In this document: positions 1 through 64,000 of the stretch, one piece after another | Layout: each line of letters begins with the position of its first letter | Position numbering within the stretch: position 1 is the stretch's first letter | Assembly (NCBI GenBank): GCA_016214955.1 | Contig: JACRMN010000019.1 | Location: 1-64,000 of the forward strand | Origin: Deltaproteobacteria bacterium | GTDB lineage: Bacteria; Myxococcota; Myxococcia; Myxococcales; Anaeromyxobacteraceae | Length of the DNA stretch: 64,000 nt | Direction of reading: 5' to 3' | Position numbers and translations under genes: made by a program | Notes under the pieces: generated by a model | The model's database searches: none | What the model saw: only the letters and a program-made list of their open reading frames with translations | Told to the model about the DNA's origin: nothing

Positions 1-1493
1 CGCTTGGTCTCGGCGGCCAGGTTGTTGGCCTGCTGGGCGTTGTCGGCGGCCTGGCGGGTCTGGGCGGACATCGACTCCAGCGAGGAGTGGGTCTCCTCCA
101 GGCTGCTGGCCTGCTCGGAGGCGCCCGAGGCCACGGCCTGCGAGGAGGAGGCGATCTGGCCGGCGGCGCCGGAGACCTGCTCGACCGCCTCGGCCACCTG
201 GCCGAGGGCGTCGTGCAGGGCGGAGGCAGCGGCGTTGAGGGCCTCCTTGATGGCGGCGTGGTCGCCCTGGTAGCTGCCCTGCATGCGGGCGGTGAGGTCG
301 CGCTCGGCGAGCCGCTCGAGTGCCTTCCGGGCCTCGTCGATGGGGGCGAGGACGGCGTCGAGGGTGGCGTTGACGCCGGCCACCACTTTCTGGAAGTCGC
401 CCTGGTGCTTCGAGGCGTCGGCACGGGTGGAGAGCTTGCCCTCCACGGCGGCCTGCGAGAGGGCGTTGGCGTCGCGGACCAGCAGGTTCACCGCGTCGAT
501 GCAGCGGTTCAGGTTCTGCTTCACCTGGTCGAAGGCGCCCTCGTACTTGTCGGTGATCTGGGGCGGGATCTCGCCGCGCGAGATGCGGTCCACGTAGTCT
601 GCGGTCACCTGCATGGGCTTCACGAAGGCGTCCACGGCCCGGTTCATGCCCGAGACCACCGGGCGGAACTCGGCGGCCACCGCCTGCTCGTCGGCCCGGA
701 CCTCGAGCTGGCCCGCGGCGGCGGCGGCGGTGAGCTTCCCTGCCTCGCCGTTGAGCTGCTGGATGGTCCGCTCCACGGTTCGGCCCAGGACGTAGGCCAG
801 CGCCGCCATCACCGCGGCGGCGAGGAGGATCACCGCCAGCTCGATCTGGATCAGCCGGCCCTCGGCGGCGGCGGCGGCGGCGTGGGAGGCCTCCGACTCC
901 TTCTTCACCAGCTCGTGGATCCGGGTGATGCCCTCCTCGATCGGATCGGTGGCGCCGTGCAGGTTGGGCCAGGTGTCCCAGATGCGCTTCTCCACCATCG
1001 CCAGGGGGCCATCGGGGCGGGCGCCGGCGGCCACCTGCCGATCGCGCTCGCCGAGCAGGTCCCGCATCTGCCGGGCCTGCTCCATCCAGTCCACCACCTC
1101 CTTGCGCACCGCCGGCCAGAGCTTCCCGGACTCGCCGGTGACGGGGATGGCGTCGAGCCGCTTCACGGCCTTCTCGACGGCGGGAAGCGAGGTGTCGACC
1201 CGGTCGGAGAAGAGGGCCGGCGTGGCGTGGCAGCCACCGCACGACTCGTTGCTCATGACCTTCTCGTTGACCCGGGCCAGCGCCAGGTTGGCGAGGTACT
1301 GGTTGGTCTGGCGGAAGCCGACGCGGATGTCGGACAGCGCCCTGTAGGTCGGAAACTGCGAGTCGCTGATGAGGCCGAAGGAGCCGGCCATGCGACTCGC
1401 GGCCACGTACGAGGCCACGCCAACGGCGATGGCCACCGCCAGAGCGGCGGCGAAGCCGCCCAGGATCTTGGTTCGAGTGCGGTATTCGCGCAT
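1..1493 (-). CDS. Methyl-accepting chemotaxis protein with a c-type haem motif, 3' end cut off
   Basis: This is a membrane chemoreceptor that should signal to a CheA/CheW complex. The start is ATG at 1493, behind an AGGGGAG ribosome site; 497 codons are visible and the frame runs off the left edge. A first membrane helix lies near residues 10-32 and a second near 213-235, so about 180 residues face the periplasm. That domain contains CGGCH at residues 85-89, the covalent haem c motif. After the second helix come several HAMP-like repeats, then the start of the methyl-accepting signalling domain (Ala/Ser/Gln-rich heptads near residues 440-497). The conserved hairpin tip lies beyond the window. 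Haem-bearing chemoreceptors are known in Geobacter; a redox- or gas-sensing role here is inference. No che genes are in view. Confidence 0.9.
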   Translation of the reverse strand, partial: MREYRTRTKILGGFAAALAVAIAVGVASYVAASRMAGSFGLISDSQFPTYRALSDIRVGFRQTNQYLANLALARVNEKVMSNESCGGCHATPALFSDRVDTSLPAVEKAVKRLDAIPVTGESGKLWPAVRKEVVDWMEQARQMRDLLGERDRQVAAGARPDGPLAMVEKRIWDTWPNLHGATDPIEEGITRIHELVKKESEASHAAAAAAEGRLIQIELAVILLAAAVMAALAYVLGRTVERTIQQLNGEAGKLTAAAAAGQLEVRADEQAVAAEFRPVVSGMNRAVDAFVKPMQVTADYVDRISRGEIPPQITDKYEGAFDQVKQNLNRCIDAVNLLVRDANALSQAAVEGKLSTRADASKHQGDFQKVVAGVNATLDAVLAPIDEARKALERLAERDLTARMQGSYQGDHAAIKEALNAAASALHDALGQVAEAVEQVSGAAGQIASSSQAVASGASEQASSLEETHSSLESMSAQTRQAADNAQQANNLAAETK

Positions 1494-1508
1494 GGGCTCC
1501 CCTGGTGA

Positions 1509-1529
1509 GGCCGGAGTGCTCCTCCGGCC
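1509..1529. other. Inverted repeat in the chemoreceptor leader
   Basis: GGCCGGAG and CTCCGGCC form an 8-bp stem around a five-base loop, 16 bases upstream of the chemoreceptor start. It could be a leader hairpin or an operator. The rest of 1494-1671 holds no gene. Confidence 0.35.
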
Positions 1530-1543
1530 GTCGCAGGGCTCAG

Positions 1544-1559
1544 TGCAGGCCGCGGGCCA
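1544..1559 (-). promoter_or_regulatory. Weak sigma-54-like site before the chemoreceptor
   Basis: On the minus strand TGGCCCGCGGCCTGCA keeps the GG-N10-GC spacing of a -24/-12 promoter, with two mismatches to TGGCACG-N4-TTGCA. Transcription would start near 1533. It may be a chance match in this GC-rich sequence. Confidence 0.22.
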
Positions 1560-1671
1560 CGCGGCTGCCGAATCCACTGCGACGCCAAGTCCCGGATCTC
1601 CAGGAGGTGGGAACCCGGTGCAGGGGGGGCCGCCGCAACCCGGGGTGCGGGCCCGGGTGCCGGGCGCACCG

Positions 1672-2685
1672 TCAGCCGAGGTCGGCGACCGTCGCCGGGC
1701 GGGGGGCCTTGCGGAAGTGGCGCTCCAGGAAGGTCAGGGTCTCGTGGAGGGTGTCCCGCGGATCGCGGGGCGCGAAGCCCAGCTCGCGGACCGCCTTCTG
1801 CGAGTCGATGAAGAACCAGTGCTCCCCCATCGCCACCTCTTCCTCCGAGATGGGCGGCTCCGACTCGCGCCACTCGTGGAAGCGCGCCAGCAGCCAGGCC
1901 CCGGCCACGTTGGCCCTGCTGGGCAGGCGCAGCGACGGCACCGCCACGCCCGAGAGGCGGGAGAGCCGGCCGAAGAAGTCGGCGAAGGTCATGTTGGCGC
2001 CGCCGAGCAGGTAGCGCTCGCCGGGCCGCCCGCGGGTCAGGGCCGAGACGAAGGCCGCCGCCGCGTCGCGCACGTCCACGAAGGAAAGGCCGCCGGTGGG
2101 CATGGCCGGGATGCGCCGCTCCAGGAACTTCCAGACCACGTCGGTGGAGGAGAGGCGCAGGTCGCCGGGTCCGAGCAGCAGCGAGGGGTTGAGGACCACC
2201 ACCTCCGGGCCGCCGTCGCGGTGGAAGCGGAGCGCGGTCTTCTCCTGGAAGATCTTGGAGAGGTAGTAGGGCCAGCGGGCCACCACCGCCAGGGGGTAGT
2301 CGTCCTCCTCGGTGTGCAGCCTCTCCTCGCGGGAGATGCCGATGGTGCCGGAGGAGGAGGCCAGCACCACGCGGCGCACGCCGGCGGCGCGGCACTCCTC
2401 CAGCAGCACCCTCGTGCACTGCACGTGAAGGTCGTACATCGAGGCCGGATCGCTCCCCTCGAACGACACCTGGCCGGCCAGGTGGAAGACGGCCTCCACG
2501 CCGGCCAGCGCCTGCCGCACCGCCTTCCGGTCCTGGAGCGGCGCCTGGATCACCTCGGCGCCCAGCGCCGCGGCCTCGGGCGACGGCGAGCGGCCGATGA
2601 GCCGCAGCGCGTGGCCCGCCTCGGCGAGCAGCGGCACCAGCGCGCCGCCCAGGAAGCCGGTTCCACCGGTGACCAGGAGCTTCAC
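1672..2685 (-). CDS. NAD(P)-dependent SDR/epimerase (dihydroflavonol reductase-like), last gene of an elb-like cluster
   Basis: This is a 337-residue extended short-chain dehydrogenase. The N-terminus carries the nucleotide-binding motif TGGTGFLG (residues 6-13), and YYLSK near residue 150 is the catalytic YxxxK. The family reduces or epimerises sugar and lipid-linked carbonyls; the substrate cannot be read from sequence. The start is GTG at 2685, directly behind a GGGGGGAGGAG ribosome site. Its first bases overlap the stop codon of the multidomain gene upstream (GTGA overlap), so the two are translationally coupled. A homologous reductase ends the ether-lipid (elb) operon of Myxococcus xanthus as I recall it, so a role in reducing an ether-lipid precursor is plausible. 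That assignment is inference. Confidence 0.85.
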   Translation of the reverse strand: MKLLVTGGTGFLGGALVPLLAEAGHALRLIGRSPSPEAAALGAEVIQAPLQDRKAVRQALAGVEAVFHLAGQVSFEGSDPASMYDLHVQCTRVLLEECRAAGVRRVVLASSSGTIGISREERLHTEEDDYPLAVVARWPYYLSKIFQEKTALRFHRDGGPEVVVLNPSLLLGPGDLRLSSTDVVWKFLERRIPAMPTGGLSFVDVRDAAAAFVSALTRGRPGERYLLGGANMTFADFFGRLSRLSGVAVPSLRLPSRANVAGAWLLARFHEWRESEPPISEEEVAMGEHWFFIDSQKAVRELGFAPRDPRDTLHETLTFLERHFRKAPRPATVADLG

Positions 2686-5600
2686 GGCTCCTCCCCCCTG
2701 GCCTTCATCGCCGCCGGCGCCTCCCCCCCCGCCGAGGAGGCCGAGGTCGCAGCCGGGGCCGGGGTCAGGGTCGGGGTCGGGGTCGAGGTCGCGGTCGCGG
2801 TCGCGGTCGAGGTCGCGGTCGGGGTCGCCATCCCCCTGGCCTGTGCCTCCAGCGCCCGGACCGCCTCCTCCATGAGCTGGGTGGCGGCCTTGTGGGCGTC
2901 GCCCTTGGCCAGCGCGACGGTCCGGGCCCTGAGGTCGGCGACGCGGATGGGCTGGCCGATGAGGACGCGCAGCTTCTCCCGGCGCGGGAGGCCGCGGCCC
3001 GGCGGCAGGGCGTCGTGGGTCCCGACCAGGTAGACCGGCAGCGTGTCCACCTGGCACTGGAGCGCCAGGTAGCCGGCGGTGGGCTTGAAGGCGGCCATGC
3101 GGCCGTCGCGGGAGCGCGTGCCCTCCGGGAAGATGAGGAGGTTGTAGCCGCGCCGCAGCGCCTCGGTGGCGGCCCGCAGGCTCCTGCGGATGGAGCCCTC
3201 GCGGTCCATGGGGATGAGGTTGGTGAAGTTCTCGAAGTAGGCGCGCTTCAGCGGGGTGTCGAAGAAGTAGTCGCGGGCCGCCAGCGCGGCGAGCTTGTGC
3301 CCGGCCTCGCCCAGCGCCACCTTGACGAGCCCCATGTCGAGGTGGCTGGCGTGATTGGCCACCACCAGGAAGTTGCGGTCCCGGGGGATGAAGGCCTCGC
3401 CGGTGACCTCGGCCTCGAACCAGCCGCGGTAGAGGGCCCGCTGGCCGACGTCGAGCAGCCTGCGCCCGGCAGCGGCGATGCCGGCCGGGACGGCGACGTC
3501 GCCGGAGCCGGGGCCGGAGGTCGCCGGCGCCGGGGCCTCGCTCGCCTCCCGCGCCTCCTCGGGCCGGTGCAGCGCCGGCCCCACCAGCCGCGAGAGCTCG
3601 GCCACGGTCTGCACCTGGTGCAGGCTCTCGGTGGTGGACGGCGGCACTCCGGCCGCCTCCAGGGCCGCCGCCAGCTCGTTGAGCATCAGCGAGTCGAAGG
3701 AGAGGTCGGTGGAGAGGTGGCAGTGGAGCGTGATGGCGGCGCGGGGGCGGCGCGAGATCTCGGCCAGCAGATCGAGGAGCCAGCCATCTCGCCCGTGGGT
3801 CGCCGCCTCGCGCGCCTTCTTGCCCTTGTGGGCCGCGGCCTCGAACTGCTGGAGCTGCTCGATGACCCACTTGCGCTTCACCTTGCGGGTGGAGGTGCGC
3901 AGCAGCTCCCCCTCGGTCCAGTGCCAGACCTTGACCCGCTTGTAGAAGGGCAGGCCAGCCGAGACCTGCCGCAGGTGGTCGGAGATCCGGCGCATCACCT
4001 CGTCGCGGGGCCGGTCCTTGAAGTCGGGCACCAGGAGCATCGCCACCTTCTCGCCGCCGTGCTCCGGCAGGCCCACGATGGAGAGCTCCTTCACCAGGTC
4101 CGCCTCCTGGTACAGCTCCTCCAGCTCGTCCGGATAGACGTTCTTGCCGTCGGCGTCGATGATGACGTCCTTCTTGCGCCCCGACAGCGTGAGCCGCCCC
4201 TGGGCGTCGAGCTTCCCCAGGTCGCCGGTGTGGAGCCAGCCCCCCTGCAGCACCTCGGCGGTGCGCGAGGGATCCACCGCCGGGGGCCCGCCGCCGCCCT
4301 GGAGGTAGCCGAGCATGACGTTGGGGCCCCGGGCCAGCACCTCGCCCACGCCGGACGCGTCCGGCTCGTGGATGCGGATCTCGATGCCGGGCAGCGGCTT
4401 GCCCACGTTGCCGGAGGAGGGGCCGTCGTCGGGGGTGGAGACCGACAGCACGGGCGCCGCCTCGGTGAGCCCGTACCCCTCGTAGAGATCGAAGCCCATC
4501 TCGTGGAAGGCGGCCTGCACCTCGGGCGAGAGGGCCGAGCCGCCGGACACCAGGATGCGCAGCCGGCCGCCCATCTTCCGGTGCACCGGCCAGAGAAGCC
4601 ACTTGCCCAGGTTGAGGTCGGCGTCGGCCCGCAGCTTCTTGTTGGTGGCCCGCAGCAGGTCGAAGGCCTGCTCCACCAGCCCGGGCCGGGCGGCGATCTC
4701 CTGGGTGATGCGGCGGTGCAGGAGCGCCCAGAGCGCCGGCACGCCGATCATGGCGGTGATGCGCCCGCTCTCCAGCGCCTCGCCCAGCCGGTCAGCGGTG
4801 AGCTCGTCGAGGTACTCGATCTCGCAGCCGCGGGAGAGCGGCACCAGGAGGCCGCAGGTGAACTCGAAGGTGTGGTGCAGCGGCAGCACCGACAGGAGCC
4901 CGTCGCCGGGTCCGAGGTCGAAGAGGCCGGAGAGCTTGGCCACCAGCGAGGTGAAGTTGCGGTGGGTGAGCATCACGCCCTTGGGCGTGCCGGTGGTGCC
5001 GCTGGTGTAGATGACCGCGGCCAGGTCGTCGGGCGAGGCCTCGCGCGGCAGCTCGGCCGGCGGGCCGCCGGCCAGCGCCTCGTGGAGGAGCGCCGGGCGC
5101 GTGGTGCCCTGCTCGCGCCAGCGGGCCAGGAGGTCGCCGAGGCCGGCGGCGGTCTCCGCGGAGAGCAGCGCCACCCTGGCGCCGGCGCTGCGGGCCAGGT
5201 TCTCGATCTCCGCGGCGGAGAGCTTGGCGTCCACCGGCACCGCGGCGCCGCCCGCCAGGATGATGCCGAACCAGGCGATGGGCCACTCGGGCCGGTTCTC
5301 CCCGGCCAGCAGCACCCGGTCGCCCTTCCGGACCCCGGCGGCGCGGAGGAACAGGGCCACGCGCCGGGCCCACTCCCGCAGCTCGCCGTAGGTGAAGCGC
5401 TCCTTGCGCTCGCCGGCCATGCGCAGCGCCCCGCGCATCTTGTGGAGCTCGGCGGAGGCCTCGAGCAGCTCGATGAGATCGCGGTGCTGCTTGACGACGT
5501 GGACGCGCTTCTTCGACTCCTCCTCCAGCCCGGGGAAGACCCACTCCTCCATCCCCTGCATGTGGACGTCGAGCCAGTAGGTGCGCCAGTCGAGGCGCTC

Positions 5601-7237
5601 CGGGTCCCAGGGCAGCGCCTCGCGGTCGCGGGGCGACAGCCTGGCGTGCAGCTCGCGGACGTTGGCGCAGCGGAAGATGTAGCGGTTGTCCCAGACGAAG
5701 GGGAGGAAGAGGTCGTAGATGGCCTCGACCTGGCCCACCTGCGCCTCGGCCTCGTCGAAGCGGTCGGCGATGACGCCGGCCAGGGCGGTGAGGCGCGGCG
5801 CACCCCAGCGCGGCCCGCGCTCCCGCAGGAGCCGCGCCCCCTCGCGCAGCAGCTTGCCGAAGGCCGGCGCGCTGAAGGTCTCGTAGTGGCGCCGCGAGGT
5901 GGAGTAGGGCTCGAAGCGCGAGCGGACCTCGTTCCAGAGCTCGCTGCCCTCCTCGCGCCGCTTGTAGAAGCGGCGGCGGTAGAGGCCGGTGAGCTCCACC
6001 GCCCGCCGGCCCCAGAACGGGTTGGTGTCGCTGGAGGCCAGGTGGTAGACGGCCCGGGGCCGGCCGGCGACGCAGGCGGCGGCGATGGCCACGAGACCGG
6101 CGGCCACCAGGTCCACCGGGACGAGGTCGAGGATGGCCTTCTCGGCCATGGGGAAGACCCGCTGCCCCTTGAGCCCCATGAACGCCAGCGGCGCGCTGGT
6201 GGTGAAGCCCTCGTTCCAGCCGGGGAAGGGGTAGCGCAGCGCCGTCTCGACGATGGCCGGCCGGGCGATGGCGTAGCGGACGCCGCTGCGGGCGATGGCC
6301 TGCTCGCCCAGCGACTTGGTGTACGTGTAGGTGTTGGGCCAGCCCCAGTGGCGGGCCCGGTCCATCCCCAGGTCCACCAGCCGCTTCGAGATCCAGAGCC
6401 GCTTCTCGCGCCCTACCGCCAGCTTCTCGGCGCGGGCGTCGCCGCTGCGCCCCTCGAGCCGCAACCGCTCCAGGGCGGCGGCGCGGAAGAGGGAGAGGCG
6501 GGCGGCGTCCTCGGCCTCCTCGCGCACCCGGGCGATGCGGAGCTCGCAGTCGGTGAGCTCCCGCTCCAGGTCGAAGTCGCGCGGATCCAGGGTGGGCGCC
6601 TTGGGCCGGCCCATGACCCCCTCGCGGCGCGGGAAGTAGCCGTCGATGGCCTCGTCCTCGTAGACCACGCCGTCGCGGTTGCCGGCCACGAAGCAGGTGG
6701 AGACGTGGAGCAGCGCCGCGCCGGTGCGCCGGCACAGCTCCACCGCGTTCTGGGCGCCGCGGGTGTTCACGCCCAGCGCCAGCTCCAGCGAGGGGTTGAA
6801 GTCCACCAGGCCGGCGCAGTTCACCACCAGGTCGAGCGGCCCCAGCGCCGCCAGGTCCTCGGGGGAGATGCCGAAGAGCGGGTCGGAGACGTCGCCGCCC
6901 ACCGCCTGGCACTTCTCGCGGATGAAGGCCTCGAAGCCGGCGCCGCGCGCCTGGCGCAGCGGGTCGAAGGGGCGGGCGCCCGCCACCTTGCTCCAGAAGC
7001 GGCCGTCGGCGCTGCCGCCGGTGCCGGCCCGCACCAGCACGAAGACCTTGCCCACCTCGGGGTAGCGGTGGAGCAGCATCGACAGCGCCACCTTGCCCAC
7101 GAAGCCGGTGGCGCCGGTGAAGAGGATGCGCCGGCCGCGGAGGGCCCGGGCCACGTCGAGGGGCGGCTCGGCGTGCGCCAGGCCGGCCGCGGCCGGAGGG
7201 TGGGGCGCGCCGTGGGCGCCGTTCTTGCGGCCGTCGC

Positions 7238-7241
<4 letters not shown>
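2682..7241 (-). CDS. 1519-residue fusion: fatty acyl reductase, AMP-ligase, carrier domain, acyltransferase (ElbD-like)
   Basis: Four enzyme modules are visible in order. Residues about 35-500 are a male-sterility/thioester-reductase domain with GATGFVG near 43 and YTYTKSLGE near 306. Residues about 620-1110 are an AMP-binding ligase with [10 protein letters not shown] near 745 and HTGDLG near 1005. Residues about 1160-1220 look like an acyl carrier domain with FDSLML near 1183, whose Ser would hold phosphopantetheine. Residues about 1260-1460 are a PlsC-type acyltransferase with NHASHLD near 1297 and FPEGTRSR near 1374. A Pro/Ala-Thr repeat tail follows. The set suggests that a fatty acid is activated, reduced to an alcohol and placed on a glycerolipid. 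The layout matches what I remember of ElbD from Myxococcus xanthus ether-lipid synthesis. ATG at 7241 overlaps the upstream stop (ATGA). Confidence 0.9.
2761..2828. repeat. GGTCGN hexamer array encoding a Pro/Ala-Thr tail (locus A)
   Basis: About eleven tandem copies of the six-base unit GGTCGG/GGTCGC lie inside the 3' end of the multidomain gene. Read on the coding strand they give alternating Thr with Pro or Ala (residues about 1471-1493). The same unit recurs at 13215-13254 and 32491-32575. Confidence 0.85.
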
Positions 7242-8842
<1,601 letters not shown>

Positions 8843-8844
8843 GC

Positions 8845-9522
8845 CTACCCCTGGGTGGTGTCGACGATGGGCCACTCGTAGGCGCGGGCCACGCTGCGCA
8901 GCCGCACGTCCGGGTTGACCGCGGTGGGATGGCCGACGACCGCCAGCATGGGGTAGTCGGAGAAGCTGTCGCTGAAGGCCCAGCAGCGATCGAGCGCCAG
9001 GCCTCTCTTGACGCAGTAGTCCCGCATCACCTGGGCCTTGTGGGCCCCCTCGACGATGGGCGGGATCACCCGGCCGGTGGCCACTCCGTCCACGAAGTGC
9101 ATGCGGTTGGCGATGAGGTCGTCGGCGCCGAGGTGGTCGGCGAGCCGGCGCACGGTGAAGTCCAGGGCGCCGGTGACCAGCACCACGCGGCAGCCGGCGC
9201 GGCGGGTCTCGTCGAGGAGGCGGCCGGTGCCGGGGTGGAGGGCCGGCTTCAGCACGTCGGTGAAGAGCTCGTCGGCGAGCGTCAGCAGCCGGTCCTGGGT
9301 CTGGCCCTTGTAGAACCCGTAGAAGAGCTCGTTGAAGGCCTTGCGGTTGACCTTGTCGAGCGCCCACAGGAACGGCGCTGCGGCGGCGGTCTTGGCCGTC
9401 TGCCAGGCGGTGCCGAAGATGGTGCCCTGGTTCATGGCGTAGTACGCGAAGGCGTGGACGATGTTCGTCCGCACCAGCGTGCCATCCACGTCGAAGAACG
9501 CGGCCTTCTGCGGTGTGGTCAT
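8845..9522 (-). CDS. HAD-IB family phosphatase (SerB-like), first gene of the elb-like operon
   Basis: This 225-residue HAD hydrolase has all the core motifs: DVDGT at residues 11-15 (nucleophile Asp11), VTGA near 115, a Lys in the GAHKAQ segment, and the acidic motif SDSFSD near 185. Its cap is small and alpha-helical, as in the phosphoserine-phosphatase subgroup. HAD-IB proteins of this kind often sit beside PlsC acyltransferases and act on phosphorylated lipid or serine intermediates; the substrate here is unknown. It is the first gene after a likely promoter (9537-9564) and is followed within two bases by the LarA-like gene. Start ATG at 9522 has a CGGAAG ribosome site. Confidence 0.9.
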
Positions 9523-9536
9523 CGGCTTCCGTGCGG

Positions 9537-9564
9537 TCTAGACGAAAACCGATGCCCGAGTCAA
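9537..9564 (-). promoter_or_regulatory. Likely sigma-70 promoter of the elb-like operon
   Basis: On the minus strand TTGACT (9564-9559) and TCTAGA (9542-9537) are separated by 16 bases, close to the housekeeping consensus. Transcription would begin near 9530, eight bases before the HAD gene start. The spacing and AT-richer context support it. Confidence 0.55.
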
Positions 9565-9590
9565 AGCGCGGCGCGTGATCGGACGCCCCT

Positions 9591-10556
9591 CTAGAGCCAG
9601 CCCTGCGCACGGTACCAGCGAGCCGACCGCTCGATGGAGTCCGAAAGGGGCGTTTCGGCCACGAAGCCGAGCCTTTCCCGGGCCTTCCCCGGATCACAGG
9701 CCCAGCCGGGGGCGAGGAGCTGGCGCGCCAGCTTGCGGTTGAGCGGCAGCCGCCGGCCGGTGGCGCGGGTGACCAGGTCGGCGAGCGCCGCGGCGGCGGA
9801 GAGGAGCGAGGCGGGGAGGGGGACGTCGCGGGTGCGGACGCCCAGCACCCGGGCCGCAGAGGCCAGGAGCCCGGCCAGGCTGGTGCGCTCCGCCGAGGCC
9901 AGGAAGAAGGGCTCGCCCACCGCCTCGGGTCGCTCGGCCAGCAGCAGGAAGCCGCGGGCGCAGTCCTCGACGTCGATCCAGGAGATGGGCCGCTCCGGAC
10001 CCGAGAGCCGCAGCACCAGGCCCCGGGCCGCCAGCTTGAAGAAGAGCAGGTTCTCGCGGTCTCCCGGGCCGACGATGCGCGGCGGGCGGGCCACCGTCAC
10101 CGGCAGCCGGTCCCGGTAGGAGAGGGTGATGCGCTCGGCCTCGGCCTTGGACTCGCCGTACCACTCGGCGGGCTCGAGGGGCTCCTCCTCGCGCCGGCCG
10201 GTGCGCGAGGGGCCGGCCGCGGCGAGGGAGCCGGCCAGCACGAAGCGGGTGCGGGCGGCGCCGCGGGCCAGGCAGGCCTCCAGCAGCGACCGGGTGGCGT
10301 CGGCGTTGACGGCCATGAACTCGTCGCGGACCGCGGCGCGGCGCACGCCGGCCAGGTGGAAGACCAGGTCGCAGCCCTCCACCGCCGAGGCCAGCGAGGC
10401 CTGGTCGGTGACGTCGGCGCGGCAGGGCTCGGCGCCGGCGGGCAGCGACGGGGCCTCGCCGCGGAACAGGGCCCGGACGGCCACGCCCCGCTCTGTCAGG
10501 CGGTGGACGAGCACGCCGCCGAGGAAGCCGGCGGCGCCGGTGACGAGCGCGCGCAT
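9591..10556 (-). CDS. NAD(P)-dependent epimerase/dehydratase (extended SDR)
   Basis: A 321-residue extended SDR with the Rossmann motif TGAAGFLG at residues 6-13, a conserved HLAGVR segment, and YGESK near residue 155 as the YxxxK catalytic pair. It is related to but distinct from the SDR at 1672-2685. The family includes sterol, sugar-nucleotide and flavonol reductases, and the substrate is not evident. It lies 68 bases upstream of the HAD gene on the same strand, so it may be cotranscribed with the elb-like genes, although those have their own likely promoter. It is divergent from the PPOX/TetR pair, with a strong palindrome between them that may control both directions. Confidence 0.88.
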
Positions 10557-10633
10557 CGGGCGAGTGGGCCACGCCGGCAGGGCGGCGTCAACGGGCCGGG
10601 TGGGACCCCGGGCACGCGCTTGCCATCCGTCCC

Positions 10634-10660
10634 TTCCATACCATACCGTATGGTATGGAA
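10634..10660. promoter_or_regulatory. TetR-type operator: 12-bp inverted repeat in a divergent promoter region
   Basis: TTCCATACCATA and TATGGTATGGAA are perfect complements around a CCG centre. The stretch is much AT-richer than its surroundings and also contains the tandem pentamer CCATA. It lies between the divergent SDR and PPOX/TetR genes and covers the annotated PPOX start codon at 10655. The TetR gene two cistrons in is the natural candidate binder. Confidence 0.7.
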
Positions 10661-11233
10661 ACGGGCACACCCACTCACCCGCCGGCCTCGCTGCGCGGGC
10701 GCGTCCTCCGCAGCCTGGCCCTGCGCTACCGCGCCTGGGCCCGGGGCCGCAGCCGCTCCGGTGCCGAGCCGGTGCTGCGCGCCGCGCGGGCCACCATGCG
10801 GCGCAAGAAGTACTGCCTGCTGGTCACGGCCGCCGGCGACGGGACGGCGCGGGCCCGCGTGCTCCAGCCCTTCCCGCCGGGGCCGGACCTCACCGTCTGG
10901 ATGGGCACCAGCCCGCGGACGCGCAAGGCGGCGGAGCTCCGCGCCGACCCGCGGGCCACGCTCGTCTACCAGGACGACGCCCGGGCCGCCTGCGTGGTGC
11001 TGGCCGGCCGCGTGGTGCAGGTCGAGGCCGTGGAGGAGCGGCGCCGCCGCTTCATGCCGGGCTGGTGGGCCTTCTGGCCGGAGGGGCCGGAGGGGCCCGA
11101 CTTCGTGCTGCTGCGGTTCGAGCCGGAGGCGCTGGAGGTCTGGGACGCCACACGGCACATCACCCCCGAGCCCTTTGGCCTGCGCTCGGCCCGGCTGGTG
11201 CGGCGTGGCGGTGCCTGGGCGGAGGCGCGATGA
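10655..11233 (+). CDS. Pyridoxamine 5'-phosphate oxidase-like flavin-binding protein
   Basis: This 192-residue protein has the split-barrel pattern of the PPOX-like family: a conserved RRKKYCLLVTA strand, a TVWMGTSPRTRKAAELRADPRATLVYQD segment typical of flavin-binding members, and a Trp-rich C-terminus. Such proteins bind FMN, F420 or haem; the cofactor cannot be decided here. The annotated ATG at 10655 lies inside the palindromic operator and has no ribosome site, so either the mRNA is leaderless or translation starts further in, for example at Met48. Its stop overlaps the start of the TetR gene (ATGA), so both are one operon. It is probably controlled by that regulator. Confidence 0.8.
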   Translation: METGTPTHPPASLRGRVLRSLALRYRAWARGRSRSGAEPVLRAARATMRRKKYCLLVTAAGDGTARARVLQPFPPGPDLTVWMGTSPRTRKAAELRADPRATLVYQDDARAACVVLAGRVVQVEAVEERRRRFMPGWWAFWPEGPEGPDFVLLRFEPEALEVWDATRHITPEPFGLRSARLVRRGGAWAEAR

Positions 11234-11775
11234 GCAGGCGGGTCTCGGCGGAGGACTGGAGCGCGGCCGGCCTGGCCCTGCTGCGCGACGAGGGCGTGGA
11301 GGCCCTCACCGTGGACCGGCTCTGCGCCGCGCTGCGCCGGACCAAGGGCTCCTTCTACCACCACTTCCGCGACCTCGACGGCTACCTGGCGGCGCTGCTG
11401 CGGCGCTGGGAGGCGGAGCTCACCGAGGCGCCCATCCGGGCGGCGGCCGGCGAGCCCGATCCGGCCCGCCGGGGGGCGAAGCTGGATGCGGTGGTGCGCG
11501 GGCTCGACCACCGGCTCGACTGCGCGGTGCGCGACTGGGCGCGGCGCGACCCCCGCGCCCGCGCCGCCATGGAGCGCATCGACAGGCGGCGCATCGACGC
11601 CATCGCCGCCATCCACCGGGCCGCCGGGCGGCGCGACGCCCGCCTGCTGGCTTCGCTGGAGTACGTGGCCTTCGTGGGGGCGCAGCAGCTCGGGCTCCTC
11701 TCCGCGCCCGCCCGCGCGGCGCGCCTCTCGCGGGCCTTGCGGCGGGCGCTCCAGCGGATGTCGGGCGGGCGCTGA
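11230..11775 (+). CDS. TetR/AcrR family regulator
   Basis: A 181-residue one-component repressor. Residues about 8-55 form the TetR helix-turn-helix, recognisable from the LTVDRLCAAL and TKGSFYHHFRDLDGYLAALL stretches. The C-terminal ligand domain is Arg/Ala-rich and not diagnostic. The start overlaps the PPOX stop codon, which gives fixed stoichiometry. It most likely binds the 12-bp inverted repeat at 10634-10660, repressing its own operon and perhaps the divergent SDR. The inducer is unknown. Confidence 0.9.
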   Translation: MSRRVSAEDWSAAGLALLRDEGVEALTVDRLCAALRRTKGSFYHHFRDLDGYLAALLRRWEAELTEAPIRAAAGEPDPARRGAKLDAVVRGLDHRLDCAVRDWARRDPRARAAMERIDRRRIDAIAAIHRAAGRRDARLLASLEYVAFVGAQQLGLLSAPARAARLSRALRRALQRMSGGR

Positions 11776-11838
11776 CGGGTCGCGCCGGACCTCCGGCCGA
11801 TCCCGGCCGACCCGCTGCCCAATCCGCTCCCGGCCTGC

Positions 11839-11845
11839 TAAGGAT
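11839..11845 (+). promoter_or_regulatory. -10 box of a probable leaderless transcript (J-domain gene)
   Basis: TAAGGAT ends eight bases before the GTG start at 11854, so transcription would begin at or next to the start codon. No clear -35 is seen. Confidence 0.45.
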
Positions 11846-11853
11846 CCCGGAGC

Positions 11854-12651
11854 GTGCCGGTGGGCCAGGCCATCACGGTCGAGGAGCTGGAGGCGGCGGG
11901 GCGGCTCGTCTTCGGCCCCTCGTTCCTGCTGCACGGCGGCTGGCGCGATCAGCTGAAGCGCACCTACAAGAAGCGCGTCCTCGAGACCCATCCCGACCGC
12001 GCCCAGGCGCTCGGGCGCAGCGAGGCGGAGCTGGCGCGGGAGTTCCACGCGCTGGCCGAGGCCTACCGGCTGCTCGTCGAGGCGCCGGTCACGGCGCCGC
12101 GGCGCGCTCCCTCGCGGTCGCCCTCGCGCACCCGCAGCGCCCCGCGGCAGGCGGCGCAGCCCCGGGCGAAGAAGGGGCCGGCGCGCCCGGCCGCCGAGCC
12201 GCCGCGCGGCCGCGCCCGCGTCCACGTGGCCTTCTCCGGCCACGGGCTGCCCCGGCGGCGGCTGCGCTTCGCCGAGTACCTCTTCTACTCGGGGCGCGTC
12301 ACCTGGGAGGCGCTGGTGCAGGCGGTGGCCTGGCAGCGGCGGCAGCGGCCGCCGGTGGGGCGCATCGCGGTGCAGTACGGGTTCCTCACCTCGGAGCAGG
12401 TGAGCGAGATCCTGGCCGCGCGCCACGCCGACGGCCGCTTCCGCGTGCCCTTCGGCACCTACGCGGTGGAGCGCGGCTACCTGCGGCCGCTGCAGCGGCT
12501 GGCCCTGCTGGGGACGCAGGCCAGGCTGCAGCGGCGCATCGGCCAGTACTTCGTGGAGCGCGGCCTCATCTCCGAGGAGGAGATCGAGGGGCTCAAGGCA
12601 GCGCTCTGGAGGCACAATGCCCGCCACGCGGGCGCCGAGCGCTCCCGCTAG
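11854..12651 (+). CDS. J-domain protein with a C-terminal GspE-N/MshEN-like region
   Basis: A 265-residue protein of two parts. Residues about 8-75 are a DnaJ-type J domain with the key tripeptide HPD in THPDRA near residue 47, which in this family stimulates Hsp70 ATPase. A basic Pro/Arg linker (about 80-120) follows. Residues about 125-250 resemble the N-terminal domain of type II secretion/type IV pilus ATPases, with repeated GRIAVQYGFLTSEQVSEIL and GQYFVERGLISEEEIEGL units. That domain binds c-di-GMP in MshE, but whether this copy does is unknown. No DnaK is nearby. GTG at 11854 is chosen because it follows a -10 box directly. Its stop codon shares the palindrome CTAG with the convergent rubrerythrin gene. 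Confidence 0.8.
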   Translation: MPVGQAITVEELEAAGRLVFGPSFLLHGGWRDQLKRTYKKRVLETHPDRAQALGRSEAELAREFHALAEAYRLLVEAPVTAPRRAPSRSPSRTRSAPRQAAQPRAKKGPARPAAEPPRGRARVHVAFSGHGLPRRRLRFAEYLFYSGRVTWEALVQAVAWQRRQRPPVGRIAVQYGFLTSEQVSEILAARHADGRFRVPFGTYAVERGYLRPLQRLALLGTQARLQRRIGQYFVERGLISEEEIEGLKAALWRHNARHAGAERSR

Positions 12652-13145
12652 ATCTTCTGGTACCTGGCGGCCGGCGCCCCGCAGATGGGGCACTTGTCCG
12701 GCGGGTTGCCGAACTCGATGTCGCCGCACACCGGGCACAGGTACACGTCCATCTGCGAGAGGTCCTGGCCGCCCTTCATGGCGGCCAGCGCCTGCTGGAA
12801 CAGGCGGGCGTGCACCTGCTCGGCGGCGTTGGCGTAGGCCAGCATGTGCCGGCCCTTGTGCTTCTCGGCCTCGGCCTGCTTCACCATCGGCGGGTACATC
12901 TCGGTGAACTCGTAGGTCTCGCCGGCCACCGCCGCCTCCAGGTTCTGGAGCGTGGTGCCGACGCCGCCCATGTTGGCGAAGTGGGCCAGCGCGTGGATGG
13001 TCTCGGCCTCGGCGGCGGCGCGGAAGAGGCGGGCGATCTGCGGCAGCCCTTCCTTCTCGGCCTGCTTCGCGAAGGCGAGGTACTTGCGGTTGGCCTGGCT
13101 CTCGCCGGCGAAGGCCACGGCCAGGTTCTCGTTGGTGGTAGGCAT
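12648..13145 (-). CDS. Rubrerythrin
   Basis: A 165-residue non-haem iron protein that reduces hydrogen peroxide in anaerobes and microaerophiles. The N-terminal four-helix bundle has the di-iron ligands: Glu15, Glu48 with His51 (ExxH), Glu76/Glu79, and Glu109 with His112 (ExxH). The C-terminal rubredoxin-like domain has CPVC at 137-140 and CPIC at 152-155, which bind one iron. Length is normal for the short rubrerythrin class. Start ATG at 13145 follows GGAGGGGG, and a TAGCAT -10-like box lies at 13179-13174 on the minus strand. It is divergent from the DUF1015 gene across a region that contains the hexamer array. Confidence 0.95.
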   Translation of the reverse strand: MPTTNENLAVAFAGESQANRKYLAFAKQAEKEGLPQIARLFRAAAEAETIHALAHFANMGGVGTTLQNLEAAVAGETYEFTEMYPPMVKQAEAEKHKGRHMLAYANAAEQVHARLFQQALAAMKGGQDLSQMDVYLCPVCGDIEFGNPPDKCPICGAPAARYQKI

Positions 13146-13214
13146 GCGTGTTCCCCCTCCAGGGTGAGCGGCCATGCTAGCCGAGGATCCGCCGAGGCGG
13201 GCGCTGGAAGCATC

Positions 13215-13254
13215 CGCGGTCGGGGTCGGGGTCGGGGTCGAAGTCGCGGTCGCG
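13215..13254. repeat. GGTCGN hexamer array in a divergent promoter region (locus B)
   Basis: About six tandem copies of GGTCGG/GGTCGC lie between the rubrerythrin and DUF1015 starts. This is the same unit as the two coding arrays, but here it is untranslated. Confidence 0.8.
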
Positions 13255-13301
13255 CTTGGGTTCGCGCTCCCGTTCCCGTCGCCACCCCGCTCGCGGTCGG
13301 G

Positions 13302-13307
13302 TAGAAC
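13302..13307 (+). promoter_or_regulatory. -10 box of a probable leaderless transcript (DUF1015 gene)
   Basis: TAGAAC ends six bases before the ATG at 13314 and no ribosome site is present, so the mRNA probably begins at the start codon. Confidence 0.45.
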
Positions 13308-13313
13308 CAGCGC

Positions 13314-14528
13314 ATGGCCACGCTCAAGCCCTTCCGCGCCCTGCGCCCCGCCCCCCAGAACGCCGTCCGCGTCGCCGCGCCGCCCTACGACGTGGTGAGC
13401 ACCGACGAGGCCCGGGCGCTGGCCGCGGGCAACCCCGACAGCTTCCTCCACGTCTCGCGCCCCGAGATCGACCTGCCGCCGGGCACCGACGAGCACGCCG
13501 ACGAGGTGTACGCCCAGGGCGCCAGGGCGCTCGCCGACTTCACGGCGCGCGGCGTGCTCACGGCCGAGGCCGGGCCGCGCTTCTACGTCTACGCCCAGCG
13601 GATGGGGGCGCACCGGCAGACGGGCCTGGTGGCCTGCGCCTCGGTGCAGGAGTACGTGGACGACCTCATCAAGAAGCACGAGAAGACGCGGGCCGACAAG
13701 GAGGACGACCGCACCCGCCACATCGACACCCTCTCGGCCCACGACGAGCCGGTGTTCCTCACCTACCGCGCTGTCAGCGCCATCGACGCCGAGGTGGACG
13801 CGGTCAAGGCGGCGCCGCCCGAGTACGACCTCACCACCGCCGACGGCGTGGAGCACAAGCTCTGGGTGGCCTCCGAGGCGGCCGGCGCCCGCATCGAGGC
13901 CCTGTTCCGCAAGGTGCCCAACCTCTACGTGGCCGACGGCCACCACCGCTCGGCGGCCGCCGCCCGCGTCCACGCCCTGCGCCAGGGCAAGGCCGGCGAG
14001 CACGGCGCCTTCCTGGTGGTGGTCTTCCCCCACGACCAGATGCAGATCCTGGCCTACAACCGGGTGGTCCGGGATCGGAAGGGGCGCAGCGCCGACGCGC
14101 TCCTGGGCGAGCTCAAGAAGGTGCTCGACGTCTCCCCCGCCGACAGGCCCGAGCCGGCCGGCCCGCTCTCCTTCGGCGTCTACGCCGGCGGCCGCTGGTG
14201 GAGCGCCCGGGTGCGCCCCGGGAGCTACGACGCCGCCGACCCGGTGGCGTCGCTCGACTGCTCGCTCTGCCAGGACCAGATCCTGGCCCCCATCTTCGGC
14301 ATCCAGGACCCTCGCCGCGACAAGGACGTGGACTTCGTGGGCGGCATCCGCGGCGCCAGGGAGCTGGAGCGGCGCGTGGACGGCGGCGGCTGGTCGATGG
14401 CCCTCCACCTTTTTCCCACCAAGGTGGAGCAGGTGATGGCGGTCTCCGACGCCGGCCTCATCATGCCGCCCAAGAGCACCTGGTTCGAGCCCAAGCTGCG
14501 CAGCGGACTCTTCGCGCATCCGTTCTAG
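13314..14528 (+). CDS. DUF1015 family protein
   Basis: A 404-residue member of the DUF1015 family, recognised by the N-terminal FRALRPAP, the AAPPYDVVS loop, a KHEKTRADKEDDR segment near residue 120 and the hallmark DGHHR near 208. The family is widespread and is predicted to act as a kinase- or HipA-like enzyme in some genomes, but I know of no settled function, and none is claimed. It is predicted cytoplasmic, with no signal peptide or membrane helix. It is a single gene: divergent from rubrerythrin and separated by a terminator hairpin from the convergent lipoprotein gene. ATG at 13314 is chosen because a -10 box lies six bases upstream. Confidence 0.88.
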   Translation: MATLKPFRALRPAPQNAVRVAAPPYDVVSTDEARALAAGNPDSFLHVSRPEIDLPPGTDEHADEVYAQGARALADFTARGVLTAEAGPRFYVYAQRMGAHRQTGLVACASVQEYVDDLIKKHEKTRADKEDDRTRHIDTLSAHDEPVFLTYRAVSAIDAEVDAVKAAPPEYDLTTADGVEHKLWVASEAAGARIEALFRKVPNLYVADGHHRSAAAARVHALRQGKAGEHGAFLVVVFPHDQMQILAYNRVVRDRKGRSADALLGELKKVLDVSPADRPEPAGPLSFGVYAGGRWWSARVRPGSYDAADPVASLDCSLCQDQILAPIFGIQDPRRDKDVDFVGGIRGARELERRVDGGGWSMALHLFPTKVEQVMAVSDAGLIMPPKSTWFEPKLRSGLFAHPF

Positions 14529-14538
14529 GTGGGCCAGA

Positions 14539-14569
14539 GGCGGGGCGGGCCGCCGGTGGCCGCCCCGCC
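14539..14569. terminator. Bidirectional hairpin between convergent genes
   Basis: GGCGGGGCGG and CCGCCCCGCC make a perfect 10-bp stem around an 11-base loop, placed between the DUF1015 and metallo-beta-lactamase stops. There is no T-run. Confidence 0.6.
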
Positions 14570-14585
14570 CAGGAAGCCAGCGATC

Positions 14586-16481
14586 TCAGAGCGCCCCCTC
14601 CTGCTCCGCGAGCGGCGGCGTCTCGGCGCCGCGCTGCTCCGAGTAGAAGATGAACTTGAACGGGTCGAGGCTCTGGTTGCGGGCCCGCAGCGCGTCGAGG
14701 GCCCGATCGCGCAGCGCCGCCAGGTCGGCGCTGGCCGGGAAGCTCAGGAGCCCGGCCCGGCTCAGCTCCAGCGCCAGGGCCTCGTCGCCGGAGTCGAGCA
14801 GCTTCGCGGCCGCACGGCTGAAGGCCCGCTCCTCGCCGCCGGCGAGCAGCGCCAGGGCGCGGGCCCTGGCGGCCGCCGGGATTGCCTCCACGCCTTCGCC
14901 GTCGGGCTGCCAGTAGCCGGTGCGCTGCCGCTGCAGCCGGGTGACGAAGGCGTCGCGCATCAGCAGGTAGCCCATGACCGCGCCCGGGTGGTCGGCGAGG
15001 GAGCGCGGCATCCGGACGTCGTCGAGGATGGCGGCCAGCGGCCGCCCGGCGCGGATGGCGCCCTCGGTGGCCCCGAGCAGCTCCGCCAGCGCCTCGCCGA
15101 GCGGGTGCAGCGCGGCGGCGGTGTAGAAGTCGGTGAGCGGAGGGTGGCCGTGGACGAGCTGCCGGGGGGCCAGCCCCTCCAGCGTCCGGATCGTGGAGAG
15201 CAGCCCCTCCGGCGACCCTTCCGCCAGGAAAGGGGCGCCCAGGTAAGGCATGAAGGCGTCGCCCACGAAGCAGAGCCCCTCGCCCGGCAGGTTCACCAGC
15301 AGCGCGTCCTCGGTCTCGCCGCCCTGCACCGGGACGAGCTCGAAGTCGGTGTCGCCGAAGTGCAGCGTGGTGCGGGCCGAGACGGTGCGGGTGGGGGCGT
15401 AGGCGAGCGTCGCGTCCATGCGGAAGCCCTCCCCGAAGAACCAGCGCCGCGCCTGGCCCACGTGCTGTTCCCGCGCCAGCTCCTCCCGGAAGCGGTCGCT
15501 GCCCACCACCTCCACGCCCGGTGCGGCCAGCGCCGGCAGGCCGCCGACGTGGTCCCAGTGGGCGTGGGTCACCAGCACCGCCCGCAGCGGCGCCGCGGTC
15601 ACCTGCTGGCGGAAGGCGGCCAGCGCCGCCGCCGCCGTCTCCGGGGTGGTGCCGGCGTCGATGGCCACCACGCCGGCGGAGGTGACGACGAAGGCGATGT
15701 CGGCGAAGTCGTAGCCGCTGGCCACGTGGACGTTGCCCAGGGAGCGGATGCGCGGCGGGCCGAAGCGGAAGCCGTCGCGGGCGGTGAGCGAGTAGGGGAC
15801 CACCAGCGGCGGCGCCTCCTCGTCGAGGCGGGGGGCGCCGGAGCGGGCCAGCGCCTCCCGCGAGGCCTCGGCGCGGCCGGCGGTGGCGTGGGCGAAGGCC
15901 AGCGCGTGCCAGGCGGCGCGGCGCAGGCCGGCGGAGATGTTGGGCGGCAGGCCGCGCTGGAGCGGCGACTCCGGCGCCGACAGCGACCAGCGCAGATCGG
16001 CGACGGCGTCGTCGGCCCGGTGGAAGCGGGCCGGCAGCCGGGCCAGCGTCAGGCCGCGGACCACCCGGGAGAGGCCGCCCTGGGCGGCAGCGCGGTCGAG
16101 GCGCGCCGCCGCCTCCTCCACCCAGGCCACCCGGCGGAGGAGGAAGACCTGGCCGGCGAGCCGGGCCTGGAAGAGCCCCTGCAGCGCCAGGAAAAGCGGG
16201 CGCCCGGGCTCGGCCGCGGCCCTGGCGGCGAAGGTGTGGAAGGCGCGGTCGTCCTCGCGGGCCGCCAGGTAGCGGGAGGCCAGGGAGAGGACCACGGCGT
16301 CGTCGGGGGCCGGCCAGGCGACGGCGGCCTCCAGGGCGCGGAGCTGGCGGTCGGCGCCGGGGAGGGGCGGGGTCCCGGCGGCGGCGGTGCAGCCCAGGAG
16401 GAGCAGCGCCAGCGGGAGGAGGAAGTGGCGAATACGTGTATATGCACCTGTGAGGGCGAGCGGCGGTCGGCGGGGGGACAT
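14586..16481 (-). CDS. Metallo-beta-lactamase-fold lipoprotein, alkyl-sulfatase-like
   Basis: A 631-residue exported hydrolase. The N-terminus has a hydrophobic segment ending in LLGC with Cys31 as the lipid-attachment residue. The metal-binding signature THAHWDH lies near residue 303, with later GDAFMPYLG and HGHPPLTD segments supplying further His/Asp ligands. The region after about 500 (GMGYLLMRDAF-like and helical repeats) resembles the dimerisation domain of SdsA/BDS1-type alkyl sulfatases, so sulfate-ester hydrolysis is a reasonable guess. Residues 30-200 are helical and Ala-rich, possibly TPR-like. ATG at 16481 has a strong GGAAGGAG ribosome site. It lies 18 bases after the MarR gene in the same operon. 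A copy of the putative MarR site falls inside codons 12-16. Confidence 0.8.
   Translation of the reverse strand: MSPRRPPLALTGAYTRIRHFLLPLALLLLGCTAAAGTPPLPGADRQLRALEAAVAWPAPDDAVVLSLASRYLAAREDDRAFHTFAARAAAEPGRPLFLALQGLFQARLAGQVFLLRRVAWVEEAAARLDRAAAQGGLSRVVRGLTLARLPARFHRADDAVADLRWSLSAPESPLQRGLPPNISAGLRRAAWHALAFAHATAGRAEASREALARSGAPRLDEEAPPLVVPYSLTARDGFRFGPPRIRSLGNVHVASGYDFADIAFVVTSAGVVAIDAGTTPETAAAALAAFRQQVTAAPLRAVLVTHAHWDHVGGLPALAAPGVEVVGSDRFREELAREQHVGQARRWFFGEGFRMDATLAYAPTRTVSARTTLHFGDTDFELVPVQGGETEDALLVNLPGEGLCFVGDAFMPYLGAPFLAEGSPEGLLSTIRTLEGLAPRQLVHGHPPLTDFYTAAALHPLGEALAELLGATEGAIRAGRPLAAILDDVRMPRSLADHPGAVMGYLLMRDAFVTRLQRQRTGYWQPDGEGVEAIPAAARARALALLAGGEERAFSRAAAKLLDSGDEALALELSRAGLLSFPASADLAALRDRALDALRARNQSLDPFKFIFYSEQRGAETPPLAEQEGAL
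16436..16447. promoter_or_regulatory. Putative MarR operator, copy 2 (inside the lipoprotein gene)
   Basis: GTGTATATGCAC, a near-palindrome with one mismatched pair, repeats exactly the sequence at 16961-16972. It lies about 35 bases inside the lipoprotein gene, where it could act as a roadblock or a second operator. Confidence 0.4.
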
Positions 16482-16499
16482 GCGGGGCTCCTTCCGGCT

Positions 16500-16955
16500 T
16501 CAGCGGGTGAGCGCCTCGACGAGCCGGCCGAGGCGCGCGTGCGTCTCGGGCCAGCCCTCGCCGGCGCGGGACTGGAAGGAGGCCTGCGCCTTCTCCCAGA
16601 GGTCGAGGGCGCGGGCCAGGCGGCGGCTGCCCGCGGGGGTGATCTGGACGAGCCGCACCCGGGCGTCGTCCCCGGGGCGGCGGGTGCGCACCAGGCCGGC
16701 CTTCTCCAGCGGACCGAGGGTGCGGGAGAGGGCGGTGCGGTCGAGGAACAGGAGCCGCGCCAGGGCGGTGAGGGGCACGCCCTCGGGGCCGGCCACGGTG
16801 CTGGCCACCAGCACGGTGAACTGGGTGCGGCCCAGCCCGGCGGCTCGCATCGCCCCGTCGTAGTGCTGGGCGACGACGCGGGCCGCCTGGTGGATGCGGG
16901 TGGCGGCGCAGCTCGCGGCGACGCGGCGGCAGCGCTCGGTGAGGTCGTCGGCCAT
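16500..16955 (-). CDS. MarR family transcriptional regulator
   Basis: A 151-residue winged-helix regulator. The DNA-binding core covers about residues 45-110: LTALARLLFLDRTALSRTLGPLEKAGLV is the recognition region, and RRPGDDARVRLVQIT is the wing with its conserved Asp-Arg. It should bind as a dimer to short palindromes and respond to aromatic or other small ligands. A near-palindrome, GTGTATATGCAC, lies six bases before ATG 16955, and a second copy occurs in the next gene, so self-regulation of a two-gene operon is likely. An upstream ATG at 16976 would place the operator inside the coding region and is less likely. It is divergent from the acyltransferase gene. Confidence 0.88.
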   Translation of the reverse strand: MADDLTERCRRVAASCAATRIHQAARVVAQHYDGAMRAAGLGRTQFTVLVASTVAGPEGVPLTALARLLFLDRTALSRTLGPLEKAGLVRTRRPGDDARVRLVQITPAGSRRLARALDLWEKAQASFQSRAGEGWPETHARLGRLVEALTR

Positions 16956-16960
16956 GGTCC

Positions 16961-16972
16961 GTGTATATGCAC
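16961..16972. promoter_or_regulatory. Putative MarR operator, copy 1 (upstream of marR)
   Basis: GTGTATATGCAC is an AT-rich 12-mer in a GC-rich setting with near-perfect dyad symmetry. It lies between the MarR start and the divergent acyltransferase gene. Confidence 0.5.
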
Positions 16973-17031
16973 TCATCGACGGGCCGGGCGCGTCCCGGGT
17001 GGGGCCCGCGGGGCGTGGTAAAAGAGGTGGC

Positions 17032-17949
17032 TTGTCCGTCCCCACGCTCACCCGGCTCCGCCGGGCCGCTCGCACGGTGGCGCTCCGGGGCCTGGTGGCC
17101 CTCCTCGCATACCTCCCGCTGCGGGCGGCGCTCCACCTGGCCAGCCTCGTGAGCTTCGTCGGCTGGAGGCTGGCGGGCACCACCCGCCGGCGGATCCTCG
17201 ACCACCTGGCCATCGCCTTCCCGGACCTCGGCCCGGCCGAGCGCGAGGCGCTGGGCGCGCGCTGCCTGCGCCACCTGACGTGGCTGGTGGCCGAGATGCT
17301 GGCGGTGCGGAGCTACGACCGCAGGCTCACCGACTACGTGACCTTCTCCCCCGGGTCGGAGGAGCGGCTGCGCGGCGCGCTCGCCGCGGGCCAGGGGCTC
17401 ATCCTGGTGACCGGCCACGTGGGGCACTGGGAGCTCATGGGGCGCCGCCTGGTGCGCGGCGGTGTGCCCTGCGCCTTCGTGGCCCGCACCGGGACCAGCC
17501 CCATCATCCACGCCTTCCTGGCCGGGTTTCGCGGGGCCGGCGGCTTCGACGTCCTGCTGCGGGACGATCCGGGCACGGCCCGCGCCATCATCCGCACCCT
17601 GCGCGACGGGCGGCTGCTGGGGATGCTCATCGACCAGGACACCGCCGTGCAGGGCGTGTTCGTGCCCTTCTTCGGGAGGCCGGCGTTCACGCCGCGCGCC
17701 GCCGGCGACCTGGCGCTCCGGTTCCAGGCCCCGGTGGCGGTCATCTGGAGCCGCCGGCGCGGCCCCGCCCCCGGCGACGGGCACGAGCTGCGGGTGGAGA
17801 TCGTGCCCTACGACCCGAACCGCGGCGACCGCGAGGCGGAGTCGGTCCGCATCACCGGCGCCTGCACCGCGCTCCTCGAGGGGGCCATCCGGGAGCGGCC
17901 CGAGGAGTGGGTCTGGATGCACGAGCGGTGGAAGACGCGGCCGACCTGA
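17032..17949 (+). CDS. LpxL/HtrB-type lipid acyltransferase
   Basis: A 305-residue inner-membrane acyltransferase of the lauroyl/myristoyl transferase family, which adds secondary acyl chains to lipid A or similar lipids. The N-terminus has a hydrophobic anchor (VALLAYLPLRAALHLASLVSF region). The catalytic HX4E motif is in GHVGHWELMG near residues 127-136. DQD near residue 203 and a C-terminal RPEEWVWMHERWK box are also typical. The start is taken as TTG at 17032 because AGAGGTGG lies directly upstream; an ATG at 16894 would extend into the MarR gene on the other strand. Whether it acts on lipid A or on another lipid cannot be told. Confidence 0.88.
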   Translation: MSVPTLTRLRRAARTVALRGLVALLAYLPLRAALHLASLVSFVGWRLAGTTRRRILDHLAIAFPDLGPAEREALGARCLRHLTWLVAEMLAVRSYDRRLTDYVTFSPGSEERLRGALAAGQGLILVTGHVGHWELMGRRLVRGGVPCAFVARTGTSPIIHAFLAGFRGAGGFDVLLRDDPGTARAIIRTLRDGRLLGMLIDQDTAVQGVFVPFFGRPAFTPRAAGDLALRFQAPVAVIWSRRRGPAPGDGHELRVEIVPYDPNRGDREAESVRITGACTALLEGAIRERPEEWVWMHERWKTRPT

Positions 17950-17963
17950 GCGTGTGCGACCCC

Positions 17964-17977
17964 GGGGCGTGCGCCCC
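17964..17977 (+). terminator. Short hairpin after the acyltransferase gene
   Basis: GGGGCG and CGCCCC form a six-base stem with a TG loop, 15 bases after the stop. It is a weak terminator candidate. Confidence 0.3.
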
Positions 17978-18004
17978 TACCCGGAACCGTTGTAGGCTCC
18001 CGCC

Positions 18005-18307
18005 GTGCTGGCGGTAGACCGGGCAGCCCTCCAACCCCTCGACGCGACGAGCGACGCCGCCTGGCGCCGCACCGTCGCCCGCCCCGCCGACCTCTCGCAC
18101 GCCGAGCGGGTGACGCTGGGCGAGGCGCGCGCCGACGCCGACCGGCCCTCGGCCCGGGCCACGGCTGACGTCCGCTGGTACCGCGCCGCCCAGGCCCGGC
18201 ACGCCGGCAGCGCGGCGGTGGCCACCGCCAGGGCCGCGCCCCAGGCGAGTCCGGTGCACACGGCCGTGCAGGCCTACCGGCGCACGATGGCGATGGAGAA
18301 GGAGTAG
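18005..18307 (+). CDS. Small hypothetical protein
   Basis: A 100-residue reading frame from GTG 18005. I do not recognise it. It is rich in Ala and Arg and ends in a charged MAMEKE tail; there is no signal peptide, membrane helix or Cys motif. Reasons to treat it as real: a TAGGCT box at 17993-17998 ends six bases before the start, exactly as in the other probable leaderless genes of this window, and it fills an otherwise empty gap between two same-strand genes. Reasons for doubt: high-G+C DNA produces chance frames of this length, and no family match is evident. Confidence 0.45.
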   Translation: MLAVDRAALQPLDATSDAAWRRTVARPADLSHAERVTLGEARADADRPSARATADVRWYRAAQARHAGSAAVATARAAPQASPVHTAVQAYRRTMAMEKE

Positions 18308-18352
18308 CGGCCGGCCCGGCCCCTGCCGTGTGGCCGGCGCGCCGCTGCCGGT

Positions 18353-18358
18353 TAGGAT
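18353..18358 (+). promoter_or_regulatory. -10 box of a probable leaderless transcript (molybdopterin oxidoreductase)
   Basis: TAGGAT ends six bases before ATG 18365, with no ribosome site between them. Confidence 0.5.
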
Positions 18359-18364
18359 CCGGCA

Positions 18365-20380
18365 ATGCCCCTCTCCACCGTCCGATCCGCCTGCCCCTAC
18401 GACTGCCCCGACTGCTGCGGCCTGCTCGTCGACACCGACGGCGAGCGGGTGCTGGCGGTCCGCGGCGACCCGGAGCACGGCTACTCGCAGGGCACCCTCT
18501 GCGGGAAGCTCAACGGCTACGAGCGCACCGTCCACGCCCCCGGGCGCATCCTCACGCCGCTGCTCCGCGACGGCGAGAAGGGCAGCGGACGCTTCCGCCC
18601 CGCCACCTGGGACGAGGCGGTGGCCGCCATCGCCTCCCGCTGGAAGGAGATCGTGGCGGCCCACGGCGGCGAGGCCATCCTCCCGTACAGCTACGCCGGC
18701 ACCATGGGCCTGGTGCAGCGCAACGCCGGCGAGGCCTTCTTCCACCGCCTCGGGGCCTCCCGGCTCGACCGCACCATCTGCACGCCGGCGCAGAACGCCG
18801 GCTGGGACCTGGTGATGGGCGCCACCCCCGGCCCCGATCCCGACGAGGCCCGCGAGAGCGACATGGTGGTGCTCTGGGGCGTGAACGCGGTCGCCACCAA
18901 CGTCCACTTCCTGGCGCGGGTCCACGAGGCGCGCCGCCGCGGCGCCCGGATCTGGCTCGTCGACACCTACCGCACCCCCACCGCCAAGCTCGCCGACGAG
19001 GTGGTGCTGGTGCGGCCGGGCTCCGACGGCGCCCTCGCCCTCTCGATGCTCCACGTCCTCGACGCCGAGGGGCTCACCGACAGCGCCTTCCTGGGGCGCG
19101 AGGTCCAGGGCTGGGAGGCCTTGCGCCGGGAGGTGCTCCCCGAGCACCCGCCGGAGCGGGGCGCGGCGCTCACCGGCGTGCCCGCCGAGCGGATCCGGGC
19201 GCTGGCGCGGGCCTACGGCCGGGCCCGGGCTCCCTTCATCCGCCTCGGCGGCGGCAACTCCCGCTACGGCAACGGCGCCATGACCACCCGGCTCCTGGTC
19301 TGCCTGCCGGCCGCGGTGGGTGCCTGGAGGAAGCGCGGCGGCGGCCTCCTGGCGAGCACCGGCACCGGCCAGGCCTTCGACCTCGCCCCCTTCACGCGGC
19401 CCGACCTCCAGCCCGGCCCCACCCGGCTCGTGAACATGAACCGGCTGGGCCACGCGCTCAACGAGCTCACCGGTCCCCGGGTGATGTCGCTCTACGTGCA
19501 CACCAGCAACCCGGCGGCGGTGGCGCCCGACCAGAACGCGGTGCTCCGCGGCCTGGCCCGCCCGGACCTGTTCACCGTCGTCCACGAGCGCTTCTCCACC
19601 GACACCGTGCGCTGGGCCGACGTGGTGCTGCCGGCGCCCACCATGCTGGAGACCGCCGACCTCTACCGCTCCTACGGCCAGTTCTTCCTGCAGCGGACCC
19701 GCCCCGCCATCCGCCCGCTGGGCCAGGCCCTGTCGAACTGGGACACCTTCCGGCTGCTGGCCGCGGCCATGGGCTTCGACGAGCCCCTGTTCCAGCAGAC
19801 GGCCGACCAGGTCATCGACGGCCTGCTCGCCGCCCCGTCGCCGTGGCGCGAGGGCATCGACCGCGCGGCGCTGGACGAGGGACGGGCGGTGCGGCTCCGC
19901 GAGCCGCGGGACCGCTGGCTCACCCCCTCGGGCCGCATCGAGATCGAGAACCCCCGGGCCGCCATCCCCCTGCCGCGCTGGGTGCCCACCCACGAGGAGC
20001 AGGGGACGCTGCCGCTGCGGCTGCAGACCGCCCCCTCGGTGGAGACGCTCAACTCCTCCTTCGGCGAGCGGGAGGAGCTGGTGCGGCGCCGGGGCCCCAT
20101 GGCGCTGCAGGTCGCGCCGGGCGAGGCGGCGGCCCGCGGCCTCGCCGACGGGCAGCGGGTGGTGGCCTGGAACGGCCTCGGCGAGGTGGAGCTGATGCTG
20201 CGGGTCACCGACGCGGTACCGCCGGGGGTGGCGGTGGCCGAGGGGGTGGTCTGGCTCGACCACGCGCCGGGGCCGCGGTCCATCAACGCCCTGACCTCGC
20301 AGCGGCTCACCGACGAAGGGGCCGGAAGCACCTTCTACGACAACCGGATCGACGTCCGGGCGGCCCCCACGACAGGCTGA
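18365..20380 (+). CDS. Molybdopterin oxidoreductase (DMSO reductase superfamily), cytoplasmic
   Basis: A 671-residue catalytic subunit of the DMSO-reductase superfamily. Cys10, Cys14, Cys18 and Cys46 (CX3CX3C-X27-C) form the N-terminal [4Fe-4S] site. The molybdopterin domains follow, with a SRYGNGAMTTR segment near residue 300 and the C-terminal cofactor-binding barrel from about 550 (LNSSFGEREEL and GRIEIENP stretches). Cys139 in ICTPAQ is a possible molybdenum ligand, but that is inference. There is no Tat signal, so it acts in the cytoplasm. No iron-sulfur or membrane partner subunit is adjacent, so its electron partner and substrate are open. Length is typical of stand-alone members. Start ATG follows the -10 box at 18353. 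Confidence 0.9.
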   Translation: MPLSTVRSACPYDCPDCCGLLVDTDGERVLAVRGDPEHGYSQGTLCGKLNGYERTVHAPGRILTPLLRDGEKGSGRFRPATWDEAVAAIASRWKEIVAAHGGEAILPYSYAGTMGLVQRNAGEAFFHRLGASRLDRTICTPAQNAGWDLVMGATPGPDPDEARESDMVVLWGVNAVATNVHFLARVHEARRRGARIWLVDTYRTPTAKLADEVVLVRPGSDGALALSMLHVLDAEGLTDSAFLGREVQGWEALRREVLPEHPPERGAALTGVPAERIRALARAYGRARAPFIRLGGGNSRYGNGAMTTRLLVCLPAAVGAWRKRGGGLLASTGTGQAFDLAPFTRPDLQPGPTRLVNMNRLGHALNELTGPRVMSLYVHTSNPAAVAPDQNAVLRGLARPDLFTVVHERFSTDTVRWADVVLPAPTMLETADLYRSYGQFFLQRTRPAIRPLGQALSNWDTFRLLAAAMGFDEPLFQQTADQVIDGLLAAPSPWREGIDRAALDEGRAVRLREPRDRWLTPSGRIEIENPRAAIPLPRWVPTHEEQGTLPLRLQTAPSVETLNSSFGEREELVRRRGPMALQVAPGEAAARGLADGQRVVAWNGLGEVELMLRVTDAVPPGVAVAEGVVWLDHAPGPRSINALTSQRLTDEGAGSTFYDNRIDVRAAPTTG

Positions 20381-20406
20381 CAACCCGCCCCGTTTTGGTG
20401 TAAGAA
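20377..20406 (+). promoter_or_regulatory. Likely sigma-70 promoter of acnB
   Basis: CTGACA (20377-20382) and TAAGAA (20401-20406) are 18 bases apart. The -35 box overlaps the stop codon of the preceding gene. Transcription would begin near 20413, leaving a leader of about 115 bases. Confidence 0.5.
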
Positions 20407-20469
20407 CCCCCGTCCCCACACGGGCACCCCCCCGCATCCCGCCCGTAGGGCAAGCACGCGAGATTACGA

Positions 20470-20514
20470 GGCGGACCGGAGGCACCCGGTCCGCCCGAAC
20501 GGCTGACATCAGCC
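20470..20514 (+). promoter_or_regulatory. Two tandem hairpins in the acnB leader
   Basis: GGCGGACCGG pairs with CCGGTCCGCC (20470-20495, six-base loop AGGCAC), and GGCTGA pairs with TCAGCC (20501-20514). The second ends directly before the AAGGAG ribosome site. The placement suggests control of translation or mRNA stability. The loop is not the CAGUGN of an iron-responsive element. Confidence 0.5.
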
Positions 20515-20527
20515 AAGGAGCGACACG

Positions 20528-23092
20528 GTGATCGACGCTTACCTGAAGGCAGCGGAGGAGCGGAAGGCGCAGGGCGTTCCCCCGAGGCCGCTCGACCCGG
20601 AGCAGACCCGCGAGCTCACCAAGCTCCTCGCGAAGCCGCCCAAGGGCAAGGAGGAGTTCCTCCTCGACCTCATCTCCAACCGCGTCTCGCCGGGCGTCGA
20701 TCCGGCCGCCGAGGTGAAGGCCGCCTTCCTGGGCGACATCGTCAAGGGCAAGGCCAAGAGCCCGCTCATCGACAAGAAGAAGGCCGTCGAGCTGCTCGGT
20801 ACCATGGGCGGCGGCTACAACGTGCCCCCGCTGGTGGCGGCGCTCAAGGTGAAGGCGCTGGCCGCCGACGCCGCCAGGGCCCTCTCCGGCATCACCTACG
20901 TCTACGACGCCTTCGACGACGTCATGGCGCTCGCCAAGGCCAAGAACGCCGACGCCAGGAAGGTGGTCGAGTCCTGGGCCGCCGCCGAGTGGTTCACCTC
21001 GAAGAAGGGCGTGCCCGAGACCATCCGGGTCAAGGTCTTCCGCGTCGACGGCGAGATCAACACCGACGACTTCTCGCCTGCCGGCGACGCCGCCACCCGG
21101 CCCGACATCCCGCTGCACGCCCTGGCCATGGGCAAGACCAAGTTCCCCACCGGCCTCGCGACCATCGCCGAGTACCGCGCCGCCGGCTTCGAGGTGGCGT
21201 TCGTCGGCGACGTGGTGGGCACCGGCTCCTCCCGCAAGTCGGCCTGCAACAGCGTCCAGTGGGCCATCGGCGAGGACATCCCCTTCGTGCCCAACAAGCG
21301 GCGCGGCGGCGTGATCATCGGCGGCGTCATCGCCCCCATCTTCTTCAACACCGCGCAGGACTCGGGCGCGCTGCCCATCAAGGCCGACGTCTCCAGGCTC
21401 AAGATGGGCGACGTGGTCACCATCGACACCGTCAAGGGCGAGATCCGCAGCGAGGCCGGCGAGGTGCTCTCCACCTTCTCGCTCACCCCCGAGACCCTCC
21501 GCGACGAGTTCCAGGCCGGCGGCCGCATCCCGCTCATCATCGGGCGCGCCCTCACCGACCGGGCCCGCAAGGCGCTCAAGAAGCCGGCCGCCACCACCTT
21601 CGTGGTGAAGACCAACCCGGCCCCGCAGAAGGGCCAGGGCTACTCCCTCGGCCAGAAGATGGTGGGCCAGGCCTGCGGCCTGCCGGGGGCGCTGCCCGGC
21701 TGGTACGTCGAGCCCCGCATGACCACCGTCGGCTCGCAGGACACCACCGGCCCGATGACCGCCGACGAGCTCAAGGAGCTCGCCTGCCTGAAGTTCCAGG
21801 CCCCGATGGTGATGCAGTCCTTCTGCCACACCGCGGCCTACCCCAAGGCGGCCGACGTGAAGATGCACGCCTCGCTGCCCAGCTTCATCCAGGCGCGCGG
21901 CGGCGTGGCGCTGCGCCCCGGCGACGGCGTCATCCACTCCTGGCTGAACCGCCTCCTGCTCCCCGACACCGTGGGCACCGGCGGCGACTCCCACACCCGC
22001 TTCCCCATGGGCATCAGCTTCCCGGCCGGCTCCGGCCTGGTGGCCTTCGGCGCCGCCCTCGGCTTCATGCCGCTGGAGATGCCGGAGTCGGTGCTCGTCC
22101 GCTTCAAGGGCAAGCTCGCCCCGGGCATCACCCTGCGCGACGTGGTCAACGCCATCCCGCTCTGGGCCATCAAGTCCGGCGACCTGACCGTCCCCAAGAA
22201 GGGGAAGAAGAACATCTTCAACGGCACCATCCTGGAGATGGAGGGGCTGCCCGACCTCACCGTCGAGCAGGCCTTCGAGCTGACCGACGCCGCCGCCGAG
22301 CGCTCCGCCGCCGCGGCCTGCGTGGCCCTCAGCGAGAAGACCATCGCCACCTACCTGCGCTCCAACGTGGCGCTGATGCGGAAGATGATCGCCGACGGCT
22401 ACGGCGACAAGAAGGCGCTCGAGGGCCGCATCGCCGCCGTGGAGAAGTGGCTCAAGAAGCCGGTGCTGCTCAAGGCCGACAAGAACGCCGAGTACAAGAA
22501 GGTGTTCGAGATCGACCTGGCCGAGATCACCGAGCCCATCCTTGCCTGCCCCAACGACCCCGACGACGTGAAGCTGCTCTCCGAGGTGGCCGGCACCAAG
22601 ATCGACGACGTCTTCCTCGGCTCCTGCATGACCAACATCGGCCACTTCCGCGCCGCCGGCGAGATCTGGAAGGGCTCGAAGTTCAACCCGGCCGTCCGCA
22701 CCTGGCTCTGCCCGCCCACCCGCATGGACCAGCAGCAGCTCCGCGACGAGGCCTACTTCACCACCTACAGCGCCATCGGCGCCCGCATCGAGACCGCCGG
22801 CTGCTCGCTTTGCATGGGCAACCAGGCCCGCGTCCCCGACGCGGTGACGGTCTTCTCCACCTCGACCCGCAACTTCGACGACCGCATGGGCGCCGGAGCC
22901 AAGGTCTTCCTGGGCTCGGCCGAGCTCGGCGCCATGGCCGCCAGCCTGGGCAAGCTGCCCACCGTGGCCGAGTACTTCGAGGCCTTCAACGCCAAGATCG
23001 CCCCCAAGGCCGAGAAGGTGTACCGCTACCTGCAGTTCGACGAGCTGCCGGAGTACAAGCCGCAGGGCAAGAACCTGCGAGTCGTCGCCTAG
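20528..23092 (+). CDS. acnB: Aconitate hydratase B
   Basis: An 854-residue aconitase of the B type, which interconverts citrate and isocitrate in the TCA cycle and usually also hydrates 2-methyl-aconitate. The HEAT-like N-terminal domain of AcnB is present (about 1-160), followed by the swivel domain with NTDDFSPAGDA and the catalytic domains. Cys700 in GSCMTN and Cys759/Cys762 in CSLC match the three [4Fe-4S] ligands of E. coli AcnB (710, 769, 772). Length is normal. GTG at 20528 has an AAGGAG ribosome site seven bases upstream. It stands alone, with its own promoter, a structured leader and a strong terminator. AcnB proteins can bind mRNA when they lose their cluster; self-binding here is speculation. 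Confidence 0.97.
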   Translation: MIDAYLKAAEERKAQGVPPRPLDPEQTRELTKLLAKPPKGKEEFLLDLISNRVSPGVDPAAEVKAAFLGDIVKGKAKSPLIDKKKAVELLGTMGGGYNVPPLVAALKVKALAADAARALSGITYVYDAFDDVMALAKAKNADARKVVESWAAAEWFTSKKGVPETIRVKVFRVDGEINTDDFSPAGDAATRPDIPLHALAMGKTKFPTGLATIAEYRAAGFEVAFVGDVVGTGSSRKSACNSVQWAIGEDIPFVPNKRRGGVIIGGVIAPIFFNTAQDSGALPIKADVSRLKMGDVVTIDTVKGEIRSEAGEVLSTFSLTPETLRDEFQAGGRIPLIIGRALTDRARKALKKPAATTFVVKTNPAPQKGQGYSLGQKMVGQACGLPGALPGWYVEPRMTTVGSQDTTGPMTADELKELACLKFQAPMVMQSFCHTAAYPKAADVKMHASLPSFIQARGGVALRPGDGVIHSWLNRLLLPDTVGTGGDSHTRFPMGISFPAGSGLVAFGAALGFMPLEMPESVLVRFKGKLAPGITLRDVVNAIPLWAIKSGDLTVPKKGKKNIFNGTILEMEGLPDLTVEQAFELTDAAAERSAAAACVALSEKTIATYLRSNVALMRKMIADGYGDKKALEGRIAAVEKWLKKPVLLKADKNAEYKKVFEIDLAEITEPILACPNDPDDVKLLSEVAGTKIDDVFLGSCMTNIGHFRAAGEIWKGSKFNPAVRTWLCPPTRMDQQQLRDEAYFTTYSAIGARIETAGCSLCMGNQARVPDAVTVFSTSTRNFDDRMGAGAKVFLGSAELGAMAASLGKLPTVAEYFEAFNAKIAPKAEKVYRYLQFDELPEYKPQGKNLRVVA

Positions 23093-23113
23093 CCGCGCCG
23101 CCGGCCGCATGAT

Positions 23114-23139
23114 CGAGGGCCGCCTCCGGGCGGCCCTCG
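23114..23139 (+). terminator. Rho-independent-type terminator after acnB
   Basis: CGAGGGCCGCC and GGCGGCCCTCG form a perfect 11-bp stem with a TCCG tetraloop, 22 bases after the stop and followed by a short CCGTTT tract. Confidence 0.8.
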
Positions 23140-23197
23140 CCGTTTCCGGGGCCGGCCCCGGCTTGCGCGCCGGGCGGCGCGCGCCGTAAGGAAGGGG

Positions 23198-23881
23198 ATG
23201 CCCCGCGTCTCCGCCATCGAGCTCGTCGAGGACCGCACCCGCACCTCCCGCTGCGACGAGGGCTTCCTGCACGTGCGCCGCTACCGGGCCCGCAACCGGC
23301 GCGCCGACGGGTCGGCCTCGCGCGAGTACCCCATCGACGTCATCGAGCGCCCGGCCCTCGACGCCGTGGCCGTGGTCCTGTGGGCCCGCGGTCCCCGCGG
23401 CCCCGAGGTGCTGCTGCGCCGCGGCCTGCGCCCCGCCGCCTACTTCCGCAAGGACCAGCGGCCCGCCTTCCCCGAGCCGGTCTACCTGCTCTTCGAGGAG
23501 CTGGTGGCCGGGGTGCTGGAGCCGGGAGAGCACGGCCTCGCCGGCCTGCAGGAGCGGGCCGCCGCCGAGGTGCAGGAGGAGACCGGTCTCACGGTGGCGC
23601 CGGCGGCGGTGACCTCGCTCGGCGCCGGCTTCTTCATGCTGCCCGGCACCGCCTCGGAGAAGATCCACCTGGTGGCCGCCGAGGTGGAGCGCGGCGACCG
23701 GCAGGGCCCGTGGGACGCGCCGCACGAGGGGGACGGCTCGCCGCTGGAGGAGGGGGCGGAGCTCGTGTGGCGCCCGCTCGCCGAGGCCATCGCCGCCTGC
23801 GAGCGCGGCGAGCTGGAGGACGCCAAGACCGAGATCGGGCTCCGGCGCCTGGCGTCCAGGCTCGCCCCGGCGAGCCCCTGA
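23198..23881 (+). CDS. Nudix hydrolase
   Basis: A 227-residue Nudix enzyme. The Nudix box is in GLQERAAAEVQEETGL near residues 122-137; its EVQEE core is conserved, although the usual Arg of REUXEE is Ala. The surrounding fold (VVLWARGPRGPEVLLRRGL strand, late acidic helix) resembles ADP-ribose or nucleotide-sugar pyrophosphatases, and the exact substrate is unknown. The start ATG has AAGGAAGGGG upstream. The gene is monocistronic and converges with the Roadblock genes, with only 22 bases between the stops. Confidence 0.85.
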   Translation: MPRVSAIELVEDRTRTSRCDEGFLHVRRYRARNRRADGSASREYPIDVIERPALDAVAVVLWARGPRGPEVLLRRGLRPAAYFRKDQRPAFPEPVYLLFEELVAGVLEPGEHGLAGLQERAAAEVQEETGLTVAPAAVTSLGAGFFMLPGTASEKIHLVAAEVERGDRQGPWDAPHEGDGSPLEEGAELVWRPLAEAIAACERGELEDAKTEIGLRRLASRLAPASP

Positions 23882-23903
23882 GCCGCCTGCGCCCGGCGCG
23901 GGC

Positions 23904-24353
23904 CTACCAGTGGAAGAAGCCGGGGTCGTCGCCGGGGGATGCGGCCGCCCTGGCAGGCTTGGCCGGCTTCTCCGGCTTCGCCTTCTCCTTCTTGGGCGGC
24001 GCCGGCGGTGGCATCTGGGCCGCCAGCTTCTCGAGCTTGGGCACCGCCACCCCGGCGGAGATGCTGACGAGCTGGAGGTTGGTCTGCGCGGAACAGAGGA
24101 GGACCAGGTGCGCCCCCGCCATGGGCCGCAGGACGACCCGGGCCTCCGCGAACCGGAGGTCCACGGTCTTGACCTTGCCCGTGACCGACTCCAGGCCGGC
24201 CGCTCCGTCCACGAGGACGCGGGCCGCGTCTCCGAGCACCGCCTCGTCGAACAGGGGAGGGAAGGCGTTGGCCACGAGCTGGCCATCGGCGCTGCACACC
24301 AGGCTCCCCACAACCCCGGGCACCGCATTCAGCTGCTTCAGCACGGTCTTCAT
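23904..24353 (-). CDS. Roadblock/LC7 (MglB-like) domain protein
   Basis: A 149-residue protein whose first 105 residues fit the Roadblock/LC7 fold: QLNAVPGVVGSLVCSADGQLVAN at the start, then alternating helices and strands. The last 40 residues are a Pro/Lys/Ala-rich tail ending in FFHW. In bacteria the fold occurs in MglB-type regulators of small GTPases and in scaffold proteins; the partner GTPase is not in the window. It follows the DUF4388-Roadblock gene by 20 bases on the same strand, so the two probably form a complex. Start ATG 24353. Confidence 0.8.
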   Translation of the reverse strand: MKTVLKQLNAVPGVVGSLVCSADGQLVANAFPPLFDEAVLGDAARVLVDGAAGLESVTGKVKTVDLRFAEARVVLRPMAGAHLVLLCSAQTNLQLVSISAGVAVPKLEKLAAQMPPPAPPKKEKAKPEKPAKPARAAASPGDDPGFFHW

Positions 24354-24373
24354 GGCCGCTCCGTTCTCACCGC

Positions 24374-25087
24374 TCAGGGGGTGCCGTTGAGGACGCGCCG
24401 GACCTCGGCCTCGACCGAGCCGACCTGCGCGTCGCCGTTGACGAGGAAGCTGAGGAAGTGGCTCCTGGTGGAGAGCAGCAGGAGGTGGTGGCTGGTCCCG
24501 TGCACCACCGCCGACAGGATGGCGCCCGACTGCAGGAGCGCGCTCAGCTGCCCTCCGACCATGGACAGGAACAGCGCCTGGCCGCCGAGCGCCTCGGACT
24601 CGTAGCTGTCGTCGCCGACGCTGGAGCCGTCCTTGCCGTGCAGCGCGGCGTAGGCGACGCCCGGGATGCGGCGGAGCCTGTCCACGATCTCCGCTGCGCG
24701 CACCGGCTGCCGCGCCGCAGCGGGCGGCGCCGCTGCGGGGACCCGTCCGGCCCGCCGCTCGTCGAGCACGCGCGCGGCATCGAGCAGGAGGTGCTGCGAG
24801 GTCTTGATGATGGTGCTGCGCGTGGTCGCGACCTTGGGCTGGAGGCGGTACCGGCCGGGAGGCCAGGACAGGATGTCGTAGAAGGCCTCCTCCCCCTGGC
24901 GCTTCCCCTGCTCGGCGTGGATGACCTCGCCGTCGCGAAAGAACAGGAGGCCAGCACCGGCGGTGGACTCGACCGCGATGCAGCCGGAGAAGCGGTTCTG
25001 GTGGTTGAGCTGGATGACGTCCGGGAGGTTGAAGCCGACGATCTCACCCGTCGTCTCACCTGCGGGTTTCTCGATCTGTGACGGCAT
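24374..25087 (-). CDS. DUF4388 (PatA-like) plus Roadblock domain protein
   Basis: A 237-residue protein. Residues about 10-110 are a DUF4388 domain, with GFNLPDVIQLNHQNRFSG and the LLFFRDGEVIHAEQG strand-turn typical of this PatA N-terminal family. After an Ala/Pro linker, residues about 130-235 look like a Roadblock fold (EIVDRLRRIPGVAYAALHGKDG). Both domains are common in myxobacteria and other delta-proteobacteria and are linked with motility, polarity and signalling. The start is ATG at 25087 with a GGAGGC ribosome site; longer upstream frames lack one. It is the first gene of a pair with the Roadblock gene at 23904-24353. Confidence 0.8.
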   Translation of the reverse strand: MPSQIEKPAGETTGEIVGFNLPDVIQLNHQNRFSGCIAVESTAGAGLLFFRDGEVIHAEQGKRQGEEAFYDILSWPPGRYRLQPKVATTRSTIIKTSQHLLLDAARVLDERRAGRVPAAAPPAAARQPVRAAEIVDRLRRIPGVAYAALHGKDGSSVGDDSYESEALGGQALFLSMVGGQLSALLQSGAILSAVVHGTSHHLLLLSTRSHFLSFLVNGDAQVGSVEAEVRRVLNGTP

Positions 25088-25514
25088 GCCGCCTCCGTGA
25101 ACCGTGGGTGCGTCGCAATGTCTGCGCGACAATTTTGCATGAGCAGAGCACGAGATCGAATCCGGATGCAATACCGGAACACCCCGTAATCGCAGGAATT
25201 TTCTGGTAGGTGTGGCGATGCCGGTGAAGGTGCCTGGGGCCGCCTGTCGCACCCGCAGGGTGTGGGTCGGGAGCCTGGATCGGCACAGTCGGTGTGGGGG
25301 CCTGGCCGACGCACGGCTGCCCCCGCGCACCCGGCCCCACCGGCGCCCACCCGCCTGCGCCCGCCGGGGAGCTGTTGGCGCCCCCGCGTGCCCCCAGTCC
25401 GTGGGACCGGAGCGGAGGACGAAGGGACCGGCCGGTTCCGGGTGCGCGACCGAGTGCCGGGATCGCGACCCGCTCGTCGGTCGGTGCTAGCCTCTCTCCT
25501 TCGGAGGCCCCGCC
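25088..25514. other. 427-base intergenic region with an AT-rich island
   Basis: No gene is seen. Bases 25120-25210 are visibly AT-richer than the surroundings and should hold the promoter of the DUF4388 gene. Two inverted repeats occur there: GTCGC/GCGAC (25112-25130) and TTGCAT/ATGCAA (25135-25171). The remainder is GC-rich up to a TAGCCT box near 25489 that probably serves the gene at 25515. Confidence 0.5.
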
Positions 25515-25841
25515 ATGCTCCTCGCCGCCGCCCTCTCGCTCTCCGTGTCCCTCGCCGCCCCGGGCGACAGGCTGCCCTATCCGGCGCCGCGCATCGCCCC
25601 GGCGAGCGACCGGCTGAAGTGCGACTACGCCACCATCCTCACCGTCAGCGCCGAGAAGGGGCTGCTCCAGGCCACCACCCCGGCCGGCGTGGTCACCTAC
25701 AAGGCGGGCATGGACGCCCAGGTCTTCGACAAGCTGGGCAAGCCCGCCGGCGCGGCCACCCGGCTCACGCCCGGAGACAAGGTCCGCATCTACTACCTGG
25801 TCGAGGACGGGGCGCGCGCCCTCGAGATCGACCAGGAGTAG
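25515..25841 (+). CDS. Small exported protein of unknown function
   Basis: A 108-residue protein that I do not recognise. The first 16 or so residues (MLLAAALSLSVSLAAP) are a short signal peptide. The mature part has one Cys (KCDYATI) and a C-terminal half of alternating strands with RLTPGDKVRIYYLVEDG, a pattern like a small OB or SH3-type beta barrel. It is probably periplasmic. ATG at 25515 follows a CGGAGG ribosome site and a TAGCCT -10-like box. The next gene, an exported beta-rich protein, has its own -10 box. Confidence 0.75.
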   Translation: MLLAAALSLSVSLAAPGDRLPYPAPRIAPASDRLKCDYATILTVSAEKGLLQATTPAGVVTYKAGMDAQVFDKLGKPAGAATRLTPGDKVRIYYLVEDGARALEIDQE

Positions 25842-25919
25842 GCGCCTCCCCCGCCAGGGCCAGCCACCGCGTTCCCGCGCCGCACCGCCGGCCCGGGAAC
25901 CGCTGGTCCGGAAGCACTG

Positions 25920-25925
25920 TAAGAT
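25920..25925 (+). promoter_or_regulatory. -10 box of a probable leaderless transcript (gene at 25932)
   Basis: TAAGAT ends six bases before GTG 25932; no ribosome site is present. Confidence 0.45.
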
Positions 25926-25931
25926 GCACCG

Positions 25932-27629
25932 GTGCTTCCCATCGCCCTGCTCCTGCTGGCCCACCAGGCCGGGCCGCCGGCCGCCAGGGCGCCGGTGCCC
26001 GCCCCGGCGCCGGCGCCGGCAGCGGTGCGCGCCTCGCCCCCGCGGCCGCAGCGGCCCCAGGGCATGGTCTCCGGGCAGCTTCGCCACAAGGGCTGCCAGA
26101 GCGCCCCGGCAGCGGCGCAGGTCTCGGTGATCGGCCTCGAGGCCTCGGCCGCCTCCGACGCCGCCGGGCGCTTCACCCTCCAGCTTCCGCCCGGGACCTA
26201 CTCGCTGCTCATCGAGGGGCCGGGCCTGGTCTCCGACCAGCGGGTGGACGACGTGGCGGTCTCGGTGGGCCAGACCCGCGACCTGGGCACCGTCGAGGTG
26301 TGGCCCGAGGAGCGGCCCGCCAACTGCGGCGCCAGCGCCGCCGAGCCGCCAAGGCCCGCCGGCGAGCCGGTGGTGGCGGTGGCCCCCGACACGCCGTCGC
26401 TCGACCTGCCCGGCGACCGGGTCTCGCCCTCGGCAACCCCCGAGCAGCCCTGGGTGCGGGCCTCCCCCGGCACCGGCGCCGGCCAGCTCGGGCTGCAGGG
26501 CAACCCGGCGCGCGCGGACGAGGACGCCCTGGGCCCGCCCAGCTTCGCCGTGGGGCCCGCCGGCTCGCTGTGGGTGCTCGACGCCCTCAACCGCCGCGTG
26601 GTCCGCTTCGACCCTCGCGGCCACGCCGCCGGCGCCTTCCCGCTGGCCATGGCGCGCGAGGGGCTGGTGCTCGAGGCCGACATCACCGTCAACGAGGAGG
26701 GCCACCTCTTCCTCTACGCCTCCGGCGAGCTGCCCACCCTGGGCGAGTACGACGCCGCCGGACGGCTGCTGGTGGCCGGTGTGCTGCCTGCCACCTTCCG
26801 CGGCGCCACCCAGCTCCAGCTGGGCCGCACGCGCCCCATCTTCCTCATGCAGAACGGCCAGGCGGTGCGCGTCGAGCTCTCCTGGGGCGGCCTCAAGGGC
26901 GAGGGGCCGCTGCCCGGGCTGCCCCTGGCGGAGCTCTACGCCCGGGCCGAGCGGACCGGCCGCTTCCGGGCCGCGGTCAAGCTGGCCACGGCCGACGGCC
27001 GGGTGCGACGCAGCGTCCAGCTCCAGTCGCGCGTGCCGGTGACCGGCGTGCGGCTGGTGGGCGTGGACCGGCGCGGCGACCTGTGGGTGGCGGTGGATCG
27101 CGCCGAACGCGCCGAGTCGGGCGCCTCGCAGGCCGAGGTGCTGCTGCTCGCCCTCACGCCCCAGGGGCAGCTGGCCGGGGCCCGGGCGGTGCCGCCGGGC
27201 GGCCGCCGCTACCAGTTCCGCGAGTTCGCGCTGGCGCCCGACGGCAGCGTGGTGCAGATGCAGTCGGACGCGGCCGAGGTGCGCTTCGTGCGCTGGACGC
27301 TGCTGCCGCCGCCGCGCGAGGTGATGGCCGGCGAGGGCGTGCTCCGCGGCCGGGTGCTGGAGGGCGGCAAGCCCGCCCCGGGCGCCGCGGTGACGGTGGG
27401 CCGCCCGCGCCGCCAGATCCCGGTGGCCCTCGATGGCTCCTTCGAGGTGCGGCTCCCAGCCGGGACCTACACGGTGACGCTGCGGCCGCCGGCGCCCCCC
27501 GGGGCGCCCGAGCCGCTCCCGGTGGACGTGCGGGTGGCGGTGGCGGCCGGCGCCACCGTGGACATCGGCAACGTCCAGGTGGCCCCGCGGGTGCCGGCCC
27601 GCCCCGACCCGGTCCCGGTGGGTCCCTGA
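25932..27629 (+). CDS. Exported protein with two carboxypeptidase-regulatory-like domains around a propeller-like core
   Basis: A 565-residue protein beginning with a short hydrophobic signal (MLPIALLLLAHQ). A Pro/Ala-rich stretch is followed by a CarboxypepD_reg-like beta sandwich at about 45-125, recognisable from ASDAAGRFTLQLPPGTYSLLI. A middle region from about 195 to 465 has NHL-like repeats such as SLWVLDALNRRVVRFDPRGH. A second regulatory-like sandwich at about 470-550 (VALDGSFEVRLPAGTYTVTL) mirrors the first. Such domains mediate adhesion or cell-surface binding, and no catalytic motif is seen. It overlaps the next gene by one base (TGATG), so the two are cotranslated. Confidence 0.75.
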   Translation: MLPIALLLLAHQAGPPAARAPVPAPAPAPAAVRASPPRPQRPQGMVSGQLRHKGCQSAPAAAQVSVIGLEASAASDAAGRFTLQLPPGTYSLLIEGPGLVSDQRVDDVAVSVGQTRDLGTVEVWPEERPANCGASAAEPPRPAGEPVVAVAPDTPSLDLPGDRVSPSATPEQPWVRASPGTGAGQLGLQGNPARADEDALGPPSFAVGPAGSLWVLDALNRRVVRFDPRGHAAGAFPLAMAREGLVLEADITVNEEGHLFLYASGELPTLGEYDAAGRLLVAGVLPATFRGATQLQLGRTRPIFLMQNGQAVRVELSWGGLKGEGPLPGLPLAELYARAERTGRFRAAVKLATADGRVRRSVQLQSRVPVTGVRLVGVDRRGDLWVAVDRAERAESGASQAEVLLLALTPQGQLAGARAVPPGGRRYQFREFALAPDGSVVQMQSDAAEVRFVRWTLLPPPREVMAGEGVLRGRVLEGGKPAPGAAVTVGRPRRQIPVALDGSFEVRLPAGTYTVTLRPPAPPGAPEPLPVDVRVAVAAGATVDIGNVQVAPRVPARPDPVPVGP

Positions 27630-28864
27630 TGGCGCGCCTGGGCGAGATGCTGGTGAAGGGGGGGATCTGCACCGGGGCGCTGGTGGACGAGGCGCTCGAG
27701 GCCCAGGTGATCTACGGGGGTCGCATCGGCACCAACCTGCTGGAGATCGGCGCCGTGAAGGAGGAGCAGCTGGCGCAGGCCCTCTCGGCGCAGCTCGGGG
27801 CCCCGGCGCTGTGGGGCGACATCGGCGTCTCCGACGACGCCCTGGCGCTGGTGCGAGGGGACCTGGCCGAGCGGCTCGGCATCGTGCCGCTGCGGCTCGA
27901 GGGCAAGAAGCTGGTGGTGCTCACCGCCGACCCCCGGGACCTCCGCAGGCTCGACGAGCTGGCCTTCGCCACCGGCAAGGACGTGAAGGCGGTGGTGGTG
28001 GTGGAGTCGCGGCTCTCGGAGCAGCTCACGCGCCACTACGGCATGCGCCGCGTGGAGCGGGGCGTCCAGGTGCAGCCGTTCCGTGCCACGGCCCGGCCCC
28101 ACCAGGAAGGGCCGCAGGTCGGCGGCCCCGACCTCATGGACGAGGCCGACTTCGCCGCCCTCTACGACCGCGCCTCGTCGACCCCGGTGCCCGGGCAGGC
28201 CCCGACGCTCACGCCGCCCCCGCTCCCCGGCGGGCGCCCGGCGGTCACGCCCCCCGACGCCTTCCGCGGGGCCCTGGTCACCAACGACCAGGTGCTGGCC
28301 GCGCTGCAGCAGGAGGCCGAGCGCGAGGCCGACCGCGGCAGCATCGCCGTGCGGCTCACGCCCGTGTCGGCCGAGGCGCCGCCGCTCTCCTTCGACGAGG
28401 CGGCCCAGGCCCTGGCCGGCGTCAGCGACCGCGACGCCATCGCCCGCATCGTCCTGCGCTGCGCCCTCTCCCGCTGCCGCCGCGCCCTGCTGCTCACCGT
28501 CCGCGGCCACCGGGCCGACGGCTGGGAGGCGATGGGTGAGGGGCTCTCGCCACAGACCGCGGCGATGGTGCGCGTCTCCCTCGACCACCCGGGTGTCTTC
28601 CAGACGGTGGCCCGCAGCCGCTCCCACTTCCTCGGGCCGCTGCAGAAGACGGAGGCCAACGTCCGCTTCCTGCGGGCCCTGGGCGGCGGTGCGCCCAAGA
28701 CCTCCTTCGCCATGCCCATCCTGGCGCGGGGCAGGGTGGTCAACGTCCTCTACGCCGACGACGGGCGCGGCCGGGTGCTCGACTCCAGCGGGGTGGGGGA
28801 GCTGCTCATCCTCGCCACGCGCATCAGCCAGAGCTACGACGTCCTCCTCTCCCGCGCACGCTGA
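27629..28864 (+). CDS. GspE-N/MshEN-like domain protein with a GAF-like C-terminus
   Basis: A 411-residue cytoplasmic protein. Residues 1-150 match the N-terminal domain of type II secretion/type IV pilus ATPases: GEMLVKGGICTGALVDEALEAQ, then GTNLLEIGAVKEEQLAQALS and LRLEGKKLVVLTADPRD. There is no ATPase domain; instead, after a Pro-rich linker (about 185-215), residues about 250-410 resemble a GAF sensory fold (RRALLLTVRGHRADGWEAMG, FAMPILARGRVVNVLYADD). The N-terminal domain binds c-di-GMP in MshE, so a stand-alone nucleotide-responsive regulator is possible but unproven. It starts at ATG 27629, overlapping the stop of the exported protein gene. Confidence 0.75.
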   Translation: MARLGEMLVKGGICTGALVDEALEAQVIYGGRIGTNLLEIGAVKEEQLAQALSAQLGAPALWGDIGVSDDALALVRGDLAERLGIVPLRLEGKKLVVLTADPRDLRRLDELAFATGKDVKAVVVVESRLSEQLTRHYGMRRVERGVQVQPFRATARPHQEGPQVGGPDLMDEADFAALYDRASSTPVPGQAPTLTPPPLPGGRPAVTPPDAFRGALVTNDQVLAALQQEAEREADRGSIAVRLTPVSAEAPPLSFDEAAQALAGVSDRDAIARIVLRCALSRCRRALLLTVRGHRADGWEAMGEGLSPQTAAMVRVSLDHPGVFQTVARSRSHFLGPLQKTEANVRFLRALGGGAPKTSFAMPILARGRVVNVLYADDGRGRVLDSSGVGELLILATRISQSYDVLLSRAR

Positions 28865-28867
28865 GCC

Positions 28868-29413
28868 ATGGCCTCCACGCTCCACTACTTCCTCCTCCCC
28901 GACGACGAGCGGGCCCTCTTCCGCCAGCTGGCGCGCCACGCCGTCACGGTCTACCCGGAGCTGGTGCCGCCCGGGTACCAGGCGCCGGTGCTGAGCGAGA
29001 CGCTTTCCGGCGCGCTCCCCGAGCCGGCCTACTACCTGGCGGTGGAGCGGCTCGGGCCGGTCATCGTGCACCCGGTGAAGCGGGGCCCCGACAAGGGCAT
29101 GCTGAAGATCGAGGAGGTTCCGTCCCCGGTCTTCCACTACGAGCGGTCGGTCCGCAACGAGGATGGGGAGCTGGTGGCCGGGCGGCTGTGGGTGGACCTG
29201 GACGGGGCCGACGCCGCCACCAGCGAGCCGGGGAAGCCGCGGGCGCTGCGCCACCTCTTCGACGAGGTCCACGCCTGGTGCCGCAAGACCCTGCGGCGCA
29301 GCGATCCCAAGGGGTACTGGGTGGGGCCGCGGGCCGCGGAGGCCTGGAAGCGCGGCGAGCTGAAGCTGCGCGAGCCCGGCCACAAGGGGCGCCTCTACGG
29401 GGTCTGGCGCTAG
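28868..29413 (+). CDS. Conserved-looking hypothetical protein
   Basis: A 181-residue protein that I cannot assign. It starts MASTLHYFLLPDDERALFRQL, has no signal peptide or membrane helix, and contains many aromatic residues (HYFLLP, YWVGPRAAEAW, LYGVWR). The C-terminus is basic. It begins three bases after the stop of the GAF-like gene without its own ribosome site, so it is translationally coupled and probably works with it. A hairpin lies after it. Codon use is like that of its neighbours. Confidence 0.7.
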   Translation: MASTLHYFLLPDDERALFRQLARHAVTVYPELVPPGYQAPVLSETLSGALPEPAYYLAVERLGPVIVHPVKRGPDKGMLKIEEVPSPVFHYERSVRNEDGELVAGRLWVDLDGADAATSEPGKPRALRHLFDEVHAWCRKTLRRSDPKGYWVGPRAAEAWKRGELKLREPGHKGRLYGVWR

Positions 29414-29450
29414 CATCCCCCGACATCGCCCGCTTTCACCGGCCGTCTCC

Positions 29451-29482
29451 GACGCCCCGCGGCGGAGCACCACGCGGGCGTC
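29451..29482 (+). terminator. Hairpin after the hypothetical gene, before aceE
   Basis: GACGCCC pairs with GGGCGTC, and an inner GCG/CGC extends the stem past a bulged C. It lies 37 bases after the stop at 29413. Confidence 0.4.
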
Positions 29483-29545
29483 GGGCCTGCTCCCGGATTA
29501 GAACCGGGCCTGTCCCGCCGCCTGCGGCGGCCGCAGGAGGAGTCC

Positions 29546-32200
29546 ATGGAGAATTCCCCCGACCTCGACCCCCTCGAGACGCGGGAGTGGCTGGAGGCGC
29601 TGCAGTCGGTCCTCGATCGCGAGGGGCCGGCGCGCGCCCACTACCTCATCGAGCGGCTCATCGCCGAGGCCCGCGGCCGCGGCGCCTACCTGCCCTTCTC
29701 GGCCAACACCGCCTACCTCAACACCATCCCCGTCGAGCGCCAGCCGCCGCTCCCCGGCGACTTTGCCATCGAGCAGCGCATCCGCCACTTCGTGCGCTGG
29801 AACGCCATGGCCATGGTGGTGCGGGCCAACAGGCACACCAACGTCGGCGGCCACATCGCCAGCTTCGCCTCGGCGGCGATGCTCTACGACATCGGCTACA
29901 ACCACTTCTGGCGCGCCAGCACCGCCGAGCGCGGCGGCGACCTGCTGCTCATCCAGGGCCACTCGGCGCCCGGCATCTACGCCCGCGCCTTCCTGCTCGG
30001 GCTCCTCAGCGCCGAGCAGCTCGACAACTTCCGCCAGGAGGTGGAAGGCAAGGGGCTCTCCTCCTACCCGCACCCCTGGCTCATGCCCGAGTTCTGGCAG
30101 TTCCCCACCGTCTCGATGGGGCTCGGGCCGCTCATGGGCATCTACCAGGCCCGCTTCATGAAGTACCTCGACGACCGCGGCCTGGCCCGCACCGCCGGCC
30201 GCAAGGTCTGGTGCATGGCCGGCGACGGCGAGATGGACGAGCCGGAGTCGATGGGGGCCATCGGCCTGGCGGCGCGGGAGCGGCTCGACAACCTCATCCT
30301 GGTGGTGAACTGCAACCTGCAGCGGCTCGACGGCCCGGTGCGGGGCAACGGCAAGATCATCCAGGAGCTGGAGGCCGAGTTCCGCGGGGCCGGCTGGAAC
30401 GTCCTCAAGGTGATCTGGGGCCGCCACTGGGACCCGCTGCTGGCCCGCGACAAGGACGGCCTGCTGGCCCGCCGCATGATGGAGGCGGTGGACGGCGACT
30501 ACCAGACCTACAAGGCCAAGGACGGCGCCTACGTCCGCAAGCACTTCTTCAACACGCCCGAGCTCGCGGCCATGGTGGCCGACTACTCGGACGAGGACAT
30601 CTGGAACCTGAACCGCGGCGGCCACGACCCCTTCAAGGTCTTCGCCGCCTACCAGGCGGCCGCCTCCCATGTGGGCCAGCCCACCGTCATCCTCGCCAAG
30701 ACCATCAAGGGCTACGGCATGGGAGAGTCGGGCGAGGCCCAGAACATCACCCACCAGCAGAAGAAGATGTCGGTGGAGGCCATCCGCCGGTTCCGCGACC
30801 GCTTCCAGCTGCCGGTGCCCGACGACCAGCTCGAGGAGCTGCCCTACGTCTCCTTCCCCGAGGGCTCGCCGGAGCTGGAGTACCTGCGGGCCCGCCGCGC
30901 CGCGCTGGGCGGCGACCGGCCCAAGCGCCAGCGCCGCACCGAGGCGCTGCCGGTGCCGCCGCTCACCGCCTTCGGCCGTTTCCTGGCCGGGAGCGAGGAG
31001 CGCGAGCTCTCCACGACCATGGCCTTCGTGCAGATGCTCCAGCTCCTGCTCCGGGATCCGGTGCTGGCGAAGCGCATCGTGCCCATCGTGCCCGACGAGT
31101 CGCGCACCTTCGGCATGGAGGGGCTCTTCCGCCAGCTCGGCATCTGGAGCCAGGTGGGGCAGCTCTACACGCCGCAGGACGCCGAGCAGCTCATGTTCTA
31201 CCGGGAGGACAAGCAGGGGCAGATCCTGCAGGAGGGGATCAACGAGGCCGGCGCCATGTCGAGCTGGATCGCCGCCGCGACCAGCTACTCGGTGCACGGC
31301 ACCCCCACCATCCCCTTCTTCATCTTCTACTCGATGTTCGGCTTCCAGCGGGTGGGCGACCTCTGCTGGCTGGCGGGCGACATGCGGGCCCGCGGCTTCC
31401 TGCTCGGGGCCACCGCCGGCCGCACCACCCTCAACGGCGAGGGGCTGCAGCACCAGGACGGCCACTCCCACGTGCTGGCGGCCAACGTCCCCAACTGCAT
31501 CTCCTACGACCCGACCTTCTCCTGCGAGCTGGCGGTCATCCTCCAGGACGGCCTGCGGCGCATGTACGCCGAGCAGGAGGACGTCTACTACTACCTGACG
31601 GTGATGAACGAGAACTACCGCCAGCCGGCCATGCCGGAGGGGGCGGCGCCCGACATCCTCAAGGGCATGTACCGCTTCCGCACCGGACCGGAGGGCAAGG
31701 GGAAGCCGCGGGTGCAGCTGCTCGGCTCCGGCACCATCTTCCGCGAGGTGATGGCCGCCGCCGACCTGCTGGAGCAGGACTTCGGCGTCCTCGCCGACCT
31801 GTGGAGCTGCCCGAGCTTCACCGAGCTCGGCCGCGACGGCCGGGCCGCCGCCCGCCAGGCGATGCTGGAGCCGGGGGCCAGGCCGCGCACCTCCCACGTC
31901 GAGGCTTGCCTGGGCCCGACCCAGGGGCCGGTGGTGGCCGCCACCGACTACGTCCGCGCCTTCGCCGAGCAGATCAGGCCCTGGGTGCCGCGCCGGTACG
32001 TCGTCCTGGGAACCGACGGATTCGGCCGCTCCGACACCCGCGAGCGGCTGCGCCGCTTCTTCGAGGTGGACCGGCACGCCATCGCCGTGGCCGCCCTGAA
32101 GGCCCTGGCAGACGAGGGCGCCGTGCCCGCCGCCCGGGTTGCCCAGGCCATCTCGAAGTACGGCATCGACCCCAAGAAGCCAGCCCCCTGGACCGTCTGA
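29546..32200 (+). CDS. aceE: Pyruvate dehydrogenase E1 component, homodimeric type
   Basis: An 884-residue single-chain E1 that decarboxylates pyruvate with thiamine diphosphate and passes the acetyl group to lipoyl-E2. The TPP motif GDGEMDEPES starts near residue 226 and ends at NCNLQRLDGPVRGN, the canonical GDG-N30-NN region. The conserved SPHL-type segment near 180 (GKGLSSYPHPWL) and C-terminal transketolase-like domain are complete. Length matches E. coli AceE (about 887). ATG at 29546 has a GCAGGAGGAG ribosome site, and a small CCGCC/GGCGG hairpin sits just upstream. The E2 gene follows after two bases, so both form one operon. The E3 gene is not adjacent. Confidence 0.97.
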   Translation: MENSPDLDPLETREWLEALQSVLDREGPARAHYLIERLIAEARGRGAYLPFSANTAYLNTIPVERQPPLPGDFAIEQRIRHFVRWNAMAMVVRANRHTNVGGHIASFASAAMLYDIGYNHFWRASTAERGGDLLLIQGHSAPGIYARAFLLGLLSAEQLDNFRQEVEGKGLSSYPHPWLMPEFWQFPTVSMGLGPLMGIYQARFMKYLDDRGLARTAGRKVWCMAGDGEMDEPESMGAIGLAARERLDNLILVVNCNLQRLDGPVRGNGKIIQELEAEFRGAGWNVLKVIWGRHWDPLLARDKDGLLARRMMEAVDGDYQTYKAKDGAYVRKHFFNTPELAAMVADYSDEDIWNLNRGGHDPFKVFAAYQAAASHVGQPTVILAKTIKGYGMGESGEAQNITHQQKKMSVEAIRRFRDRFQLPVPDDQLEELPYVSFPEGSPELEYLRARRAALGGDRPKRQRRTEALPVPPLTAFGRFLAGSEERELSTTMAFVQMLQLLLRDPVLAKRIVPIVPDESRTFGMEGLFRQLGIWSQVGQLYTPQDAEQLMFYREDKQGQILQEGINEAGAMSSWIAAATSYSVHGTPTIPFFIFYSMFGFQRVGDLCWLAGDMRARGFLLGATAGRTTLNGEGLQHQDGHSHVLAANVPNCISYDPTFSCELAVILQDGLRRMYAEQEDVYYYLTVMNENYRQPAMPEGAAPDILKGMYRFRTGPEGKGKPRVQLLGSGTIFREVMAAADLLEQDFGVLADLWSCPSFTELGRDGRAAARQAMLEPGARPRTSHVEACLGPTQGPVVAATDYVRAFAEQIRPWVPRRYVVLGTDGFGRSDTRERLRRFFEVDRHAIAVAALKALADEGAVPAARVAQAISKYGIDPKKPAPWTV

Positions 32201-32202
32201 CC

Positions 32203-33540
32203 ATGAGCGCCATCGAGGTGAGGGTTCCGGCCATCGGCGACTTCAAGGACGTGGGAGTCATCGACGTCCTGGTGAAGCCAGGCCAGGCGGTGAAGGTGGA
32301 CGCGTCGCTCATCACCCTGGAGTCGGACAAGGCGACGATGGACGTGCCCTCGCCCGTCGAGGGGACGGTGGCCGAGCTCAAGGTGAAGGTGGGCGACCGG
32401 GTGCGGGAGGGGACGGTCATCCTGCTGATGGAGGAGAGCGGGAAGGGGGCGGGGAAGGCGCCCGCAGCGTCGACCGCGAGCCTGGCCGCCGCCCCGACCC
32501 CGACCGCGACCGCGACCCCGACCGCCGCCCCGACCCCGACCGGGCCCCCGACCGCCGCCCAGGCCGCGACCCCCGAGCCGCTTCCGGCCCCGGCCGCGCT
32601 GCGCTCGCCGACCTCCGTCCCGCCGCTGCCGGTGCCCACCAACGGGCGCGCCCACGCCTCGCCCGCGGTGCGGATGGTGGCTCGCGAGCTGGGCGTCGAC
32701 CTGTCCCGCGTGGCCGGCTCCGGCCCGCACGGGCGCATCCTCAAGGAGGACGTGCACCGGTACGTGAAGGAGGTGGTGGCGGGCACGCCCCCGGCCGGCG
32801 GCTCGGCAGGTGCCGCCCTCGACCTCCTCCCCTGGCCCAAGGTGGACTTCGCCCGATTCGGGCCCGTGGAGCCGAAGCCGCTCTCCCGCATCCGCAAGAT
32901 CTCGGCCGCCAACCTGGCGCGCAACTGGGTGATGATCCCGCACGTCACCCAGCACGACGAGGCCGACATCACCGAGCTCGAGGCCTTCCGGGTGAAGCTC
33001 AACCAGGAGCAGCCGGTGAAGGTGACGCTGCTGGCGCTGCTCCTGAAGGCCTCGGTGGCGGCGCTCCGGGCCTACCCCGAGCTCAACGCCTCCCTGGACG
33101 GCGAGAGCCTGGTGCTGAAGCGCTACTACCACCTGGGCTTCGCCGCCGACACGCCGCACGGGCTCCTGGTGCCGGTGCTCCGCGACGCCGACCAGAAGGG
33201 CGTGCTCCAGATCGCCCGCGAGCTGGGCGAGCTGGCGGCGAAGGCCCGCGAGGGCAAGCTCACGCCGGCCGAGATGCAGGGGGGGTCCTTCTCCGTCTCC
33301 AGCCTGGGCGGCATCGGCGGCACCGCCTTCACCCCGATCATCAACGCCCCCGAGGTGGCCATCCTCGGCGTCTCGCGAGCCGCCCTGAAGCCGCACTGGG
33401 ACGGAGAGCGCTTCGTGCCGCGGCTCATGCTGCCGCTCTCGCTCTCCTACGACCACCGGGTGGTGGACGGGGCGCTGGGGGCCCGATTCCTCGCCCACCT
33501 CGCCGGCCTGCTCGCCGACCTCCGCCGCAGCCTGCTGTAG
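32203..33540 (+). CDS. aceF: Dihydrolipoamide acetyltransferase (PDH E2), single lipoyl domain
   Basis: A 445-residue E2 that carries acetyl groups from E1 to coenzyme A. One lipoyl domain (residues 1-80) has the lipoylated Lys43 in ESDKATMD. A Pro/Ala-Thr linker (about 97-120) is encoded by the hexamer array. The E1/E3-binding domain lies at about 145-185 (ASPAVRMVARELGVDLSRVAGSG), and the catalytic domain at about 215-445 ends with DHRVVDGA, whose His is catalytic. E. coli AceF has three lipoyl domains, so this is a short form. It starts two bases after aceE. A terminator hairpin follows. Confidence 0.96.
   Translation: MSAIEVRVPAIGDFKDVGVIDVLVKPGQAVKVDASLITLESDKATMDVPSPVEGTVAELKVKVGDRVREGTVILLMEESGKGAGKAPAASTASLAAAPTPTATATPTAAPTPTGPPTAAQAATPEPLPAPAALRSPTSVPPLPVPTNGRAHASPAVRMVARELGVDLSRVAGSGPHGRILKEDVHRYVKEVVAGTPPAGGSAGAALDLLPWPKVDFARFGPVEPKPLSRIRKISAANLARNWVMIPHVTQHDEADITELEAFRVKLNQEQPVKVTLLALLLKASVAALRAYPELNASLDGESLVLKRYYHLGFAADTPHGLLVPVLRDADQKGVLQIARELGELAAKAREGKLTPAEMQGGSFSVSSLGGIGGTAFTPIINAPEVAILGVSRAALKPHWDGERFVPRLMLPLSLSYDHRVVDGALGARFLAHLAGLLADLRRSLL
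32491..32575. repeat. CCGACC/GCGACC hexamer array encoding the E2 linker (locus C)
   Basis: About a dozen degenerate copies of the same six-base unit as at 2761-2828 and 13215-13254. In the aceF frame they encode alternating Pro-Thr and Ala-Thr, a flexible linker after the lipoyl domain. Confidence 0.8.
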
Positions 33541-33568
33541 CTGCGCGCCGCAGGCGCCCTCCGTCCCC

Positions 33569-33598
33569 GGCCCGCCCTCGGAAATTCGAAGGCGGGCC
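33569..33598 (+). terminator. Terminator hairpin after aceF
   Basis: GGCCCGCC and GGCGGGCC form an 8-bp stem around a 14-base AT-richer loop, followed by TCGCATTT. Confidence 0.6.
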
Positions 33599-33652
33599 TC
33601 GCATTTCCGGCGCCGGCCGGCGCCGTTCCGAGTGGCGTCGCCGGGTTGGCGC

Positions 33653-33668
33653 TGGCACGGTCGCTGCT
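33653..33668 (+). promoter_or_regulatory. Sigma-54 (-24/-12) promoter of the beta-propeller lipoprotein gene
   Basis: TGGCACGGTCGCTGCT matches TGGCACG-N4-TTGCT with one mismatch and keeps the GG-N10-GC spacing. Transcription would start near 33679, 20 bases before ATG 33699 and just before its ribosome site. Confidence 0.55.
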
Positions 33669-33698
33669 CTGCTCCCGGGCCGGACACCGGAGGCGCCC

Positions 33699-36536
33699 AT
33701 GACCCGCATCGCCCGCTCTGTCGCTCCCCTGGCCCTGGCCCTCGCCGCCTGCAGCGGCGGCGCGGGGACGGGCGGACCGCACCCGCCAGGCGCCACCCGC
33801 TTCGAGTCGGCGGCGCCGACGGTGGGGGCCACCTCCCTCGACACCGCGCCCGCCACCGGCAGCGGGGGCCCGGCGCCCCGCGCCAACGACGGCGCGGCGC
33901 CGGCGCGGGCCGTGGAGGAGGCCGACGTCTACCGGCAGGCTGGCTCGATCCTGTACGTGCTCAACGCCTACCGCGGGCTCACCATCGTGGACCTGGCCGA
34001 CCCGGCCGCGCCCCGGATGCTGGCGCGGGTCCCGGTCACCGGCACGCCGGTGGACCTCTACCTGCGCGGCAGCGTGGCGCTGGTGGTGGTGAGCGACTGG
34101 TTCTCCTACCTGCCGGCCGACGGGGGCAGCGTGACCCGGCCGGTGCGCGGCTCGCGCCTGCTGGCGGTGGACGTGGCCGATCCGGCGGCGCCGGTGCTCC
34201 GCGCCGACCTCGCCATCGACGGCCAGATCCAGACCACGCGCATCGTCGGCGACGTGCTCTACGCCGTCGCTCGCCGCTGGTGGTGGTACGACTGGATCGG
34301 CGTCGGCACCCCGGGCAGCGCCTCCACAGGCGTGTCCGGTCCGGCCGGCCAGGCCGACATCGTGCTGGTGGCCAGCTTCGACGTCGCCGATGCCGGGGCA
34401 CCGCGCGCCATCGACCGGCTCGAGCTCCCGGCGGGCGGCTGGGACACCCACGCCCACGTCACCGCCACCCGCGCCACGCTCTCCTTCGCCGCCTGGACGC
34501 TGGATGCCCAGGGGGCCTGGGGACCGGTGACCCGCTTCCAGGTGGTGGACCTCTCCGACGCCGGCGGGACGCTGGCCGCAGGGGCGAGCTTCGACGCCGC
34601 CGGCCTGGTCCGGGACCGGTGGAGCATGGACCACGACGACGCCACCGGCCTGTTCCGGGCGGTGCTCGCGACCGACTGGGCGAGCGGGGCCGCCCTCCAG
34701 GTCTGGAACGCGCCCGACCCGGGCACCGCCGAGCCGCTGGCGCGCCTGGCGGTGGAGGTGCCCGAGTCGCTCACCGCGGTGCGCTTCGACGGGGCGCGCG
34801 TCTACCTGGTGACGGCGCTGCGCGTGGACCCGCTCTGGGTGGCCGACACCAGCGACCCGGCCCACCCGCGGCTCGCCGGCCACCTCACCATGCCCGGCCA
34901 GCTCGACTTCCTGGAGCCGCGGGGCGACCGGCTGGTGGCGCTGGGGCACACCAACGAGGCGGGGCAGCCGTTCCAGCTCGCCGTCTCGCTCTTCGACGTG
35001 TCCGACGCCTCCGCGCCGGCGCTCCTCTCCCGCGCCATCTTCGGCTCCTCGTTCGGCTGGCTCGGCGCGGCCGCCGACGACCTGCACAAGGCCTTCCTGG
35101 TCTTCGACCCGCCGCCGGCCGGCATCGGCCTGGTGCTGGTGCCGCTCCAGGGCTGGGACGCGGCCACCGGCCGGTACGCCGGCGGCACCCAGCTCATCGA
35201 CCTCTCCTCCGACGCGCTGACGCTGCGCGGCTTCCTCTCCCACCCGGGCGCCGTCTCGAGGGCCTTTCCGCTCGACGCCCAGGGCCAGACGCTGGTGGCA
35301 CTCTCCGACCAGGCGCTGCAGACCATCGGCGCCGCCGACCGCGGGCGGCCCACCGAGCAGGCGCGCCTCGATCTGGCGCGGAGCGTGGCCGCCCTGGCCA
35401 TCGTCGGGGACCAGGCCGTCGAGCTCTGCGGCGACTGGTACCGGGGCGACATGGAGCTGGCGGTGACCCCGGCGCTCGACCCCGACGCGGCCGTGCCCCT
35501 GGCCCGCTTCGCCGTGGCCTCCCCCCACGCCCGCCTCTACCAGGACGGCACCATCGCCTGGCTGCTGGCGCGCGAGCCGTCCACCGGCCAGGGCTGGCTC
35601 CAGGCGGTGGACCTCTCGGACCCGGTGCACCCCGCGGCGCGCGGCCGGCTCTCCCTCGACGCCGAGCAGAGCCCGGTGGCGGTCCCCGGCTGCTGGGGTT
35701 ACGGCGACGAGGCGGTGCGGGTGGGCCGCGCGCTGGCCGTCCACCGCACCGTATGGCTCCCGCGGGCGCAGCCGTACTGCCCCGGCTGCACGGAGCGCCG
35801 CGACCGGGTCTGGGTCTACGACCTCTCCGACCCCGACCGGCCGGCCCTCTCGGCGGCGCTGGAGCTTCCCGGGAACGGCTGGTCCTGGGGCGCGGTGGCC
35901 TCGGGGCCGTACCTGTGGCTCACCCACTTCGAGTGGAACGAGGGCTCGAGCCGGGGCCGCTTCTACGTGGACCGCATCGACCTCTCCAGCCCGGCGAGCC
36001 CAGTGCTGCTCCCCAAGGTGAACGTGCCGGGCGTCCTCTTCGGCGCCTCGTCCGACGGCACCCGGATCTTCACGCTGGAGACCGACTGGACCGACGGCAC
36101 CGCTCGCACCTGGGCCCACGCCCTGGCGGTCGAGGACGGCGAGGCCCGGCTCCTCCGCTCCGCCCGGCTGGCCGGGTCCCCCTCGGGCGCCGTCCTGGCA
36201 GGGAGCCACGCCTACGTCGCCACCTCGACCTGGACCGGCACCGGCAGCACCACCCGGCTGCTGGCCCTCGACGCCGACGGCCTCGCCGTCACCAGCGATC
36301 AGGAGGTGCAGGGGAGCTGGGCCTGGGTGTTCCGCGCCGAGGGCGGGAAGCTCTTCCTCCAGGCCGGCTGGGCGGAGCAGGGCTTCCTGATCTACGGCCT
36401 CGGCGACCCGGCCCACCCGGCGCTCGACCGCTTCGTGCGGACCCGCGGCTGGGTGAGCGACGTCGTGGTCTCGGGCGGCAGGGCCTGGCTTCCCGCGGGC
36501 CCCTACGGCGTCACCGTCGTTCCCCTCGACCCCTGA
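33699..36536 (+). CDS. Large beta-propeller (LVIVD-type) lipoprotein
   Basis: A 945-residue exported protein. The signal peptide ends in ALAAC with Cys18 for lipid attachment. The mature part is built of repeats of the LVIVD kind, each with a strand such as LTIVDLADPAAPRML, LLAVDVADPAAPVLR or VWVYDLSDPDRPALS; at least eight copies are visible from about 90 to 940. It resembles the secreted proteins with a C-terminal beta-propeller domain (COG4880-like). A CPGC pair lies near residue 690 and may form a disulfide. Function is unknown; cell-surface binding or scaffolding is the usual guess. ATG at 33699 has a CCGGAGG ribosome site and a sigma-54-like promoter upstream. Confidence 0.82.
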   Translation: MTRIARSVAPLALALAACSGGAGTGGPHPPGATRFESAAPTVGATSLDTAPATGSGGPAPRANDGAAPARAVEEADVYRQAGSILYVLNAYRGLTIVDLADPAAPRMLARVPVTGTPVDLYLRGSVALVVVSDWFSYLPADGGSVTRPVRGSRLLAVDVADPAAPVLRADLAIDGQIQTTRIVGDVLYAVARRWWWYDWIGVGTPGSASTGVSGPAGQADIVLVASFDVADAGAPRAIDRLELPAGGWDTHAHVTATRATLSFAAWTLDAQGAWGPVTRFQVVDLSDAGGTLAAGASFDAAGLVRDRWSMDHDDATGLFRAVLATDWASGAALQVWNAPDPGTAEPLARLAVEVPESLTAVRFDGARVYLVTALRVDPLWVADTSDPAHPRLAGHLTMPGQLDFLEPRGDRLVALGHTNEAGQPFQLAVSLFDVSDASAPALLSRAIFGSSFGWLGAAADDLHKAFLVFDPPPAGIGLVLVPLQGWDAATGRYAGGTQLIDLSSDALTLRGFLSHPGAVSRAFPLDAQGQTLVALSDQALQTIGAADRGRPTEQARLDLARSVAALAIVGDQAVELCGDWYRGDMELAVTPALDPDAAVPLARFAVASPHARLYQDGTIAWLLAREPSTGQGWLQAVDLSDPVHPAARGRLSLDAEQSPVAVPGCWGYGDEAVRVGRALAVHRTVWLPRAQPYCPGCTERRDRVWVYDLSDPDRPALSAALELPGNGWSWGAVASGPYLWLTHFEWNEGSSRGRFYVDRIDLSSPASPVLLPKVNVPGVLFGASSDGTRIFTLETDWTDGTARTWAHALAVEDGEARLLRSARLAGSPSGAVLAGSHAYVATSTWTGTGSTTRLLALDADGLAVTSDQEVQGSWAWVFRAEGGKLFLQAGWAEQGFLIYGLGDPAHPALDRFVRTRGWVSDVVVSGGRAWLPAGPYGVTVVPLDP

Positions 36537-36547
36537 CGGTGCTCCGC

Positions 36548-36575
36548 GCCTCCGCCCGCCGCGGCGGGCGGAGGC
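36548..36575. terminator. 28-bp perfect palindrome between convergent genes
   Basis: GCCTCCGCCCGCC and GGCGGGCGGAGGC form a 13-bp stem around a central GC. It lies between the beta-propeller stop and the DUF2917 stop and should terminate from both sides. Confidence 0.75.
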
Positions 36576-36582
36576 AGGCGGA

Positions 36583-36825
36583 TCAGGCGGCGCGCAGCGG
36601 CTCGTCGTCCACCTCGAAGGCGCCGTCGGAGAGGGCCCACACCACCACCAGGCCGCGCTTGCCGGTGCGAAGCTCGCCGGCGCCGCGCAGGACGTGGTCC
36701 TCGGGGTCGCCCTCCTGCGTGACCAGGAAGGTGCCGCGCTCGGCGCGGAGCCGGAGCCCCTCGGCCCGGGGCAGGAGGCGAACGGTGCCGTTGTCGTGCA
36801 GGTGGAAGCGGGTAGGCGTGCTCAT
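36583..36825 (-). CDS. DUF2917 family protein
   Basis: An 80-residue protein of the DUF2917 type: RAERGTFLVTQEGDPEDHVLRGAGEL is the core, and genes of this family often sit beside LysR regulators. It is probably a small cupin-like beta barrel, with no enzyme motif. It starts at ATG 36825, overlapping the stop of the small membrane protein gene (ATGA), so the two are made together. It is divergent from the LysR gene, which probably controls it. Confidence 0.78.
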   Translation of the reverse strand: MSTPTRFHLHDNGTVRLLPRAEGLRLRAERGTFLVTQEGDPEDHVLRGAGELRTGKRGLVVVWALSDGAFEVDDEPLRAA

Positions 36826-37007
36826 GGCGTCACCAGGGCGAGGGTGAACCAGGTCCAGAGGACCGGGGCGGAGGCCAGGATCACCCAGCCGCCGAGGAGG
36901 CTGCGCGAGACGGGCCGGGCGCTGGCCTCGTGCTCGGGGGCGAAGGTGAACCCGATGGGGCCACCCCGCGTGGTCGGTGAAATCGTGCTGCAGTAGCCCG
37001 AAGGCAT
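36822..37007 (-). CDS. Small single-span membrane protein
   Basis: A 61-residue protein ending in one hydrophobic helix (about residues 37-58, GGWVILASAPVLWTWFTLAL). The N-terminal half is polar with one Cys (GYCSTIS). I know no family for it. Evidence that it is a gene: an AAGGGAG ribosome site correctly spaced before ATG 37007, a stop that overlaps the start of the DUF2917 gene, and its position as the first gene divergent from a LysR regulator. Confidence 0.65.
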   Translation of the reverse strand: MPSGYCSTISPTTRGGPIGFTFAPEHEASARPVSRSLLGGWVILASAPVLWTWFTLALVTP

Positions 37008-37064
37008 GGTCTGCTCCCTTCTTGCTGCCGCGGACAGGAGCGCCGCGACGAGGTAGAGATAGCC

Positions 37065-38024
37065 ATGGCCGCGGAACCGAAAAAGGCGCAGCCTCGCGCT
37101 GCCCCCGCGCAAGAACGCGCGGGTCGTCTGGAGTGGGGCCACCTGCGCTTCTTCCTGGAGATGGTGCGCGCCGGCAGCCTCTCGCGCGCCGCCCAGCGGC
37201 TGGGCGTGGACCGCAACACCGTGGCCCGTCGCGTGGCCGCGCTGGAGGAGGAGCTGGGGTTGCCGCTGTTCGAGCGCGGCCCCCAGGGCTGGACGCAGAC
37301 CGCGGCGGGCGAGGATCTCTCGGCGCTGGCGCGGCGCGTGGAGGAGGACGTGCTGGCGCTGGCGCGCCACGCCGACGCGCGCGACCGCGAGGTGAGCGGG
37401 ACGGTGCGGCTCACCACCACGCCGCACATCGCCCAGCACCTGCTGGCGCCGGAGCTCCCGGCCCTGCGCCAGGCCTACCCTGCGCTGGTGCTGGAGCTGG
37501 CCGCCGACCAGCGCCACTTCGATCTGACCCGCCGAGAGGCCGACCTGGCCCTGCGCATGGGCCGGCCGCGCGACGCCGCGCTCGTGACCCGCAAGGTGGG
37601 CGACGTCTCCTTCGCCTTCTACGCCGCGCCCGCATACCAGCAGGCGCAGGGGCGCACCCACGTGGACTTCGACGCCGACTGCTTCCTGGGGCTCGACGAC
37701 GCCGCCGCCGGCACGCCGCAGGAGCGCTGGCTGGCGCGGGAGGCGCCGCAGCGCCGGGTGGTGTTCCGCTGCAACAGCTCGGGCGCGCTGGCGGTGGCGG
37801 CCCGCTCCGGCATCGGGGTCACGCTCCTGCCCTGCTTCCTCGGCGACCGGGATCCGGCGCTGCGCCGCATGGAGGGGCCGGTCTCGGCCAGCCACGAGAT
37901 CTGGCTCCTGGTGCACGGCGACCTGCGGCGCACGCCGCGCGTCCGGGCGGTCATCGAATGGGTGGACCAGCTCTTCGAGCGGGCCGCGCCCCGCCTCGCC
38001 GGGAAGCTGCGGCCCGAGCGATAG
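37065..38024 (+). CDS. LysR family transcriptional regulator
   Basis: A 319-residue LysR protein. The winged helix-turn-helix is at about 22-80 (LRFFLEMVRAGSLSRAAQRLGVDRNTVARRVAALEEELG region), preceded by a basic Ala/Pro extension of about 20 residues. The substrate-binding domain follows from about 105. It is divergent from the small membrane protein/DUF2917 pair, the standard layout for LysR control of a neighbouring operon. TAGAGAT at 37054-37060 ends four bases before ATG 37065 and there is no ribosome site, so the mRNA may be leaderless. Its stop lies one base from that of the convergent outer-membrane gene. Confidence 0.9.
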   Translation: MAAEPKKAQPRAAPAQERAGRLEWGHLRFFLEMVRAGSLSRAAQRLGVDRNTVARRVAALEEELGLPLFERGPQGWTQTAAGEDLSALARRVEEDVLALARHADARDREVSGTVRLTTTPHIAQHLLAPELPALRQAYPALVLELAADQRHFDLTRREADLALRMGRPRDAALVTRKVGDVSFAFYAAPAYQQAQGRTHVDFDADCFLGLDDAAAGTPQERWLAREAPQRRVVFRCNSSGALAVAARSGIGVTLLPCFLGDRDPALRRMEGPVSASHEIWLLVHGDLRRTPRVRAVIEWVDQLFERAAPRLAGKLRPER

Positions 38025-38025
38025 C

Positions 38026-39069
38026 TCAGTCGCTCTCGCCGGAGCCGGCGCGCCAGGAGAGGGAGAGGGCCGCCGTGCTCCGCCGGAAGGCCGGGGCGCT
38101 GCTGCCGCTCGCCGCCTCGCTGCGGTGGTGAGCCGCCGCCAGCGCCACCTCCCAGCGCTCGCCGAGCCGCCGGGCGAGCCGCAGCTCGGCCAGCGTCTGC
38201 CCCTCGCCGCCGTCGGCCAGGACGAGCTGGTCGCGGAGGAGGAGCGGTGCCGGGTAGCGGGAGCGCTGCAGCGCCACCCGCCCGGCCAGCGTCACGTCGA
38301 GGGGGAGGAAGGCGGCCACCCGGCCGGTGAGCCGCTGCCGGGTGAAGCCGCCGCCGGTGATGCGGGAGCGGTTCCGGGCCGCCTCCAGCCCCAGCGCCGC
38401 CAGGAAGGGGCCGCGGTAGGCGTACTCGGCGGCGCCGGCGAAGGTGGTGTCCTGGCGGCGCTCCGCCGGATCCCAGTGGGGGAAGTCCTGCTGCCAGGCG
38501 GTGCCCGAGAGGGTGAGCGCGTGGCCGGCGGCCGGGCTCCAGTGGGCGCGCAGGCTGGCCTGCGGCCCCTCGGCCGTCAGGGCGCGGAGCACCGGGTCGC
38601 GCGGCGCGAAGAGGGCCCAGCCGCCGCCCAGCGCGGCGCCGCGGCGGCGCGTGCCCAGCGTGAGCGAGCCGGCGGCCCGAAGCTCGTGGCGGGCCAGGCG
38701 CCGGGCCTCGTCGCGGAGGTCGCTGGCGGCGAGGGAGAGGCCCGCCGTCAGGCCGGCGCCCAGCGCCGCGCTCCCCTCCGCCTCCAGGCCCGAGGCGAGG
38801 GCGTCGGCCCCCGGCGCGCCCTGGTGCAGGCGAAGCGCCTCCGAGAGCGAGACGCGGCCGCGGAGGCCGCCCTCGCCGGCGGCGCCGCGGGCCCGGACCG
38901 CCAGGCCGAGGAAGGGGGCGCGGACCGCCGCCTCGGGGGCGACGGCGCGGGTGGCATTGCCGTCGAGCCCGGCGCTGACCTCGGCCGAGACCTCCCACTC
39001 GCCCGGGTCGGCGGGGGCGGCGCCGGGGAGGGCGGCGGCGGCGGCGAGGAGGAGGCCGGGGAGGCGCAC
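38026..39069 (-). CDS. Predicted outer-membrane beta-barrel protein
   Basis: A 347-residue exported protein. GTG at 39069 opens a signal peptide (RLPGLLLAAAAALPGAAPA). The mature part is a run of amphipathic strands with alternating hydrophobic residues (for example LTLSGTAWQQDF, VTLAGRVALQRS, WEVALAAAHHRS) and ends TAALSLSWRAGSGESD. This fits a porin-like barrel, though the last residue is not aromatic as in classical Omp proteins. A longer frame upstream is Pro/Arg-rich and not credible. A TACCCT box and CCGGAG ribosome site precede the start. It lies 49 bases after the coiled-coil gene and probably shares its sigma-54 promoter. Confidence 0.75.
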   Translation of the reverse strand: MRLPGLLLAAAAALPGAAPADPGEWEVSAEVSAGLDGNATRAVAPEAAVRAPFLGLAVRARGAAGEGGLRGRVSLSEALRLHQGAPGADALASGLEAEGSAALGAGLTAGLSLAASDLRDEARRLARHELRAAGSLTLGTRRRGAALGGGWALFAPRDPVLRALTAEGPQASLRAHWSPAAGHALTLSGTAWQQDFPHWDPAERRQDTTFAGAAEYAYRGPFLAALGLEAARNRSRITGGGFTRQRLTGRVAAFLPLDVTLAGRVALQRSRYPAPLLLRDQLVLADGGEGQTLAELRLARRLGERWEVALAAAHHRSEAASGSSAPAFRRSTAALSLSWRAGSGESD

Positions 39070-39118
39070 GCTCCGGCAAGGGTAGGCGAGCGGCCGCGAA
39101 TACGGAACCGCGGAGGTG

Positions 39119-39853
39119 TCAGCGGCCGGCGTCGAGGGCGCGCGCCTCGGCGTCGAGCGCCTCGGCCTGGGCCCGCAGGCCGGCGAGCGCAGCGCCCAGG
39201 GCGGCCCGCTTGCGGCGCAGCGCACCGGGGCCGTCCCCCTCGGCCGGCTGCAGCCCCTCTGCGGCGCGCTCCGCGGAGGGTGTCCAGGCCGGCTGCGCGG
39301 CGGCGGCAGAGCGGGCCTGAGCGCTCGCGGCGGGCGGCACCGGCTGCGCGATGGAACCCGGCGGGGGGACGGCGCTGGACGTCGCGCCCGGGACGGCGGC
39401 CGCCGCGGGGCGGCGCGCTGCGGACTCGGCGAAGGGATCGGAGCTGCCGGAGACGCGGTCCATGGCGTCGGCGAGCTCGCCCTGGCGGCGCGCGGCGCGG
39501 AGCCGCTCCTCCACCGCGCCCAGGGCCGCGGCCAGCCTGTCGGCCCGGTCGCGCAGGGCATCGGCCCGCTCCCGGAGCTCGCGGGCGTCGGGCCCGGCGT
39601 CGGCGCGGGGCGCGGGCGCGGGACCGGGGCGATCGAGCTTGTCGGCCAGCGCCTGGGCCCGCGAGAGGAGCCGCTGCAGCTCGGCCGAACCGTCGCGCCC
39701 GGCCTGGGCCTCGCGCTTCAGCGCCTCGATGCGGGGCGCCAGCTCCGCCAGCTCGGCCACCGCCCTGGCGCGCTCGTCGTCGGCGCCGGCCGGCGCCGGC
39801 AGGGTGCCGAGGAGGGCGCCGAGGAGCGAGAGGCGGGCGAGGAGGCGGACCAT
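39119..39853 (-). CDS. Exported coiled-coil protein
   Basis: A 244-residue protein with a signal peptide (about 1-23, ending APAGADD). Two long helical segments follow, at about 25-75 and 90-130, with heptad-like Ala/Leu/Glu/Arg patterns (ELAELAPRIEALKREAQ). A Pro/Ala/Ser-rich linker comes next, then a final helix (about 205-244). It resembles periplasmic adaptor or YbgF-type coiled-coil proteins only in general form. ATG at 39853 has a CCGGAGG sequence just upstream, but the sigma-54 start site would fall only about three bases before the ATG. It is followed by the outer-membrane barrel, so the two may span the periplasm together. Confidence 0.72.
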   Translation of the reverse strand: MVRLLARLSLLGALLGTLPAPAGADDERARAVAELAELAPRIEALKREAQAGRDGSAELQRLLSRAQALADKLDRPGPAPAPRADAGPDARELRERADALRDRADRLAAALGAVEERLRAARRQGELADAMDRVSGSSDPFAESAARRPAAAAVPGATSSAVPPPGSIAQPVPPAASAQARSAAAAQPAWTPSAERAAEGLQPAEGDGPGALRRKRAALGAALAGLRAQAEALDAEARALDAGR

Positions 39854-39866
39854 CGGCCTCCGGATG

Positions 39867-39881
39867 AGCAAGGGGCGTGCC
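39867..39881 (-). promoter_or_regulatory. Sigma-54 (-24/-12) promoter of the coiled-coil/barrel operon
   Basis: On the minus strand GGCACG-CCCC-TTGCT fits the consensus exactly apart from the first T, with GG-N10-GC spacing. It lies between the sigma-54 response regulator and the coiled-coil gene. Two direct repeats, GCCCGAAAACCCC (39891-39903) and GCCAGAAAACCGA (39965-39977), lie upstream, 74 bases apart, and may be activator sites. Confidence 0.7.
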
Positions 39882-39987
39882 GGCCCCCGCGCCCGAAAAC
39901 CCCTGTGGTGACATCGGCCGGCGGCCCCGTGCCGGAGCCCGGTGCTCGACGCTCCGAGGCAACCGCCAGAAAACCGAGGCCGCGCCG

Positions 39988-41391
<1,404 letters not shown>

Positions 41392-41404
41392 GGTGCAGTC
41401 TAGA

Positions 41405-42805
41405 TCAGGCGGCCGGTTTGGCCGGCAGCACCAGGCGGGCCTCGGCGCCGCCGCCCGGGCGCGGGCCCACCTCCAGCCGGCCCCCGTGGGCCAGGGCCGC
41501 CTGCTGCGCCAGCGCCAGCCCCAGGCCGGTGCCCCGCTCCTTGGTGGTGAAGAAGGGCTCGAAGAGCCGGGCGGCGGCCTCGGCCGAGAGGCCCGGTCCG
41601 CGGTCCCGCACCTCCAGCGCCGCCTCGCCGCCACGCACCGCCACCGCCACCTCCACCGGCTGGCCGGGGGGCGAGGCCTCGACCGCGTTGCGCAGGAGGT
41701 TGAGCCCGGCGCGGCGCAGGAGGTGCCGGTCGCCGCGGAAGCGGCCGTCGCCCGAGGCCCCGAGCGGCACCCCGCGCTCGCTCGCCAGCGGGCCGGCCAG
41801 CGCCGCCAGCTCGGCGGCCAGCTCGGCGGCGTCGATCTCCTCCGGGGCGAGGGGGCGGGCCCGGGCGTAGTCGAGGAAGTCCTCGACCAGCCGCGCCAGC
41901 GCCGCCAGCTCGGCCTGGATGCGGGCCACGTGGGCCGCCTCGGGCCGGCCGGCGAGATCGGAGGCCAGGGCGCCGGCGAAGAGCCCCATGGCGCCCAGCG
42001 GGTTGCGCACCTCGTGGGCGATGCCGGCGAGCATGGTGGCCCGCTCCCGGTCGCGGGCCTGCAGCGCCTGGCGCATCTCCTCGAGCGTGCGGCGCAGGGC
42101 CTCCACCTCGCCGCTCGACCCGGCCGGCGGCAGTGCCGAGTCGAGATCCCCCTCGCCGATGCGCCGGGCGGCGGCGGAGAGCTGCCGCAGCGGCCGGGTC
42201 ACCGAGAGGGCGGCCGCCGCGGCCACCGCCGCGCCCGCGAGCGCACCGGCCAGGGCCAGCGCCAGCAGCAGGCTGCGGAAGCGCTGCAGCGTCGCGAAGG
42301 AGGGTGCGGTGCCGTCGGCCGCCACCACCGCCACCGTGCGGCCGCTGCCGTCGGAGAGCGGAGCGTAGCCGGTCTTGTAGAGCGCGCCGCCGGTCCCCTC
42401 GAAGAGCACCTGGCTAGGCAGGGCCCGCCCCGCGGCCGCCTCCGCCACCTCCAGGCGATCCCGCTCCAGCGCCGCCACCGGCTCGCCGATTCTCCACCGG
42501 CCCTCGGAATCGGCCACGGCGGTGCGGTCGGGCCGGAGCACCAGGAGGCGGGTGCCGGTGGCGCGGGCCAGCGATTCCAGCCGGGCGCGGACGTGACCGT
42601 AGGTGCGGGTCTCCTCGTCGCCGGGCCGGAGCCCCTCGACCCGCTCGGCCGGCAGCCCGGCGGCGGCGGCCTGGGCCACCGCCACCAGCCGCGCTCCCAG
42701 CTCCGCCTCCAGCGCGCGCCGGGCAAGCCGGTCGGAGAGGAGGGCCATGGCGGCGAGCGCTGCGAGCGCCGGGAGGGCGGCGGCGAAGGCGAAGCGGAGG
42801 CGCAC
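41405..42805 (-). CDS. Membrane sensor histidine kinase
   Basis: A 466-residue kinase, partner of the NtrC-type regulator. It has a first membrane helix (about 4-22), a periplasmic sensor domain of about 150 residues, a second helix (about 170-195), a HAMP domain, and a HisKA domain with the phospho-acceptor His near 264 in AHEVRNPLG. The ATPase domain has the N box [10 protein letters not shown]1 DRGPGL, the F box and G2 [10 protein letters not shown]. The start is taken as GTG 42805 because TAGCAT lies seven bases upstream, as in the other leaderless genes; GTG 42856 would add 17 residues. The signal sensed is unknown. Confidence 0.92.
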
Positions 42806-42903
42806 CGCCCGGATGCTACTCCGCCTCTCGCCGCCGGTGCGCTGCGGCTGCGACACCGGCGCGCGACGACCCGAAAAGGCAGCACCGCTGCCGGGCCCTC
42901 GAC

Positions 42904-42909
42904 TATCCT
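42904..42909 (+). promoter_or_regulatory. -10 box of a probable leaderless transcript (FAD oxidase subunit 1)
   Basis: TATCCT ends nine bases before ATG 42919. The surrounding CTATCCTTCGTGCGCCATG is nearly identical to the azlC start region (CTATCCTTCGCGCCCCATG). Confidence 0.45.
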
Positions 42910-42918
42910 TCGTGCGCC

Positions 42919-44208
42919 ATGGCGCGCCTCCCCGAGCCCCACTTCGCGCCCGACTGCACCATCTCGGTGGACGGACGCGAGATCCCGGCGCGCAGCGGCG
43001 AGAGCGTCACCTCGGCCCTGCTGGCGGCCGGCCGGCCGCTGCTCTCCCGCAGCGCCAAGTACCACCGCCCCCGCGGCCCCTTCTGCCTGCAGAGCTCCTG
43101 CGGCAGCTGCCTGGTGCGCGTGGACGGCGCCCCCAACGTCCGGGCCTGCGAGACCGCCTGCCGGCCGGGCCTGCGGGTCGAGACCCAGAACGCCTTCGGC
43201 GGCGCGGCCCACGACCTGCTGGGCGCCATCGACCTCTTCTCGCCGCACGGCATCGACCACCACCACATGGCCACCTGGAGCCAGGTGGTGAACCGCGTCG
43301 CGGTGCAGGCCTCGCGGCAGCTCTCGGGCCTGGGCCACCTGCCCGACCAGGTGCCGGCGGCGCGCCCACCGGCCGAGGAGCTGCGCATCGACGCGCTGGT
43401 GGTGGGCTCGGGCCCGGCCGGCCTGGGGGCCGCCGAGGCGCTGGTGCAGGGCGGGCTGCGGGTGCTGCTCTGCGAGCAGGATCGGGCGCTCGGCGGGCGG
43501 CTGCGCTGCCGCATGCACCTGCCCGGCGATCCGCCGCTGGCCTGGCCGGGGGAGGTGGCGCGGGCGGTGGAGCGGGCCGGCGGCCGGGTGGAGGCGCGCG
43601 CCCCGGTGCTGGGGCTGTGGCGCGACGGCACCGAGCTCCTGGCGGCGGTGGACCGGCGCGGCGCGGGCCGCATGCTGGTGGTGCGCGCTCCGCGGGCGGT
43701 GCTGGCGAGCGGCACCTGGGCCCAGCCGCCGCTCTTCCCCGGCAACGACCTGCCCGGCGTGCACGGCGCCCGCGGGCTGCTGGTGGCGCTGGCCGAGGAC
43801 GGCGTGGTGCCCGGCGAGCGGGCCGCCGTGCTGGGGCAGGGGCCCGAGGCCGAGGCGGTGGCCGAGCGGCTGGTGGCGGCGGGCATGCAGGCCGAGCGCG
43901 TGGAGGGCGAGGTGGCGCGGGGCCGCGGCGGGCGGCGGCTGGCGGCGCTGGACCTGGCCGACGGCAGGCGCCTGCGCTGCGACACGCTGGCGGTGGCCAC
44001 GCCGCGGATGCCGGCCGCCGAGTTGGCCCGTGCCGCCGGCGCCCACCTGGAGCTGGACCCGGCCACCGGCGCCTTCCGCGTGAAGCCCGGCCCCGCCGGG
44101 CTCGTCGCCCCCGGGGTGTGGGCCGCCGGCGAGGTGTGCGGCCCCTGCACCGCGGCGGCGGCGGTCGAGGCCGGCCTGCGGGCCGGGGAGGCGGCGAGCC
44201 GTGGCTAG
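42919..44208 (+). CDS. FAD/[2Fe-2S] oxidoreductase, HcnA-HcnB/sarcosine oxidase alpha-like fusion without BFD domain
   Basis: A 429-residue flavoprotein. Residues about 12-90 are a Fer2_4 ferredoxin-like domain with Cys56, Cys61, Cys64 and Cys77 (CX4CX2CX12C) for a [2Fe-2S] cluster. From about 155 an FAD/NAD-binding domain begins with VVGSGPAGLGAAEAL and ends with GVWAAGEVCGP. The arrangement equals HcnA joined to the first part of HcnB, or the N-terminal half of sarcosine oxidase alpha. The usual C-terminal BFD cluster domain is absent and is found instead at the start of the next gene. With that gene it should form an amino-acid or opine-type oxidase. It is probably leaderless. Confidence 0.88.
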   Translation: MARLPEPHFAPDCTISVDGREIPARSGESVTSALLAAGRPLLSRSAKYHRPRGPFCLQSSCGSCLVRVDGAPNVRACETACRPGLRVETQNAFGGAAHDLLGAIDLFSPHGIDHHHMATWSQVVNRVAVQASRQLSGLGHLPDQVPAARPPAEELRIDALVVGSGPAGLGAAEALVQGGLRVLLCEQDRALGGRLRCRMHLPGDPPLAWPGEVARAVERAGGRVEARAPVLGLWRDGTELLAAVDRRGAGRMLVVRAPRAVLASGTWAQPPLFPGNDLPGVHGARGLLVALAEDGVVPGERAAVLGQGPEAEAVAERLVAAGMQAERVEGEVARGRGGRRLAALDLADGRRLRCDTLAVATPRMPAAELARAAGAHLELDPATGAFRVKPGPAGLVAPGVWAAGEVCGPCTAAAAVEAGLRAGEAASRG

Positions 44209-44378
44209 GAACCCCTCCCGCCACCCACCGACGTCGCGAGGCGCAGGAGGCCGTCGCCGGGGCGGGCACGCGAGGAGCGAGCATCGCAGACTTAGCTACA
44301 GCTACTTCGAGAAGCGCAGCGACGAGCCTGCCCGCCGCAGGCAGGCATCGTGCGCCGCAGCAGTCGGGGGGTAGCGGG
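44209..44378 (+). other. 170-base structured spacer between the two oxidase genes
   Basis: No gene is seen. GCCTGCC and GGCAGGC (44326-44346) form a 7-bp hairpin, and GGCGGGCA near 44256 could pair with TGCCCGCC near 44329, giving a longer alternative stem. There is no T-run. It may tune expression between the two subunits. Confidence 0.4.
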
Positions 44379-45860
44379 ATGGGTTCCTCGAAAGCCTTCC
44401 TGTGCGCCTGCGAGGACGTGACCGCCGAGGACGTCCAGCGCGCCTTCGCCCGCGGCTACAGGGACCTGGAGTCGGTGAAGCGCTACACCGGCATGGGCAC
44501 CGGCCCCTGCCAGGGGAAGACCTGCCTGGCGCTGGCGGCCCGCGAGCTCCTCAGGCTCGGGGCCACGCCCGGCGAGGTGGCCCCGTTCACCGTCCGTCCA
44601 CCCCTGCACCCGACGTCTTTGGGCGCCCTGGCCTCGCTCGATCCCGAGGCGCTGCCCCTCGAGGGCGGCGCGCCGGTGCCGCTGGCGCCGGCGGTGACCC
44701 CGCGCCCCTCCATGCCGCTCCCGGCCCGCGCCAAGGTGGTCATCATCGGCGGCGGCATCATGGGCGTGGGCCTGGCCTACAACCTCTGCCGCCGCGGCAT
44801 CACCGACGTGGTGCTGCTGGAGCGGGCCTACGTCAACGCCGGCGCCTCGGGGCGCAACGGCGGCGGCGTCCGGGCCCAGTGGACCACGCCCACCATGATC
44901 CGGCTGGCGCGCCGCTCGCTGGAGATCGGCGAGCACTTCGCCTCGGAGATGGGCATCAACGTCTGGTTCCGGCGCGGCGGCTACCTCTTCCTGGCCCCGA
45001 CCCGGGAGCACGTGGAGCGCATCGAGAAGAACGCGGTGCTCCACGCCCGCCACGGCGTGCGCACCCGCATCCTCACGCCCGCCGAGGCGCTGGAGGTGGT
45101 GCCGCAGCTCGACTCCTCCCGCTTCCTGGCCGCCTCCTGGAACCCGGACGACGCCGTGGTCTTCCCCTGGCCCTTCGCCTGGGGCTACGCCTCCCGCGCC
45201 GAGGCGCTGGGAGCCAAGGTGGTGACCTTCACCCGCGTCACCGGCTTCGAGTCCACCGGCAAGAGGATCACCGCGGTGGTCACCGACCGCGGCCGCATCG
45301 CCTGCGAAACGGTGGTGAACGCCTGCGGCGCCTGGAGCCGCGAGGTGGCGGCCCTGGCAGGCGTGAAGCTGCCCAACGAGCCGGAGCGGCACGAGATCCT
45401 GGTGACCGAGCCGCAGAAGCCGTGGCTGCAGCCGCTGGTGTCGGTGCTGGGGAGCGGCCTGTACTTCTCCCAGAGCGGCCGCGGCGAGATCGTGGGCGGC
45501 CTGGGCGATCCCGACGAGCCCTCGGGCCTGGACACCCGCTCGACGCTGCGCTTCCTGGCCCGCTTCTCGCGGGCCATCACCGCGGCGGTGCCCATCACCG
45601 CCGGCCTCCAGGTGATGCGCCAGTGGGCCGGCTGCTACGACGTCACACCCGACAACAACCCCATCCTCGGGGCCGCCGGCCACGACAACTTCCTGCAGCT
45701 CTCCGGCTTCGTGGGCCACGGCTTCATGATGGCTCCGGCGGTGACCGAGCTGATGGCCGGCTGGATGGCCGGCGATCCGCCCGACGAGATCTTCCAGCGC
45801 TTCACGCTCGACCGCTTCGCCCGCGGTGACGTCAAGGGCGAGGACTTCATCATCGGCTAG
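44379..45860 (+). CDS. FAD-dependent amino-acid oxidase (DAO family) with an N-terminal BFD [2Fe-2S] domain
   Basis: A 493-residue fusion. Residues 5-60 form a BFD-like cluster domain with Cys9, Cys11, Cys44 and Cys49 (CXC...CX4C). After a Pro-rich linker, residues about 115-490 are a DAO-type flavoprotein: VVIIGGGIMGVGLAYN near 117 binds FAD, ASGRNGGGVRAQW follows, and the C-terminus has TPDNNPILG and SGFVGHGFMMAP. HcnC and sarcosine oxidase beta are the nearest types. The substrate is probably an amino acid, N-methyl amino acid or opine; the neighbouring liv importer and alanine racemase in the wider region fit this. ATG 44379 has a GGGGGG-rich ribosome site. Confidence 0.9.
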   Translation: MGSSKAFLCACEDVTAEDVQRAFARGYRDLESVKRYTGMGTGPCQGKTCLALAARELLRLGATPGEVAPFTVRPPLHPTSLGALASLDPEALPLEGGAPVPLAPAVTPRPSMPLPARAKVVIIGGGIMGVGLAYNLCRRGITDVVLLERAYVNAGASGRNGGGVRAQWTTPTMIRLARRSLEIGEHFASEMGINVWFRRGGYLFLAPTREHVERIEKNAVLHARHGVRTRILTPAEALEVVPQLDSSRFLAASWNPDDAVVFPWPFAWGYASRAEALGAKVVTFTRVTGFESTGKRITAVVTDRGRIACETVVNACGAWSREVAALAGVKLPNEPERHEILVTEPQKPWLQPLVSVLGSGLYFSQSGRGEIVGGLGDPDEPSGLDTRSTLRFLARFSRAITAAVPITAGLQVMRQWAGCYDVTPDNNPILGAAGHDNFLQLSGFVGHGFMMAPAVTELMAGWMAGDPPDEIFQRFTLDRFARGDVKGEDFIIG

Positions 45861-45983
45861 TGCCGGATCCGCACCGCCCCGCGTCGGTCCGGTCGAATCC
45901 GGCGGTTCGGTTCCGATTGCCCACCGGGGGGCTTTGAGGTGGAATCCCGGCCCGCAACCAGACCCACACGACGAGGAGAGACC

Positions 45984-47102
45984 ATGAACCGCATCGCACG
46001 TCTCGCGCTGGCCCTGGGCCTCATGGCCGCTGGCCCGGCCAGCGCGGCCGACACCATCAAGATCGGCCTGATGGCTCCCATCACCGGCTCCTGGGCCAGC
46101 GAAGGCCAGGAGATGAAGAAGAACGTGGAGCTCCTGGCCGCCGAGCAGAACGCCAAGGGCGGCATCAACGGCAAGCAGGTCGAGGTGATCGTCGAGGACG
46201 ACGGCGGCGATCCCCGCACCGCCTCCCTGGCGGCGCAGCGCCTGACCACCAAGGGCGTGGCGGCCGTCATCGGCACCTACGGCTCGGCGGTGACCGAGGC
46301 CTCCCAGGCCATCCTCGACGAGGCCAAGATCATCCAGATCGCCAACGGCTCCACGGCGGTCCGGCTCACCGAGAAGGGGCTCAAGCTCTTCCTGCGCACC
46401 TGCCCGCGCGACGACGAGCAGGGGCGGGTGGGCGCGGCCACGCTCCAGAAGATGGGCGCCAAGAAGGTGGCCCTGCTCCACGACAACTCGGCCTACTCCA
46501 AGGGGCTGGCCGACGAGATCAACGCGCTGCTCAAGGGCAAGGTGCAGGTGGTCTTCTTCGACGCCCTCACGCCCAAGGAGCAGGACTACTCGACCATCCT
46601 CACCAAGCTGAAGGCGGCCGGCCCCGACGCGGTCTTCTTCACCGGCTACTACCCCGAGGCCGGCCTGCTGCTGAAGCAGAAGCGCCAGATGGGCTGGAAG
46701 GTGCCCTTCATCGGCGGCGACGCCATCAACAACCCCGACCTGGTGAAGATCGCCGGCAAGGAGGCCGTCGAGGGCTTCCAGTTCCTCTCGCCGCCCGTGC
46801 CCAAGGACCTCGACACCGCCGAGGCCCGGGCCTACCTGGCCTCCTACAAGAAGAAGTGGGGCGAGGAGCCGGGCTCCATCTACGGCCTGCTGGCCGGCGA
46901 CGGCTTCCGCGTGGTGGTGAAGGCCATCGAGGCCACCAAGTCCACCGATCCGCAGAAGGTCCGCGACTACCTGACCAACGGCCTCAAGGACTTCCCCGGC
47001 TTCACCGGCAAGATCTCCTTCAACCAGAAGGGCGACCGGGTGGGCGAGCTGTACCGCGTCTACAAGGTCGACAAGGCCGGCAGCTTCGTGCTCCAGCCCT
47101 AG
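45984..47102 (+). CDS. livK: Branched-chain amino-acid-type ABC substrate-binding protein (system 1)
   Basis: A 372-residue periplasmic binding protein of the LivJ/LivK (Peripla_BP_6) family. The signal peptide ends at about residue 22 (GPASA-A). The mature part starts DTIKIGLMAPITGSWASEGQEM, with the family ligand regions GTYGSAVTEASQ and YYPEAGLLL. Substrates of the family include Leu/Ile/Val but also other amino acids, amides and aromatic compounds, so the ligand is not certain; the adjacent oxidase suggests an amino acid that is then oxidised. ATG 45984 has a GAGGAGAG ribosome site. It is followed by a strong hairpin and then the two permease and two ATPase genes. Confidence 0.92.
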   Translation: MNRIARLALALGLMAAGPASAADTIKIGLMAPITGSWASEGQEMKKNVELLAAEQNAKGGINGKQVEVIVEDDGGDPRTASLAAQRLTTKGVAAVIGTYGSAVTEASQAILDEAKIIQIANGSTAVRLTEKGLKLFLRTCPRDDEQGRVGAATLQKMGAKKVALLHDNSAYSKGLADEINALLKGKVQVVFFDALTPKEQDYSTILTKLKAAGPDAVFFTGYYPEAGLLLKQKRQMGWKVPFIGGDAINNPDLVKIAGKEAVEGFQFLSPPVPKDLDTAEARAYLASYKKKWGEEPGSIYGLLAGDGFRVVVKAIEATKSTDPQKVRDYLTNGLKDFPGFTGKISFNQKGDRVGELYRVYKVDKAGSFVLQP

Positions 47103-47111
47103 CGCGCCGCT

Positions 47112-47141
47112 CCGGGGGCCGGCCGCCGCGCCGGCTCCCGG
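47112..47141 (+). terminator. Intercistronic hairpin between livK and livH (system 1)
   Basis: CCGGGGGCCGGC pairs with GCCGGCTCCCGG (one G-T pair) around a six-base loop. There is no T-run. It probably attenuates transcription or stabilises the livK mRNA so that the binding protein is made in excess. Confidence 0.6.
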
Positions 47142-47159
47142 GCCCCGGGCCCGTCCGCG

Positions 47160-48065
47160 ATGGAGCAGTTCCTCCAGCAGCTCACCAACGGCCTGGCCGT
47201 CGGTGGCATCTACGCCCTCATCGCCCTCGGGTACACCATGGTGTACGGGGTGATGAAGCTCATCAACTTCGCCCACGGCGACCTCTTCAGCTGCGGCGCC
47301 TACCTGGGCCTGACGCTGCTCACCGGCCTGGCGCTGCAGGACCGCGTCGGTCCGGTGGCCGGGCTGCTGGTGCTGGCGGTGCTGGTGGTGGTGCTGGTGG
47401 CGCTGCTCGGGGCCATCCTGGAGCGGGCCGCCTACCGGCCGCTCCGCGAGTCGCCGCGCCTCTCGGCCGTCGTCTCGGCGCTGGGCGCCTCCATCTTCCT
47501 GCAGAACGCGCTGATGCTGGTCTACGGCGCCCGCTTCCAGGTCTACCCCAGCGGCGTGCTCCCCGAGATCGCGGTCTCGGTCCTCGGCGTCCAGGTGCCG
47601 CTGATGCGCATCCTGGTGGTGCTGGTGTCGCTGGTGATGATGGGGGCGCTCTACCTCTTCGTGCAGCGCACCAAGGTGGGCACCGCCATCCGCGCCGCCG
47701 CCATCGACCAGGGCGCGGCCCGGCTCATGGGCATCGACGTCAACCGGGTCATCCTGCTGGTGTTCCTCATCGGCCCGGCGCTGGGCGGCGCCGCCGGCCT
47801 GATGGTGGGGCTCTACTACGGGCAGATCGGCTACCAGATGGGCCTGCTCTACGGCATGAAGGCCTTCACCGCCGCCATCCTGGGCGGCATCGGCAACATC
47901 CCCGGCGCCATGGTGGGCGGCCTCCTGCTGGGCGTCGTCGAGTCGCTGGGCGCGGCCTACGTCTCGCTGGCCTGGAAGGACGCCATCGCCTTCCTGGTGC
48001 TGATCCTGATCCTCATCGTCCGCCCCACCGGCCTGCTCGGCGAGCGGGTGGCGGAGAAGGTCTGA
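47160..48065 (+). CDS. livH: Branched-chain amino-acid ABC permease LivH (system 1)
   Basis: A 301-residue inner-membrane permease with about eight hydrophobic helices. The start QLTNGLAVGGIYALIALGYTMVYGV and INFAHGDLF are hallmarks of LivH, and the late segment GGIGNIPGAMVGG is the conserved cytoplasmic loop that contacts the ATPase. It pairs with LivM of the same operon. Starts at ATG 47160, 57 bases after livK, after the intercistronic hairpin. Confidence 0.94.
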   Translation: MEQFLQQLTNGLAVGGIYALIALGYTMVYGVMKLINFAHGDLFSCGAYLGLTLLTGLALQDRVGPVAGLLVLAVLVVVLVALLGAILERAAYRPLRESPRLSAVVSALGASIFLQNALMLVYGARFQVYPSGVLPEIAVSVLGVQVPLMRILVVLVSLVMMGALYLFVQRTKVGTAIRAAAIDQGAARLMGIDVNRVILLVFLIGPALGGAAGLMVGLYYGQIGYQMGLLYGMKAFTAAILGGIGNIPGAMVGGLLLGVVESLGAAYVSLAWKDAIAFLVLILILIVRPTGLLGERVAEKV

Positions 48066-48102
48066 TGCCGGCCCGGGGCGCACGCGGCAGGGGAGGGGTG
48101 CG

Positions 48103-49058
48103 GTGAGCCGCCGCCTGCTGGCCGGCTACCTGGCGGTGGCCGTGCTCATCGGTTGCACGCCGCTCTTCCTCGACGCCTACTGGGTGGACGTCCTCTGCAA
48201 CGTCGGGCTCTACGCGCTGCTGGCGCTCTCGCTCAACCTCATCCTCGGCGACGCCGGCCTCTTCCACATGGGCCACGCCGCCTTCTACGCGGTGGGGGCC
48301 TACACCGCCGCCATCCTCAACACCCGGCTGCAACTCCCCATCCTCTGGGCCCTGCCCATCGCCGGGCTGGCGGCGGCCATCTTCGGCGCCATCGTCGCCC
48401 GCCCCGTCATCCACCTGCGCGGCGACTACCTCCTCATCGTCACCATCGGCATGGGGGAGATCGTCCGCATCGCCCTGGTGAACGACCTCGGCGGCCTCAC
48501 CGGCGGCTCCAACGGCATCTTCGGCATCGGCCGCCCCTCGCTCTTCGGCTGGAAGCTCCGGCGGCCCGACGAGTTCCTCTACCTCATCTGGGGCTTCGTG
48601 GCCCTGACGGTCTTCCTCTTCCACCGGCTGGCCCAGTCCCGCTTCGGCCGCGCCCTCAACACCCTTCGCGAGGACGAGGTGGCGGCCGAGGGCAGCGGCG
48701 TCGACACCGCCCGCTACAAGCTCATGGCCTTCGTCATGGGCGCGGCCTGGGCCGGCATGACCGGCAGCATCTACGCCGCCAAGATGACCATCATCTCCCC
48801 CGAGTCCTTCAGCTTCTGGGAGTCGGTGGTGGTGTTCGTCATCGTCATCCTCGGCGGCGCCGGCTCCATCCCCGGGGTCATCCTCGGCGCCTTCCTGGTG
48901 ATCGGGCTCCCCGAGATCTTCCGCGGCCTGGCCAGCTACCGCATGCTCTTCTTCGGCCTGGCGCTGATGGTGATGATGGTGGTGCGGCCCCAGGGCTTCC
49001 TGCCGCTGCGGCCGGTGCGCTTCCGCGAGGCCGACGTCCCGCCCGAGGGGGCCGCCCC

Positions 49059-49062
<4 letters not shown>
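48103..49062 (+). CDS. livM: Branched-chain amino-acid ABC permease LivM (system 1)
   Basis: A 319-residue second permease. Family marks are LNLILGDAGLFHMGHAAFYAVGAY near residue 45, the RGDYLLIVTIGMGEIVRI segment, and GGAGSIPGVILGA near the C-terminus. GTG at 48103 has a GGGGAGGGG ribosome site; 37 bases separate it from livH. The stop overlaps the GTG of livG (GTGA). It ends with a hydrophilic tail of about 25 residues. Confidence 0.94.
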
Positions 49063-49828
<766 letters not shown>

Positions 49829-49832
<4 letters not shown>

Positions 49833-50554
49833 CCGCCCCCCTCCTGGAGATCGAAGGGCTGGCCGTCAAGTACGGCAACGTCGAGGCCCTCCACGGCATC
49901 TCGCTGCGCGTGGACCAGGGGGAGATCGTCACCATCCTCGGCGCCAACGGCGCCGGGAAGTCCACCACCCTGCGCACCATCAGCGGCCTCCTGCAGCCGG
50001 CCCGCGGCGCCATCCGCTTCGACGGCGCCCCGGTGCACCACCTCCCGGCCCACCGGCTGGTGCGGCTGGGCATCGCCCAGGCCCCCGAGGGACGCCGCAT
50101 CTTCGGCACCCTGACGGTGCGCGAGAACCTGGGGCTGGGGGCCTTCACCCGCGGCGACGCGGCCGGCATCGCCGAGACCGAGGAGAAGGTCTTCGGGCTC
50201 TTCCCGGTGCTGCGGGAGCGCAGCCAGCAGCTGGCCGGGACGCTCTCGGGTGGCGAGCAGCAGATGCTGGCCATCGGGCGGGCGCTGATGGCGCGGCCCC
50301 GGCTCCTGCTCCTCGACGAGCCCTCGCTGGGCCTGGCGCCGCTCCTGGTGAAGACCATCTTCCAGACCATCCGCGAGATCAACCGCACCGGGGTGACGGT
50401 GCTGCTGGTGGAGCAGAACGCCCGGGCCGCCCTCAAGCTGGCCCACCGCGGTTACGTGATGGAGGTGGGCCGGATCGTGCTAGAGGACTCGGCGGCGGCG
50501 CTGCTCTCCGACCCCAAGGTGCAGGGAGCCTACCTGGGCGGCGGGGCGCGCTGA
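49829..50554 (+). CDS. livF: Branched-chain amino-acid ABC ATPase LivF (system 1)
   Basis: A 241-residue ABC ATPase. It has Walker A GANGAGKST near residue 37, signature LSGGEQQMLAIGRAL and Walker B LLLLDEPSLGLAP. The LivF-specific APEGRRIF motif is near residue 92, and VEQNA is the H-loop region. GTG at 49829 overlaps the livG stop. It is the last transport gene; the YbaK gene follows after 18 bases and may be read through. Confidence 0.95.
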
Positions 50555-50572
50555 CCACTGGAGGAGCGCGAC

Positions 50573-51055
50573 GTGGCCAAGCCGAGCGGAAGCGTGCAGC
50601 GGGTGCGGGAGGCGATCGCCGCCCTGGGACTCGAGAGCCAGGTGCAGGAGCTCTCCCAGAGCACCCGCACCGCCCAGGAGGCCGCGGCCACGGTGGGCTG
50701 CGGCGTGGGGCAGATCGTGAAGTCGCTGGTCTTCCGCGGCGCCACGAGCGGCAGGCCGTTGCTGGCGCTGGTGAGCGGCCAGAACCGCGCCAGCGAGGCG
50801 CTGCTTGCCGAGCACTGGGGCGAGGCTGCCGGCCGGGCCGACGCCGACTTCGTCCGCACCCACACCGGCTTCGCCATCGGCGGCGTCCCGCCGGTGGGCC
50901 ACCCGGAGAAGCTCGACGTGCTGCTGGACCGCGACCTGCTGGCCTTCGAGGTGGTCTGGGCCGCGGCCGGCTCCCCCTTCGCCGTCTTCCGCCTCACCCC
51001 CGCCGAGCTGGTGCGCGTCACCGGCGGCAGGGTGGTGGACCTCAAGGCCGGGTAG
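50573..51055 (+). CDS. YbaK/EbsC-type aminoacyl-tRNA deacylase-like protein
   Basis: A 160-residue protein of the YbaK/ProX-associated fold, which removes misacylated amino acids from tRNA. Recognisable parts are TRTAQEAAATVGCGVGQIVKSLVF (with the Lys that contacts tRNA), FVRTHTGFAIGGVPPVGH near residue 95, and a C-terminal LTPAELVRVTGG. It looks like the stand-alone EbsC/YbaK form rather than ProXp-ala, but I cannot separate them. GTG 50573 has a GGAGGAG ribosome site 18 bases after livF. The next gene, an EamA transporter, starts 11 bases later. Confidence 0.85.
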   Translation: MAKPSGSVQRVREAIAALGLESQVQELSQSTRTAQEAAATVGCGVGQIVKSLVFRGATSGRPLLALVSGQNRASEALLAEHWGEAAGRADADFVRTHTGFAIGGVPPVGHPEKLDVLLDRDLLAFEVVWAAAGSPFAVFRLTPAELVRVTGGRVVDLKAG

Positions 51056-51066
51056 GCGGAGCGCCC

Positions 51067-51945
51067 GTGCCCGACCGCAAGGCCGCGGCCCTGGGGGCCG
51101 CCTACATCGTGGCCTCGGCGCTGTGCTTCGGCGCCATGCCCATCTTCGCCCGCGCCGCCTACGCCGACGGCCTCGACACCTCCACGCTGCTGCTGCTCCG
51201 CTTCGCCCTGGCGGCGGCGCTGCTCTGGACCCTCTTCCTGGTGCGCGGCGAGCGGCTCCCGGGCCGGCGCGGCCTGCTGATGCTGGCCGGCATGGGCGGC
51301 ATCGGCTACGCCGGGCAGGCCTTCAGCTACTTCACCGCCCTCACCCTGGCCTCGGCCGGCCTGGTGGCGCTGCTCCTCTACCTCTACCCGGCCCTGGTGA
51401 CCCTGCTCTCGCGCCTGCTCGGGCACCACCTCTCCGGCGCCCAGGTGCTGCTGGTGGGGATGGCGCTCCTCGGCAGCGTGCTCACCATCGGGCGGGCCGG
51501 CGACGGGAAGCCGCTGGGCATCTTCTTCGGCCTCCTCGCCGCCCTCATCTACTCCGGCTACATCCTGGTGGGCAGCCGCCTCCCGGCCGACGTCACCCCC
51601 GCCGCTTCCTCGGCCCTGGTCGCCACCTCGGCGGGCCTGGTGTACGGCGCCGTGGCCCTCTTCCGCGGGGTGCGGCTGCCGCAGAGCGCCGCCGGCTGGG
51701 GCGCGGTGGCGGCCATCGCGGTGGTGTGCACCGTGCTGGCCATCGCCTTCTTCCTGGCGGGGCTGGCCCGCATCGGCCCGGTGAAGGCCTCCATCTACTC
51801 CACCGTCGAGCCGGCCTTCACGCTGCTGCTGGCGGCGCTGCTCCTGGGCGAGACGGTGACGGCCCTGCGGCTCGTCGGCGGCGCGCTCATCATCGGCGCC
51901 GTGATCCTGCTGGCGCGGCTGGATCTGCGCCGGGCGCCGCTGTAG
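51067..51945 (+). CDS. EamA/DMT family transporter
   Basis: A 292-residue inner-membrane protein with ten predicted helices in two EamA repeats (about 5-140 and 150-285). Typical pieces are LCFGAMPIFARAAYADG, ALTLASAGLVALLLYLYPALVTLLS and SIYSTVEPAFTLLLAALLLGE. Members export amino acids or other metabolites; the position after liv system 1 and YbaK fits amino-acid efflux, which is inference. GTG 51067 has a GGCGGAG ribosome site. It converges on the PLP enzyme gene. Confidence 0.88.
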   Translation: MPDRKAAALGAAYIVASALCFGAMPIFARAAYADGLDTSTLLLLRFALAAALLWTLFLVRGERLPGRRGLLMLAGMGGIGYAGQAFSYFTALTLASAGLVALLLYLYPALVTLLSRLLGHHLSGAQVLLVGMALLGSVLTIGRAGDGKPLGIFFGLLAALIYSGYILVGSRLPADVTPAASSALVATSAGLVYGAVALFRGVRLPQSAAGWGAVAAIAVVCTVLAIAFFLAGLARIGPVKASIYSTVEPAFTLLLAALLLGETVTALRLVGGALIIGAVILLARLDLRRAPL

Positions 51946-52198
51946 GCGCCGCGGGTGACGCCTCCGGGCCCTCGTCCTCCGTCCTCGCCCCGCGTCTTCA
52001 CGGCGGCCGTCCTGCGACCGGCGCCGTCCGCAGCGGCCGGGCATCTCCGTCTGGCCGCGGGAGGCGGATTCGCTCGTCCGGGCGGATCGGCCGCGGCATC
52101 CGTCGATGCAGACCGCTTCGTCCTGCGGCCGGTTCCGTCCGCACGCGCGGAGGCTGCGGGCGGGGACGAAGGCCCTGCGGCGTCTCCTCCATCTGCCG
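51946..52198. other. 253-base intergenic region between convergent genes
   Basis: It is GC-rich with no recognisable gene, ribosome site or strong hairpin. An open frame runs through it on the plus strand but continues antisense into the PLP enzyme gene, so it is taken as chance. Confidence 0.4.
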
Positions 52199-53446
52199 CT
52201 ACACCTTCGCCAGCGCCTGGCGCAGGTCGTCCACCAGGTCCTCGGGGTCCTCGAGCCCCACCGAGAGCCGGATCATGTCGTCGGTGATGCAGGCCTGGGC
52301 CTTCTCCGCGGCGGTCATGTCGGAGTGGGTCATCGAGGAGGGGTGCTCGATGAGGGTCTCGATGCCGCCCAGGCTCACCGCCAGCTTCATGTGGCGCACG
52401 GCGTCGAGCAGCCGGAAGGCGGCCGCCTCGCCCCCCTGGCGCAGCCGGAAGGTGATCAGGCTCCCGGTGCCGGAGCACTGGCGCTTCCAGAGCTCCACCT
52501 GGCGGGCGCCCATGTCCGGCAGGCCGGGGTAGAGCACCGCCCGCACCTTCTCGTGGCCGGCCAGCGCCTGCACCACCCGGAGCGCGCCCTCCTGCTGCTT
52601 CTCCATGCGCAACTGCAGCGTGCCCAGCGAGCGGCCGATGAGCCAGGCGGTGTCGGGATCGGAGTTGGAGCCGAGGATGGTGCGCATCACCTTGATGGGC
52701 CCCATGAGCGCGGTGCTGGCCAGCGCCAGGCCGGCCACGGCGTCGCTGTGGCCGCCGAAGAACTTGGTGGCCGAGTAGAGGACGATGTCGGCGCCCAGCG
52801 GCAACGGCCGGTGGAAGAGCGGCCCGAGGAAGGTGTTGTCCACCATCACCAGGATGCGGCGGGAGGGCGAGCCGTGGCGGTCGGCGATGGCGCGGCAGGC
52901 GGGGATGTCGGAGAGCAGCATGGTGGGGTTGGCCGGCGACTCGACGTAGATCACCTTCACCGTGGGGTCGCCCTTCACCAGCGCCTCCATCGCCTCGGGC
53001 GAGGCCCCGGCCGGGAAGGAGACGGTCTTCACCCCGAACGAGGGCAGCACGTGGCGGAAGAGGTACTCGGTGCCGCCGTAGACCGGGTCGCTGAACACCA
53101 GCGTGTCGCCCGGCTTCAGGTAGGCGAGGCAGGTGGAGGCGATGGCCCCCATGCCGGACGAGAAGAGGGCCGCCGACTCGGCGCCGTCCCAGGCGGTGAC
53201 CCGGCTCTCCAGGATCTCGGCGTTGGGGTTGTTGACCCGCGTGTAGATGAGGGCCGGGCTCTCGCCGGGGCGCGCCGGCGAGAGGCCGTAGGCGATCTCG
53301 AAGGCCCGCTTCCCCTCGGCGGCGGTCTTGAAGATGAAGGTCGAGGTCCGGAAGACCGGCGGGATGGCGGCGCCCTCGGAGCGCTGCGGGTCGTACCCCT
53401 TCTCGAAGATCTCGGTCTGCGGGCTGGGGCGGCGCTTCTCGGCCAT
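52199..53446 (-). CDS. Cystathionine gamma-synthase/methionine gamma-lyase family PLP enzyme
   Basis: A 415-residue PLP enzyme of the Cys/Met metabolism class. The cofactor Lys is near residue 228 in LYSATKFFGGHSD. Other family marks are YTRVNNPNAEILE near residue 70, FSSGMGAIAS near 97, and the late VSLGGIETLIEHPSSMTHSDM, typical of gamma-lyase/gamma-synthase enzymes. Sequence alone does not separate methionine gamma-lyase, cystathionine gamma-lyase and the sulfhydrylases. ATG 53446 has a GGCGGAGG ribosome site. It stands alone. If it is a methionine lyase it would give 2-oxobutyrate and methanethiol, in keeping with the amino-acid theme of the region. Confidence 0.9.
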   Translation of the reverse strand: MAEKRRPSPQTEIFEKGYDPQRSEGAAIPPVFRTSTFIFKTAAEGKRAFEIAYGLSPARPGESPALIYTRVNNPNAEILESRVTAWDGAESAALFSSGMGAIASTCLAYLKPGDTLVFSDPVYGGTEYLFRHVLPSFGVKTVSFPAGASPEAMEALVKGDPTVKVIYVESPANPTMLLSDIPACRAIADRHGSPSRRILVMVDNTFLGPLFHRPLPLGADIVLYSATKFFGGHSDAVAGLALASTALMGPIKVMRTILGSNSDPDTAWLIGRSLGTLQLRMEKQQEGALRVVQALAGHEKVRAVLYPGLPDMGARQVELWKRQCSGTGSLITFRLRQGGEAAAFRLLDAVRHMKLAVSLGGIETLIEHPSSMTHSDMTAAEKAQACITDDMIRLSVGLEDPEDLVDDLRQALAKV

Positions 53447-53572
53447 GGCGAACCTCCGCCGCCAGCGAAGCACCGCGGGACCCGGCCCGCAAGGTGAACG
53501 TCGCCTCACCCGCCGCCGCAGCGGCCGGAGGCGCACGCCGTCCGCGGGGGCGGAGGCAGCGGATGGGCCGGG

Positions 53573-53971
53573 CTACAGGGAGCGCGTACCGGGCGGCTCG
53601 TCGCGAGGCGCCGGGGCGGGGGAGGGGAGCCAGCGGATGGCCACCGCGCTCACCATCGAGGTGGGCCCGCGCGGCGTGGTGCGGTGGGTCACCAGGAGTG
53701 CGTCGGCGCCCAGCCGGCAGGCCGGGTCCCTGAGGACGCCGAGGGCGGCGAGGCCGTCGGGCGCGGCGGCGGTGGAGGTGAGCTCGGCCAGCTCCTCGAA
53801 TGGGCGCGTGGGCCGGGTCTCCAGGAGCTCGATGGCGCAGCCCGGCGGTCGCGGCTCGGCGGTGGCGCCGAGCGGGACCACCCGCACGGCGCCGCCGGCG
53901 CCGGCGCAGCCGAGCGCGAGGGTGGCGGCCAGGGCGGCGGAGAGGAGCCGGGTCGGGGCAGGAGCGATCAT
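53573..53971 (-). CDS. Small lipoprotein of unknown function
   Basis: A 132-residue protein with a lipoprotein signal ending LALGC (Cys22). The mature part is about 110 residues with two further Cys (PGCAIELLE and DPACRLGADALLV), spaced as for a disulfide, and a Pro-rich tail. The ELLETRPTRPFEELAEL and ALGVLRDPACRLGADALLV pattern looks like the small outer-membrane lipoproteins of unknown function common in myxobacteria, but I cannot name a family. It is divergent from azlC with 63 bases between them. Confidence 0.72.
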   Translation of the reverse strand: MIAPAPTRLLSAALAATLALGCAGAGGAVRVVPLGATAEPRPPGCAIELLETRPTRPFEELAELTSTAAAPDGLAALGVLRDPACRLGADALLVTHRTTPRGPTSMVSAVAIRWLPSPAPAPRDEPPGTRSL

Positions 53972-54019
53972 CCCCCATGCCTACCGCAGAATCGCCGTGC
54001 CGGCAGCGCCTTCCTCGTC

Positions 54020-54025
54020 TATCCT
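54020..54025 (+). promoter_or_regulatory. -10 box of a probable leaderless transcript (azlC)
   Basis: TATCCT ends nine bases before ATG 54035, and no ribosome site is present. Confidence 0.45.
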
Positions 54026-54034
54026 TCGCGCCCC

Positions 54035-54760
54035 ATGCCCCCAACCCCCGGCAGCGCGGCTCCGCCGCCCACGCGCCGCGGCGAGTTCCTGGCGGGCTGC
54101 CGCGACGAGCTGCCGATCCTGCTCGGCGTCGCCCCCTTCGGGATGATCTACGGCATCCTGGCCCTCTCGGCCGGGCTCCCGCCGCCGGCGGCCCAGGCGA
54201 TGTCGTCGGTGGTCTTCGCCGGCTCGGCGCAGTTCATCACCGCCCAGCTCATCCGCGACGGCGCGCCCGGCGCGGTCATCGTCCTCACCGTCTTCGTCGT
54301 CAACCTGCGCCACGCCCTCTACAGCGCCTCGCTGGCCCCTTACCTGCGCCACCTCAACGGCTGGTGGAAGGCGCTGCTCGCCTACCTGCTCACCGACGAG
54401 GCCTACGCCGTGGCCGTGACCCGGTACGCGCGGGACGGCGAGCGCACCGACGTGTCGCCCTGGCGCCACTGGTACTTCCTGGGCGCCGGGCTCACCCTCT
54501 GGGCCTCCTGGCAGGTGAGCACCGCGGTGGGCGTGTTCCTGGGGGCGGTGGTGCCGGAGAGCTGGTCCCTCGACTTCACCCTGCCGCTCACCTTCATCGC
54601 CCTCGTCTTCCCGGCGCTGAGGGACCGCGCCGGGGTGGCCGCGGCCCTCACCGCCGGGCTGGTGGCGCTCCTGGCGCTGGGGCTGCCCTTCAAGCTCGGG
54701 CTCATCGTCGCAGCCGCCGCCGGCATCGCCGCCGGCATGTTCGCGGAGGCCCGCTCGTGA
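54035..54760 (+). CDS. azlC: AzlC-type branched-chain amino-acid exporter, large subunit
   Basis: A 241-residue inner-membrane protein. The conserved PILLGVAPFGMIYGILA start, SSVVFAGSAQFITAQLI and VVNLRHALYSASLAPYL segments mark the AzlC/YgaZ family. Together with AzlD it exports branched-chain amino acids or methionine and also 4-azaleucine. The start is ATG 54035, directly after a -10 box; longer frames upstream are antisense to the lipoprotein gene. Its stop overlaps the GTG of azlD (GTGA). Confidence 0.93.
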   Translation: MPPTPGSAAPPPTRRGEFLAGCRDELPILLGVAPFGMIYGILALSAGLPPPAAQAMSSVVFAGSAQFITAQLIRDGAPGAVIVLTVFVVNLRHALYSASLAPYLRHLNGWWKALLAYLLTDEAYAVAVTRYARDGERTDVSPWRHWYFLGAGLTLWASWQVSTAVGVFLGAVVPESWSLDFTLPLTFIALVFPALRDRAGVAAALTAGLVALLALGLPFKLGLIVAAAAGIAAGMFAEARS

Positions 54761-55083
54761 GCGCGGCGAGCTGGCTCCTGGTCTTCGCGGCCGCCGGCCT
54801 GGCCACCTTCCTCATCCGGCTGTCCTTCATCGCGCTGCTGGGCCGGCTCGAGACTCCGCCGCTCCTGCAGCGCGCCCTGCGGCTGGTCCCTCCGGCCGTC
54901 CTCTGCGCCATCATCTTCCCCGAGGTGCTGGTGCGGGGCGGGGCGCTCGATCTCTCGCTCCGCAACGCGCGGCTCTGGGCGGCGCTGGTGGCCATCGGCA
55001 TCGCGCTGCGCTTCCAGAACGTGCTCCTCACCATCGCGGTGGGGATGGCGACGCTCTGGGCGCTGCAGGCCGCGCTCGGCTGA
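54757..55083 (+). CDS. azlD: AzlD-type branched-chain amino-acid exporter, small subunit
   Basis: A 108-residue membrane protein with four hydrophobic helices. GLATFLIRLSFIALLGR near the N-terminus and ALRLVPPAVLCAIIFPEVL are characteristic of AzlD/YgaH. It is the obligate partner of AzlC and is coupled to it by a GTGA overlap. A strong terminator follows. Confidence 0.92.
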   Translation: MSAASWLLVFAAAGLATFLIRLSFIALLGRLETPPLLQRALRLVPPAVLCAIIFPEVLVRGGALDLSLRNARLWAALVAIGIALRFQNVLLTIAVGMATLWALQAALG

Positions 55084-55105
55084 GGTCGCCCGCCAGGAAA
55101 GGGAA

Positions 55106-55133
55106 GGGCCGCGGCCCTCTCGGACCGCGGCCC
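55106..55133. terminator. Bidirectional hairpin between azlD and the porin gene
   Basis: GGGCCGCGG and CCGCGGCCC make a perfect 9-bp stem around a ten-base loop, between two convergent stops. Confidence 0.65.
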
Positions 55134-55157
55134 CGGGTGCTGCCGGCCTCTTCGCTG

Positions 55158-56360
55158 CTAGAAGAGGTCGAAGTGCGTGGTGGCGAGGGCGCGGAACTCG
55201 CTGCCCTTGTTGTCCTGGGCGGCGGTGGCGGTGGCGAAGGTGGTCCGGGAGTTGTACCAGACCTCCAGGCCGACCCAGGCGTTCTTGGCGAACGAGTAGT
55301 AGGTGTTGGCGGCGACGCCGATCACCTGCTTGTTGGCGCCGGTGTTGGCGTTCTGGATGGCGGTGTCGGCCGAGGCGCTGAGCAGCGAGCCGAGCACGTT
55401 GGTGCGCCACTGCGGGTTCCACACGTGGGTGAAGGCCGCCGAGAGGCCCAGGGTGCTCCACTTCTCGATGGAGGCGGTGCCGGCGGTGGTCACGACCAGG
55501 AAGTCACCGGTGCCGTAGTTGCCGTACTGGTAGGGACCCATGGCCGAGCCGTAGGAGGCGTCGAGGGCCAGGGTGTCGCCGCCGAACTTCAGGGCGCAGC
55601 CGACAGCCCCGCCGAAGCCGTAGCCGGAGAGCTCGGCGTCGGCAGCGGCGCCGGTGCTGGTGTCGCGGGTGATGAACTGGCGGACCACGCCGCGGACCGA
55701 GAGGGCGGCCGGGCCGGCGCCGAAGTCGACGCGGCCGATGAGGTCGGGCAGCGTGTAGCGGGTGGCGGCCGGGCCCGAGAGCGTGGCGTAGGGGTTCTCG
55801 GCGGCGAACTGGATCTTGGCCGGGCCGGCAGGGAAGGTGACGCGGATCATCGGGGCGCGCAGGGCGGCCAGGTTGACGGTGGGGTTCTCGTCCATCTGGT
55901 CGGCGAAGGCGTTCAGGTCGGCGAAGGTGGACCAGGTCTGGCCGAGGAGGAGCCAGTCGCCCACGGTGCCGTAGGCGTGGCGCACGCGGAAGGCCTTCGA
56001 GTTGGTGAAGGTCTGGCCGGCGGTCCCGTTGGAGGAGAGCGCGAAGTCGCCCTCGATCCGCATCCCGATGGCGCCCACCTTGGAAGGCGTGTTGCTGGAC
56101 AGGCCGAAGCGGCTGTAGGCCACGCCCAGGCCGCGGGTGTGGAGCTTGGGATCCGGGCCGGAGTTGTCGAGCACCACGTCCGGGCCGGCCTGGTACAGGT
56201 CGCCGGTGTTCGAGGCACCGCTCAGCACGTACACCAGGGCCATCTCGGCGAAGGCGTTGAACCTGAGGGTGGTGTCGCCGAGCTTGATCTCCTGGGCGGA
56301 GGCGCCCAGAGGGGCCGCCAGGGCGACCGCGAGAAGCGCTGCAGAGATCTTCTTCGTCAT
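55158..56360 (-). CDS. Outer-membrane porin, DcaP-like
   Basis: A 400-residue exported protein. The signal peptide ends at about residue 22 (GASAQ). The mature start (IKLGDTTLRFNAFAEMALVYVLSG) and the strand-turn pattern throughout, with the phenylalanine C-terminus HFDLF, fit a trimeric porin of about 16 strands; DcaP-type porins are the closest that I recognise. Such porins pass small acidic or amino-acid-like solutes. It is divergent from livK of system 2 with 228 bases between them, so porin and importer probably share control. ATG 56360 has an ACGGAGAG ribosome site. Confidence 0.82.
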   Translation of the reverse strand: MTKKISAALLAVALAAPLGASAQEIKLGDTTLRFNAFAEMALVYVLSGASNTGDLYQAGPDVVLDNSGPDPKLHTRGLGVAYSRFGLSSNTPSKVGAIGMRIEGDFALSSNGTAGQTFTNSKAFRVRHAYGTVGDWLLLGQTWSTFADLNAFADQMDENPTVNLAALRAPMIRVTFPAGPAKIQFAAENPYATLSGPAATRYTLPDLIGRVDFGAGPAALSVRGVVRQFITRDTSTGAAADAELSGYGFGGAVGCALKFGGDTLALDASYGSAMGPYQYGNYGTGDFLVVTTAGTASIEKWSTLGLSAAFTHVWNPQWRTNVLGSLLSASADTAIQNANTGANKQVIGVAANTYYSFAKNAWVGLEVWYNSRTTFATATAAQDNKGSEFRALATTHFDLF

Positions 56361-56437
56361 TGTTGTTGCTCTCCGTGTAGTTCGATGGAGCCTGCGGGGG
56401 CCCATATAGAGCACACTCGACGGGATCATGGGTGCAC

Positions 56438-56450
56438 TTTGTGGGACAAA
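56438..56450. promoter_or_regulatory. Possible operator in the porin/livK2 divergent region
   Basis: TTTGTGGGACAAA is an inverted repeat with 5-bp arms in an AT-richer region. It lies between two divergent transport genes. The binding protein is unknown. Confidence 0.35.
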
Positions 56451-56525
56451 CGGTTGCTCCGCCGAGGCCGCCAAGATCAATGGGAATGGGCGTCCCGTGA
56501 GGGTGCAGCCGGACACCCGGTGTCA

Positions 56526-56553
56526 TTGACACCCACAGCGGGCGTGCTAAGAG
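56526..56553 (+). promoter_or_regulatory. Sigma-70 promoter of liv system 2
   Basis: TTGACA (56526-56531), a perfect -35, lies 16 bases before TAAGAG (56548-56553). Transcription would start near 56560, 29 bases before ATG 56589, with an AGGAGG ribosome site between. Confidence 0.7.
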
Positions 56554-56588
56554 CACGGCTTTCCCGAAGCCCTCAGGAGGAATTTTCG

Positions 56589-57776
56589 ATGAGATTCTCT
56601 CGCGCAGTAGCGGTGGCGACCCTCGCCTTCGCGGTGGCGGCGTGCACGGAGGAGAAGAAGGAGGCCCCCAAGCCCGCGGCGGCGGCGGCCCCTGCCCCGG
56701 CTCCGGCTCCGGACAAGATCATCATCGGCCACGTGGGCTCGATGACCGGTGAGCAGGCGACGTTCGGCGTCTCCACCGACAACGCCATCAAGCTCGCCAT
56801 CGCCGAGCAGAACAAGAAGGGCGGCATCAAGGGCAAGCAGATCGAGCTCAAGACCCTCGACGATCAGGGCAAGCCCGAGGAGGCGGCCGTCGCCGCCACC
56901 CGCCTCATCACCCAGGACAAGATCACCCTGCTCCTCGGCGAGGTGGCCTCCAGCCGCTCCCTGGCCATGGCGCCCATCGCCGACGCCAACAAGGTGCCGA
57001 TGATCTCGCCGACCTCCACCAACCCGCGCGTGACCAAGGACGGCGCCAACACCCGGCCCTTCGTCTTCCGCGTGTGCTTCATCGACCCCTTCCAGGGCAC
57101 GGTGATGGCCAAGTTCGCCACCGAGAAGAAGATCAAGAACGTCGCCATCCTCAAGGACGTCGGCAACGACTACTCGGTGGGCCTGGCCGACTTCTTCCAG
57201 AAGAAGTTCGTCGAGCTCGGCGGCAAGATCGTGGCCGAGCAGAGCTACAAGGACGGCGACCAGGACTTCAAGGCCCAGCTCACCGCCATCAAGGGCAAGA
57301 AGCCCGACGCCATCTACGTCCCCGGCTACTACGGCGCCGTGGCCCTCATCGGCCGCCAGGCCAAGGAGCTCGGCCTCAAGGTCCCGCTCATGGGCGGCGA
57401 CGGCTGGGACTCTGCCAAGCTCTTCGAGGTCGCCAAGGGCGCGCTCGACGGCTCCTACTTCTCCAACCACTACACCGACGAGGACCCGTCGCCCGTGGTC
57501 CAGGAGTTCATCGCCAAGTACAAGGCGGCCTACGGCTCCGTGCCGGACGCCCTCGCCGTGCTGGGCTATGACGCCGCCAACGTGGCCTTCGACGCCATGA
57601 GCCGCGCCAAGGATCTCTCCGGCCCCGAGATCGCCGCCGCCCTGGCCGCCACCAAGGACTTCAAGGCCGTGTCGGGCGTCATCAACATCGACGCCGACCA
57701 CAACGCCGTGAAGTCGGCGGTGGTGCTGGGCATCGAGAAGAACAAGGCCAAGTACGCGGCCACGGTCAACCCGTAA
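56589..57776 (+). CDS. livK: Branched-chain amino-acid-type ABC substrate-binding lipoprotein (system 2)
   Basis: A 395-residue binding protein of the Peripla_BP_6 family. It is a lipoprotein: the signal ends FAVAAC with Cys19, followed by a charged Pro/Ala linker, so it is anchored to a membrane, unlike the soluble protein of system 1. The mature core begins IIIGHVGSMTGEQATFGVSTDNAIKLA and includes the ligand regions EVASSRSLAMAP and GYYGAVALIGRQ. Ligand identity is uncertain; Leu/Ile/Val or another amino acid is likely. ATG 56589 has a near-perfect AGGAGG site. A hairpin separates it from livH. Confidence 0.93.
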   Translation: MRFSRAVAVATLAFAVAACTEEKKEAPKPAAAAAPAPAPAPDKIIIGHVGSMTGEQATFGVSTDNAIKLAIAEQNKKGGIKGKQIELKTLDDQGKPEEAAVAATRLITQDKITLLLGEVASSRSLAMAPIADANKVPMISPTSTNPRVTKDGANTRPFVFRVCFIDPFQGTVMAKFATEKKIKNVAILKDVGNDYSVGLADFFQKKFVELGGKIVAEQSYKDGDQDFKAQLTAIKGKKPDAIYVPGYYGAVALIGRQAKELGLKVPLMGGDGWDSAKLFEVAKGALDGSYFSNHYTDEDPSPVVQEFIAKYKAAYGSVPDALAVLGYDAANVAFDAMSRAKDLSGPEIAAALAATKDFKAVSGVINIDADHNAVKSAVVLGIEKNKAKYAATVNP

Positions 57777-57796
57777 CCGCGCTTCCGCTCCACCGG

Positions 57797-57820
57797 GGGG
57801 CCGGCCGAGAGGCCGGCCCC
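57797..57820 (+). terminator. Intercistronic hairpin between livK and livH (system 2)
   Basis: GGGGCCGGCC and GGCCGGCCCC form a perfect 10-bp stem with a GAGA tetraloop, 20 bases after livK. Probably a partial terminator or mRNA stabiliser, as in system 1. Confidence 0.65.
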
Positions 57821-57863
57821 TCGCGCTTCACCCCGCACAACTCCCTCCCACAGGCGGCTCCCC

Positions 57864-58802
57864 GTGACCGAGTTCCTGCAGCACCTCGTGAACGGCGTCT
57901 CCGTAGGCACCATCTACGCGCTCATCGCGCTGGGCTACACGATGGTGTACGGCGTGCTCAAGCTCATCAACTTCGCCCACGGCGACGTGTACATGGTGGG
58001 GGCCTTTTCCGGCTTCTACATCTCCCACGCGCTCGGGGTGGAGAAGGAGCCGACCCTGGCGAAGGCGCTGGCCGTCTTCGTGGGCTCGATGATGATCTGC
58101 GGGGTGCTGGTGTTCCTGATGGAGCGGTTCGCCTACCGGCCGCTGCGCCATCGCGCCCGCCTCACCGCGCTCATCACCGCCATCGGCGTCTCGCTGTTCC
58201 TCGAGTACTTCATGCAGCTCTCCGGCTGGTTCGGCCCCGCCAGCGCGCCCTTCCCGCCCGGCCCCACCCCCCGCTTCTTCCCGCAGCCGATGTCCTTCGA
58301 GACGCCCGACCTGCCGCTCGGCGAGCTCTCCATCCAGAAGGTCGACGTCATCTCCTTCCTGGTGGCGGTGGGCTTCATGCTGGCGCTGCAGTGGGTCGTG
58401 TACCGGACCCGCTTCGGCACCTCGATGCGGGCGGTCTCCTTCGACTCGCAGGTCGCCGGCCTCATGGGCATCAACGTCAACCGCATCATCTCCGGCACCT
58501 TCATCATCGGCGGCGTGCTGGCGGCGGTGGCCGCCATCCTGGTGGCGAGCTCGCGCCCCTCCATCAACCCGCTCATGGGCCTCATGCCCGGCATCAAGGC
58601 CTTCGTGGCCGCGGTCTTCGGCGGCATCGGCAACGTGCCCGGCGCCATGGTGGGAGGCCTGGTGCTGGGCCTGGCCGAGGAGTACGTGGCCGGCTACCTG
58701 CTCTCCTCCTACCGCGACGGCATCGCCTTCGCGCTCCTCATCGTGGTGCTGCTGGTGAAGCCCGCCGGCCTGTTCGGCACCTTCCGCCCGGAGAAGGTCT
58801 AG
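57864..58802 (+). CDS. livH: Branched-chain amino-acid ABC permease LivH (system 2)
   Basis: A 312-residue permease with the LivH marks HLVNGVSVGTIYALIALGYTMVYGV, INFAHGDVYM and, late, GGIGNVPGAMVGG. A Pro-rich periplasmic stretch near residues 125-155 (PFPPGPTPRFFPQP) is longer than in the system 1 protein. GTG 57864 starts 87 bases after livK. LivM follows after two bases. Confidence 0.94.
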   Translation: MTEFLQHLVNGVSVGTIYALIALGYTMVYGVLKLINFAHGDVYMVGAFSGFYISHALGVEKEPTLAKALAVFVGSMMICGVLVFLMERFAYRPLRHRARLTALITAIGVSLFLEYFMQLSGWFGPASAPFPPGPTPRFFPQPMSFETPDLPLGELSIQKVDVISFLVAVGFMLALQWVVYRTRFGTSMRAVSFDSQVAGLMGINVNRIISGTFIIGGVLAAVAAILVASSRPSINPLMGLMPGIKAFVAAVFGGIGNVPGAMVGGLVLGLAEEYVAGYLLSSYRDGIAFALLIVVLLVKPAGLFGTFRPEKV

Positions 58803-58804
58803 CC

Positions 58805-59776
58805 GTGAAGCCCCTCATCGCGCTCCGCTCGGTCGCCCCGCTCCTGCTCACCGGCATCCTGGTCGCCCTGGTGCAGGGCTCGCTGCCCGACTACTGGTAC
58901 TTCGTGCTGGTGGTGGCCGGGATCAACATCATCCTGGCCGTCTCCCTCAACATCGTGAACGGCTTCACCGGCCAGTTCTCCATCGGCCACGCCGGCTTCA
59001 TGGCGGTGGGCGCCTACACCGCCGCCAAGATCGTCATGTCCACCCGCGGGCTGGTCAGCACCGGCGCCGGCGAGCAGCTCGTCTTCCTGGGCGCGCTGGC
59101 GGCGGGGATGGTCACCGCGGCCATCGCCGGCTTCCTGGTGGGGATGCCCAGCCTGCGGCTCCGCGGCGACTACCTGGCCATCGTCACCCTGGGCTTCAAC
59201 GAGATCATCCGGGTGATCATCGAGAACTCCGAGTTCCTGGGGCAGGCAACCGGCATCTCCGGCCTCCCCAAGCTCACCACCCTTGCCTACGTGGGCATGG
59301 CGGCGGCCATCACCGTGATGGTGGCGGTGCGGCTCCTGCAGTCGACCCACGGCCGCGCCCTGCTCGCCATCCGCGAGGACGAGGTGGCGGCAGAGGCCAT
59401 GGGCGTGGACACCACCGGCTACAAGGTCCGGGCCTTCGTCATCGCGGCCGCCCTGGCCGGGCTGGCCGGCGGCCTGCTGGTGTTCTACCTCCAGCTCTGC
59501 ACCCCCAAGAGCTTCACCTTCATCAAGTCCATCGAGGTGGTGGCCATGATCGTGCTCGGCGGCCTGGGCTCGGTGTCGGGCGCCTTCCTCACCGCCGCGG
59601 TGCTCACCATCCTGCTCGAGACCTTGCGCGGCTTCTCCGAGTACCGGATGGTCGTCTACTCGCTGCTGCTCATCTTCTTCATGCTGGGGCGCCCCGCCGG
59701 CCTCTTCGGCACCCGCGAGATCTGGGACCTGCTGCCCCGGTGGCGGCGCAAGGCGGCTGCGGGAGGTGCCCCGTGA
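58805..59776 (+). CDS. livM: Branched-chain amino-acid ABC permease LivM (system 2)
   Basis: A 323-residue permease with SLNIVNGFTGQFSIGHAGFMAVGAY near residue 47, the RGDYLAIVTLGFNEIIRVII segment and GGLGSVSGAFLTA near 255. It ends in a basic tail (RWRRKAAAGGAP). GTG at 58805 is chosen because it lies two bases after the livH stop; the longer frame upstream is antisense noise. The stop overlaps the livG GTG. Confidence 0.93.
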   Translation: MKPLIALRSVAPLLLTGILVALVQGSLPDYWYFVLVVAGINIILAVSLNIVNGFTGQFSIGHAGFMAVGAYTAAKIVMSTRGLVSTGAGEQLVFLGALAAGMVTAAIAGFLVGMPSLRLRGDYLAIVTLGFNEIIRVIIENSEFLGQATGISGLPKLTTLAYVGMAAAITVMVAVRLLQSTHGRALLAIREDEVAAEAMGVDTTGYKVRAFVIAAALAGLAGGLLVFYLQLCTPKSFTFIKSIEVVAMIVLGGLGSVSGAFLTAAVLTILLETLRGFSEYRMVVYSLLLIFFMLGRPAGLFGTREIWDLLPRWRRKAAAGGAP

Positions 59777-60585
59777 GCGCCCCGGTCCTCGAGGCCCGGA
59801 AGGTCACCATGCAGTTCGGGGGCCTCAAGGCCCTCTCCGAGTTCGAGCTGGTCATCGAGCCCCGGGAGCTGGTGGGGCTCATCGGGCCCAACGGCGCCGG
59901 GAAGACCACCGCCTTCAACGCCATCACCGGCGTCTACCCGCCCTCCTCCGGCGACGTCATCCTCTCCGGCGAGCGGGTCAACGGCCAGCGCCCCCACCAG
60001 ATCTGCGGGAAGGGCATCGCCCGCACCTTCCAGAACATCCGGCTCTTCAAGCAGCTCAGCGCCATCGACAACGTGCGCATCGCCTGCCACCAGCGGGCCC
60101 AGGCCGGCTTCGCCGCGGCGGTGCTGCGCAGCGGCGGCTTCCTCGCCGACGAGGAGCGCATCACCCGGCGCGCCGAGGAGTTCCTCCAGGTGATGGGGCT
60201 GGCGCACCGGCGCGACGAGCAGGCCCGCAACCTGCCCTACGGCGAGCAGCGCCGCCTGGAGATCGCCCGGGCCCTGGCCACCGGCCCCAAGCTCCTGTGC
60301 CTCGACGAGCCGGCCGCCGGCATGAACGCCTCGGAGAAGGTCTCGCTCATGGAGCTGGTCCGCAAGATCCGCGACGACTTCGGCCTGGCCATCCTCATCA
60401 TCGAGCACGACATGCGGGTGGTGATGGGCATCTCCGAGCGGCTGGTGGTGCTGGACCACGGCGTCACCATCGCCAAGGGCAGCCCGGAGGTGGTGCGCAA
60501 GGACCCGAAGGTGATCGAGGCCTACCTGGGCGACTCCTACCTGGAGGAGAAGCACATCGCCGTGCCGGTGGGAGGTGGGAAGTGA
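59773..60585 (+). CDS. livG: Branched-chain amino-acid ABC ATPase LivG (system 2)
   Basis: A 270-residue ABC ATPase. Walker A is GPNGAGKTTAFN near residue 38, followed by ARTFQNIRLFKQLSAIDN, which is typical of LivG. The signature is LPYGEQRRLEIARAL, Walker B is LLCLDEPAAGMN, and the H-loop is IEHDM. GTG 59773 overlaps the livM stop; an ATG 33 bases upstream lies inside livM and is less likely. The stop overlaps the livF GTG. Confidence 0.94.
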   Translation: MSAPVLEARKVTMQFGGLKALSEFELVIEPRELVGLIGPNGAGKTTAFNAITGVYPPSSGDVILSGERVNGQRPHQICGKGIARTFQNIRLFKQLSAIDNVRIACHQRAQAGFAAAVLRSGGFLADEERITRRAEEFLQVMGLAHRRDEQARNLPYGEQRRLEIARALATGPKLLCLDEPAAGMNASEKVSLMELVRKIRDDFGLAILIIEHDMRVVMGISERLVVLDHGVTIAKGSPEVVRKDPKVIEAYLGDSYLEEKHIAVPVGGGK

Positions 60586-61301
60586 GCGAGCCGCTGCTGA
60601 CGGTGAAGGACCTCCACGTCCACTACGGCGGCATCCACGCGCTGCGCGGCATCTCGCTGGAGGTGCCCGCGGCCGGCCAGGTGGTGGCCCTCATCGGCGC
60701 CAACGGCGCCGGCAAGACCACCACGCTGCGGGCCATCACCCGGATGCTGAAGCCCACCAGCGGCACGGTGGCCTTCCAGGGCAGCGAGATCACCCGGCTC
60801 CAGTCCCACGAGATCGTGGCCCTGGGCGTGGCCCACGCGCCCGAGGGGCGCGGCATCTTCCTCAACCTGACGGTGAAGGAGAACCTGGACCTGGGCGCCT
60901 TCCTGCGCAGCGACGCCGACGGCATCGCCCAGGACCTGGAGCGCAGCTTCACGCTCTTCCCCATCCTCAAGGAGCGCTTCCACCAGCTCTCCGGCACCCT
61001 CTCCGGCGGCGAGCAGCAGATGCTGGCCGTGGCCCGGGCGCTGATGTGCCGCCCCAAGCTGCTGCTCCTCGACGAGCCCTCGCTGGGCCTGGCGCCGCAG
61101 GTGGTGGAGCGCATCTTCCAGGTGCTGCGCGAGGTCTCGGCGGCCGGCGTGGCCCTCCTGCTGGTGGAGCAGAACGCCCACAAGGCGCTGCAGATCGCCC
61201 ACCGGGGCTACGTGCTCGAGACCGGCGAGGTGGTGATGCAGGGCACCGGCAAGGAGCTGCTGGCCTCGCCCGAGGTCCGCAAGGCCTACCTGGGCGAGTA
61301 G
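60582..61301 (+). CDS. livF: Branched-chain amino-acid ABC ATPase LivF (system 2)
   Basis: A 239-residue ABC ATPase with Walker A GANGAGKTT near residue 37, the LivF motif APEGRGIFLNLTV near 92, signature LSGGEQQMLAVARAL and Walker B LLLLDEPSLGLAP. GTG 60582 overlaps the livG stop. Its last 16 bases overlap the 3' end of the convergent alanine racemase gene, so there is no room for a terminator between the two. Confidence 0.94.
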   Translation: MSEPLLTVKDLHVHYGGIHALRGISLEVPAAGQVVALIGANGAGKTTTLRAITRMLKPTSGTVAFQGSEITRLQSHEIVALGVAHAPEGRGIFLNLTVKENLDLGAFLRSDADGIAQDLERSFTLFPILKERFHQLSGTLSGGEQQMLAVARALMCRPKLLLLDEPSLGLAPQVVERIFQVLREVSAAGVALLLVEQNAHKALQIAHRGYVLETGEVVMQGTGKELLASPEVRKAYLGE

Positions 61302-62437
61302 CGCCGCGGCACCCGCCGCGAGATGCCGCAGAGGATCTCGTAGCTGATGGTGCCGGCGCGCCTCGCCAGCTCGTCGGCGCCGATGCGCTCGCTCCCCTGG
61401 GCGCCGAGCAGCACCACCTCGTCGCCCGGGGCCACGCCCGGCACGTCGGTGACGTCCACCATGACGAGATCCATGCACACCGTGCCCACCACCGGGGCGC
61501 GGCGGCCGCGCACCAGCACCTCGGCCCGGCCGTAACCGGGGCGCCCCGAGAGCCGCCGGTCGTAGCCGTCGGCGTAGCCCACCGGCAGCGTGGCGATGCG
61601 CGAGGGGCGCGCCGCGGTCCAGTGGCCGCCGTAAGAGATGCGGGTGCCGGCCGGCACCTCCTTGAGGTGCACGACGGCGGTGCGCCAGGTGAGCGCCGGC
61701 TGCAGCCGCGCCGCCGCGCTGCGGGCCTCCGCCGGCGCGTCCAGCTCCGGGCCGTAGGAGAGGTAGCCGTAGAGCAGGATGCCGGGGCGGGAGAGCTCCT
61801 GGCGCACGCCCGGGACGCGCAGGGTGGCGGCGCTGTTGGTGGCGTGGAGGAGCGGGGAGAGCCCCTCGGCCGCCAGCGCCTCCGCGGCCTCCCGGAAGAG
61901 GACGGCCTGGCGGGCGCTGCCCTCGTCGTCGCCGGTGTCGGCGCCGGCGAAGTGGGTGCAGAGGCCGGTGAGCGAGACCTCGGGATTGGCGCGCAGCGCC
62001 GCAACCAGCCCGGGGAGCTCCGCCGGGGAGGCACCCAGCCGGCCCATGCCGGTGTCCAGCTCCAGGTGGGCCTCGGCCCGGACCCTCCAGGCCCGCGCCG
62101 CGGCGCCCAGGGCCGCGATCTGCCCGGCCGAGGTGAGCACCGGCGTGAGCCGCTGCCGCAGCACCTCGTCCCAGGCGTCGCCGAAGGCCCCCGCCAGCAC
62201 CAGGATGGGAAGCTGGACGTTGGCGGCCCGCAGCTCCAGCCCCTCCTCCACCAGCGCCACGCCCAGCCAGGGAGCGCCGGCGGCCGCGAGCGCGCGGGCC
62301 ACCGGCACGGCGCCGTGGCCGTAGGCGTCGGCCTTCACCACCGCCACCCCGTGGCGGCCGCCCACCTCCACCGCCAGGCGGTAGTTGCCGGCGATGGCGG
62401 CGAGGTCGACCTCGGCCTCGGTGGGGCGGACGCGCAT
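61286..62437 (-). CDS. alr: Alanine racemase
   Basis: A 383-residue PLP enzyme that interconverts L- and D-alanine for peptidoglycan. The cofactor Lys35 lies in VVKADAYGHG, and the second catalytic residue, Tyr, is in the RISYGG segment near residue 258. GTVCMDLVMVDVTD is the conserved carboxylate-lysine/active-site loop. Length is normal. ATG 62437 is the only good start. It converges on livF with a 16-base overlap. D-alanine made here could also be a substrate for a DAO-type oxidase such as that at 44379, but that link is speculative. Confidence 0.95.
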   Translation of the reverse strand: MRVRPTEAEVDLAAIAGNYRLAVEVGGRHGVAVVKADAYGHGAVPVARALAAAGAPWLGVALVEEGLELRAANVQLPILVLAGAFGDAWDEVLRQRLTPVLTSAGQIAALGAAARAWRVRAEAHLELDTGMGRLGASPAELPGLVAALRANPEVSLTGLCTHFAGADTGDDEGSARQAVLFREAAEALAAEGLSPLLHATNSAATLRVPGVRQELSRPGILLYGYLSYGPELDAPAEARSAAARLQPALTWRTAVVHLKEVPAGTRISYGGHWTAARPSRIATLPVGYADGYDRRLSGRPGYGRAEVLVRGRRAPVVGTVCMDLVMVDVTDVPGVAPGDEVVLLGAQGSERIGADELARRAGTISYEILCGISRRVPRRYSPR

Positions 62438-62472
62438 GGCGCGAAGCTCGCCCAGGACCGGCCCGGAATCAA

Positions 62473-62488
62473 GCGCCCGCGCGGGCGC
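62473..62488 (-). terminator. Hairpin after the outer-membrane protein gene
   Basis: GCGCCCGC and GCGGGCGC form a perfect 16-bp palindrome, 11 bases beyond the stop at 62499 on the minus strand and followed by TTGATT. Confidence 0.5.
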
Positions 62489-62498
62489 AGCGGCCAGG

Positions 62499-63341
62499 CT
62501 ACAGGGCCAGCTTCAGCGCCAGCAGCGCCGACACCGCCTGGCGCTGGTGGCGCCCCCAGACCGCCTGCTGGACCCCGGCCAGCAGCCGCTCTCCGGCCTG
62601 CCCGGTCAGGCTGAGCCCCGCGGCCACGGCCAGCCGCTGCCGCAGCGGCCCCTCCCGGGCGGCGTCGTAGCTCAGCTCGGCCATGGGCTGGAGCCAGGGG
62701 CGCAGCGCGTGGCCCAGCGCCAGGCTGGCGAAGGCCGCGCCGCCCACCCCGCTGCGGCGCGCGGCCGGCAGCACGACGGCGAGCTCGGCGTTGGCCGTGG
62801 TGCTCCCCCAGTCCTTCGAGGCCACCAGCGCGCCGCGCACGCTCCAGTAGCCCTGGGTGAGGCCCGGCGCGCGGTCCGACGCGGGCCGGCCCGTGGGCGC
62901 GACGGCCGTGGCGCTGACCGCCAGGTCGAGCCCCCGCTCCGCGTCGGCCAGGAAGCGCCAGCGGGCGCCGAGGGCCAGGTCGGTCGCCCCCGTGCCCGTC
63001 CGCGACTGGCCCGGCGCGGTGCGCTCCATGGCCTCGCCCACGCCGGCGGCCAGGCGCACGTCGACGTCGTCGGCGAGGCCATGGGTCAGGGAGAAGACCA
63101 GCGCCTGCGTGTGCGCGTGGGTGGACCGCTCGAACCCGCCCATGCCCCGCTGCGTCAGGGCCGGGCTGTAGGCGAGCTCGATCTCGAGGCGCCCGGCGCC
63201 GACGGGGGTCGCGTCGCAGGTCGCCACCTTGCCGTGGTCGGGTCCGGGGGGCGGGCTGTCCGGGAGCCCGGGGGACGGGTCGGCGCGAGCGACGGGGCCG
63301 AGCAGCAGGACTGCGGCGAGGAACGGAGCGGCGCGGTGCAA
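62499..63341 (-). CDS. Predicted outer-membrane transport-type protein
   Basis: A 280-residue exported protein. The signal peptide ends at about residue 21 (GPVARAD). The mature part has regular strands such as LEIELAYSPALTQ, TQALVFSLTHGLADDVDVRLAAGVG and ATDLALGARWRFL, the pattern of the MetA-pathway phenol-degradation/transporter barrel family, and ends in LLALKLAL. Function is unknown. The start is TTG 63341, chosen because a GAGGAGG ribosome site lies at the right distance. It follows the ABC ATPase gene with a hairpin between. Confidence 0.72.
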   Translation of the reverse strand: MHRAAPFLAAVLLLGPVARADPSPGLPDSPPPGPDHGKVATCDATPVGAGRLEIELAYSPALTQRGMGGFERSTHAHTQALVFSLTHGLADDVDVRLAAGVGEAMERTAPGQSRTGTGATDLALGARWRFLADAERGLDLAVSATAVAPTGRPASDRAPGLTQGYWSVRGALVASKDWGSTTANAELAVVLPAARRSGVGGAAFASLALGHALRPWLQPMAELSYDAAREGPLRQRLAVAAGLSLTGQAGERLLAGVQQAVWGRHQRQAVSALLALKLAL

Positions 63342-63363
63342 GGGGACCTCCTCGGCGTGCGGA

Positions 63364-63386
63364 GCGCCCGGGCTGCACCCGGGCGC
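63364..63386 (-). terminator. Hairpin after the ABC ATPase gene
   Basis: GCGCCCGGG and CCCGGGCGC form a perfect 9-bp stem with a five-base loop, just past the stop at 63390. Confidence 0.5.
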
Positions 63387-63389
63387 GGG

Positions 63390-64000
63390 TCAGGGTCGGC
63401 TGTCCGGTCCGGCGGCGGTCTCGCCCGGCGGCTGGTGGAAGGCCACCACGTGGTCGACGTCGAGCCGGATGCCGATGGACTCGCCCACGGCGTGGTCGTG
63501 GTGGCTGGGCACGAGGGAGAGGAGGCGGGAGCCCCCCGCGGTTTCCAGCGTGTAGAGGAACTCGGCGCCGCGGAAGGCCTTGGCCACCACCCTCGCCCGG
63601 AGAGGCGCCCCCTCGTCGTGCACCACGTCGTCGGGCCGCAGGAGGACCGAGACCCGGCAGCCGCCCTCGCACCCGGAGCGAGGGCAGGGGGCGGGTGCCT
63701 GGGCCCGCAGCCGGCCCAGCTCGATCTCCACCTGGCCGTCGCCCACCACCCGCCCCGGCACGAACACGCCCTGGCCCACGAAGTCGGCCACGAAAGGGCT
63801 GCCGGGCCGGTGGTAGAGGTCGTAGGGCCGTCCCCACTGGACCAGCCGCCCCTCGCGCATCACCCCGACCTGGTCGGCCATGGCGAAGGCCTCGTGCTGG
63901 TCGTGGGTCACCAGCACCGCGGTGGCGCCGGCCGCGGCCAGCAGCTCCCGCACCTCGAGCGAGAGCCGCTCGCGCAGGTCGGCGTCGAGGCTGGCGAAGG
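63390..64000 (-). CDS. ABC transporter ATP-binding protein (PotA/CysA/FbpC type), 5' end cut off
   Basis: The last 203 residues of an ABC ATPase that enters from the right edge. Visible at the start are the tail of Walker B (FASLDADLRERL), the H-loop LVTHDQHEAFAMAD and GRLVQWGRPYDLY, typical of spermidine/iron(III)/sulfate importers. A C-terminal TOBE-like regulatory domain follows. An unusual CPRSGCEGGC cluster (CX4CX3C) lies in that domain near the RVSVLLRPDDV strand and could bind a metal. The permease and binding-protein genes would be to the right. The substrate cannot be told; iron(III) is one option. Confidence 0.88.
   Translation of the reverse strand, partial: FASLDADLRERLSLEVRELLAAAGATAVLVTHDQHEAFAMADQVGVMREGRLVQWGRPYDLYHRPGSPFVADFVGQGVFVPGRVVGDGQVEIELGRLRAQAPAPCPRSGCEGGCRVSVLLRPDDVVHDEGAPLRARVVAKAFRGAEFLYTLETAGGSRLLSLVPSHHDHAVGESIGIRLDVDHVVAFHQPPGETAAGPDSRP

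What the first reader, a model, noticed from the sequence alone, without database searches (positions are those of the whole stretch)
1672..9522. Ether-lipid-type (elb-like) cluster with a 1519-residue reductase/ligase/carrier/acyltransferase
The coupled genes HAD phosphatase, LarA-like protein, four-module enzyme and SDR resemble the elb operon that I recall from Myxococcus xanthus. All motifs of the reductase, AMP-ligase, carrier and PlsC modules are visible. The genes overlap or nearly touch and have a likely promoter. A LarA-like protein inside a lipid operon is unexplained. The match to elb is from memory.
Basis: partly seen in the sequence, partly recalled or inferred. Interest (0 to 1): 0.65.

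Follow-up and report, generated by a model that had tools for sequence, protein, structure and literature searches.

The report
Ether-lipid operon with a nickel-type enzyme
This stretch is the known myxobacterial operon for making ether-linked membrane lipids, and its member of 'unknown function' turns out to belong to the rare family of nickel-pincer enzymes related to lactate racemase, which gives a testable idea of how these bacteria make the ether bond.

Summary
So this is an elb operon, a known kind. What appears new is ElbC, called 'unknown function' in the 2022 review: it belongs to NCBIfam LarAH14/15/16 (857 bits, cut-off 740), and its model is closest to single-histidine nickel-pincer LarAHs. 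In 114 homologues the cofactor residues (D89, K206, H222) and one catalytic His (H131) are invariant; the second catalytic His and the carboxylate-binding Arg are absent, so hydroxy-acid racemisation is unlikely. ElbC and ElbD are present or absent together in 193 of 195 Myxococcota genomes, even when unlinked. Only 18 of 137 genomes with both carry a close AGPS; none was found in the window's genome. I propose that ElbC makes the ether bond by an internal hydride shift in a fatty-aldehyde/glycerol-3-phosphate hemiacetal. An NPN-dependent role in the ElbD route seems likely; the exact reaction is a guess (about 25%).

The parts
   Evidence: Pfam Epimerase 1.3e-32; same place in Myxococcus-like G121, 55% identity, and in Anaeromyxobacter loci L040, L042-L046. 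Review: elbA insertions had no effect on ether lipids.
8845..9522 (-). elbB: HAD-IB family phosphatase, 225 aa
   Evidence: PF12710 3.1e-38, TIGR01490 133.8 bits over cut-off 98.3; upstream of elbC on the same strand in 63 of 64 testable named loci
7238..8842 (-). elbC: LarA homologue of the LarAH14/15/16 family, predicted nickel-pincer-nucleotide enzyme, 534 aa
   Evidence: Lar_N 8.7e-37; NF052592 857.6 bits, cut-off 740; AlphaFold model pLDDT 86.8, best PDB match 9q3k, single-His LarAH, TM 0.78/0.86
8450..8452 (-). ElbC H131, retained catalytic His (LarA H108)
   Evidence: 114 of 114 homologues
8225..8227 (-). ElbC K206, expected thioamide link to the cofactor (LarA K184)
   Evidence: 114 of 114 homologues
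8177..8179 (-). ElbC H222, expected nickel ligand (LarA H200)
   Evidence: 114 of 114 homologues
8567..8569 (-). ElbC L92, in place of LarA R75 (binds cofactor phosphate and substrate carboxylate)
   Evidence: Leu/Val/Met in 114 of 114; Arg in LarA, Lys in LarASp
8252..8260 (-). ElbC N195-L196-N197: shortened loop, without His, where LarA carries its second catalytic His174
   Evidence: N195 and N197 in 114 of 114; no His in the loop
2682..7241 (-). elbD: 1519-aa FAR / AMP-ligase / carrier / PlsC enzyme
   Evidence: Pfam; same architecture in Myxococcus-like ElbD of 1474 aa
6099..7118 (-). elbD fatty acyl reductase module (NAD_binding_4, residues 42-381; [13 protein letters not shown])
   Evidence: motifs read
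4302..5462 (-). elbD AMP-ligase module (residues 594-980; [11 protein letters not shown])
   Evidence: motif read
3582..3782 (-). elbD carrier module (residues 1154-1220; DSL serine)
   Evidence: motif read
3027..3410 (-). elbD PlsC acyltransferase module (residues 1278-1405; NHASHLD, PEGTRS)
   Evidence: motifs read
1672..2685 (-). elbE: extended SDR, 337 aa, with TGGTGFLG and YYLSK motifs
   Evidence: Epimerase 1.6e-34; 58% identical to the same gene in Myxococcus-like G121
10634..10660 (.). perfect 27-base palindrome TTCCATACCATAC-C-GTATGGTATGGAA upstream of elbA, possible TetR operator
   Evidence: TetR_N gene about 0.6 kb away; not found in the Anaeromyxobacter or Myxococcus loci examined

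Best explanation
This is the elb (ether-lipid biosynthesis) operon of an Anaeromyxobacteraceae bacterium. ElbD activates an iso-branched fatty acid (AMP-ligase), holds it on its carrier and reduces it (FAR module), probably to the aldehyde. ElbC, a LarA-superfamily protein with a predicted nickel-pincer nucleotide (NPN) and one catalytic histidine, acts on the glycerol-bearing intermediate. Proposed reaction (inferred, about 25% likely): the aldehyde forms a hemiacetal with O1 of sn-glycerol 3-phosphate; His131 deprotonates the C2 hydroxyl, the C2 hydride goes to NPN and is then given to the acetal carbon as water leaves, yielding 1-O-alkyl-dihydroxyacetone phosphate without AGPS. ElbE (SDR) would reduce its ketone, the PlsC module of ElbD would acylate sn-2, and ElbB (HAD) would remove the phosphate on the way to neutral ether lipids. 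Shown here: gene order, domains, conserved cofactor residues, missing second His and Arg, co-retention with ElbD, LarB/C/E in the genome, no close AGPS and no CarF match. From the literature: elbD (and possibly elbE) is needed for ether lipids in M. xanthus, and the aldehyde depends on elbD. The reactions of ElbC, ElbE and ElbB are inferred.
For: Five-gene order and domain content as in the published elb operon and in Myxococcus-like G121, which also has a MXAN_1676-1674-like operon (AGPS; FAR-acyltransferase and SDR) and CarF. ElbC: NF052592 equivalog over cut-off, also for the G121, Acidobacteriota and other Myxococcota copies. D89, H131, K206, H222 invariant in 114 sequences; R75 and H174 counterparts absent. 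Fold closest to single-His LarAHs 9q3k/9q3j. ElbC and ElbD FAR: both in 137, neither in 56, one alone in 2 of 195 genomes; 50/39/1 by genus; adjacent in 102, apart in 35. In Acidobacteriota ElbD follows ElbC in 44 of 44 testable loci, among them Pyrinomonas methylaliphatogenes K22 (L051), an obligate aerobe whose membrane lipids include abundant glycerol ethers (PMC4644332). LarC in 134 of 138 ElbC genomes; LarB and LarE where looked for, except LarB in G054. Where ElbC is the only Lar_N protein (all 27 genomes of genus g33, all 16 of g19), LarC is kept. Close AGPS in only 18 of the 137 genomes with both. Desguin et al. [quoted passage not shown] The i15:0 aldehyde is lost in elbD mutants and no fatty alcohol was seen (review).
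Against: No experiment on ElbC is known to me from the papers read: no clean elbC mutant, no NPN detected, no substrate. NCBIfam names the family 'hydroxyacid isomerase', and LarAH14 from Frankia was inactive on all substrates tested. LarB/C/E occur in two tested genomes without any Lar_N protein (G045, G006), so LarBCE does not prove NPN in ElbC. The co-occurrence test is not corrected for phylogeny beyond counting genera. A weak Sterile match could mean an alcohol-forming FAR, which suits AGPS-like chemistry better. I could not test for PlsA/Ger (ester-to-ether reductase) in the window's genome. Ether lipids in this organism are not demonstrated.
Confidence: 0.58

Rival explanations
1. The operon makes ether lipids, but ElbC only prepares or recycles a small polar substrate, for example by an aldose-ketose type 1,2-hydride shift or a one-way epimerisation of a phosphorylated polyol that ElbB then dephosphorylates; the ether bond is formed by ElbD itself or by another protein.
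For: ElbB and ElbC can stay together where ElbD-ElbE has moved away (G144, G018), which suggests that ElbB and ElbC share an intermediate. The nearest solved relatives sit among carbohydrate genes and hold a ligand that their authors modelled as a phosphorylated aldose (PMC12611868).
Against: Near-perfect co-retention with ElbD makes a general sugar role unlikely; no close AGPS is left to make the ether in most of these genomes.
Confidence: 0.3
2. ElbC is a conventional hydroxy-acid racemase or epimerase, as the NCBIfam name suggests, serving the operon indirectly (for example 2-hydroxy fatty acids).
For: Family name and fold.
Against: The second catalytic His and the carboxylate-binding Arg/Lys are absent in all 114 homologues; both belong to the known racemisation mechanism (PMC12611868). 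LarAH14 was inactive on the hydroxy acids tested (PMC7583248).
Confidence: 0.08
3. ElbC has lost the cofactor and is a structural or regulatory protein of the operon.
For: Some LarAH groups are reported to lack NPN residues (PMC7583248); divergent paralogues L155 and L156 here have lost H131, K206 and H222.
Against: In true ElbC these residues are invariant, and the protein is more conserved across phyla (about 65%) than ElbD (about 45%).
Confidence: 0.08
4. In this organism the cluster makes another aldehyde- or alcohol-derived lipid (wax ester, fatty alcohol), not glycerol ethers.
For: No lipid data found for this lineage; elbD homologues occur in Pontiella, in which no ether lipids were detected (PMC11868695).
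Against: The whole operon is conserved with M. xanthus, where elbD is required for ether lipids, and in ether-lipid-rich Pyrinomonas.
Confidence: 0.12

Closest known systems
elb operon (elbA-elbE) of Myxococcus xanthus
   Same: Gene order, domain content, ElbD architecture, closely packed genes
   Different: The window's genome gave no CarF match and no close AGPS, so plasmalogens are not expected and an AGPS side route is absent. elbC is called unknown in the review; here it is identified as a LarAH.
LarAH14/15/16 family (NCBIfam NF052592)
   Same: Full-length match over the curated cut-off; one catalytic His
   Different: No activity is known for this family in the papers read; NCBIfam's 'hydroxyacid isomerase' is a family name. 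The link to ether-lipid genes was not found in any paper searched.
Single-histidine octameric LarAHs of Blautia wexlerae and Streptococcus plurextorum (PDB 9q3j, 9q2u/9q3k; group 17)
   Same: Closest solved fold (TM 0.78/0.86); NPN-site residues, one catalytic His, a shared C-terminal active-site His (H462 aligned with H401 of LarASp)
   Different: About 20% identity, different genomic context (carbohydrate genes), loop 4 residues shorter, Leu instead of Lys at the R75 position
Mammalian/myxobacterial AGPS route (MXAN_1676-1674; human FAR1, GNPAT, AGPS)
   Same: FAR plus acyltransferase plus SDR logic; proposed shared intermediate alkyl-DHAP
   Different: No close AGPS in 119 of the 137 genomes with ElbC and ElbD
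PlsA/Ger ester-to-ether reductases of anaerobes
   Same: Same end product, alkyl or alkenyl ether from acyl chains
   Different: Not part of this cluster; described mostly under anaerobic conditions. Not searched for in this genome.

Membership tests
elb operon | ElbD-type protein with FAR, AMP-ligase, carrier and PlsC modules in this order | tested here: met
elb operon | Gene order elbA (SDR), elbB (HAD), elbC, elbD, elbE (SDR), one strand | tested here: met
   review
elb operon | Sequence similarity to the M. xanthus DK1622 Elb proteins themselves | tested here: inconclusive
   The named record was not available; all five genes match a Myxococcus-like complete genome at 52-67%
elb operon | Ether lipids depend on elbD | not testable with these tools
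   needs a mutant and lipid analysis
LarA superfamily (NPN enzymes) | Lar_N domain and full-length family profile over the curated cut-off | tested here: met
LarA superfamily (NPN enzymes) | NPN-binding residues equivalent to D72, K184, H200 | tested here: met
   D89, K206, H222 in 114 of 114
LarA superfamily (NPN enzymes) | NPN maturation genes larB, larC, larE in the genome | tested here: met
   LarC and LarB at C30, LarE at C9 of the window's genome
LarA superfamily (NPN enzymes) | Bound NPN cofactor | not testable with these tools
   needs purified protein
Hydroxy-acid racemases (LarA, Mar, Hgr, GntE) | Two catalytic histidines, equivalent to H108 and H174 | tested here: not met
   H131 present; no His in the shortened H174 loop
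Hydroxy-acid racemases (LarA, Mar, Hgr, GntE) | Carboxylate/phosphate-binding Arg (R75) or Lys | tested here: not met
   Leu/Val/Met at position 92 in 114 of 114
AGPS route of ether-lipid synthesis | AGPS in the genome | tested here: not met
   No match at E 1e-45 or better in G000 (95.6% complete); its PF02913 proteins were judged GlcD-like by eye only
PlsA/Ger route | PlsA/Ger homologue in the genome | not tested

The most novel reading that the evidence does not exclude
ElbC is an ether-bond-forming enzyme: a nickel-pincer nucleotide protein that moves a hydride from C2 of a glycerol-phosphate hemiacetal to the fatty-aldehyde carbon, making alkyl-dihydroxyacetone phosphate without AGPS. It would be an AGPS-independent route to ether lipids and the first NPN enzyme known to me in lipid synthesis, and one that is not a racemase or epimerase.
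Probability: 0.24. Interest if true: 0.92.

Novelty: new member of a known kind. Interest (0 to 1): 0.62.

Why it matters
How the ElbD route forms the ether bond, and what ElbC does, is stated as open in the 2022 review. Bacterial ether lipids matter for myxobacterial development signals, plasmalogens and the brGDGT climate proxies; in Acidobacteria the elb route is one of the candidate sources. Identifying ElbC as a conserved one-histidine nickel-pincer protein, kept or lost with ElbD across a phylum, turns the question into direct tests: delete elbC or larBCE, starve for nickel, or incubate holo-ElbC with aldehyde and glycerol 3-phosphate. It also gives a concrete lead on substrate for LarAH groups with no known reaction.

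Tried and rejected
Chance or mis-called genes: rejected, since domains and order recur in two phyla. LarA-like protein as a stray insertion: rejected, since it is elbC, conserved next to HAD in 63 of 64 testable loci. Ordinary hydroxy-acid racemase: disfavoured by the missing His and Arg. Sigma-70 promoter near 9522-9591: none found. Plasmalogen synthesis in this genome: no CarF match (none of the 14 control genomes matched either, but the same family matched 9 of 9 Myxococcus-like genomes).
Full report
WHAT IS THERE. On the minus strand, in order of transcription: an SDR (9591-10556), a HAD phosphatase (8845-9522), a LarA-like protein (7238-8842), a 1519-residue enzyme (2682-7241) and an SDR (1672-2685). 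elbC/elbD and elbD/elbE overlap by four bases, elbB and elbC are two bases apart, and the first SDR ends 68 bases before the HAD gene. The motifs [24 protein letters not shown], the carrier DSL serine, NHASHLD and PEGTRS can be read in the translation. The genome belongs to the Anaeromyxobacteraceae (inference): the closest named ElbC is from Anaeromyxobacter sp. RBG_16_69_14, 85% identical.

IS IT ELB. The review PMC9131029 describes the M. xanthus operon as elbA (NAD epimerase), elbB (HAD), elbC (unknown function), elbD (FAR-ACS-ACP-acyltransferase), elbE (NAD epimerase). The window matches gene for gene. I could not fetch M. xanthus by name. A complete Myxococcus-like genome (G121) has the five genes in the same order with identities of 55, 63, 67, 52-59 and 58%, the same ElbD modules, a separate operon of AGPS, FAR-acyltransferase and SDR as described for MXAN_1676-1674, and CarF. 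Membership in the elb kind is therefore supported, except for the lipid phenotype, which cannot be tested here.

WHAT ELBC IS. ElbC scores 857.6 bits against NCBIfam NF052592 (LarAH14/15/16; cut-off 740), and the copies from G121, Pyrinomonas and other Myxococcota are over the cut-off too. Its AlphaFold model (mean pLDDT 86.8) is closest to PDB 9q3k and 9q3j, the LarAHs with a single catalytic histidine (TM 0.78/0.86 for 9q3k), ahead of lactate and malate racemases. In 114 homologues, D89 (=D72 of LarA), H131 (=H108), K206 (=K184, the residue that links NPN) and H222 (=H200, the nickel ligand) are invariant. R75, which in LarA-type enzymes contacts the cofactor phosphate and the substrate carboxylate, is Leu, Val or Met in every sequence. 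The loop with the second catalytic histidine (H174) is four residues shorter and has no histidine; two invariant Asn (195, 197) lie there. Divergent paralogues in the same profile (L155, L156; about 31% identity) have lost H131, K206 and H222, so the conservation in ElbC is not a given for this branch. Desguin et al. (PMC7583248) wrote that LarAHs lacking H174 may catalyse another hydride-mediated reaction; Gatreddi et al. (PMC12611868) give the structures of such proteins.

DISTRIBUTION. Of 195 Myxococcota genomes, 137 have both ElbC and the ElbD FAR module, 56 have neither, one has ElbC only and one FAR only; by genus 50 both, 39 neither, 0 ElbC only, 1 FAR only (from; eight of the ElbC counted are contig-edge fragments). 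The genes are adjacent in 102 genomes and apart in 35. Fetched examples of unlinked sites (G144, G018, G189) show separation into an ElbC unit (with ElbB next to it in G144 and G018) and an ElbD-ElbE unit. Joint absence recurs within the window's own family (genera g5 and g6 and the two other species of its genus, the latter 81-87% complete). The Fisher values are not corrected for phylogeny. In 80 named loci from Myxococcota, Acidobacteriota and a few others, HAD lies upstream on the same strand in 63 of 64 testable cases and ElbD downstream in 53 of 55; in Acidobacteriota in 44 of 44. ElbC is about 65% identical across the two phyla, ElbD modules about 45%. Pyrinomonas methylaliphatogenes K22 (L051), an obligate aerobe with the whole elbB-E set, has more than 40% of its membrane lipids as glycerol ether analogues and membrane-spanning iso-diabolic acids (PMC4644332). 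That subdivision 4 Acidobacteria carry the elb operon was reported before (PMC10087280).

COFACTOR SUPPLY. LarC is present in 134 of 138 ElbC genomes. Where ElbC is the only Lar_N protein, as in all 27 genomes of genus g33 and all 16 of g19, LarC is kept. LarB and LarE were found in the ElbC genomes checked, including the window's, except that G054 lacks LarB and LarC, possibly an assembly gap. Two genomes without any Lar_N protein also have LarBCE (G045, G006), so this is support and not proof.

NO AGPS. The query AGPS hits PDB alkyl-DHAP synthase at E 5.6e-166. Matches above 600 bits occur in 20 of 195 genomes, 18 of them among the 137 with ElbC and ElbD; the window's genome and its family have none at E 1e-45 or better. 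This agrees with the report that disrupting MXAN_1676 had only a minor effect while elbD was needed (review). CarF gave no match in the window's genome but matched nine of nine Myxococcus-like genomes, so vinyl ethers are not expected here.

MECHANISM. Shown: the parts and their conservation. Known from the literature: ElbD ligase and carrier activities, dependence of ether lipids on elbD and possibly elbE, and dependence of the i15:0 aldehyde on elbD, with no fatty alcohol detected. The elbB insertion phenotype was only partly restored by elbD, which fits a polar effect that also hits elbC (my inference). Inferred: ElbC takes a hydride from C2 of a glycerol-3-phosphate hemiacetal of the fatty aldehyde and returns it to the acetal carbon, giving alkyl-DHAP; ElbE reduces it, the PlsC module acylates it, ElbB dephosphorylates it. 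The reaction is redox-neutral, needs one base on the C2 hydroxyl and no carboxylate-binding Arg, and would account for AGPS-free ether synthesis. I give an NPN-dependent role of ElbC in this pathway about 0.6-0.7 and this exact reaction about 0.25. The main rival is a sugar- or polyol-phosphate hydride shift upstream of the ether step, favoured by the tight ElbB-ElbC pairing and by the carbohydrate context of the nearest solved relatives.

NOVELTY. The operon is a known kind and this is a further member. In the library searched, no paper found links LarA-type or NPN proteins with ether lipids or elb; subscription papers, including the original 2014 report, were not read, so priority is not certain.

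Noticed in passing
10634-10660: Perfect 27-base palindrome TTCCATACCATACCGTATGGTATGGAA upstream of elbA, overlapping the start of a divergent PNPOx-like gene (10655-11233) that is followed by a TetR-type gene; possible operator. Not found in the relatives examined.
   Followed up: partly
2755-2835: The end of elbD is made of GGTCGCGGTC-like repeats giving a [19 protein letters not shown] tail; similar low-complexity coding sequence recurs near 13250-13300 and at G000:C4:50602-50715.
   Followed up: no
1-1497: Minus-strand protein that looks like a methyl-accepting chemotaxis protein (runs off the window start) with a CGGCH (CxxCH) haem c motif in its presumed sensor domain; read from the sequence, no domain search done.
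   Followed up: no
G045 (L160) and G006: Genomes with LarB, LarC and LarE but no Lar_N protein at all: an unknown user of the nickel-pincer cofactor, or a missed LarA.
   Followed up: partly
L155:6113-7723 and L156:6188-7693: Divergent LarAH-like proteins (about 340-350 bits to NF052592) that have lost the NPN-site residues; their neighbours show no elb genes.
   Followed up: partly
G048 and G049: The two other species of the window's genus show neither ElbC nor ElbD (assemblies 87% and 81% complete).
   Followed up: no
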